Positions 1 through 32,210 of a stretch of 32,210 nucleotides of DNA are shown piece after piece. The notes beneath the pieces were generated by a model. That model saw nothing but the letters and a program-made list of their open reading frames with translations. It did not search any database and was not told the DNA's origin. Origin of the DNA: Thiogranum sp. (lineage in GTDB: Bacteria > Pseudomonadota > Gammaproteobacteria > DSM-19610); contig JAJDOI010000107.1 in NCBI GenBank assembly GCA_022340245.1, positions 1 to 32,210 of the forward strand, read 5' to 3'. Every line of letters begins with the position of its first letter. The first letter of the stretch is position 1. The position numbers and the translations under genes were made by a program.

Positions 1-28
1 ATTGATTCGGCTTTGGCCGGTGGCGTAG

Positions 29-3000
29 TCACAATCGGGCAAGTGCCCGGTACAACAGCGGCATGACCACTACCACCAGGGGAATCTGCACCAGCAACCC
101 CGCGATGATCGCCACCGCCAGCGGCTGTTGCATGGCAGAGCCCTGGCCCAGCGCCAGCGCCAGGGGCAGCAGTGCGAGGATGGCTGCCAGCGTGGTCATG
201 GCAATGGGTCGCATGCGATTGCTGCCGGCCTGCACCAGCGCCGTCAGCTTGTCACCGCCCTGGCGCAGCAGTTCATGGTATTCGGAAAAATAGAAAATGG
301 AGACCTCGGTGACAATGCCGACAATCATGGTCATGCCCATCATGGCGGTGATGTTCAGCTCGATATCGGTCAGCCACAGGCCGATAAACACCGCGCCTAT
401 CGCCAGCAGCGGTGAAATCATGATCGCCACGGCGGCGGCGAATTCCTCGTACAGAAAAAGCAGCAACAGGAACACCAGTGCCAGCGCGGCGACAAACACC
501 GCGATCAAGCCGCGAAACGCGATCTGTTGCTGCCTGTACAGGCCGCCCAGTTCGTAATACATATCGTCGGGCAGCAGACCGGGTTCGGCCATGGCGTTTT
601 TGACCTCGCGGATCGTCGAACCCAGGTCGCGCCCGCTGATGCGCGCGGTGACGGCCACCATGCGCTTGAGATTGTCGCGGCTGATCTGCGGCTGGCCGGT
701 TTCCACCGACACCGTGGCGATACGTTTCAGCGGCAGACGGTGGCCGTCGGGCGCGCGCAGCCAGATCTGGTCGATGCCGCTGGTCCGGTCGCGCGCCGCC
801 GGCGGCACCCAGACACGCACGCCGACCAGTTTGACGTTCTCCTGCACCCTGGTGGTGACCAGTCCACTGAACCAGGCGTCCAGCTGCCGGGTCACGGCGT
901 CCGGGTCGATGCCTTCCAGCGCCGCCTTGTCGCGGTCGACGACGATGTTGACCGCGTCGCCTGCGAGCACGATGCCGTCCTTGACGTCGACCACACCCTG
1001 CACCTTGCCGATGGCCGCCGCCACCCGCGGGGCGGTCGCCAGCAACTCCTCGATACGGTCGCCATAGAGCTTGATTTCGACGGGTTGGGGCACCGCGGTG
1101 AGGTCGCCGATCAGGTCTTCCATCAGCAGCGCCATTTCCACGTCCAGGCCGGGTACACGTGCCTCGATTTGCTGGCGGATTTCATCCATGACGCGATCGA
1201 TCGGTGGCCGTGGCAGCGGCTTCAGCCGCACGAAGAAATCGCCCTCGTTGGCCTCGGTGAGCCCGCCGCCGAGTTGCGCGCCGGTGCGCCGCGAATAGGT
1301 CTGCACCGCCGGATTGTCGCGCAGGATGGTTTCGACCTGGCGCAGCAGCCGGTCGCTTTCGGTCAGCGAAGTACCGGCAGCGGCGCGGTAGTCGAGAATG
1401 AAGCCGCCCTCGTCCATGTGCGGCATGAAGCCGGAACCGACATGTTGGTAGGCCAGCCAGCTCAACGCCAGCAGCGGGATCAGCCCGCCCAGCAGCAGCC
1501 AGGGCGCCGCGATCAGGCGCTGCATGGCCCACTGATAGCCTGCCTGCAGACGTTTGAACAGCGGGCCCACATCCTCCCGCTCGGCATCGCTTTTATGCAG
1601 CAAATGCTCCGCCAGCAAGGGTACCGCCAGCCACGCCAGCAGGAACGAAATGAACAGGCTGCTGGCCATGGTCAGCGACAGCGCCTTGAAAAAGGCGCCG
1701 GTGACGCCGCTCAGGAACGCCAGCGGCGCGAAGATAATGATGGTGGCCGCCGAGGAGCCGACCAGCGGCGGGGTGAATTCAATGGCGGCCTCGCGGATCG
1801 TCAGCGCCGGGTTGCCGCTGCGCTGACGCAGGCGACGGATAATGTGCTCGATCATGACGATGGCGTCGTCGACGATCAATCCCACCGCGGCAGCCATGCC
1901 GCCGAGTGTCATGATGTCGAAGCTCATATGCAGCACCGCGAGCAGCAAGATGGTGCTCGCCAGCACCGAGGGCACGATCAGGATCGCCACCAGCGTGATC
2001 TTGAGGCTGCGCAGAAACATAAACAGCACCAGCGCGGAAAGCACCACGCCGATGGCGATCGCATCGCGCACGCTTTTGGCCGACGCGGTGATCAGCTGGC
2101 TCTGGTCATACCAGTTGGCGATGTGCACGCCTTTGGGCAGCTTGTCGCGATAGTCCTGTAGGCGCTGCCGGATGCCGTCGACGATCTGCACGGTGTTACC
2201 GCCGGGCTGCTGGTAGACCTGCACCAGCACCGCGTCGTGGCCGTCCGCGGTGACGCGCAGCCACTGCGGCGCGGTCGTGGGGTAGACCCGGGCGATGTCC
2301 TCGAGCCGCACCAGGCCGTCGCTGCCGCTGCGCAGCACCGTGTTTTCGATAGTCCGCAACGAGTGGATACGGGTGTCTGACAGCAGCAGGTACAGTTTGT
2401 AATGGTCCTCCAGGCGGCCCACCGCCTGCAGGACGTTGCTCGCCGACAGGGCGGCGGCGACGTCACTGAACGTCAGGCCATAGGCGGCGAGCTTGTCCGG
2501 TTCGACTTCCACCCGGTATTCGGCCTCTCGCCCGCCCATCACCGTCACCTTGGCGACGCCGTTGATGGACGACAGCAGCGGCACCAGCTGGAAGCTGGCG
2601 AGATCGCGCAGTTGCACCAGCGACTCACTGTCCGAGGTCAGGCTGTAGGCCGACACGGGGAACACCGTGGGATCCATGCGGCGTACCGTAAAGCGGGTGC
2701 CCGCGGGCAGCTCCGACAGCACCTGGTTGACGGCCGACTCGACCTGCAGCATGGCCGCCACCATGTCGTCGCCCCAGCCGAAGTTGATGGACAACTCGGC
2801 GCTGCCGCGGCTGGTGGTTGAGCGCAGGCTGACCACGCCCGGCACCGAACGCACCGCCTCCTCGACCGGACGGGTGACGGCGATCACCATCTGGTCGGCG
2901 GGCCGGTCGCCGGTTTCCAGCGACACCACCACGCGGGGAAAATCCACCTGCGGAAACAGTGCAACCGGCAGCTGGAAGCCCGCGGCGATCCCGGCCAGCG

Positions 3001-3064
3001 CCAGAATCGCCACCAGGAACAGGATCGAGCGGCGGTGCGCTGCCGCCCAGTGCGCAACATCCAC
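29..3064 (-). CDS. RND efflux permease, system A (AcrB/CzcA superfamily)
   Basis: Inner-membrane proton-driven pump of 1011 residues, the usual size for an RND permease. It should join the adaptor and outer-membrane protein encoded just upstream in the same operon to export a substrate across both membranes. Seen: an N-terminal first membrane helix, a porter domain opening with the LFPQVDFPRV stretch, and a TM4 motif VGLIVDDAIVMIEH with the Asp pair at 399-400. The TM10 position that carries the relay lysine in AcrB reads GIVTEVSIFYF, with Glu at about 920. The gene starts at GTG 3064, sharing one base with the adaptor's TAG stop, which implies translational coupling. The Asp pair favours the drug/hydrophobe branch, but the Glu in TM10 shows it is not a canonical AcrB. 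The substrate is unknown. The family call is very secure and the subfamily is uncertain. Confidence 0.95.
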   Translation of the reverse strand: MDVAHWAAAHRRSILFLVAILALAGIAAGFQLPVALFPQVDFPRVVVSLETGDRPADQMVIAVTRPVEEAVRSVPGVVSLRSTTSRGSAELSINFGWGDDMVAAMLQVESAVNQVLSELPAGTRFTVRRMDPTVFPVSAYSLTSDSESLVQLRDLASFQLVPLLSSINGVAKVTVMGGREAEYRVEVEPDKLAAYGLTFSDVAAALSASNVLQAVGRLEDHYKLYLLLSDTRIHSLRTIENTVLRSGSDGLVRLEDIARVYPTTAPQWLRVTADGHDAVLVQVYQQPGGNTVQIVDGIRQRLQDYRDKLPKGVHIANWYDQSQLITASAKSVRDAIAIGVVLSALVLFMFLRSLKITLVAILIVPSVLASTILLLAVLHMSFDIMTLGGMAAAVGLIVDDAIVMIEHIIRRLRQRSGNPALTIREAAIEFTPPLVGSSAATIIIFAPLAFLSGVTGAFFKALSLTMASSLFISFLLAWLAVPLLAEHLLHKSDAEREDVGPLFKRLQAGYQWAMQRLIAAPWLLLGGLIPLLALSWLAYQHVGSGFMPHMDEGGFILDYRAAAGTSLTESDRLLRQVETILRDNPAVQTYSRRTGAQLGGGLTEANEGDFFVRLKPLPRPPIDRVMDEIRQQIEARVPGLDVEMALLMEDLIGDLTAVPQPVEIKLYGDRIEELLATAPRVAAAIGKVQGVVDVKDGIVLAGDAVNIVVDRDKAALEGIDPDAVTRQLDAWFSGLVTTRVQENVKLVGVRVWVPPAARDRTSGIDQIWLRAPDGHRLPLKRIATVSVETGQPQISRDNLKRMVAVTARISGRDLGSTIREVKNAMAEPGLLPDDMYYELGGLYRQQQIAFRGLIAVFVAALALVFLLLLFLYEEFAAAVAIMISPLLAIGAVFIGLWLTDIELNITAMMGMTMIVGIVTEVSIFYFSEYHELLRQGGDKLTALVQAGSNRMRPIAMTTLAAILALLPLALALGQGSAMQQPLAVAIIAGLLVQIPLVVVVMPLLYRALARL

Positions 3065-4110
3065 TAGGGCGTTTCCCGCACGGCCATGCCGTCGCTGAGT
3101 TCGTAGTTTCCGCTTACCACCACCCGGTCGCCCGCGGCCAGTTCACCCCGGACTTCGATGTCCCGGTCGGTCTCAGTGCCCGTTTGTACCTTGACCAGCC
3201 GGGCCTTGCCATCGCTGACGGTAAACACGTGGGCGTTCGCCGCGTCGCCCAGCACGGCGCTGCGCGGCACCACCAGCGCGCGGTGCGAATCCAGGTGAAT
3301 GTGCCCCTGGACGCGGCTGCCGAGTACCAGTCGGTCGACGTGCTGCTCGGGGATCGGTGCCAGTACTTCAACCAGGTGGGTGTCGGGATTGATCATGGCG
3401 TGAACTTCACGGATGCGGCTGTCGACGCGCAGGTCGGGCACGAACACCGACTGGATAGTGACCGGGGTGTCCGGATGCACGGCATCCAGGTCCTCGGGCT
3501 CCACACCCAGGCGCGCGATCAGGCGTTTCTCCGCCGCGATCAGCATGGCCGTGGTGTCGGCCTGCACGCGCTGGCCCTGCGACACGTCGAGCCGGGTGAC
3601 GATGCCGTCGACGGGCGCGCGCAGTGTCTCTTCGGCGACGCCCATGCCGCGCTGTTGCAGTGCATCCAGGCTGGACTGCGCATCCCGCAGGCGTTTGCGC
3701 GCGGCGTCGACTTCGGCCCTGGTTGCCAGCTGGTCGCCCAGCAGGCGCTGCTGGTGTTGCAGCTCGCGGCGGGCGTAGTCCACCGCGCTCTGCGCCTGCA
3801 GGTACTGCATGCGCGCATCCGGCGCGGTGAGTATCTCCAGCAGCTTGTCGCCGCTGTTGACCCGCTGGCCAAGTCGTACCCACACGCGGTTGATCAGGCC
3901 GGCATGCGGTAGTGACAGGCTCAGCACCTGGTCGGGATCAGGATCCAGCACGCCGAAGACGGTGAGCGTTTCGGCGATATCCTTCTCGGCCACCGGCGTG
4001 GTGCTGACCAGCACACTGGGGTTCTCCGCGAGCGCCTGCGGCGACAGGCCAAAGCACAGAACGAGGCAGGCCGCGATGAGCGCGCGGCAGGGTGCGGGGT
4101 GATTTTTCAT
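3064..4110 (-). CDS. RND periplasmic adaptor (membrane fusion protein), system A
   Basis: Periplasmic adaptor of 348 residues that bridges the system A permease to its TolC-like channel. Residues 1-28 form a signal peptide with a probable ALA cleavage site before ENPS. A barrel-sandwich half (PHAGLINRVWV, then GQRVNSGDKLLEI) follows, then a helical hairpin at about residues 100-160 rich in Gln, Arg and Leu. The second lipoyl half (APVDGIVTRLDVSQGQRV) and the beta-barrel and membrane-proximal regions complete it. The ATG at 4110 overlaps the stop of the upstream outer-membrane gene as ATGA, and the stop touches the permease start, so the three genes form one operon. No His-rich or Met-rich metal-binding tail is visible, so a heavy-metal role is not supported by this subunit. 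Confidence 0.93.
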   Translation of the reverse strand: MKNHPAPCRALIAACLVLCFGLSPQALAENPSVLVSTTPVAEKDIAETLTVFGVLDPDPDQVLSLSLPHAGLINRVWVRLGQRVNSGDKLLEILTAPDARMQYLQAQSAVDYARRELQHQQRLLGDQLATRAEVDAARKRLRDAQSSLDALQQRGMGVAEETLRAPVDGIVTRLDVSQGQRVQADTTAMLIAAEKRLIARLGVEPEDLDAVHPDTPVTIQSVFVPDLRVDSRIREVHAMINPDTHLVEVLAPIPEQHVDRLVLGSRVQGHIHLDSHRALVVPRSAVLGDAANAHVFTVSDGKARLVKVQTGTETDRDIEVRGELAAGDRVVVSGNYELSDGMAVRETP

Positions 4111-5567
4111 GGCGAATGCTCCTCGGTGACAGCCGCCGGAACCACGGGGTGCAAGGGGTAGCCCGGCAGCGCCAGCAGCGCTTCCAGCGCGATGCGGTTC
4201 TCCCAGCCGGCCTGCGCGAGGCTGAGCTGCTCCAGCCGCTTGTTGACCCAGGTGGATTCCATGTTGAGAAAGGTCAGGGCGCCGATGTCTCCGTGCCCGT
4301 AAGCCTTGCGGGCGCGCTCGACCAGCGTCTTCAGGCGTGGCAGATAGGTTTGGAGGTTATCCTGCTGTTGGCGGATGATGCCCTGCAGTTCGCGCAGGCG
4401 GGCGACGTCCACGGCGGTCTGCGCGAGGCGCGCCCGGTACTCTGCACGCAGCTGTTCGCGGCTGGCGCGCTCGACGGCGATATTGCCGCGGTTGCCGCTG
4501 AACAGCGGCAGGCTGAGTGTCATGCTGAGCCCCACCGTTTTGACATCGCTGGTATCGCGCGCCCGGTTGACGCCGATACCCAGGGAGGGAAACTGCGCGA
4601 GAATCGCCGCCCTGACGCGTGCCTCCTGGCTGGCATAACCGGCCTGCAGGGCCAGCAGGTCCGGCCGCCGCTGCGCCAGACCGGCCAGCTGCGCGTTCAG
4701 GCTGTCCGCCGGCGGCGGTGCAGCCGGCGGCAGCGCGGCGATCTCGACACGCGCCCCGGGCTGCAGGCCCAGCAGCAGGTTGAAGCTGTGGCGGGTCTGG
4801 TTGTGCGTTTGCTCGAGCTGATTGATCTGGCTGAGGGTGTCGAGCAGGGCCGTCAGATCGGTGCCGTTGACGTCGAGGGTGACATCGCCCTGGGCCAGCG
4901 CCGCGGTGGAGTGCCGATAACGTTCGCGGTACAGGTCCAGCATCTGGTGCAGCAGCGCCAGACGCTGTTGCTCCAGTGACAGGTCCACCGCCAGCGATCG
5001 GGCCTGTTGAATGACCTGCCACTCCTGCCACAACAGATCCAGGCGTACCTTCTGCTGCGCCTTCGCCTCGGCATCGACACGCGCCTCGCGGGTAATCAAC
5101 GGGATGATGTCGTAGTTCAGACCCAGCGCGAAGGCGTTCACCAGTCCAGCGGTGTTGCCAGTGGGCTTGTCGATACCGGCGGCGAGTTGCGGGTCCGGCA
5201 ACAGCCCGGCGCTGAATACCTGGGCGTCGGCGACCGCCAGGCGCGTGCGCTGCGCCTTGAGATCGGGGTTGTTAAGGACCGCGAGGACGCCGACTTCGTC
5301 CAGATCGAGCCCGTCGGCGGCGTTGAATGCGTGCCGGGCTGCTGTGCCGTTGGGCGGCGTGGCTTCAGCCTGCAAGGACTCGACACTTGCTGCGAGGGCG
5401 GCGTCATTGCGCAAGGGTTGCGGTCGATAGCTGGCACAACCGCTCAGCAGGGCCAGTGCCGCGGCGACAAGCGGGAGCGGACGCCAGGCGTGCCGTCGGG
5501 CAGAAGTATTTTTCGTGTATTGGATTTTTGCCGCTCTCTTTATTGCGTTGTACCCGAACGCCGCCAA
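4107..5567 (-). CDS. TolC-family outer-membrane efflux lipoprotein, system A
   Basis: Outer-membrane channel of the NodT/OprM type, first gene of the system A operon. A lipobox LSGC places the modified Cys at residue 44 of the longest reading, after a hydrophobic LPLVAAALAL stretch. The body shows the two long heptad-rich repeats typical of TolC trimers, for example LGLNYDIIPLI and a later VGLSMTLSLPLFSGNRG. The start is doubtful. The only standard start codon in frame is TTG at 5567, which gives an unusually long 30-residue region before the hydrophobic core, and it lies inside a 12-bp inverted repeat without a clear ribosome binding site. A non-standard start nearer 5530, or loss of the original start codon, is possible. 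The 3' end overlaps the adaptor start as ATGA. Confidence 0.9.
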   Translation of the reverse strand: MAAFGYNAIKRAAKIQYTKNTSARRHAWRPLPLVAAALALLSGCASYRPQPLRNDAALAASVESLQAEATPPNGTAARHAFNAADGLDLDEVGVLAVLNNPDLKAQRTRLAVADAQVFSAGLLPDPQLAAGIDKPTGNTAGLVNAFALGLNYDIIPLITREARVDAEAKAQQKVRLDLLWQEWQVIQQARSLAVDLSLEQQRLALLHQMLDLYRERYRHSTAALAQGDVTLDVNGTDLTALLDTLSQINQLEQTHNQTRHSFNLLLGLQPGARVEIAALPPAAPPPADSLNAQLAGLAQRRPDLLALQAGYASQEARVRAAILAQFPSLGIGVNRARDTSDVKTVGLSMTLSLPLFSGNRGNIAVERASREQLRAEYRARLAQTAVDVARLRELQGIIRQQQDNLQTYLPRLKTLVERARKAYGHGDIGALTFLNMESTWVNKRLEQLSLAQAGWENRIALEALLALPGYPLHPVVPAAVTEEHSP

Positions 5568-5620
5568 CCGGCGGGTCGGCCACAGCGGGTGATTGTCGCT
5601 GTCGTAGCCCGGTTGGCGGC
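5560..5620. repeat. Nested inverted repeat over the start of the system A operon
   Basis: Perfect 12-bp arms GCCGCCAACCGG (5560-5571) and CCGGTTGGCGGC (5609-5620) enclose a second pair, ACAGCG (5582-5587) and CGCTGT (5597-5602). On the minus-strand transcript the inner arm of the large hairpin contains the putative TTG start codon of the outer-membrane gene, so folding would hide it. It could be an operator, a translational control hairpin or the relic of a short mobile repeat. The arms are directly visible and the role is inferred. Confidence 0.75.
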
Positions 5621-5738
5621 CGCGGGCGCAACAGCAGGACCGCGATGCTGGATTGTGTCATACCTGATCGGGCTGTTGCACGCCACGATCAGTACCGGGT
5701 TGCCGCACTATGAGCCCGCCCGCTTGACGGCTCAACTC

Positions 5739-5752
5739 ATGATCTGGATCAA
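5739..5752. promoter_or_regulatory. FNR/Anr/Dnr-like box
   Basis: ATGATCTGGATCAA matches the FNR/CRP-superfamily consensus TTGAT-N4-ATCAA at nine of ten defined bases. It lies between the divergent system A operon and the cyclic-nucleotide-domain gene. Its centre is about 70 bp before the transcription start that would follow the TATACT element at 5803-5808, a spacing compatible with a class I activator site. It could equally serve the minus-strand operon, whose start is about 172 bp away. No FNR-type regulator is encoded in the window. Confidence 0.5.
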
Positions 5753-5802
5753 ATTGTTGTGCGTTTTGCGTGAGCAGGGCTAATCGACTGCTTCGATCGT
5801 TG

Positions 5803-5808
5803 TATACT
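5803..5808 (+). promoter_or_regulatory. Candidate -10 element for the cyclic-nucleotide-domain gene
   Basis: TATACT preceded by TTG resembles a sigma-70 -10 hexamer 41 bases before the ATG at 5849. No good -35 hexamer sits 16-18 bases upstream, as expected for an activator-dependent promoter. This is a weak call by eye. Confidence 0.3.
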
Positions 5809-5848
5809 TGCGGTCAGTGTAAACAGCTTGCGTCGGGAGATGGCTACC

Positions 5849-6334
5849 ATGAGTGGCGAGTCAGCATGTGATCTAATCCAGCATTCAACGCTCACCAGCG
5901 ATCTCAGCCAGGAGCAGTGTGAACAATTGGCGGGCCTGACCCAGCTCAGGCAGCTGGATAACGGCGAGGTCCTGATCCAGCAGGGTGAAAAAGACCAGAC
6001 GCTGCACATCATCGGCCATGGCGTGCTTGCGGTGGAGCGAAGCACCGCGGGCGACGAGGTGGTCACGCTGCATATGCTCAAGCCCGGCGACCTCGCCGGT
6101 GCCATGGGGTTTATCGACGGCACCGAGCGCGCCGCGACGTTGCGCGCCGTGGGTAAAACCGTCGTCGTGAGCCTGCGCCGGGAAGATCTGGAATCGGTCC
6201 TGGAAACCAATCCGCAGCTGGTTTACGGCGTCATGCGCGGTATTGTCCGCAATGTGCACCGCATATTGCGGGAAATGAACCTGCAGCATGTCGAACTAAC
6301 CAACTACATCACCAAAAGCCACGGGCGGTACTGA
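5849..6334 (+). CDS. Stand-alone cyclic nucleotide-binding domain protein
   Basis: A protein of 161 residues consisting of one CRP-like cNMP-binding beta-roll (about residues 12-120) followed by a helical C-terminus. There is no helix-turn-helix, so it is probably a sensor or adaptor domain and not a DNA-binding regulator. The phosphate-binding cassette reads GAMGFIDGTERAATLRA (about 84-100). The Arg that contacts the cyclic phosphate in CRP is kept (R94), but the Glu expected after the first Gly is Ala (A85), so ligand binding may be altered. The start chosen is ATG 5849, with GGGAG at 5835-5839 at ideal spacing. ATG 5840 overlaps that site, and TTG 5828 has no better signal. It is transcribed away from system A and convergently with system B. 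Its partner is unknown. Confidence 0.85.
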   Translation: MSGESACDLIQHSTLTSDLSQEQCEQLAGLTQLRQLDNGEVLIQQGEKDQTLHIIGHGVLAVERSTAGDEVVTLHMLKPGDLAGAMGFIDGTERAATLRAVGKTVVVSLRREDLESVLETNPQLVYGVMRGIVRNVHRILREMNLQHVELTNYITKSHGRY

Positions 6335-6347
6335 AAAAAACCAGGCT

Positions 6348-6548
6348 TTGGGGTCTCCCACGCTGCACGTCAGTACTGTGACCGGCGGTGCGGTGGCCGC
6401 GCTGATCGAACTGGGGCCGGAAGGCGCCTTCCAGCAGCTTGACGGCGAGGCATCGAGCGCGGTGGATGGCAACGACCGGTTCACGCTGGACGGCTGTTTC
6501 GACGCCGATACCATCATCGCTTTTGATACCGGGGCTGTTTCGCCCTGA
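6348..6548 (+). CDS. Possible small ORF of unknown function
   Basis: A 66-codon frame from TTG 6348 to TGA 6548 has strong GC bias at third positions and a protein-like composition (TLHVSTVTGGAVAALIEL near the start, GCFDADTIIAFD near the end). It begins 14 bases after the preceding gene's stop, in the +1 frame, and is followed eight bases later by a strong hairpin. No ribosome binding site is obvious and the family is not recognised. It may be a real small protein, the tail of a decayed gene or a chance frame. The rest of the 333-bp stretch 6335-6667 shows no other gene. Confidence 0.3.
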   Translation: MGSPTLHVSTVTGGAVAALIELGPEGAFQQLDGEASSAVDGNDRFTLDGCFDADTIIAFDTGAVSP

Positions 6549-6555
6549 TCCTACT

Positions 6556-6594
6556 GGCCGGACGGTGGCTGGCATCAGCGGCCAACGTCCGGCC
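6556..6594. terminator. Hairpin between convergent genes, possible bidirectional terminator
   Basis: Perfect 9-bp arms GGCCGGACG (6556-6564) and CGTCCGGCC (6586-6594) with a 21-base loop that itself can pair partly. It lies downstream of the plus-strand genes ending at 6334/6548 and of the minus-strand permease ending at 6668. No T-tract follows on either strand, so intrinsic termination is doubtful. A 3'-end stabilising or Rho-associated structure is an alternative. Confidence 0.45.
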
Positions 6595-6667
6595 CGATGC
6601 TCGACAGCCCCACTGTTCTAATGCTGCGGGTTGTGCGGATGGTCTGGAATGTTACGTTGCGTGGGGC

Positions 6668-9600
6668 TTATTCCTGCTTCGTTGCCAGCTCCGCGTCCAG
6701 TTGACGCCTGACGCGTTGCGGCGAGCCGGTATGGCGGGCGAGCAGGTCGTAGGCAACCGGCACCACGTAGAGGGTAAACAGGGTTGCTGCCAGTATTCCG
6801 GCAAGGATCACTGTACCGATCACGGTGCGCGTCTCGGTGCCGGCCCCGCTCGACAACAGCAGGGGCAGGGATCCGGCCGCGGTGGTGATGCCGGTCATGA
6901 CAATGGGGCGCAGGCGCACATCCGCTGCCTCGACCAGTGCCTCCCGGAACGGCTGTCCCGCATCGCGCAGCTGGTTGGCGAATTCGACAATCAGAATGCC
7001 GTTCTTGGCCGCAAGGCCTACCAGCATGATCAAACCGATCTGACTGTACAGATTGAGCGTCTGGCCGGTGAGGTAGAGCCCGAGCAGCGCACCGGCCATG
7101 GCCAGCGGCACGGTGAACATGATGACCAGCGGGTGTATCCAGCTCTCGAACTGTGCCGCGAGCACCAGGAACACCACTGCAATACCCAGCAGGAAGGCGA
7201 ACATGATCGAGCCCCCGGCATACTTGTAGTCGCGGGACTGACCCTTGTAGTCGATAATGACGCTGCCCGGCAGGTTGTCCCTGACCATCTTTTCCAGGCG
7301 GGACAGCGCGCTGCCCAGCGCCACGCCGTCGGCGAGATTGGCTTCCAGGGTAATCGCCCTGACGCGGTTGTAGCGGTTGAGCTTGAGCGAATCAGCGAAC
7401 TCTTCGATGTGCACCAGGTTGGAGAGCGGAATCAGCTGCCGGGTGCGGTCCGAACGCACGTAGATGTTCTCCATGTTGGTCGGGGTGCGCTGGGCGCTGC
7501 GTTCGCCTTCCAGGATGACGTCGTATTCCTGGCCGGCATCGATGTAGGTGGTCACGCGGCGCGAGCCCAGCATGGTTTCCAGGGTGCGCCCTATGGTGCC
7601 GACGGTGACGCCGAGTTCGGCGGCCCGGTCGTAGTCGATCACGACCCGCAGTTGTGGCTTGGTCTCCTTGTAATCCCAGTCGAGGCCCACCAGTCCGGGG
7701 TTGTTGGCGTTGATTTTCTCCACCAGCGTGTCGCGCCACTGGGCCAGTTCCTCATAGGTGCCGCCGCCAATGACGAACTGCACGGGCTTCTGGATGCGCG
7801 CGCCGAAGCCCTGGCGCATCACCGGGAAGACGCGCACGCCGGGCAGGTCTTTCAGCCGCTGGCGCACGTCCTCCATGATTTTCCAGGCCGAACGCCGCTC
7901 AGACCAGTCATTCAACACGTTGATGACGATGCCGGTGTTGAAGATATCGAAATTGCCGAAGCCCCGCGGCGCGCGCACCAGCAGACGGCTGATTTCGCCG
8001 CTCTCCACCAGCGGCATCATGCGTTGCTCGATCTCCGTCATGTAGGCGGCGATATACTGGTACGAGGAGCCTTCCGGGCCGGTGACCATGAGATAGAATA
8101 CGCCGCGATCTTCTTTCGGGGCGTACTCGTCGGGAACCTGTTCGAACAGCCACGCAGAACCGCCGAGGATGCCGGCGAACGCCAGTGCGACCACCCAGGC
8201 GTGGCGCAGCGCCGCCTGCAGCGTAACGTGATAACCGCGTCTTACTTTCGCAAAGGCCTGATCAACCGCGTGTGACAGCCGTGCCCGGCTGCCGGCTGGC
8301 GGCAGCACCTTGGAAGCGAGCATGGGCGACAAAGACAGCGCAACAAAGCTGGAGAACGACACCGCCGCCGCCATGGTGATAGCGAACTCTGCAAACAGGC
8401 GGCCAATATTGCCCTGCAGGAAAGCGATGGGCACGAACACCGCCACCAGCACCACGGTGGTGGCAATCACCGCAAAACCCACCTGGCGGGTGCCGCGGAA
8501 AGCCGCCACCAGGCGCGACTCGCCATACTCTTCCATGCGTCGGTGAATGTTCTCGATGACCACGATGGCGTCGTCCACCACCAGGCCGATGGCCAGCACC
8601 AGCGCCAGTAGCGTGAGCATGTTAATGGAATAATCCAGCGCCAGCAGCACCAGGAAAGTCGCAACCAGCGACACCGGTACGGTAACCGCGGGAACCAGTG
8701 TGGCGCGGGCGCTGCCGAGGAACAGGTAGATCACGCCGACGACCATGCCGATGGCGATGAACAGCGTCTTGTACACTTCGTGGATGGCGCCTTCGACAAA
8801 TACCGAGCTGTCATAACTCTGTTTCAGTGCCATGCCTTCGGGAAGGCCGGCGTTGATGCGCGCCATTTCCGCCTTGGCTGCCTTGGCCACGGCCAGGGTA
8901 TTGGCCGTGGACTGCTTGATAATGCCCACCCCCACCATGGGTACGCCGTTGCCGCGAAAGAACAGGCGGTCCTCGGCAGTGCCGCGCTCCACCCGCGCCA
9001 CGTCGGCCAGACGCACCAGGTAACCGTCGTCGCCGCGCGCCACCACCAGCCGGGAAAAGTCCGCGGCGTTGTGGAAGCTGCGCTCGGTGCGCACCGTGAA
9101 CTGGCGCGCCGCCGAATCGATGCTGCCGGCCGGTAGTTCCAGATTTTCCGCACGTAGCGCCGCTTCGACGTCGGCGACTGTGAGGTTGCGCGCGGCCAGT
9201 GCCCGCCGGTCGAGCCAGATGCGCATGGCGTAAACCTGACCGCCGCCGACCCGCACTCGCGCCACGCCGTCGAGCACCGAGAAGCGATCCACCAGGTAAC
9301 GGTCGGCGTAATCCGTCAACTCGGGAACGCTCATGCGGTCGCTGGCGAGGTTGAGCCACATAATGACGTCTTCGTTGCTGTCCACCTTCTGGATCTCCGG
9401 CGGATCGGCCTCGTCGGGCAGGTCGTCGAGGATGGTGGATACGCGGTCGCGGATGTCATTGGCGGCGGCATCGATATCGCGGCCGATCTCGAACTCGACG
9501 TTGATCACCGAGCGGCCGTCTTCACTCGAGGATTCGATGAAGCGGATGCCTTCGACGCCGGAGATGCGGTCCTCGATGAGTTCGGTGACACGGTTTTCCA

Positions 9601-9775
9601 CTACGTTGGCGGCAGCCCCAGAATAGGTGGTTTCCACCGACACCACCGGCGGGTCGATGTCCGGGTATTCGCGCAGCGGCAGGCGGTCATAGGCCACCAG
9701 ACCGAAGGCGATGAGCAGCAGCGACAGGACCGAGGCGAACACCGGCCGGGTAATGGAAATGTCGGACAGGATCAT
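6668..9775 (-). CDS. RND efflux permease, system B (HAE1 family)
   Basis: Inner-membrane multidrug-type RND pump of 1035 residues. It has the canonical HAE1 hallmarks: start MILSDISITRPVFA, porter-domain signature LREYPDIDPPVVSVET, TM4 motif IGLVVDDAIVVIEN with Asp 401-402, and TM10 GLAAKNGILIVEF with the relay lysine at 924, so the AcrB-like proton path is complete. The ATG at 9775 overlaps the adaptor stop (ATGA). No outer-membrane channel gene accompanies this pair, so it probably shares a TolC-type protein from a neighbouring system or elsewhere. The substrate class (amphiphilic drugs, dyes or lipids) follows from the family only. Confidence 0.95.
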   Translation of the reverse strand: MILSDISITRPVFASVLSLLLIAFGLVAYDRLPLREYPDIDPPVVSVETTYSGAAANVVENRVTELIEDRISGVEGIRFIESSSEDGRSVINVEFEIGRDIDAAANDIRDRVSTILDDLPDEADPPEIQKVDSNEDVIMWLNLASDRMSVPELTDYADRYLVDRFSVLDGVARVRVGGGQVYAMRIWLDRRALAARNLTVADVEAALRAENLELPAGSIDSAARQFTVRTERSFHNAADFSRLVVARGDDGYLVRLADVARVERGTAEDRLFFRGNGVPMVGVGIIKQSTANTLAVAKAAKAEMARINAGLPEGMALKQSYDSSVFVEGAIHEVYKTLFIAIGMVVGVIYLFLGSARATLVPAVTVPVSLVATFLVLLALDYSINMLTLLALVLAIGLVVDDAIVVIENIHRRMEEYGESRLVAAFRGTRQVGFAVIATTVVLVAVFVPIAFLQGNIGRLFAEFAITMAAAVSFSSFVALSLSPMLASKVLPPAGSRARLSHAVDQAFAKVRRGYHVTLQAALRHAWVVALAFAGILGGSAWLFEQVPDEYAPKEDRGVFYLMVTGPEGSSYQYIAAYMTEIEQRMMPLVESGEISRLLVRAPRGFGNFDIFNTGIVINVLNDWSERRSAWKIMEDVRQRLKDLPGVRVFPVMRQGFGARIQKPVQFVIGGGTYEELAQWRDTLVEKINANNPGLVGLDWDYKETKPQLRVVIDYDRAAELGVTVGTIGRTLETMLGSRRVTTYIDAGQEYDVILEGERSAQRTPTNMENIYVRSDRTRQLIPLSNLVHIEEFADSLKLNRYNRVRAITLEANLADGVALGSALSRLEKMVRDNLPGSVIIDYKGQSRDYKYAGGSIMFAFLLGIAVVFLVLAAQFESWIHPLVIMFTVPLAMAGALLGLYLTGQTLNLYSQIGLIMLVGLAAKNGILIVEFANQLRDAGQPFREALVEAADVRLRPIVMTGITTAAGSLPLLLSSGAGTETRTVIGTVILAGILAATLFTLYVVPVAYDLLARHTGSPQRVRRQLDAELATKQE

Positions 9776-10872
9776 TTTGCGCTACCGCCGCCGGTGGTCG
9801 ATTCCAGCAGCTCGTGCAGCGGCCGGCTGCCGTCGTCGACTGCGCCGATGACCACCTGCTGACCCGGGCGCACCTTGAGCGTGCCGTGGGTAATCACCTG
9901 TTCTCCCGGTGTCAGCCCGCTGACCACCTCGACCTCACCCGGGCGCCGCCCGCCGATGCGTATTTCGCGGCGTACCACCTTGTTGCCGTCGGCCGGATCC
10001 ACCAGCAGTACAAACTGCTGGTCCCCCAACGGCATTAGCGCTTCTTCCGGAATCACAATCGCCTGGCGTGGTGTTTTCAGCAGCTGTACCTGCATCAGCA
10101 TGCCGGGCTTGAGTATCCGCTCAGTGTTGGGCAGCACGGCGCGCACACGGATCGCCCGGGTTGCGGTATCGACGCGGCTGTCGACGGCCTTGACGCTACC
10201 CTCGAAGCGACGCCCCGGGTAGGCCCGGGCGGTGGCCAGCACATCGAGCCCGGGCCGGAGGACATCCAGGTAGGTCGCCGGCACCCCGAACTCCAGTTTC
10301 ATCACCGAGTCGTCGTCCAGCGTGGTGATCAGGTCGCCGGGTTCGACAAGCGCGCCGACACTGAGGTCGCGCAGTCCCAGCACGCCGGCAAACGGTGCCT
10401 TGATGAGCCGGTCGGCGAGCCGCGACTCGATGGCGGCCAGGCGGGCCCTGGCGGTTTCCCACTCGCGCTTGCGTTCGTCCAGCAGTGACTTGGCGGCGGT
10501 GCCCTGGGTCTCCAGCGACAGCACACGCTGGTACTGCCGGTAGGCTTCGTTCAGCGTGGCGCGCGCCTCTTCCAGCTGGGCGTGCTCCTCGCCGCTGGTC
10601 ATCTCCACCAGCACCTGGCCTTTGTCGACGCGGTCGCCGTCGTCGAAATGGATGGCGCTGACCGTTTCGGTGACTGCCGCTGTGAGTTCCACCGATTCAT
10701 TGGCGGTCAGCGTGCCGATTGCTTCGATGCGGTCGGTGAACTGATCCAGGCGCGCCGGCGACACGATGACACGGGTGGCGGGTTGTTGTTCAGCGTCGGC
10801 GGCCTGCAGCGGCGTGCTCACGCCGCCGAGCAACAGCGCGGCAACCGCTGCGATGAATGCGGAAAGCCTCAT
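9772..10872 (-). CDS. RND periplasmic adaptor, system B
   Basis: Adaptor of 366 residues for the system B permease. The start is ATG 10872, preceded by CGGAG at good spacing and giving a clean signal peptide (MRLSAFIAAVAALLLGG, cleavage near LQA before ADAEQQ). The frame stays open 86 codons further upstream, but that stretch is not protein-like and runs through a REP element, so it was excluded. Domain order: lipoyl half (VSAIHFDDGDRVDKGQVLVEM), helical hairpin at about 100-150, second lipoyl half (APFAGVLGLRDLSVGALV), beta barrel, then a membrane-proximal domain ending in a Ser/Gly-rich tail. It is the first intact gene of its transcript. The PepSY/two-component genes diverge from it across 10873-11268. 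Confidence 0.93.
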   Translation of the reverse strand: MRLSAFIAAVAALLLGGVSTPLQAADAEQQPATRVIVSPARLDQFTDRIEAIGTLTANESVELTAAVTETVSAIHFDDGDRVDKGQVLVEMTSGEEHAQLEEARATLNEAYRQYQRVLSLETQGTAAKSLLDERKREWETARARLAAIESRLADRLIKAPFAGVLGLRDLSVGALVEPGDLITTLDDDSVMKLEFGVPATYLDVLRPGLDVLATARAYPGRRFEGSVKAVDSRVDTATRAIRVRAVLPNTERILKPGMLMQVQLLKTPRQAIVIPEEALMPLGDQQFVLLVDPADGNKVVRREIRIGGRRPGEVEVVSGLTPGEQVITHGTLKVRPGQQVVIGAVDDGSRPLHELLESTTGGGSAK

Positions 10873-10882
10873 AGCGCTCCGG

Positions 10883-11074
10883 TTAGGCGGCGACCCCGGT
10901 TGGGCTGAAAAAATTGACATCGATGTACTCCCCGCCCGGCAGCCGGGACGCTGCGGGGTCGTTGCTATAGGAGACGCCCGCCGGCCCGAAGTCAATCCAT
11001 TTTTTTGTGCTGCTATCGGTTGCCGGAAAAATCCCGAACCGTAGGTTGGGCTGAGCCCAATCTGCGGTTTGCAC
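10883..11074 (-). pseudogene. Coding remnant upstream of the system B adaptor
   Basis: Up to 63 codons are open here, ending at TAA 10883-10885, ten bases before the adaptor ATG. The last 39 or so codons (10886-10999, starting near WIDFGPAGVSYS and ending VNFFSPTGVAA) have strongly biased third positions and look like the C-terminus of a genuine protein. The upstream part is less biased and includes the short REP copy at 11041-11062. The simplest reading is a former first gene of the system B operon that has lost its 5' part. A small intact protein cannot be excluded. The family was not recognised. Confidence 0.4.
11041..11062 (+). repeat. REP-like element, collapsed copy
   Basis: GTAGGTTGGGCTGAGCCCAA has the GTAG head and TTGGGCT/AGCCCAA arms of the other copies in the window, but the loop between the arms is reduced to one base. 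It lies within the gap 10873-11268. The rest of that gap holds the coding remnant, probable divergent promoter DNA and the second REP copy. Confidence 0.7.
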
Positions 11075-11223
11075 AGGACGTGCGTTCCGCAGGTATTGTC
11101 AGGCACCCGGAAATTTAAGTCTGGGTTCATGTTCGGCGCGCATGCTTTTCCCGTGACAACAGGTTACCGGTGACGAATCCGCTCAGAGCGCGGGGTTTTA
11201 CCGGCCATGGGCGAAATGAACCC

Positions 11224-11266
11224 AGAGGTGACGATGAACACTGGCGAACACCGTAGGTTGGGCTGA
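11224..11266 (+). other. Probable original start of the PepSY gene, now a truncated leader ORF
   Basis: AGAGG at 11224-11228 sits five bases before ATG 11234. That ATG opens only ten codons (MNTGEHRRLG) before a TGA at 11264-11266 created by the REP sequence. Deleting 11251-11282 joins it in frame to the signal peptide of the PepSY protein. The TGA lies two bases before the GTG now used, which suggests reinitiation or coupling. Confidence 0.55.
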
Positions 11267-11282
11267 GCGTGCGAAGCCCAAC
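11251..11282 (+). repeat. REP-like element inserted at the PepSY gene start
   Basis: A GTAG head followed by TTGGGCT (11258-11264) and AGCCCAA (11275-11281) arms around an 11-base loop, 32 bp including the two flanking C bases. It matches the copies at 26236 and 26284. GTAG-headed imperfect hairpins are the known signature of REP elements moved by RAYT-type transposases. No such transposase is in the window. Confidence 0.8.
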
Positions 11283-11643
11283 AATCTTCAGCTTGATAGC
11301 GCTGCTGGCTTGGGGCACCCTGTGGGCGCCGGTGTCGGGCGGCGCTGCCGGGCACGGCGGCTGTGGGAGCGAGAGCCGTACCTCGCCGCTGCGGCCGTAT
11401 TATGCGACCCGCGAGTTCGATAGCGTTCGCCAGTTGCAGGAGCAGGGCGATATCCTGCCGCTGCGTGCGATTCTCGCGCGCGCGAGAGAGAATCGCCCCG
11501 GCCGCGTACTGGATACCCGCCTGGAGAGGGAGCGCGATCGTTACGTTTATGCCATTGAGTTGGTGGACGACGGCGGACAGGTGTGGGAGCTGAAACTCGA
11601 CGCAAGCACCGCCGAGTTGCTGGAGGATCACCAGGAGGACTGA
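11269..11643 (+). CDS. PepSY-domain periplasmic protein linked to a two-component system
   Basis: A 124-residue secreted protein with an N-terminal signal peptide (FSLIALLAWGTLW, cleavage after the Gly/Ala-rich VSGGAAG region). A single PepSY-type fold spans about 45-120: a helix with LPLRAILARARE, then strands in VYAIELVDDGGQVWELKLDA. Proteins of this kind sit beside OmpR/PhoP-type regulators and may tune the kinase from the periplasm. It ends two bases before the response-regulator GTG, so the three plus-strand genes form an operon. The only in-frame start before the hydrophobic core is GTG 11269, inside a REP element and without a normally spaced Shine-Dalgarno. The true ancestral start is probably ATG 11234, cut off by the REP. 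Expression may therefore be weak or dependent on reinitiation. Confidence 0.8.
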   Translation: MRSPTIFSLIALLAWGTLWAPVSGGAAGHGGCGSESRTSPLRPYYATREFDSVRQLQEQGDILPLRAILARARENRPGRVLDTRLERERDRYVYAIELVDDGGQVWELKLDASTAELLEDHQED

Positions 11644-11644
11644 A

Positions 11645-12307
11645 GTGCGACTGCTGCTCGCCGAAGACGACCAGGATCTGGGGCCCCGCCTGAAACGCTA
11701 TCTCGATCGCCAGGGCTTTGCCGTCGATCTTTTCGACAACGGCGTCGATGCGGGTTTTTACGGCAGCGAAACCGCGTATGACGTGATTGTGCTGGACCTC
11801 GGACTCCCCGGCCGTTCCGGCCTGAGCGTTCTCGAAGACTGGCGCCGCGGCGGCATCAAGACCCCGGTGCTTGTCCTCACCGCGCGGGACACCTGGCAGG
11901 AAAAGGTCCAGGGTCTGCAGAAGGGCGCCGACGACTACCTGACCAAACCCTTTCACGAAGAAGAGCTGCTGGCACGGCTGCAAGCCCTGATACGGCGCAA
12001 TGCCGGCCTGGTGGGCGAGTCGCTGGCGGTGAACGGCTGGGTTCTGGATGAAGAAACCCAGTCAGTCAGCAGGGACGACCAGTGCTGGCAGCTGACCGGT
12101 ATCGAATTCCGCCTGCTGCGCTATTTCATGCTGCATCCGGGACATATTCTGTCCAAATCCCGCCTCACCGAACACGTTTACGAGCAGGACGCCGACAAGG
12201 ACAGTAACGTTATCGAAGTCTATGTGAATCGCCTGCGGCAGAAACTGGGCAATGACATCATCACCACCCGGCGCGGGCAGGGCTACATTTTCGGGGAGTT
12301 TTCTTGA
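11645..12307 (+). CDS. OmpR/PhoP-family response regulator
   Basis: Transcription factor of 220 residues. The receiver domain (1-115) has the acidic pocket E7-D8-D9, phosphoacceptor D51 in VIVLDLGLP, T79 and K101 in DDYLTKPF. A winged-helix effector domain follows (about 125-218), with LTGIEFRLLRYFMLHPG and the C-terminal VNRLRQKLG...TTRRGQGY signature of the OmpR class. GTG 11645 has AGGAGG at 11633-11638. The stop overlaps the kinase start (TTGA). It probably controls the efflux genes on either side (systems B and C) and its own operon. This rests on position, and no clear binding site was identified. Confidence 0.93.
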   Translation: MRLLLAEDDQDLGPRLKRYLDRQGFAVDLFDNGVDAGFYGSETAYDVIVLDLGLPGRSGLSVLEDWRRGGIKTPVLVLTARDTWQEKVQGLQKGADDYLTKPFHEEELLARLQALIRRNAGLVGESLAVNGWVLDEETQSVSRDDQCWQLTGIEFRLLRYFMLHPGHILSKSRLTEHVYEQDADKDSNVIEVYVNRLRQKLGNDIITTRRGQGYIFGEFS

Positions 12308-13626
12308 ACTCACTGCGTGCCCGGCTCGGGCTGGGCCTGGTCGTCGGCCTGGTGATGACTATCGGGCTGTTGCTTGCAATTGCCGGGTTTTCCATGCACA
12401 AGCTGATGGAGCACCAGGTGGCGTCGCGGCTCGCCCATGACGGTGACACGCTGCTGGCCGACCTGACAGTCAGGCCGGATGGTACGGTCGGCCTGGACGC
12501 CAAGCGGATTCAGGCCATCTATCACCAGCCGTTTTCCGGGCACTATTTTCTCATCGAGGTCGACGGGCAGACGATCCGTTCGCGGTCCCTCTGGGATGAA
12601 ACGCTGCCGGTGCCCCAGGGCAAAGCGGGTGAGGTGATTCTGCGTCACATCAGCGGCCCGGAGCAGCAACCGCTGCTGCTATGGTCGGGGAGTTTCCGCA
12701 AGCAGGGTCGCCTGGTGCGACTCGCGGTTGCCGAAGATCTGTACGCCCTGCAGTCCGGTGCGCGCCGTGTGTGGTGGCAGCTGCTGGGCTGGTCCGCGGC
12801 CCTGGTTGTATTTGTGGTGCTGATCCAGCGGGCCATTATTGCGCGTTCGCTGCGACCGGTCGCCGACGTGGTCGAGGACGTGGTCCGTCTGGAGCGCGGC
12901 GAGGTCAGCGCCCTGCGCGAACAGGTGCCGCAGGAGGTGCTGCCGCTGGTACAGGAGATCAACAGGCTGTTGCAGCGCCAGCAGCAGCGTCTGCTGCGCT
13001 CGCGTGAAGCCGTGGGCAACATGGCGCATGCCATCAAGACACCACTGACACTGTTGCAGCAGCTCGCGGCCGAAACAACCCGGGATTCTGACCAGGACAC
13101 GCGGCGCCAGCTGGAACACTATATACAGCGTATCAACGAGCTGGTGGATACCTCGCTGCGCCGGGCGCGCATCGCCGGCGACAGTCTCGGCACCACGCGA
13201 TTCGATGTCCGGCAGGACTTGCCGGTGCTGGTGGACACCGTCGTGCGCCTGCACCGTGACAAGGCAATCGACTTCCAGCAGCGGTTGAACGAGGTCGATA
13301 CGCTGCCGCTGGAACAGCAGGACGGCATGGAGTTGCTGGGTAACCTGCTGGACAACGCCTGGAAATGGGCAAACCACAGGGTGCACCTGGCCATTGACGG
13401 CAGCGGCGCGTCCTGCGTGATTACGATTGAAGACGACGGGCCCGGTGTCGAGGACGAACAGGTGCGCCGGTTGATGCAACGCGGTGTACGCCACGATGAA
13501 AGCACCCAGGGGCACGGTATCGGACTGTCGATCGTCAAGAGCCTGGTCGAGGCCCTGGGTGGATCGATCGAGTTCGGCCGCTCGGCGGCGCTCGGTGGTT
13601 TGCAGGTGGTCGCCTATTTCAAGTGA
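12304..13626 (+). CDS. Sensor histidine kinase (PhoQ/QseC-like)
   Basis: Membrane kinase of 440 residues pairing with the regulator it overlaps by four bases (TTG 12304). TM1 at about residues 9-31 and TM2 at about 158-178 bracket a periplasmic sensor region of about 125 residues. A HAMP-like linker with RSLRPVADVVEDV follows. The dimerisation helix carries the phosphoacceptor H242 in GNMAHAIKTPL. The catalytic domain has an N box (NLLDNAWKWA), G1 (DDGPGVED) and G2 (GHGIGLSIV). The ligand is unknown, and a metal or envelope signal is plausible given the PepSY protein and metal-efflux neighbours. Its last 13 bases overlap the 3' end of the opposite-strand DUF3240 gene. Confidence 0.93.
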   Translation: MNSLRARLGLGLVVGLVMTIGLLLAIAGFSMHKLMEHQVASRLAHDGDTLLADLTVRPDGTVGLDAKRIQAIYHQPFSGHYFLIEVDGQTIRSRSLWDETLPVPQGKAGEVILRHISGPEQQPLLLWSGSFRKQGRLVRLAVAEDLYALQSGARRVWWQLLGWSAALVVFVVLIQRAIIARSLRPVADVVEDVVRLERGEVSALREQVPQEVLPLVQEINRLLQRQQQRLLRSREAVGNMAHAIKTPLTLLQQLAAETTRDSDQDTRRQLEHYIQRINELVDTSLRRARIAGDSLGTTRFDVRQDLPVLVDTVVRLHRDKAIDFQQRLNEVDTLPLEQQDGMELLGNLLDNAWKWANHRVHLAIDGSGASCVITIEDDGPGVEDEQVRRLMQRGVRHDESTQGHGIGLSIVKSLVEALGGSIEFGRSAALGGLQVVAYFK

Positions 13627-13916
13627 CCCGAGGCCAGCACCGGCGTCAGCCAGTAGTGCATGGCGCTGCCGCTGAACGACTCGCGCAGCGCCTCGACGAG
13701 GGCTTCGGCGGTCGTCGTGGGCAGGTGCAGTTGAAACATGATCTGCCGCTGACGGCCCGCGACCTGCTCGGCAGGTGTCAGCGAATGGGCCGAGGTCCCG
13801 TGGCCGTTGATGGGCGCGCTGGAGAATCCGGGCACGTCATCGCGCTCCAGCAACCAGTCGACCACGGCATTTTCGATGGTCGGTGTGACGATCAGAACGA
13901 GCAGGCATTGATCCAT
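13614..13916 (-). CDS. DUF3240 family protein
   Basis: A small cytoplasmic protein of 100 residues resembling DUF3240, a PII-like family commonly found last in CzcCBA-type metal efflux operons. The start MDQCLLVLIVTP, a central Gly/Ser/His-containing loop (INGHGTSAHSL) and a second strand region (IMFQLHLPTT) fit a ferredoxin-like fold. The ATG at 13916 lies one base after the permease TGA, with GGAG at normal spacing, so it is the fourth gene of the system C operon. Its function is not established. A regulatory or metal-sensing role is inference from the PII-like fold. It converges on and overlaps the kinase gene by 13 bp. Confidence 0.75.
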   Translation of the reverse strand: MDQCLLVLIVTPTIENAVVDWLLERDDVPGFSSAPINGHGTSAHSLTPAEQVAGRQRQIMFQLHLPTTTAEALVEALRESFSGSAMHYWLTPVLASGHLK

Positions 13917-13917
13917 A

Positions 13918-16900
13918 TCAGGCTCCGGGTTGGCGAACGCCGAAACGGCGGTACAGCAGTGGCAGGAGGAACAGCGTCAGCAGGGTGGATGACACCAGGC
14001 CGCCGATCACCACGATGGCGAGCGGGCGCTGCAGTTCGGACCCGGGACCCTGGGCAAACAGCAGTGGCACCAGGCCGAAGGCGGCGATCGAGGCGGTCAT
14101 CAGCACCGGGCGAAGACGCCGCTGTGCGCCGTCGGTAACGACTTCGGCGAGCGGCCGGCCGAGTGCCAGCAACTGGTTGAAGAAGCTGACCATGACCACC
14201 CCGTTGAGCACCGCAATACCCAGCAGGGCGATGAAACCCACCGACGCGGGCACCGACAGGTATTCGCCCGTGACCCACAGGCCCACCACGCCGCCGATGA
14301 GGGCGAAGGGTATATTGGTGAGTACCAGTAAGGCCTGGCGCACGGAACGGAACGTCGAGAAAAGCGTCAGGAAAATCAGCCCCAGTGCGACCGGCACCAC
14401 GATGGACAGGCGCTTCGCCGCGCGCTGCTGGTTTTCGAACTGGCCACCCCATTCCAGGTAATAGCCGGCGGGCAGTGTGACGCTGTCGGCCACGTGCCGC
14501 CTGGCCTCCTCGACGAAGCTCACCAGGTCGCGGCCGCCGACGTTGGCGATAACCACGGCCATGCGGTTGCCGCGTTCGCGCTTGATGGCAACCGGTCCTT
14601 CGGTGCGTTCCAGTCGAACCAGATCGCCAAGGCCGGTCGTGCCGCCGTCGGGCAGCGTGATCCGCAGGTTGGCAAACACCGCCGGGGAATTGCGCAGTTC
14701 CTCGGGCCCGCGCAGCAGCAGCGGAATGCGCCGCGCATCCTGGTAGACGGTGCCCAGGCGCAGGCCCTCGACCTGGGCGCGTAGCGCCTGCTCCAGGCTG
14801 TCTATGGAAACGCCCAGCCGGCCGGCCGCCATGCGGTCGGCTGTCAGCCGGTAGTACTGGGCGCCTTCGTTGCGCGGCGTGAACACGTCTTGCGCACCGC
14901 GCACGTCATGCAGCGACTTTACAATGGCATCGGCCGTGGCGTTGAGCTGAGCCTGGTCGCTGCCGAAAATCTTGATGGCCAGATCACCGCGCACCCCGGT
15001 CAGCATTTCCGCAACGCGCATTTCGATCGGCTGGGTGAAGGCGTAGCCCACGCCGGGAAAATCATCCAGCACGGCGCGGATCTCGGCAATCAACGCTTCC
15101 TTGTTATCCATGCGCCACTGCTCGCGCGGCGCCAGCACCAGGAAGCTGTCGGTTTCGTTCAGCCCCATCGGGTCCAGTCCGAGTTCATCGGAACCCGAGC
15201 GGGCCACCACGCCGATGACTTCGGGCACCCGCGCCAGCAGGGCTTTCTGCACCCGCAGGTCGATGTCCAGAGACTGTTCGAGGTTGATCGACGGCAGTTT
15301 TTCCAGCTGCACGATCAGGTCCCCCTCGTCCATGGTGGGCATGAACGACTTGCCCACCTGCGTGTAGAGGACGCCGGCCAGTGCCAGCAGGCCAAGTGCC
15401 ACCGACAGGACCGTGCGCGTGTTGCGCAACGCCCAGTCCAGGCCGGGACGGTAAACGCGCTGCACCTGGCGCACCAGCCAGGGTTCCCGGTGCGAAACAC
15501 TGCCGATCAGGTAGGACGCCAGCACCGGGATGGCGGTGAGCGACAGCAGCAGCGAGGAGCTCAGGGCAAACACGATGGTGAGTGCTACCGGGATGAACAG
15601 CTTGCCTTCGAGTCCCTGCAGGGTGAGCAGGGGCAGGAATACGGTGACGATAATCAGAATACCCGAGGTCACGGGTACCGCCACTTCACGCGCCGCGCGA
15701 TAGATCAGGTGCAGCCGTGGCAAGCGCGCGGCGCCGTCGGTGCGCGCCAGGTGAGTGACGACATTTTCCACCACTACGACGGCGCCATCGACCAGCATGC
15801 CGATGGCGATGGACAGGCCGCCGAGGGACATCAGGTTCGCCGACATGCCGAAATAGTGCATGAGTATGAAGGTGGCCAGCGTCGCCAGCGGCAGAATCAG
15901 GGCGACGGTCAGGGCCGCGCGCAGATCGCCGAGAAACAGCACCAGCAACACCAGCACCAGGACGGTCGCTTCCATCAGCGCCCTGGTGACGGTGCCGACC
16001 GCTTTGTCGACCAGCTGGCCGCGGTCGTAGAAGACGTTGATCGTGACGCCCGCGGGCAGCCCGGGTTTGAGCTCCTCGAGCTTGGCGCGTACACCCTCGA
16101 CAACTTGCCGGGCGTTGGCGCCGCGCAGGCCCAGCACCAGGCCCTCGACCGCTTCGCCATTGCCGTTGCGGGTCACGGCGCCATAGCGGGTTATAGCGCC
16201 GGTGCGCACCTCGGCAATATCGCTCACGCGCACCGGTTCAGTAGGGTCGGGGTGGACCACGATGGCGCGGACATCCTCCAGCGTCTTGATGCTGCCTTCG
16301 GTGCGCACCAGCAGCGCCTCTTCGCCGTCGTTCAGGCGTCCCGCGCCGTCGTTGCGGTTGTTGCTTTGCAGCGCTTCGACCAGCACCTCGAGGGGAACGC
16401 CGAAGGCGTGCATTCTGGCGTTGTCCGGCACCACCTCGAAACTGCGCACCAGGCCGCCCAGGGCGTTGACGTCGGCAACCCCGGCGACCGAGCGCAGCGC
16501 CGGGCGGATGACCCAGTCGAGCAGATCGCGGCGCTCCATGTTGTCAAGCTCGCCGCCCTCAATGGTGAACATGAACATCTCACCCAGGGGCGTCGTCATG
16601 GGGGCGATACCGCCGCTGACGTCGGCCGGCAGGTCGCCCCAGATGGCATTCAGGCGTTCGGCCACCTGCTGGCGAGCCCAGTAAATATCGGTGCCTTCGG
16701 CGAAATCGACCGTGATGTCGGTCAGTGCGTACTTGGCCACCGAGCGCAGCATGGACTGGCGCGGCAGGCCGAGCATTTCGACTTCGATCGGTGCGGTGAT
16801 ACGGGTTTCGACTTCCCCGGGTGTCATGCCCGGCGCTTTGACAATGATTTTCACCTGCGTGGTCGAGACATCGGGAAAGGCGTCAATGGGCGTGGCCCGC

Positions 16901-16992
16901 AGCGCGTACCAGCCGCTGCCGGCGACCAGGGCGATCGCCAGCAGCATGAGCATGCGCTGGGTGAGCGCGAACTGAATGAGACGCTCCAGCAT
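13918..16992 (-). CDS. Heavy-metal efflux RND permease, system C (CzcA/CusA-like)
   Basis: Inner-membrane HME-family pump of 1024 residues expected to drive divalent or monovalent metal ions outwards through the system C adaptor and channel. Seen: an N-terminal MLERLIQFALTQR start, the DAFPDVSTTQV signature typical of HME permeases, TM4 motif IAIGMLVDGAVVVVEN with Asp 402 and Glu 409, and TM10 GIAVLNGVVMVSFF. The TM4 segment lacks the first Asp of the CzcA DFG motif and reads AIG as in CusA. It keeps VDGA as in CzcA, and the porter domain has a CzcA-like TGVRGDLAIKIFG. Metal specificity (Zn/Co/Cd/Ni versus Cu/Ag) is therefore undecided. The start overlaps the adaptor stop as TAATG. Confidence 0.94.
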   Translation of the reverse strand: MLERLIQFALTQRMLMLLAIALVAGSGWYALRATPIDAFPDVSTTQVKIIVKAPGMTPGEVETRITAPIEVEMLGLPRQSMLRSVAKYALTDITVDFAEGTDIYWARQQVAERLNAIWGDLPADVSGGIAPMTTPLGEMFMFTIEGGELDNMERRDLLDWVIRPALRSVAGVADVNALGGLVRSFEVVPDNARMHAFGVPLEVLVEALQSNNRNDGAGRLNDGEEALLVRTEGSIKTLEDVRAIVVHPDPTEPVRVSDIAEVRTGAITRYGAVTRNGNGEAVEGLVLGLRGANARQVVEGVRAKLEELKPGLPAGVTINVFYDRGQLVDKAVGTVTRALMEATVLVLVLLVLFLGDLRAALTVALILPLATLATFILMHYFGMSANLMSLGGLSIAIGMLVDGAVVVVENVVTHLARTDGAARLPRLHLIYRAAREVAVPVTSGILIIVTVFLPLLTLQGLEGKLFIPVALTIVFALSSSLLLSLTAIPVLASYLIGSVSHREPWLVRQVQRVYRPGLDWALRNTRTVLSVALGLLALAGVLYTQVGKSFMPTMDEGDLIVQLEKLPSINLEQSLDIDLRVQKALLARVPEVIGVVARSGSDELGLDPMGLNETDSFLVLAPREQWRMDNKEALIAEIRAVLDDFPGVGYAFTQPIEMRVAEMLTGVRGDLAIKIFGSDQAQLNATADAIVKSLHDVRGAQDVFTPRNEGAQYYRLTADRMAAGRLGVSIDSLEQALRAQVEGLRLGTVYQDARRIPLLLRGPEELRNSPAVFANLRITLPDGGTTGLGDLVRLERTEGPVAIKRERGNRMAVVIANVGGRDLVSFVEEARRHVADSVTLPAGYYLEWGGQFENQQRAAKRLSIVVPVALGLIFLTLFSTFRSVRQALLVLTNIPFALIGGVVGLWVTGEYLSVPASVGFIALLGIAVLNGVVMVSFFNQLLALGRPLAEVVTDGAQRRLRPVLMTASIAAFGLVPLLFAQGPGSELQRPLAIVVIGGLVSSTLLTLFLLPLLYRRFGVRQPGA

Positions 16993-18074
16993 TATGGCTG
17001 CTCTCCCTGCCAGATGGCCTTGATGGCCGCGGCGCCGTTGATCGCGATCGCGGTGTCGGCCGGCAACTGCGCCCGCACCACCAGGTCGGCGCTTTGTTCG
17101 GCTGTCACCGTGACTTCGACCGGGGTGAACCCGTCGGGTCCGGCGGCAAAGATGTAATGCCTGCCCTGGATGCGCGCCAGGGCGCCTCTCGGCACGCGGT
17201 AACTGTGCGGGTCAGACAGACTGGCCAGCTGCGCTTGCAGGAACTGACCGGGGTGCAGCTGTTGTGCGCCGTCGCGGATCTCGGCGCGTACCAGAACCCC
17301 CTGGTCGGCACTGTGCACCATGCGGCCGACGGTGATGACAGGACCGGACAGGTTCAGTGCCGGGATCAGCACCGTCTGGCCCGGTGCCGTGTCTCCCAGT
17401 TGTTCGAGGGGTACGTGGATTTCCAGCCACAAGGGGTCGAGGTCGGCGATCCGGTAGAGAGGGTCGGCGGCGGCGACGCGGTTGCCGGCGGTTACCAGCT
17501 GTTCGAGCACCACACCGTCGAGCGGTGCGCGCACAATCAGCGTGCTGCTCATTTCGCGCCGCTTTTGCAGATCGTTCAGTGCCGCCTCGTCCATCCCGGC
17601 GATTTCCAGCAGCCGGCGCAGGCGCGCCAGCGAAGTGGATACCTGCGTGAAGGCGGCTTGCGATTCCAGCAACCGGCGTTCGGCGATAATGCCTTCCTTG
17701 TTCAGTTGCCGGTCGCGCCGGTAATTGCTGTTTGCCAGGCTGTAGCGCGACAGCGTTTCCAGGTACTGGCTCTGCAACTCCAGCAGCCTGGGACTTTGAA
17801 TGCGCACCAGTGGCTGGCCTTTGCTCACCCGTTCGCCCTCGGCGACCAGCAGAACCTCCACCAGTCCCTCCTGGGGCGCGGTGACCACCTGCAACTGTGC
17901 ATTCGGCACCGCGACGCGGGCCGGGAGCAGTGTGCTGTGCGTGACCGCGACAGATTCCAGCGGCGCCACCTCGATACCCAGCGCGCCGCGCTGTGTCATG
18001 GAAACAGGGATGACGTCGGCGGCGGTCGCCCTCAGGGCGAGCAACAGCAGCGTGGCGGGCAGGATCATTTTCAT
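16992..18074 (-). CDS. CzcB-like periplasmic adaptor, system C
   Basis: Periplasmic adaptor of 360 residues linking the HME permease and its channel. A signal peptide covers about residues 1-19 (LLLLALRATAA). The first lipoyl half is near PQEGLVEVLLVAEGERVSKG, with a long helical hairpin at about 95-160 containing QSQYLETLSRYSLANSNYRRD. The second lipoyl half is APLDGVVLEQLVTAGNRV, followed by the barrel and membrane-proximal domains. There is no His-rich N-terminal extension as in CzcB of Cupriavidus and no Met-rich stretch as in CusB. The ATG at 18074 overlaps the upstream stop (ATGA), and the TAA overlaps the permease ATG. Confidence 0.93.
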   Translation of the reverse strand: MKMILPATLLLLALRATAADVIPVSMTQRGALGIEVAPLESVAVTHSTLLPARVAVPNAQLQVVTAPQEGLVEVLLVAEGERVSKGQPLVRIQSPRLLELQSQYLETLSRYSLANSNYRRDRQLNKEGIIAERRLLESQAAFTQVSTSLARLRRLLEIAGMDEAALNDLQKRREMSSTLIVRAPLDGVVLEQLVTAGNRVAAADPLYRIADLDPLWLEIHVPLEQLGDTAPGQTVLIPALNLSGPVITVGRMVHSADQGVLVRAEIRDGAQQLHPGQFLQAQLASLSDPHSYRVPRGALARIQGRHYIFAAGPDGFTPVEVTVTAEQSADLVVRAQLPADTAIAINGAAAIKAIWQGEQP

Positions 18075-19291
18075 TCCGGTATTACTCCCAGTGCCTGGTT
18101 GAAGCGCGCGGTCGCGCGGCCGAGTTCGAGGCGCCGCAGGCGCAGGTCGCGCTCGGCGGCGAGCGCCTGAGCGCGTGCCTGCAGCAGAGTGAACAGATCG
18201 CTTTCGCCCAGTTCAAACCCGCGCCGCGTCAGGCGCAGCCCTTCGCCGGCGAGCGCAGACTGCTGTTGGGCCAGCGCCAGTTCCTGGCTGGTCTTGCGCT
18301 GATCGGCGGCGGCGCGAATCAGGTCGTTTTCGAGATCGCGGCGAACCTGGGCGAGTTCGATGGCCGCCTCGGTGAGGTTGCGTTCGGCCTGCGCGGTCCT
18401 GACCGCCGACTGGGCCCGGGTTCCCAGCGGCAGGTTGATCGCGACTATCATGGCGGTGTCGTACGACAGGCCGGATTCGGCGCGTTCGCTTTTGCCGCCC
18501 AGGGTCAGCAGCGGGTTGGCGCGTTTTTCCGTGCGTACCTGGTCGCGTTGGGCGCGGGCCCGCGAGGCACTGCGGCGCGCTGCCTCGAGCGCCGGGTGAT
18601 TGTCGGCGATGATTGAGGCTTCTGCGGCGCGTTCCCGGATATCGGCGGGCAATTCGGACAAGCCGGTCCATGCCTGGTATTGCTGCAACAGGCTGTCGTA
18701 GTGTGACGCCGCAGAAACACGCTCGGTCTTTCGCGTCAGCACTTCCTTTTGTGCAAGAATAAGATCGGTGCGTGCCAGCTCGCCGGCGCGATAGCGCTTC
18801 GCGACATCGTTCTCCAGCACCTCGGCGCTGCTGAGCCCCTGGTCGCTGAGCGCCAGGCTGGCCGCAGCAATGCGCAGCGACCACACTAGTTCACGGACTT
18901 CGCCAGCCACCCGCCAGTGCTGCAGGCGCTGGATCCCCTCGGCTTCATTGTCCGTGGCGGTGGCCACCTGCCGGCGCTGCTCGCGCTGGCCCGGCAACCA
19001 CAGGGGCAGCTCGAGACCGCCTTCCCACTGGCGGAAGCCGTTGTCATCGATATAGCTGTCGTTTTCGTGCCGCAGCATGACAGCCGGGTCGCCAGCCAGC
19101 AGGCTGGACGCCTGCCGGCGCACGGCCGTGCCTTCGGAGCGGACGGCCTCGCTCAGCGGGCGCTGGGGATAACGTTCGTACCCTGCCTGGATGACAGCGG
19201 AAAGAGACGGTGTTGCGGCGTTCGCCGCGGGGGCGAAAAAAGCCGCACAGCTCAACACCAGGGACATCATTGTCGGTCTTGTAGCGGGCAT
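18071..19291 (-). CDS. CzcC-like outer-membrane efflux channel, system C
   Basis: TolC-superfamily channel of 406 residues, first gene of the system C operon. The ATG at 19291 was chosen because AGGAAGAG lies upstream and it yields a compact signal peptide (SLVLSCAAFFAPAANA, cleavage before ATPS). A TTG at 19324 would add 11 residues with no better signal. Two TolC repeats are visible, with heptad-rich helices such as YDSLLQQYQAWTGL and a second beta/helix unit starting at TAMIVAINLPLGTRAQSAV. The LVLSC stretch faintly resembles a lipobox, but the ANA site favours ordinary cleavage. It is divergent from the tetR-led operon across a 264-bp gap. Confidence 0.9.
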   Translation of the reverse strand: MPATRPTMMSLVLSCAAFFAPAANAATPSLSAVIQAGYERYPQRPLSEAVRSEGTAVRRQASSLLAGDPAVMLRHENDSYIDDNGFRQWEGGLELPLWLPGQREQRRQVATATDNEAEGIQRLQHWRVAGEVRELVWSLRIAAASLALSDQGLSSAEVLENDVAKRYRAGELARTDLILAQKEVLTRKTERVSAASHYDSLLQQYQAWTGLSELPADIRERAAEASIIADNHPALEAARRSASRARAQRDQVRTEKRANPLLTLGGKSERAESGLSYDTAMIVAINLPLGTRAQSAVRTAQAERNLTEAAIELAQVRRDLENDLIRAAADQRKTSQELALAQQQSALAGEGLRLTRRGFELGESDLFTLLQARAQALAAERDLRLRRLELGRATARFNQALGVIPE

Positions 19292-19499
19292 GGTGGTCTG
19301 GCTCTTCCTAATCGTGGCCGGCAATCGGGCCGGTGTGAAACGGGTCGAGCGCGCAGTCTGCAGGGCACAGATGAATTAAACCTTAACGCAGCGGTCTCTG
19401 TGTGGCGCCGGCAGCCGATTGCCGGCAGCGGGGCCGGGCGTTCAGAGGGCGCAGCCGAATTGAACCAGCATTCTGGGGGTTTCTCGGGCACCGTGGCTA

Positions 19500-19531
19500 T
19501 TGAATAATTCAAATAGCTATTTAAACTAGCT
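19500..19531. promoter_or_regulatory. Overlapping palindromes at the probable tetR promoter
   Basis: Three overlapping inverted repeats lie 25-56 bases before the TetR start: TTGAATAATTCAA (19500-19512, perfect), AAATAGCTATTT (19511-19522, perfect) and AGCTA/TAGCT arms (19515-19519 and 19527-19531). The stretch also contains a possible -35 (TTGAAT, 19500) and -10 (TAAACT, 19522) 16 bases apart. This is a typical layout for an autorepressing TetR operator. The rest of 19292-19499 shows only a possible promoter for the divergent channel gene, with no clear motif. Confidence 0.55.
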
Positions 19532-19555
19532 GCATTGATCTCCGGGGAGTCCGAT

Positions 19556-20218
19556 ATGCGTACCAGCCGCAGAGACGGCATGGAAACCAGGCAGCGCCTG
19601 CTGGAGGCGGGCTGCCGGGTGTTTGCCGAAAAGGGCTACCAGGATGCCAACGTGGCCGACATCTGCCGGCGCGCGGGCGCCAATGTCGCGGCGGTGAACT
19701 ATCACTTCGGCGGCAAGGACGCGCTTTACGGCGAGGTCTGGCGGCATATCTTCGACACCTTTATGCAGGCGTATCCTGTCGACGGCGGCCTGCCGGCTGA
19801 CAGCCCCGCGGAAAACCGTCTGTATGCGCTGGTGCTGGCGCTGTTGCACCGGCCATTCGATGACGGGCGCCTCGGTGAGGGCTTCCAACTCGCGGTGCGC
19901 GAGATGGTCAGCCCCACCGATGTGTTCGCCGGCACCTACCGTGAGCTGGTAACACCGGTGCGTACCCGCACGCATGCGCTGATTCGCGAACTGCTGGGGC
20001 CCGCGGCAACCGGCCAACAGGTGCTGTACTGCGAAATCAGCCTCATCAATCAATGCCTGTCGGCGAATTTCTCCCGCGGCCGGCGCAAGCTGCTGTTTGG
20101 CCGCGAGCGCTTTTCCCGCGCGCAGCTCGAAGGCCTGGCGCGGCATATTACGGATTTTTCTCTGGGCGGTATCGCGGCGATTCGCGCGCTGGCAGAGAGC
20201 GGGCAGTGCGGGAGTTGA
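19556..20218 (+). CDS. TetR/AcrR-family repressor with CecR-like C-terminus
   Basis: A 220-residue transcriptional repressor. The N-terminal helix-turn-helix (about residues 31-58) reads VADICRRAGANVAAVNYHFGGKDALY, a near-consensus TetR recognition region. The C-terminal part (about 80-215), with EGFQLAVREMVSPTDVF and a later EISLINQCLSANFSR segment, resembles the CecR/YbiH type (DUF1956), whose members control efflux and adaptor genes. ATG 19556 has GGGGAG at 19544-19549. The gene ends five bases before the start of the outer-membrane gene, so it is the first gene of the system D operon. It probably represses the whole unit through the palindromes upstream until an exported compound binds. 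Confidence 0.92.
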   Translation: MRTSRRDGMETRQRLLEAGCRVFAEKGYQDANVADICRRAGANVAAVNYHFGGKDALYGEVWRHIFDTFMQAYPVDGGLPADSPAENRLYALVLALLHRPFDDGRLGEGFQLAVREMVSPTDVFAGTYRELVTPVRTRTHALIRELLGPAATGQQVLYCEISLINQCLSANFSRGRRKLLFGRERFSRAQLEGLARHITDFSLGGIAAIRALAESGQCGS

Positions 20219-20223
20219 CGGCC

Positions 20224-21660
20224 ATGTCAGGGGTGAGGTGCTCACGCAGGTATCCGGTTGCCGTCGCACGCCTGACAGCGGCCGCCGCGCTGGTGGTCGT
20301 GCTTTCGGCCTGCAGCCTGGCCGTCACGCGCGACGCCGCGACGCCGGCGGTGCCGCTGCCCGCTGCCTTCTCGCAAACCGGCGATTCCACGCTGTCGGCG
20401 CACTGGTGGCAGAGCTTTGCCGACCCGCAACTGGACACGCTCATCGATGGCATGCTGCAACGCAACTTCAGTTTGCGCGCCGCATGGGACCGGCTCGATC
20501 AAGCCGCCGCGCTCGCGCGTAAAGCCGGCGCCGACTTCTATCCGAGTCTCGATGCGAGTGCTTCGGCTACGCGTAATGTCGCCCACAGCGCGGCTACCGT
20601 CCGGACCAGCCAGTTCACTGCAGGCCTCGTTGCGGCCTACGAAGTGGATCTCTGGGGCAAGGTGCGCTCCAGCGCCCAGGCCGCCGAGCTGGACCGGCAG
20701 GCCACGGACGCGCAACTGCAGACCGCGGCCCTGACCCTGACGGCACAGGTGGCGACCACCTGGTATCAGCTTGCCGAGCAGCTTGCGCTGGTGGAGCAGC
20801 TGCAACAGCAGCTGGACACCAACCAGAAGGTGCTGGAGCTGATCGAGGTGCGCTTTCGCCACGGCAGTGCCGGTGCCGTCGACGTCCTGCAGCAACGCCA
20901 GCTGGTGGAATCCAACCGCGGCGATCTGGCTGACACGCAGGGGCGGGTCGCGGTGTTGCGCCATCAACTGGCAGTCCTCCTGGGTGAGCCCGCCGGTGCC
21001 GACGGACTGTCCGAAACGGCGCGGGCCAGTCTGGTCGACGTGCCGGCACTGCCTGTTACGGGCGTGCCCGCGCAGCAGTTGCAGCAGCGCCCCGATGTGC
21101 GCCAGGGCTGGTTGAGCCTGCTCGCCGCCGATCAGCGCGTGGCGGTGGCGATTGCCGATCGCTTTCCGCGGCTCAGCCTGTCGGCCAGCGCCACCAGCAG
21201 CAGTGACAAAGCCCGCGACCTGTTCAACGACTGGCTGGGCAACCTGTCCGCCAACCTGTTGCTGCCGGTTATCGACGGCGGCCGCCGCCGCGCCGAGGTG
21301 GACAGCCGCAGGGCAGTGGCCGCGGAGGCGCTCGACAACTACCGCCAGACCCTGGTGCAGGCTTTTGCCGAGGTGGAAGATGCGCTGGTGCAGGAGCGCC
21401 AGCAGCAGGCATTTCTGGCCAGTGTCGACAAGCAGCTGCGCTTGTCGACACTGGCTATACAGCGGCTGCGCGACAGTTACCGCAACGGCGCGGTCGACTA
21501 CCTGCGCGTGCTGACCGCGTTGGTGAGCCAGCAGTCACTGGAGCGCACTCAAATTCAGGCGCGCCGCCAGTTGATCGAGTTTCGCATCAACCTGTACCGG
21601 GCGCTCGCCGGCGGCTGGCAGCCGCCGCGCCCGCCGCTCGCGCTGCGCGACGCGCCATGA
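20224..21660 (+). CDS. NodT-family outer-membrane efflux lipoprotein, system D
   Basis: TolC-superfamily channel of 478 residues with a lipobox LSAC (Cys 30) after a hydrophobic stretch, then the NodT/OprM opening HWWQSFADPQLDTLI. Both repeats are present: AAYEVDLWGKVRSSAQAAELD in the first half and NLLLPVIDGGRRRAEVD in the second, each entering the outer-membrane barrel. ATG 20224 was chosen because CGGGAG lies at 20209-20214. The frame is open further upstream only because it shadows the end of tetR. The stop overlaps the adaptor ATG (ATGA). It completes a self-sufficient tripartite pump and may also serve system B, which lacks its own channel. Confidence 0.92.
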   Translation: MSGVRCSRRYPVAVARLTAAAALVVVLSACSLAVTRDAATPAVPLPAAFSQTGDSTLSAHWWQSFADPQLDTLIDGMLQRNFSLRAAWDRLDQAAALARKAGADFYPSLDASASATRNVAHSAATVRTSQFTAGLVAAYEVDLWGKVRSSAQAAELDRQATDAQLQTAALTLTAQVATTWYQLAEQLALVEQLQQQLDTNQKVLELIEVRFRHGSAGAVDVLQQRQLVESNRGDLADTQGRVAVLRHQLAVLLGEPAGADGLSETARASLVDVPALPVTGVPAQQLQQRPDVRQGWLSLLAADQRVAVAIADRFPRLSLSASATSSSDKARDLFNDWLGNLSANLLLPVIDGGRRRAEVDSRRAVAAEALDNYRQTLVQAFAEVEDALVQERQQQAFLASVDKQLRLSTLAIQRLRDSYRNGAVDYLRVLTALVSQQSLERTQIQARRQLIEFRINLYRALAGGWQPPRPPLALRDAP

Positions 21661-22934
21661 AAGAGGATAACAACAGCATGCCGAATCTGAATGCGACAGA
21701 TGCCCCGGCTACAGGCTCGCGGCGCTGGCTGGTGGTGTTGCTGCCGGCCCTGGTGGTGCTGGGCGGTATTGTTATCGCCATGATGCTGGTGGAGACCGCG
21801 CCCAGGGCCAAACGCGAACCGGCGCCCAGCCAGGCGCGGCTGGTGGAAGTGCAACCGGTGACCCTGGGCGACAGCGTGGCCGACATCGAAGCCATGGGTA
21901 CGGTAGTGCCCGCGCGTGAAGTGGTACTGCAGCCGCAGGTCAGCGGCGAGGTGCTGACAATCAGTGACGAGCTGGTACCCGGCGGGCGTTTCCGCAAGGG
22001 TGAGCAGCTGCTGCGCATCGATCCCGCCGACTACGAACTGGCTGTGCGCCAGCGGGAAAGCGAGCTGTCGCAGGCACAGAGCAATCTCAAGATCGAGCAG
22101 GGCCAGCAGGCAATCGCCAGGAACGAGTTCGAGCTGCTGGGCGAATCGACCGCCGGAGAAGACAACGCCCTCATGTTGCGTAAGCCCCAGCTGGAGTCAG
22201 TACGCGCCAGCGTGGCCACCGCGCAAGCCACGCTGGAGCGGGCAAGGCTCGACCTGGCGCGCACGCGCATTCGCGCACCGTTTAATGCCATTGTGCAAAG
22301 TCGCGAAGTGAATACCGGCACGCGCGTCACGCCGGTCAGTAAACTGGCAACGCTGATCGGCACCGACCGCTACTGGCTGGAATTGTCCGTGCCGGTGGAC
22401 CAGCTGCAATGGCTGGAGATTCCGGCTATCAACGCCGGGCAGGGTTCGGCGGTGCGTGTTTACGACGAAGCAGCCTGGGGTCCGGACAAGTTCCGCCGCG
22501 GCCGCGTCATCCGCCTGGCCGGTGACCTGGAGAACGAAGGCCGCATGGCGCGGGTGCTGGTGGCGGTGGATGACCCGCTGGCCCTGCAGCCCGAACACGC
22601 CGGTGCGCCGGTGTTGCTGTTGAACAGCTATGTACGCGCCGTGATAGAGGGCAGGACGCTGAGCAATGTCGCCCGTGTGGACCGGGCGCTGCTGCGTGGC
22701 GAGGACCAGGTGTGGCTGATGGGCAGCGACGGCCGCTTGCAGATCCGCACTGTGACCATCCCGTTCCGCGGTCCTCACAGCGTGCTGGTCAGCGAGGGAC
22801 TGGCTGCCGGCGAGCGGCTGGTGGTGACGGATCTGTCGGCGCCGGTGGAGGGCATGGCGCTGCGCACCGGCGACAGTGAGACGCCCGCGCTGCCACGCGA
22901 ACCGCCGGCGGGGCAACCGGTGCCCGGGTCATGA
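21657..22934 (+). CDS. RND periplasmic adaptor, system D
   Basis: Membrane-anchored adaptor of 425 residues. It has no cleavable signal peptide but a single N-terminal helix (about 24-43, WLVVLLPALVVLGGIVIAMM). Next come the lipoyl half (VLQPQVSGEVLTISDELVPGG), a helical hairpin at about 120-190, the second lipoyl half (RIRAPFNAIVQSREVNTGTRV), the barrel and a membrane-proximal domain. A Pro-rich tail ends the protein. The start overlaps the channel gene stop and the stop overlaps the permease ATG, both as ATGA. ATG 21678 is an alternative start that would shorten the N-terminus by seven residues. Confidence 0.93.
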   Translation: MKEDNNSMPNLNATDAPATGSRRWLVVLLPALVVLGGIVIAMMLVETAPRAKREPAPSQARLVEVQPVTLGDSVADIEAMGTVVPAREVVLQPQVSGEVLTISDELVPGGRFRKGEQLLRIDPADYELAVRQRESELSQAQSNLKIEQGQQAIARNEFELLGESTAGEDNALMLRKPQLESVRASVATAQATLERARLDLARTRIRAPFNAIVQSREVNTGTRVTPVSKLATLIGTDRYWLELSVPVDQLQWLEIPAINAGQGSAVRVYDEAAWGPDKFRRGRVIRLAGDLENEGRMARVLVAVDDPLALQPEHAGAPVLLLNSYVRAVIEGRTLSNVARVDRALLRGEDQVWLMGSDGRLQIRTVTIPFRGPHSVLVSEGLAAGERLVVTDLSAPVEGMALRTGDSETPALPREPPAGQPVPGS

Positions 22935-25900
22935 CAGCGCCGTTGTTGCCCGCCAGGCATGAGCGGGGCGCCATCGCCTGGATGGTGCACAACCGGGTCG
23001 CGCCCAACCTGCTGATGCTGGTGCTGCTGCTGGGCGGCCTGTTTATGGCCAACAACATCAAGAAGGAAGTGTTTCCCGATTTCGACCTCGATGCCGTCAA
23101 TGTCACCGTGGCTTACCCGGGCGCGAGTCCGGAAGAAGTGGAGCAGGGCATCGTACTGGCTGTGGAAGATGCCATCAGCGGTATCGAGGGTATCGACGAA
23201 GTCCGCTCCACCGCCAACGAAGGCAGCGCGCGCATCACCGCCGACCTGCTCGACAACGCGGACGCGCAAAAGACCTACCAGGAAATCCAGCAGGAAATCG
23301 ACCGCATCACCACCTTTCCCGAGGACGCCGAACGGCCGCAGGTAAACCTGGCCACCCATCGCCGCCTGGTGCAGGCGGTCGTCATTTACGGCAAGGTCGA
23401 AGAGCGCGTGCTGCGCGAGCTGGCCGAGCAGCTGCGTGACCGGCTGCTGCAGAACCCGGGCATCACCCAGGTTGAACTCGTGGGGGTGCGCAACTATGAA
23501 ATCCACGTGGAGGTCAGCCGCGAAACCCTGCGCCGCTATGGGCTCACGCTCACGCAAATCGCCGACACCATCGATAACGCCACCGTGGAGATCCCCGGCG
23601 GCAGCGTCAAGACCAGTGCCGGCGAAATCCTGTTGCGGGTCAAGCAGCGCAGCGACTGGGCCCGTCAGTTCGCGCGGATTCCGGTCATCACCACGCGCGC
23701 CGGCGCGGTGCTGCGGCTGGGTGATATCGCCAGTGTCAGGGAAGGCTTCGACGACAGCGACCGCGAGCGCAGCTTCAACGGCGAGCCGGCGGCGAGTCTG
23801 GAGGTCTACCGGGTCGGCGAGCAGACGCCCGTCGGGGTCGCCCGCGCGGTACGCGAGACGCTGGCCGAGCTGCAGCCGGAGCTGCCGCAGGGCATCCACA
23901 CTGCGATCAACATCGACCAGTCGAAAATCTATCAGCAGCGCCTCGAACTGTTGCTGACCAACGGGTTCATGGGACTGTTTCTGGTCCTGTTGCTGCTGGG
24001 GCTGTTCCTGGAATTCAAACTGGCGTTCTGGGTCACCATGGGCATTCCGACGGCGTTTCTTGGCGCCTTTCTGTTTCTGCCCGGACTGGGCGTGTCCATC
24101 AACATGGTCTCCATGTTCGCGTTCATTATTGCGCTCGGCATTGTCGTCGACGACGCCATCATTGCCGGCGAGAACATCTACGAATACCGCCAGCGCGGCA
24201 TGAATTTTATCGACGCTGCCATACAGGGCGCCCGTGACGTCGCGCTGCCCGTCAGTTTCAGTATTCTCACCAACATCGTGGCCTTCATGCCGCTGTATTT
24301 CGTGCCCGGTATGGTGGGCAAGCTGTTCGCGATCTTTCCCATCGTGGTGGGCAGTGTCTTCATGCTGTCGTGGGTCGAGGCACTGTTTGTATTGCCGTCC
24401 CACGTGGCGCATACCCGCGAAGGCGGCGTGACCGGACCCGGGCACTGGTTGCACGTGCGCCAGCAGGTGTTCAGTCACTGGGTGCGGCATTTCATCCGCG
24501 ACCGCTATGGTCCTGCGCTGGTGTTTGCGCTGCGCAACCGCTATCTCACCCTGGCCGTGGGCGTGGCGATTTTCATAACCGCCATCGGCTACGTGGCCAG
24601 CGGACGCATGGGTTTCGTGCTGATGCCGGTGACCGAATCGGATCGCGCGGTGGTTACCGCGAAACTGCCCTACGGCAGTCCGATGTCGACGGCCGAGCAG
24701 GTACGCGACCGCCTGTTGGCCGCGGCCGACGCGGTGGTGGGCGAACACGGAGGCAAACGCCTGTCGGACGGCGTGCTGGCGGACATCGATAACAACACCG
24801 TTACCATCACCTTGTATCTTACCGACCCGAAGGTGCGCCCGCTGACGACGGGCGAAGTCACCCGGCAGTGGCGCGAACGCGTCGGCACCGTGCCCGGCGT
24901 GGAGTCGCTGCGCTTTGAGTCCGACCGGGGCGGGCCGGCATCGGGCGCGGCGCTGACCGTGGAACTGAGCCACCGAGATGTGGGTAAGCTGGACAAGGCC
25001 AGCGCCGCGCTCGCCCAGGCGCTGGAGCAGTTTCCCAATGCCAAGGACGTGGACGACGGCTTTTCACCCGGCAAGCAGCAACTGGATTTCAAAATGCTGC
25101 CTGCGGGTCGCAGCCTTGGCCTGACGGCGCGCGATGTGGCGCGACAGGTGCGCAACGCTTTCTTCGGCGCCGAGGCCTTGCGTCAGCAGCGCGGGCGCAA
25201 TGAAGTGAAGGTATACGTGCGCCTGCCCGAAGCGCAGCGCAGCAGTGAATACGACATCGAGCAGCTGCTCATTCATACTGCCGGCGGCGGCGAAGTGCCG
25301 TTGCGCCAGGTGGCGCAGGTGAGCCGCAGCCGCGCCTATACCAGTATCGACCGCCGCGACGGTCGCCGTGCCGTGTCGGTCACCGCCGACGTGGTGCCAC
25401 GCAAGGCGGCGACCGGGATACTGGCGTCCATCAAGGCCGATACCCTGCCGCAGCTGGCGCGCGATTATCCAGGTCTGAGTTACAGTTTCGAGGGCCAGCA
25501 GGCCGATATGCGCGATGCACTTGCGAGCCTGGGCGAAAGTTTCCTCATCGCCCTGCTGGTGATTTATGTCCTGTTGGCGATCCCGTTTCGCAGCTACGTG
25601 CAGCCGGCTATCGTCATGGTCGCGATACCGTTCGGCGTGGTCGGCGCAGTGCTGGGACATATTATTATGGGCTACAGCCTGAGCATCATCAGCATGATGG
25701 GCCTGGTGGCGCTGGCGGGGGTGGTGGTGAACGACTCGCTGGTGCTGCTCGACTACGCCAACCGTTTGCGCGCCGAGGGGCAGAGCGCTTTCGAGGCCAT
25801 CAGCAACGCCGGGGTGCGCCGTTTCCGGCCGATTCTGCTGACCACGCTGACGACGTTCGGTGGCCTGGCGCCAATGATTTTCGAAAGTTCGCGCCAGGCG

Positions 25901-26071
25901 CGTTTCATGATTCCCATGGCGATCTCTCTCGGCTACGGTATCCTGTTCGCGACCCTGATCACCCTGTTTCTGGTGCCGAGCCTGTACCTGGTGCTCGAAG
26001 ACCTGAGCCTGCGTGTGGCGCGCGGCAAGCGGAAAATCCTGCCCGCCGCGGCGGGCGTTGAATCAGAGTGA
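22931..26071 (+). CDS. RND efflux permease, system D (HAE-type, variant relay)
   Basis: Inner-membrane RND pump of 1046 residues, last gene of the tetR-omf-adaptor-permease operon. It starts with an unusual 15-residue cytoplasmic lead before HNRVAPNLLMLVLLLGG. The porter opening is KKEVFPDFDLDAVNVTVAYPG. TM4 reads IALGIVVDDAIIAGENIYEYR with Asp 407-408, the same numbering as AcrB. In TM10 the segment is GVVVNDSLVLLDYANR, so the AcrB relay lysine is replaced by Asn 934 followed by Asp 935. This places it in an HAE branch distinct from systems A and B. The substrate is unknown. A decayed copy of its last 35 codons plus downstream DNA lies 355 bp further on. Confidence 0.95.
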   Translation: MTAPLLPARHERGAIAWMVHNRVAPNLLMLVLLLGGLFMANNIKKEVFPDFDLDAVNVTVAYPGASPEEVEQGIVLAVEDAISGIEGIDEVRSTANEGSARITADLLDNADAQKTYQEIQQEIDRITTFPEDAERPQVNLATHRRLVQAVVIYGKVEERVLRELAEQLRDRLLQNPGITQVELVGVRNYEIHVEVSRETLRRYGLTLTQIADTIDNATVEIPGGSVKTSAGEILLRVKQRSDWARQFARIPVITTRAGAVLRLGDIASVREGFDDSDRERSFNGEPAASLEVYRVGEQTPVGVARAVRETLAELQPELPQGIHTAINIDQSKIYQQRLELLLTNGFMGLFLVLLLLGLFLEFKLAFWVTMGIPTAFLGAFLFLPGLGVSINMVSMFAFIIALGIVVDDAIIAGENIYEYRQRGMNFIDAAIQGARDVALPVSFSILTNIVAFMPLYFVPGMVGKLFAIFPIVVGSVFMLSWVEALFVLPSHVAHTREGGVTGPGHWLHVRQQVFSHWVRHFIRDRYGPALVFALRNRYLTLAVGVAIFITAIGYVASGRMGFVLMPVTESDRAVVTAKLPYGSPMSTAEQVRDRLLAAADAVVGEHGGKRLSDGVLADIDNNTVTITLYLTDPKVRPLTTGEVTRQWRERVGTVPGVESLRFESDRGGPASGAALTVELSHRDVGKLDKASAALAQALEQFPNAKDVDDGFSPGKQQLDFKMLPAGRSLGLTARDVARQVRNAFFGAEALRQQRGRNEVKVYVRLPEAQRSSEYDIEQLLIHTAGGGEVPLRQVAQVSRSRAYTSIDRRDGRRAVSVTADVVPRKAATGILASIKADTLPQLARDYPGLSYSFEGQQADMRDALASLGESFLIALLVIYVLLAIPFRSYVQPAIVMVAIPFGVVGAVLGHIIMGYSLSIISMMGLVALAGVVVNDSLVLLDYANRLRAEGQSAFEAISNAGVRRFRPILLTTLTTFGGLAPMIFESSRQARFMIPMAISLGYGILFATLITLFLVPSLYLVLEDLSLRVARGKRKILPAAAGVESE

Positions 26072-26199
26072 TGCGGGGGGGCTGCGAGCCGGTCGCCGGC
26101 GCGGCGGGCCGGGGGCGGATATTTTCCCGGCAAGGCGCGTCGAGTGTGTATAACAGTGATAAAAGCGTGCCGCGCGAGACGCGCTGGTCAGAGCACGCG
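25966..26199 (+). repeat. Imperfect direct repeat, copy 1 (permease 3' end and flank)
   Basis: The 3' end of the system D permease gene plus about 125 bases beyond its stop recurs at 26321-26563. Shared landmarks are GTTTCTGGTGCC, GTGCTCGAAGACCTGAGCCTG, ATATTTTC, GCGTGCCGCGCG (26165-26176) and GCGCTG..CAGAGCA. The first 110 bases differ at roughly 16 positions. The flank diverges more and carries small indels. Confidence 0.8.
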
Positions 26200-26235
26200 C
26201 CTTGCGGTCGCGGGTTTGGATAGACCGGTGAGGAG

Positions 26236-26267
26236 GTAGGTTGGGCTGAGCGCGGCGAAGCCCAACG
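26236..26267 (+). repeat. REP element, left member of an inverted pair
   Basis: A GTAG head, TTGGGCT and AGCCCAA arms and a GC-rich loop, the same family as the copy at 11251. Together with the inverted copy at 26284-26313 it forms a REPIN/BIME-like unit with a spacer of about 16 bases. The unit lies exactly between the two copies of the permease 3' end. Confidence 0.8.
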
Positions 26268-26283
26268 GTCAACCGCCCGGTGT

Positions 26284-26313
26284 CGGGCTTCGCAGCGCTC
26301 AGCCCAGCCTACG
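26284..26313 (-). repeat. REP element, right (inverted) member of the pair
   Basis: Read on the minus strand it begins CGTAGGCTGGGCTGAGC and continues to GAAGCCC, matching the left member with a few substitutions. It ends eight bases before copy 2 of the permease tail begins. Confidence 0.78.
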
Positions 26314-26320
26314 TAACTGT

Positions 26321-26563
26321 GTTTCTGGTGCCCAGCTTGTACCCGGTGCTCGAAGACCTGAGCCTGCGCCTCGCAGGCGGGAATCGGAAATTCCTGCCTG
26401 CCGCGGCAGGCGTCGACTCCACGGGAGTTGGCGGGTGCTGTCCGCCCGGTGGACGCCGCCAGGGTGAATATTTTCGTGCCAAGCGGCATCAACCCTGTAT
26501 AGCAGCCAGAAATGCGTGCCGCGCGGGCGGGGGCCCGGTGTCGTGCGCTGAGCAGAGCAGGCG
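26321..26563 (+). pseudogene. Decayed duplicate of the RND permease 3' end
   Basis: Translation in the original frame gives VFLVPSLYPVLEDLSLRLAG and a following KFLPAAAGV, nearly the same as the system D permease C-terminus (LFLVPSLYLVLEDLSLR, KILPAAAGV). There is no gene body upstream: the similarity starts abruptly beside a REP element. The original stop is lost and similarity continues about 125 bases into what is 3' flank in copy 1. It is either the tail of a second permease gene whose body was deleted or a partial tandem duplication that has since diverged. Apart from this, the two direct-repeat copies and the REPs, 26072-26662 holds no gene. Confidence 0.75.
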
Positions 26564-26605
26564 TCCGTCCAGGCCGTTTCCAGGTGCCGGGCGCCGCGGC
26601 TGGCT

Positions 26606-26640
26606 GCAATATAAATTACTGTATATAAAATAAAAATATG
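26606..26640 (+). promoter_or_regulatory. AT-rich promoter candidate for the AAA+ gene
   Basis: A 35-base AT-rich island (26606-26640) in very GC-rich DNA ends 22 bases before the AAA+ start codon and includes TATATAAAA (26622-26630) as a possible -10. No convincing -35 was found. It is the only obvious promoter-like sequence in the gap. Confidence 0.4.
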
Positions 26641-26662
26641 TAATGTTGTCGGGGGACGCGCG

Positions 26663-28321
26663 ATGTACGAACAATTCTATGGGTTCAGCTCGGCGCCGTT
26701 TGCGCATCAGCCGGCGGCCGGTGGGTACGATTTCTGTGAACATCAACGGCAGATTCTGGACAGTCTCGAAACCCGGTTCAGGCAGGGGCGTTGTGTGTGC
26801 CTGTTGCAGGGAGTGGCCGGGGTTGGAAAATCCACCCTGGTCGAGGCGCTAACCGAGGCGCTGGGCGACAGCGTCGCTGTGTCCGTCGTCGACGCGGCAC
26901 AGGCTACGGCCGGCGTACCGCTGGCGGCCCGGTGGCTGAACGATGCCGGGGTGGCGTGCACCGCCGACACGGAGGCCGCGATTATCAAGTATCTCGCGGC
27001 ATACCGGCGGACGCTTTCCGAAGCGGGCCGACGCGCCCTGCTGGTGGTCGACAACGCCGACCGACTCACGGCGGGCGATTGCCGGATGCTGGACGCGCTG
27101 GTGGAGGGCGATGCCGAGCCGTCGGTGCAGCTGCTGCTGGTCACCGCACAGTCCGACCGTGTGCCGGGCTCCGAAGAACCGGCGTGCGCCGCTCTGGCGC
27201 AGCGTATCGTCGAACATTACACGCTGCTGCCGCTCAGTCCCATGGAGACCGACGACTACATCCGCCAGCGCCTCGTGCAGGCCGACGGCTCGCCTGAACT
27301 GTTCACACCGACGGCGAGCGCCGCGGTGTTCCGCTACAGCCAGGGTCTGCCGCGTTTGGTCAATCGTGTCTGTGACCTGGCGTTGGTCTACGGGTTTTCG
27401 CGCCAGAGCGCGCTCATCGACGAGCGAACCATGGAGTTCGTGCTGAACGACCGCTGGGGTGGCAGCCAGAAGCGGGAGTCCATCAGTGAATTTTCCGCCA
27501 GGTCGCTTCCCCAGGCGCCAGCAGACAGCAGCCCTGTGGCGTTACGACAGCCCGCGCAACTCTCCGAGACCTCCCAGGGAAACGCGCAGCTGGCGCGGCA
27601 ACTGGTCGAACTGCTGAAGAAGGGCGGCACCGGCAGCGAACCGGCGCCGCGGCCGGTCAGCGAACGCGACATGTACGACTTCATCCGCCTGTCGTTGCGC
27701 TACCACCAGCGGCATGTGGAGCGCTTCGTGCTGGGTATCGTGGTGGGGGTGGCGCTGCTTGCGGCAGGCGGCCTGTGGACCCTGATCACCTGGCAGAACG
27801 ACCAGTTGATGCCTTCGGCGGCTGCCTCCAGCACGCCCGTGGACACCGGCGGCCGGGATGCCGGTCTGGCGCCGGTGCAGGCTGGCGCGGATTACGCGGC
27901 GGTGCGCCCGCCGGTCGCGGCAAACACCGCGGTCATCCCGTCGCCCGCGCAAGCGGCGAGCGTGGCCTCGCCAGACCCGGTGCCCCCGGCCACGCCACCG
28001 GTGCAGCCGCAGCCCGCCGTTCAGGCAACTGCCACAGCGGCGCTTCCGGCAGCCGAACCGCCGACGCCCGCGCCGTCCCTTGTCAAGGCGCAGAATCGCG
28101 CCCTGGAGCGCGAGCAGCAGAAGCTCGAGCGTGAACGCCAACGGTTGAAGAAGCAGATTGCCTCCGAGCGTGCCGAGCGTGAGCGGCTCAAGGAGCAGAG
28201 CGAACGGGAACGGGAGCGGGTGCGCAAGGCACAGTTGTTAATCGAGGATGCGCGCAAGAGTACCCGTACAGCGTGGGACCGCATCAACACCGACACGCCG
28301 GAGGCCTTTCCTGAGCAATAG
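26663..28321 (+). CDS. ExeA/GspA-like AAA+ ATPase with membrane segment and coiled-coil tail
   Basis: A protein of 552 residues. The N-terminal part (1-270) resembles ExeA/GspA/MshM ATPases: MYEQFYGFSSAPF opening, Walker A GVAGVGKST (50-58), Walker B LLVVDNAD (127-133) and a helical lid with YSQGLPRLVNRVCDLAL. A single membrane helix lies at about 355-376 (FVLGIVVGVALLAAGGLW). A Pro/Ala-rich spacer (about 380-475) and a highly charged coiled coil (about 476-535) rich in Glu/Arg heptads follow. ExeA-type proteins normally carry a peptidoglycan-binding domain after the membrane helix, and relatives such as DamX carry SPOR. Neither is seen here. The topology predicts a cytoplasmic ATPase and a periplasmic rod. 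No secretion or pilus genes are adjacent. GGGGGA precedes the ATG. The role is unknown. Confidence 0.8.
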   Translation: MYEQFYGFSSAPFAHQPAAGGYDFCEHQRQILDSLETRFRQGRCVCLLQGVAGVGKSTLVEALTEALGDSVAVSVVDAAQATAGVPLAARWLNDAGVACTADTEAAIIKYLAAYRRTLSEAGRRALLVVDNADRLTAGDCRMLDALVEGDAEPSVQLLLVTAQSDRVPGSEEPACAALAQRIVEHYTLLPLSPMETDDYIRQRLVQADGSPELFTPTASAAVFRYSQGLPRLVNRVCDLALVYGFSRQSALIDERTMEFVLNDRWGGSQKRESISEFSARSLPQAPADSSPVALRQPAQLSETSQGNAQLARQLVELLKKGGTGSEPAPRPVSERDMYDFIRLSLRYHQRHVERFVLGIVVGVALLAAGGLWTLITWQNDQLMPSAAASSTPVDTGGRDAGLAPVQAGADYAAVRPPVAANTAVIPSPAQAASVASPDPVPPATPPVQPQPAVQATATAALPAAEPPTPAPSLVKAQNRALEREQQKLERERQRLKKQIASERAERERLKEQSERERERVRKAQLLIEDARKSTRTAWDRINTDTPEAFPEQ

Positions 28322-28324
28322 AAG

Positions 28325-28549
28325 CTAGTCCAGTGCCGGGCCCAGGATGAAGTCGACCGTCTCGAATCCATGGTCTTCGAGCACCGCGGCAATGTCGTCC
28401 CAGTCATAGTCGGGGTTTTCTTCCTCCAGTTTGCCGATCAGACCGGTAACGTGCCGGAAGACTTCATGCTCTTCGTAATCTTCGGGTATGCGAACCAGGC
28501 GGATTGCGACAGGGTCCGTGGCCGGTAAAATCATGAATGTGTCATTCAT
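28325..28549 (-). CDS. Small acidic hypothetical protein
   Basis: A 74-residue acidic protein with no signal peptide or membrane segment, not assigned to a family. It opens with MNDTFMILPATDP and has a central Glu-rich helix (EDYEEHEVFRHVTGLIGKLE). It ends with a DWDDIAAVLEDHGFETVDF region that looks like a compact alpha/beta fold. ATG 28549 was chosen because GGAG stands six bases upstream. An ATG at 28570 lacks such a site. It ends three bases from the AAA+ gene stop (convergent) and is divergent from the DsrE-family gene. Confidence 0.65.
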   Translation of the reverse strand: MNDTFMILPATDPVAIRLVRIPEDYEEHEVFRHVTGLIGKLEEENPDYDWDDIAAVLEDHGFETVDFILGPALD

Positions 28550-28624
28550 CACTTTCTCCACTCGTGACATTCTGGTTCAGATGCTGAAGGATAGTCGTCG
28601 ACCGCTCTGGTCGGCCGTGCCTCA

Positions 28625-28640
28625 GGAATAATCTTATTCC
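28625..28640. promoter_or_regulatory. Palindrome GGAATAATCTTATTCC in a divergent promoter region
   Basis: Seven-base perfect arms GGAATAA and TTATTCC around a TC centre. It sits 42 bases before the DsrE-family ATG and 76 bases before the divergent small gene. It looks like a dimeric regulator operator and was not matched to a known factor. The rest of 28550-28681 is plain promoter-size spacer. Confidence 0.5.
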
Positions 28641-28681
28641 GGATGCGTCCCTTAGTCATGTTCTGTTTTGGAGGATATCCT

Positions 28682-29161
28682 ATGTTGCGTCATATCACCC
28701 TGTTGCTGCTCGGTTGCGGTCTGCTGGTTTCCACGGCGATGGCCGCGAACAATGCACCCTGGGGGCATGCAGAGGTGACGCCGACCAAGTACAAGCCGAT
28801 GAAAGTTGTCTACGATGTCACCACCGGCGACCAGGCCGAGCTGGAACACGTGCTCGACCGGGTCAGTTATCTGAGCAAGATCACCGGCGCCGATCCCTTC
28901 GAACAATCCATCGTACTGGTGTTGCACGGTGAGTCCATCAAGTTCTTCGCCATCAAAAACTTTGCCCGCTACGAGGAGTTGCAGCGTCGCGCGCAGAGTT
29001 TGACCGTCGGCGGCGTGATTCATATCAAGATGTGCAAACTCGCGGCCGAAGGCCAGGGTTTCGGTCCCGAGGATATTCACGGGTTTGTAGAGATGGTGCC
29101 GATGGGGGATGCTGAAATCGTGCGTCTGCAGTATGAAGAGCATCACGCCTATATGCAGTAG
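28682..29161 (+). CDS. Periplasmic DsrE-family protein
   Basis: A protein of 159 residues with a signal peptide (MLRHITLLLLGCGLLVSTAMA, cleavage before ANNAPWG) and a DsrE/DsrF-like alpha/beta domain. The domain features are MKVVYDVTTGDQAELEHVLD, a central strand QSIVLVLHGESIKFFA and a single Cys in HIKMCKLAAEGQGF. Cytoplasmic DsrE relatives carry sulfur on such a Cys. Exported versions are common in gammaproteobacteria but of unknown function, so sulfur handling is only a suggestion. ATG 28682 has GGAGGAT just upstream. A longer frame from 28643 would bury the signal peptide. It converges on the sulfotransferase gene, nine bases away. Confidence 0.85.
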   Translation: MLRHITLLLLGCGLLVSTAMAANNAPWGHAEVTPTKYKPMKVVYDVTTGDQAELEHVLDRVSYLSKITGADPFEQSIVLVLHGESIKFFAIKNFARYEELQRRAQSLTVGGVIHIKMCKLAAEGQGFGPEDIHGFVEMVPMGDAEIVRLQYEEHHAYMQ

Positions 29162-29170
29162 GTCGGCGTG

Positions 29171-30880
29171 TCAGCCGGACACGGCTCCTTCGGCGTTGTC
29201 GTCGGGCCAGCGCAGGCCGCGGTGCAGCGGCTCCAGGTATTTCTCATAGTGTTTCCAGCGCCCGATTGCGCTGGCGTAAATCGGCGTGCGCACCTGCAGG
29301 TCGCTGGAGGTGCGTACCGTCCGGCGTGATTCGAAAAAGCTCAGGCAGTCCGGATCCCAGGGCAGTTCCAGGAAGTCCAGCATCCGGCGTGTTTCGCCTT
29401 CGTGGTCCGCGACCATGGCTTCATAGCTTATGTCGAGGATGCGCTCCGGTATGAGATTTCGCCAATGCGTCATCAGCCGCTCGTACCCGGCGTAGTGGGC
29501 GCCGAGGTGGAACAGATCGTGACTGTAGTCGAGTGCGCCCTGAAACAGCAGGCTGAACTGCGATACGGCATTGTCCAGCGGGTCGCGCCGGCAGTGAATG
29601 ATACGCGCCTGCGGAAACAGCAGGGCAATCAGGCCGATGCGCTCGTAGTTGCCCGGCATCTTGTCGCTGACATAGGTGTACGGCCGATGCTCGGCGAGCA
29701 CGTCGAGATAGTCCAGGTATTTCCCCGCCACCACGTCAATCTGCGCGGCTTGCATCTCCCCAACGCAGGCCGGATAGTCCCGTTCGGAGTGCAGAAAAGC
29801 CGGCAGGTCGTGCTCGGTTTTGACCAGCCATGACAGCTCGCCGGCGCCGTAGATCTGCGGGTGGCTGGCGAGAATCTGTTCGACCAGCGAGGTGCCCGAG
29901 CGCGGCATGCCGACGATGAACAGCGGCTTGCGACTGGAGTTGCCGGCGCCGCTCAGGCTGGCCAGCAAGTCGGCCGAGAAGGTGTCGATCAGCGCGTCGA
30001 CGCGTTCGTGCCAGGCGTGCGGCCGGTAGTGGTGCTTGCTGTTCTCCAGGCTATTACCTGCGGCGTAGTGGCTGAAGGCCTCGTCGTAGCGCTCGCAGTC
30101 CTCGTACATCTTGCCCAGGGCGAAATGCAGGTAACTGCGATCATCGTCGGACGCAGAGGGGTCGTCCAGCAGTTGCTGCAGTCGCTGGAAATCCGCGTGT
30201 TCGGTTGAAGCGTAGCGCTGCAGGCGGGCGAGCATCCAGTGTGCCTGTGCGTCATCGGGCGAAAGTTCCAGCACCCGCTGAAAATAGTGTTTCGCCATGT
30301 CCTTGTCGCCCGCGCCCAGGTAGCCGAACCCGCAGGCGAACTGGCGCCGGGGGTCGTCGGGGCTCAGTTCGGCCGCCCGGCAGTAGTGCTCGTGCGCTTG
30401 CCGGTGCAGGCCGAAGCGCTCGAAGGACAGCGCCACGCCGGTATGCGCGCGCGCGTCGTCGGGATCGAGCTGCACCGCGGCGAGCCCGGCGCGGATGGAC
30501 TCGTCGAGGTGCCCCATTTCCCGGGTCACCTTGCACAGGTCGAGCTGTGCAGGCAGGTAGTCGGGCTTCAGTGCCAGGGCGCGGCGCAGCTCGGCGGCTG
30601 CCTGCGGGAAAAGCGCCTGCAGCGCATAGACCACCGCGAGCCGGGTATGGTACAGGTGGTTGTCCGGGTTGGCGGCAAGCAGGTTTTGCAGAATGGCGGC
30701 GGCGGCTGGCAGGTCGCGGTTCCGCACAGCGACATCGGCCATGAGTTCCTGGGCGCCGGCATTGCCGGGTTTTTTGCTCAGAACGGCACGCAGCAGCGTA
30801 ACTGCTTCCGGCAGCTTGCCGGCCTGGAGCAGGGCGCGCGCGCGATCCAGCTGCTGGGCGACTCTGGGTGGCTTTTTCAT
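29171..30880 (-). CDS. TPR-repeat sulfotransferase
   Basis: A 569-residue two-part protein. Residues about 10-215 contain around six tetratricopeptide repeats (for example AELRRALALKPDYLPAQLDL), and the C-terminal half is a PAPS-dependent sulfotransferase. The 5'-phosphosulfate loop is IVGMPRSGTSLVEQI (322-336), and the 3'-phosphate site is near IIHCRRDPLDNAVSQ (about 425-440). The domain ends with the usual FLELPWDPDCLSFFE region. Proteins of this architecture are frequent in marine proteobacteria. The acceptor (protein, glycan or small molecule) is unknown. The ATG at 30880 overlaps the upstream kinase stop (ATGA), so the two are co-transcribed. No signal peptide is seen. Confidence 0.92.
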   Translation of the reverse strand: MKKPPRVAQQLDRARALLQAGKLPEAVTLLRAVLSKKPGNAGAQELMADVAVRNRDLPAAAAILQNLLAANPDNHLYHTRLAVVYALQALFPQAAAELRRALALKPDYLPAQLDLCKVTREMGHLDESIRAGLAAVQLDPDDARAHTGVALSFERFGLHRQAHEHYCRAAELSPDDPRRQFACGFGYLGAGDKDMAKHYFQRVLELSPDDAQAHWMLARLQRYASTEHADFQRLQQLLDDPSASDDDRSYLHFALGKMYEDCERYDEAFSHYAAGNSLENSKHHYRPHAWHERVDALIDTFSADLLASLSGAGNSSRKPLFIVGMPRSGTSLVEQILASHPQIYGAGELSWLVKTEHDLPAFLHSERDYPACVGEMQAAQIDVVAGKYLDYLDVLAEHRPYTYVSDKMPGNYERIGLIALLFPQARIIHCRRDPLDNAVSQFSLLFQGALDYSHDLFHLGAHYAGYERLMTHWRNLIPERILDISYEAMVADHEGETRRMLDFLELPWDPDCLSFFESRRTVRTSSDLQVRTPIYASAIGRWKHYEKYLEPLHRGLRWPDDNAEGAVSG

Positions 30881-32210
30881 GGCTGTTGCCGCGAATCGTA
30901 TTTGACCTGTGAGCGACGCAGGCGGTCGATCGCGGTGTGCAGTTTCTCCAGGTCTGCAGCCTGGGTGTCCACGCGCAGCGTATGCGCCAGCTCCTGCGCG
31001 TCCAGCGGTTCACAGGCCTCGCGCTGGGCGCGCAGCACATCGAGACCGGCTTCGGACGGATCGCGACCGGCCGTGGCGCGCTCGAGTATGCGCCGCTCCA
31101 GCTCCGCATCTGTCGCTGTACAATCGAGAATGATAAACGGGACCTCGCACGTCTGTGCGAGGTCCCGGAACTGCTCGCGTTGCGCCCGCTGCAGAAAGGT
31201 CGCGTCGACGATGACCGGGTAACCCGCCTGCAGGACCAGGATGGCGAGCCTGGCAAGTTCGCGGTAGGTCCCGGTTGTCTGGTCCTGCGTGTATAACCCC
31301 TCTCCGGTGGCCGAGTGGCTGCGGTCTGTCGCCGCCATGCCGGCGAGGCGCTTGCGCTCGACGTCGGAGCGTATCTGGATCATCCGCGCCTGTTCGCACA
31401 GGCCGCGGGCCACGGTCGATTTGCCCGAACCCGACAGGCCGTGGGTTATTATCAGTGCCGTCGCGGCAGGTGCCAGGTACTGTTGCGCCAGTTGTGCATA
31501 TTGGCGGTATTCATCGCCTGCCTCGCGGAAATCGTCCGACTCCCGGTCCGCCTGCGTGCGGCGCAGCATGGCGACCTTGGCGCGCACCAGGGCACGATAG
31601 ACCAGGTAGTAACGCAGCACCTGCAGCCCCGCGTAGTCTCCGCCGAACTGCAGATAGCCGTTGAGAAAGCGAAAGGCGAAAGGCTTGTAGCCGCGGTCGT
31701 CGAGATCCATCATCAGAAACGCCACCTCGCTGATGACGTCGATCCAGCGCAGCTCCGGGTTGAACTCGATACAGTCGAACGGTGTTACCCGGTCGTCGAT
31801 GAGCGTGATATTGCCGAGGTGCAGGTCTCCGTGGCATTCGCGAACGAAGCCGTCCCGCTTGCGCGCCTGCAGCGTGGCGGTGAGACGGGTACGCTCGGAT
31901 TCCGACCACTGCCGGATATGCTCGAGGCGGTCGATTTCCGTGGGGCTGCGCAGTGAGCGGCCGATATGCTCAAAGTTTTCGCGCACCCAATGGTGGACAT
32001 GCCCAGGGTCGCCGTAGACGGAGTCCGACGGCGCGCGTTCAGCGCCCTGGTGAAAAGCACCGATGATGTCTATCAGCTGATCGATGTGCGAGCTTTGCAG
32101 GCAGTGGCGCGCGGCCAGTTGGCTGAGGAGTCCGTCATCGGCAAACTGCCGCATCCGCACTGCGTATTCGAGCGCCGGCCCGGGAGCGCCCACGCGCGGT
32201 TCGCCGGGTG
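30877..32210 (-). CDS. Phosphotransferase/P-loop kinase fusion, 5' end beyond the window
   Basis: At least 444 codons, open to the right edge, so the N-terminus is missing. Family members begin with a further region before the EYAVRMRQF motif seen here. The first part is an APH-like (aminoglycoside/choline-kinase fold) domain with the catalytic loop CHGDLHLGNI (about 31806-31836) and the metal-binding FDCIEFN. The second part is an adenylate-kinase-like P-loop domain with GLSGSGKST (about 31414-31440), a mid-domain VIVDATFLQRAQRE and a lid region of the zeta-toxin/gluconate-kinase type. Both halves look catalytically intact. The substrate is unknown, and an antibiotic-resistance role should not be assumed. 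It is translationally coupled to the downstream sulfotransferase. Confidence 0.88.
   Translation of the reverse strand, partial: PGEPRVGAPGPALEYAVRMRQFADDGLLSQLAARHCLQSSHIDQLIDIIGAFHQGAERAPSDSVYGDPGHVHHWVRENFEHIGRSLRSPTEIDRLEHIRQWSESERTRLTATLQARKRDGFVRECHGDLHLGNITLIDDRVTPFDCIEFNPELRWIDVISEVAFLMMDLDDRGYKPFAFRFLNGYLQFGGDYAGLQVLRYYLVYRALVRAKVAMLRRTQADRESDDFREAGDEYRQYAQLAQQYLAPAATALIITHGLSGSGKSTVARGLCEQARMIQIRSDVERKRLAGMAATDRSHSATGEGLYTQDQTTGTYRELARLAILVLQAGYPVIVDATFLQRAQREQFRDLAQTCEVPFIILDCTATDAELERRILERATAGRDPSEAGLDVLRAQREACEPLDAQELAHTLRVDTQAADLEKLHTAIDRLRRSQVKYDSRQQP

Follow-up and report, generated by a model that had tools for sequence, protein, structure and literature searches.

The PepSY-domain gene that heads a signalling operon in the analysed DNA has very probably been split at its start by a REP element, and it is reasonably likely that the gene is now translated by termination at a TGA and reinitiation at a GTG which both lie within this element. 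The DNA examined was a single contig of 32,210 nucleotides (C199, hereafter the window) from the 3.41 Mb genome of a presumably environmental Thiogranum species (G000). The operon carries the genes for a PepSY protein, a response regulator and a histidine kinase in this order, as derived from gene order and Pfam hits (Table 1). From GTG 11269 the PepSY frame runs through 124 open codons without a second lesion and with its domain intact, and the N-terminus of the predicted protein is hydrophobic, as read by eye.

Table 1. Features of the PepSY operon and of the REP copy at its head (positions in the window; SD, Shine-Dalgarno-like site).
Feature	Positions	Strand	Remarks
AGAGG, SD-like site of the displaced start	11224..11228	+	best anti-SD pairing -7.1 kcal/mol, spacing 3
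10-codon leader ORF, ATG 11234 to TGA 11264-11266	11234..11266	+	probably displaced PepSY N-terminus; orthologue-like spacing from ATG to signal core
Apparent insert, CC + REP, 32 bp	11251..11282	+	skipping it restores one frame; edges uncertain
REP, GTAG-tagged, 30-nt variant with 8-nt loop, single copy	11253..11282	+	found by pattern and edit searches
REP hairpin	11257..11282	+	arms 11257-11264 / 11275-11282, 8 bp perfect
PepSY-domain gene as now open	11269..11643	+	starts with GTG 11269; Pfam PF03413, E 3.7e-09
OmpR-type response regulator	11645..12307	+	GTG one base past the PepSY stop; own SD, -10.3 kcal/mol
Sensor histidine kinase	12304..13626	+	TTG overlaps the regulator stop; own SD, -7.6 kcal/mol

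Translation from ATG 11234, in a frame that also contains the ATG codons at 11207 and 11216, yields a leader peptide MNTGEHRRLG, whereas skipping positions 11251-11282 results in a single frame reading MNTGEQ-IFSLIALLAW. The first-pass annotation had described the AGAGG site, an ATG followed by ten codons up to a TGA inside the REP, and a GTG two bases after that TGA which opens the PepSY frame; all of these coordinates were confirmed on the sequence. Its statement that removal of exactly 32 bp restores the frame into the signal peptide also held, with the qualification that the REP proper comprises 30 nt. In copies with at most two edits and full flanks, a C was found at position -1 in 62 of 89 cases and at -2 in 40 of 89; the CC preceding the GTAG therefore fits a flank preference of the family, which leaves the exact edge of the insert uncertain. 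The net 32 bp of the insert place the TGA in the original frame and shift the remainder. The 5' arm of the hairpin ends with the first base of this TGA, and GTG 11269 lies between the arms. An in-frame TAG at 11254 blocks any upstream extension of the PepSY frame, which leaves GTG 11269 as its earliest ATG, GTG or TTG. The first five residues from this codon, MRSPT, would derive from the REP and a single flanking base and carry positive charge before the hydrophobic core, so that secretion need not suffer, as judged by eye.

The element shows the hallmarks of a GTAG REP, namely the sequence GTAGGTTGGGCT...AGCCCAAC with GTAG at one end, perfect arms of 8 bp and a short loop, and its family occurs in many dispersed and mostly intergenic copies. 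A search with the 31-nt consensus at up to 3 mismatches returned 83 places in the genome and none with the reversed pattern as a control, bearing out the earlier assignment to a mobile type of repeat, and an exact-arm search with variable loop returned 70 places, including the 30-nt copy at 11253-11282. At up to 5 edits we counted 130 copies in 268,492 bases from 39 stretches, consisting of the window and 38 fetched stretches, 37 of them around REP places. Outside called genes we found 124 of these copies, with three more at 3' ends, two in gene interiors and one at a 5' end, which is the copy at 11253-11282; these numbers depend on a custom, unbenchmarked codon-usage gene caller and on stretches picked for holding REPs, and thus do not represent a whole-genome census. 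The previous claim that REPs are rare in coding starts holds for these stretches (1/130), although REPs at the N-termini of ORFs as such have already been published (PMC3733652).

Pairs with GTAG outermost account for 100 of the 130 copies; of the remainder, 7 belong to pairs with inward GTAG, 3 are arranged in direct order and 20 stand alone. A pair of the prevalent type is present in the window at 26236-26266 and 26282-26312. For the copy at 11253-11282, a search allowing up to 5 edits detected no partner within 200 bp, so this copy does not form a REPIN doublet. About 190 bp upstream of it, at 11043-11062, we noticed by eye a degenerate REP on the same strand with a deleted loop (GTAGGTTGGGCTGAGCCCAA). 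The same 31-nt pattern gave only 0-6 places in each of 16 other genomes of the genus, compared to the 83 in G000, indicating that the REP family has expanded in this lineage; the genome of the nearest orthologue of the PepSY gene (G001) contains none, and G003 contains three, located elsewhere. A candidate RAYT gene (L094, 1142-1855, on contig C38 of G000) reached 64.5 bits with Y1_Tnp, over the cut-off of 23, and 74.3 bits with the NCBIfam model REP_Tyr_transpos, under the cut-off of 80. No REP of the type at 11253-11282 was detected in the 4 kb stretch holding this gene.

The loop of the copy at 11253-11282, GAGCGTGC (8 nt), was seen once among the 130 copies and is one base shorter than the commonest loop, GAGCGCAGC (9 nt; 34/130). 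All 130 copies were parsed, and 8-nt loops of this type were found in ten of them, plus one oddly parsed case. Five other copies carry TTG at the position of GTG 11269, three of them with a TGA two bases before (TGA-GC-TTG). The frames opened by these TTG codons extend over 261 and 112 codons in the two cases on contig C88, both antisense to called genes, and over 10 to 33 codons in the remaining three; none of the five continues into a called gene of the same strand. The GTG may have arisen by a T-to-G change after insertion or belong to a rare variant inserted as it is, and both origins fit. It is possible that selection favoured it as a rescue of the gene, but since five other copies carry TTG at this place, it need not be a repair. 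A rescue by deletion of one base from a 9-nt loop was discarded as unneeded, given the 8-nt class elsewhere and its five TTG copies. An assembly error at the loop may also be involved, because the genome consists of 238 contigs with a completeness of 92.42%.

Two further copies inside called genes were considered as REP-supplied starts and rejected. The gene on contig C40, which we take from its N-terminus to code for the alpha subunit of succinyl-CoA ligase, very probably starts downstream of the REP in its start region, pointing to an error of the start call, and the low-scoring ORF on contig C46 was set aside. The latter (L063, C46 19744-20058) contains the REP in its 5' part and presumably resembles the C-terminal part of an HxlR-type regulator, and may be a gene cut by a REP.

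Among the homologues found, only two orthologues cover the N-terminus of the PepSY protein, L010 with 53% and L011 with 54% identity, and these provided the evidence on the original start. The regulators encoded at both loci are 80-84% identical to that of the window, and the genome of the nearest orthologue is placed in the same genus. The PepSY start is devoid of a REP in both of them, and in both genes an ATG with an open frame is available at the spacing which the first-pass annotation had led us to expect. This spacing between ATG and signal core amounts to six codons (MDTRAV-IFS in L010, MNATAL-SFA in L011), the same as from ATG 11234 if 11251-11282 are skipped (MNTGEQ-IFS). Compared with the reading from GTG 11269, the joined reading also gave higher N-terminal BLOSUM62 scores, with 38 vs. 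26 against L010 and 29 vs. 20 against L011. Because the starting place of the orthologues lies upstream of the REP, the coding start itself has probably been split, and ATG 11234 was probably the old start, as judged from the orthologous sequences.

When the start region was aligned locally at the DNA level without anchors, no homology emerged, and the only pieces returned were one of 10 bases for L010 and a long gapped one for L011 which starts downstream of the REP. Therefore, we used anchored comparisons, in which the score of the 29-nt block containing SD and ATG was reached by 90 of 5000 single-base shuffles for L010 and by 2583 of 5000 for L011. Conservation of the old ribosome-binding site at the DNA level is thus modest with L010 and absent with L011, so that the proposed split is backed by the REP-free orthologues and the six-codon spacing but gains little from the DNA around the old start. 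Anti-SD energies at the PepSY starts of the orthologues were -10.8 kcal/mol for L010 and -5.5 kcal/mol at a spacing of 11 for L011. Wider searches identified homologues in 3 of 20 genomes at the order level (E of 1e-15 or better) and in 18 of 369 genomes of a sample drawn from the class, the own genome being included in both cases. The 17 other homologues from the class match only from residue 36 or later and therefore cannot inform on the start; searching solved structures with a profile retrieved PepSY-type chains but no information about this region.

In the window (region 9772-13626), the operon is found at a different genomic place from those in L010 and L011. At both orthologous loci the PepSY gene is preceded by a cytochrome b561-like gene, while in the window the operon is divergent from a neighbour gene resembling an RND efflux adaptor (both named by eye). 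These different upstream neighbours indicate a relocation of the operon in one of the lineages, and any argument from upstream DNA is weakened by it. The best homologue of the cytochrome b561-like gene in the genome of the window is located on contig C160 (62% identity). Another homologue on contig C162 (L096/L097, 1521-2165) matches in two pieces, with one TAG inside the second.

Scanning of positions 10860-11400 revealed no sigma-70-like promoter and no terminator, and a function of the REP as a terminator was therefore rejected. Likewise, a known structured RNA was rejected, as a search of Rfam across 10800-11700 yielded no hits up to E 0.1. The region upstream of the leader contains a perfect 11-nt inverted repeat (11120-11130 / 11216-11226, with 85 nt between the arms), whose right arm overlaps the SD of ATG 11234. 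Simple dinucleotide shuffling of 10873-11233 produced an inverted repeat of this kind within 120 nt in 8 of 1000 cases. It is possible that it represents an operator or leads to an RNA pairing that hides this SD.

The predicted ribosome-binding sites of the operon differ considerably in strength. The SD-like stretch of GTG 11269, TAGGTTGGG at a spacing of 6, pairs with the anti-SD at -4.8 kcal/mol, which is weaker than the sites of ATG 11234 and of the operon's own junctions at the regulator and kinase genes (Table 1), whereas the next candidate codon, TTG 11293, reaches only -0.2 kcal/mol. In a predicted fold of 200 nt, GTG 11269 is unpaired with a probability of 0.99, while the mean for its SD-like stretch (11255-11263) is 0.18. 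The folding energy over 76 nt is not unusual for the base composition (z -1.16), as 30 of 200 shuffled sequences reach an equally stable fold.

A TGA followed two bases later by a GTG places stop and start within a few nucleotides, and this spacing resembles the native junctions between PepSY and regulator genes in this operon family. These junctions fall between -4 and +4 nt in 25 of 31 homologous loci and between -4 and +30 nt in 30 of 31, where the filter took the first NTG, so that a small number of junctions scored as -4 probably lie at -1 or +2. The 31 loci comprise L010, L011, 12 of 15 members of one homologue set and the 17 class homologues, including near-duplicates such as L047 and L048; L042 and L043 (repeats of L010 and L011), L056 and most other homologues are outside this count. 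The REP-derived junction at the operon's head therefore mimics those already native further inside, though with a poorer SD. For E. coli, reinitiation at a gap of +2 nt has been reported to drop by 5, 20 and 70% in the three gene pairs studied (PMC10666635). Accordingly, the stop-restart coupling proposed in the first-pass annotation agrees well in geometry and has native counterparts in the operon family, while the actual use of GTG 11269 is what we infer.

In the mechanism we favour, a REP would have entered the PepSY gene a few codons downstream of its original start. Ribosomes would still load at AGAGG and ATG 11234, synthesise the 10-residue leader, open the REP hairpin during its translation and stop at TGA 11264. 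Direct loading at GTG 11269 is expected to be inefficient, since most of the only SD-like stretch available to it is buried in the stem; translation of the leader would expose this stretch and allow a restart at GTG 11269, two bases past the TGA. The predicted product is a PepSY protein beginning with MRSPT and an unchanged signal-peptide core. A lower PepSY dose would be the expected outcome, with possible knock-on effects on the closely spaced regulator and kinase genes.

Other explanations have to be weighed against this reinitiation model; they overlap and are not mutually exclusive, and their probabilities together with that of the best explanation add up to slightly more than one. The insertion may have killed the gene, leaving a young PepSY pseudogene which makes no useful amount of protein and in which GTG 11269 is a chance start, with regulator and kinase starting from their own SDs. 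We regard this as unlikely, yet as a serious candidate: own SDs are indeed present at both downstream genes, the weak SD of GTG 11269 is partly buried in the stem, and an NTG at this position can be mere REP variation, because five copies carry TTG there and none of these reads into a called gene on its own strand. Against a dead gene stand the 124 open codons free of a second lesion, the intact PepSY domain and the permissive +2 geometry of stop and restart. The gene may also be translated independently of the leader by direct initiation at GTG 11269 or TTG 11293. The unpaired position of this GTG in the loop and the anti-SD pairing of TAGGTTGGG at its spacing of 6 would allow it, but the SD-like stretch is mostly paired and TTG 11293 is essentially without SD, which makes this route quite improbable.

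Direct initiation would be compatible with a further reading, in which ATG 11234 was never a start, the operon moved in next to unrelated upstream DNA and the REP is 5' untranslated DNA. The relocation of the operon is its main support, as visible in the neighbour gene that differs from the cytochrome b561-like gene of the orthologues, and it also agrees with an upstream similarity to L011 not above that of shuffles and with the suggestion that many N-terminal REPs may be extragenic (PMC3733652). On the other hand, ATG 11234 has an SD as well as the predicted six-codon spacing and frame, and its SD/ATG block exceeds most shuffles in the comparison with L010, so we judge this reading to be decidedly unlikely. 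Finally, ribosomes might join the leader frame to the PepSY frame by a -1 frameshift across the REP. The PepSY frame indeed is -1 relative to the leader, and both overlap between TAG 11254 and TGA 11264; because the usable overlap is about 8 bases and lacks a slippery heptamer of the type X XXY YYZ (by eye), we set this option aside as hardly credible, and the hairpin moreover overlaps the slip window instead of following it.

If the proposed restart is real, a non-coding mobile repeat would have been turned into a start region while the gene survived. The gene concerned is the first of a signalling operon, in which dosage ought to be important. For REPs at gene starts, such a case would also separate mis-annotated starts from true insertions, two situations that are difficult to distinguish, and it bears on the question whether REP hairpins can act as translational couplers. 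As a rather speculative extension, which we consider doubtful, the REP subclass with 8-nt loops (TGA-GC-NTG) might represent a portable stop-restart cassette: landing in a suitable 5' coding frame, such a REP would end the native frame, offer a start two bases further on, within a hairpin unfolded by the translating ribosome, and be kept here as a translational dimmer of PepSY.

Among the top-ranked matches of our open-literature searches, PMC3733652 came closest, describing REPs at N-termini of ORFs, inside ORFs and as a source of stop codons, and no report of a REP supplying a restart codon was found. A REP landing just after a gene start, with a probable restart inside it, is an unusual, but not an unprecedented kind of change. 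The family described here shares with the published GTAG REPs (PMC3733652) the GTAG end, the stem (8 bp here, 5-13 bp in the paper), a short loop (2-20 bp in the paper), a copy number above 100, and the mostly intergenic location in mostly inverted pairs. In that report many N-terminal cases are suspected to be untranslated, since the homologues start downstream, whereas the starting place of both orthologues lies upstream of the REP in our case. The prevalence of pairs with GTAG outermost (100/130) corresponds to the organisation of REPINs (PMC3116915), from which the copy at 11253-11282 differs as a singlet; since singlets are considered there to be immobile leftovers of former pairs, the insertion may have involved a pair of which one half was later lost.

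The junction itself resembles known termination-reinitiation pairs in having stop and start two bases apart, but is formed by a mobile repeat and a 10-codon frame instead of two genes (PMC10666635). The operon resembles the DbfQRS system of Vibrio cholerae, with the gene for a small PepSY protein immediately preceding those for regulator and kinase, as likened by gene order and Pfam hits. There, the small secreted PepSY protein binds the sensor domain of the kinase and pushes it towards phosphatase activity, and the regulator is fully phosphorylated without it; such modules are reported to be widespread (PMC12714742). By analogy with DbfQ only, less PepSY protein might shift the kinase of the window away from its phosphatase state; the accessible part of PMC12714742 describes the DbfQRS module without a REP or an altered start. 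A further parallel concerns repeats within genes. Rickettsia palindromic elements are read through in frame, whereas the repeat analysed here brings a stop plus a new start. Common to both is a palindromic repeat inside a coding region (cited in PMC3733652).
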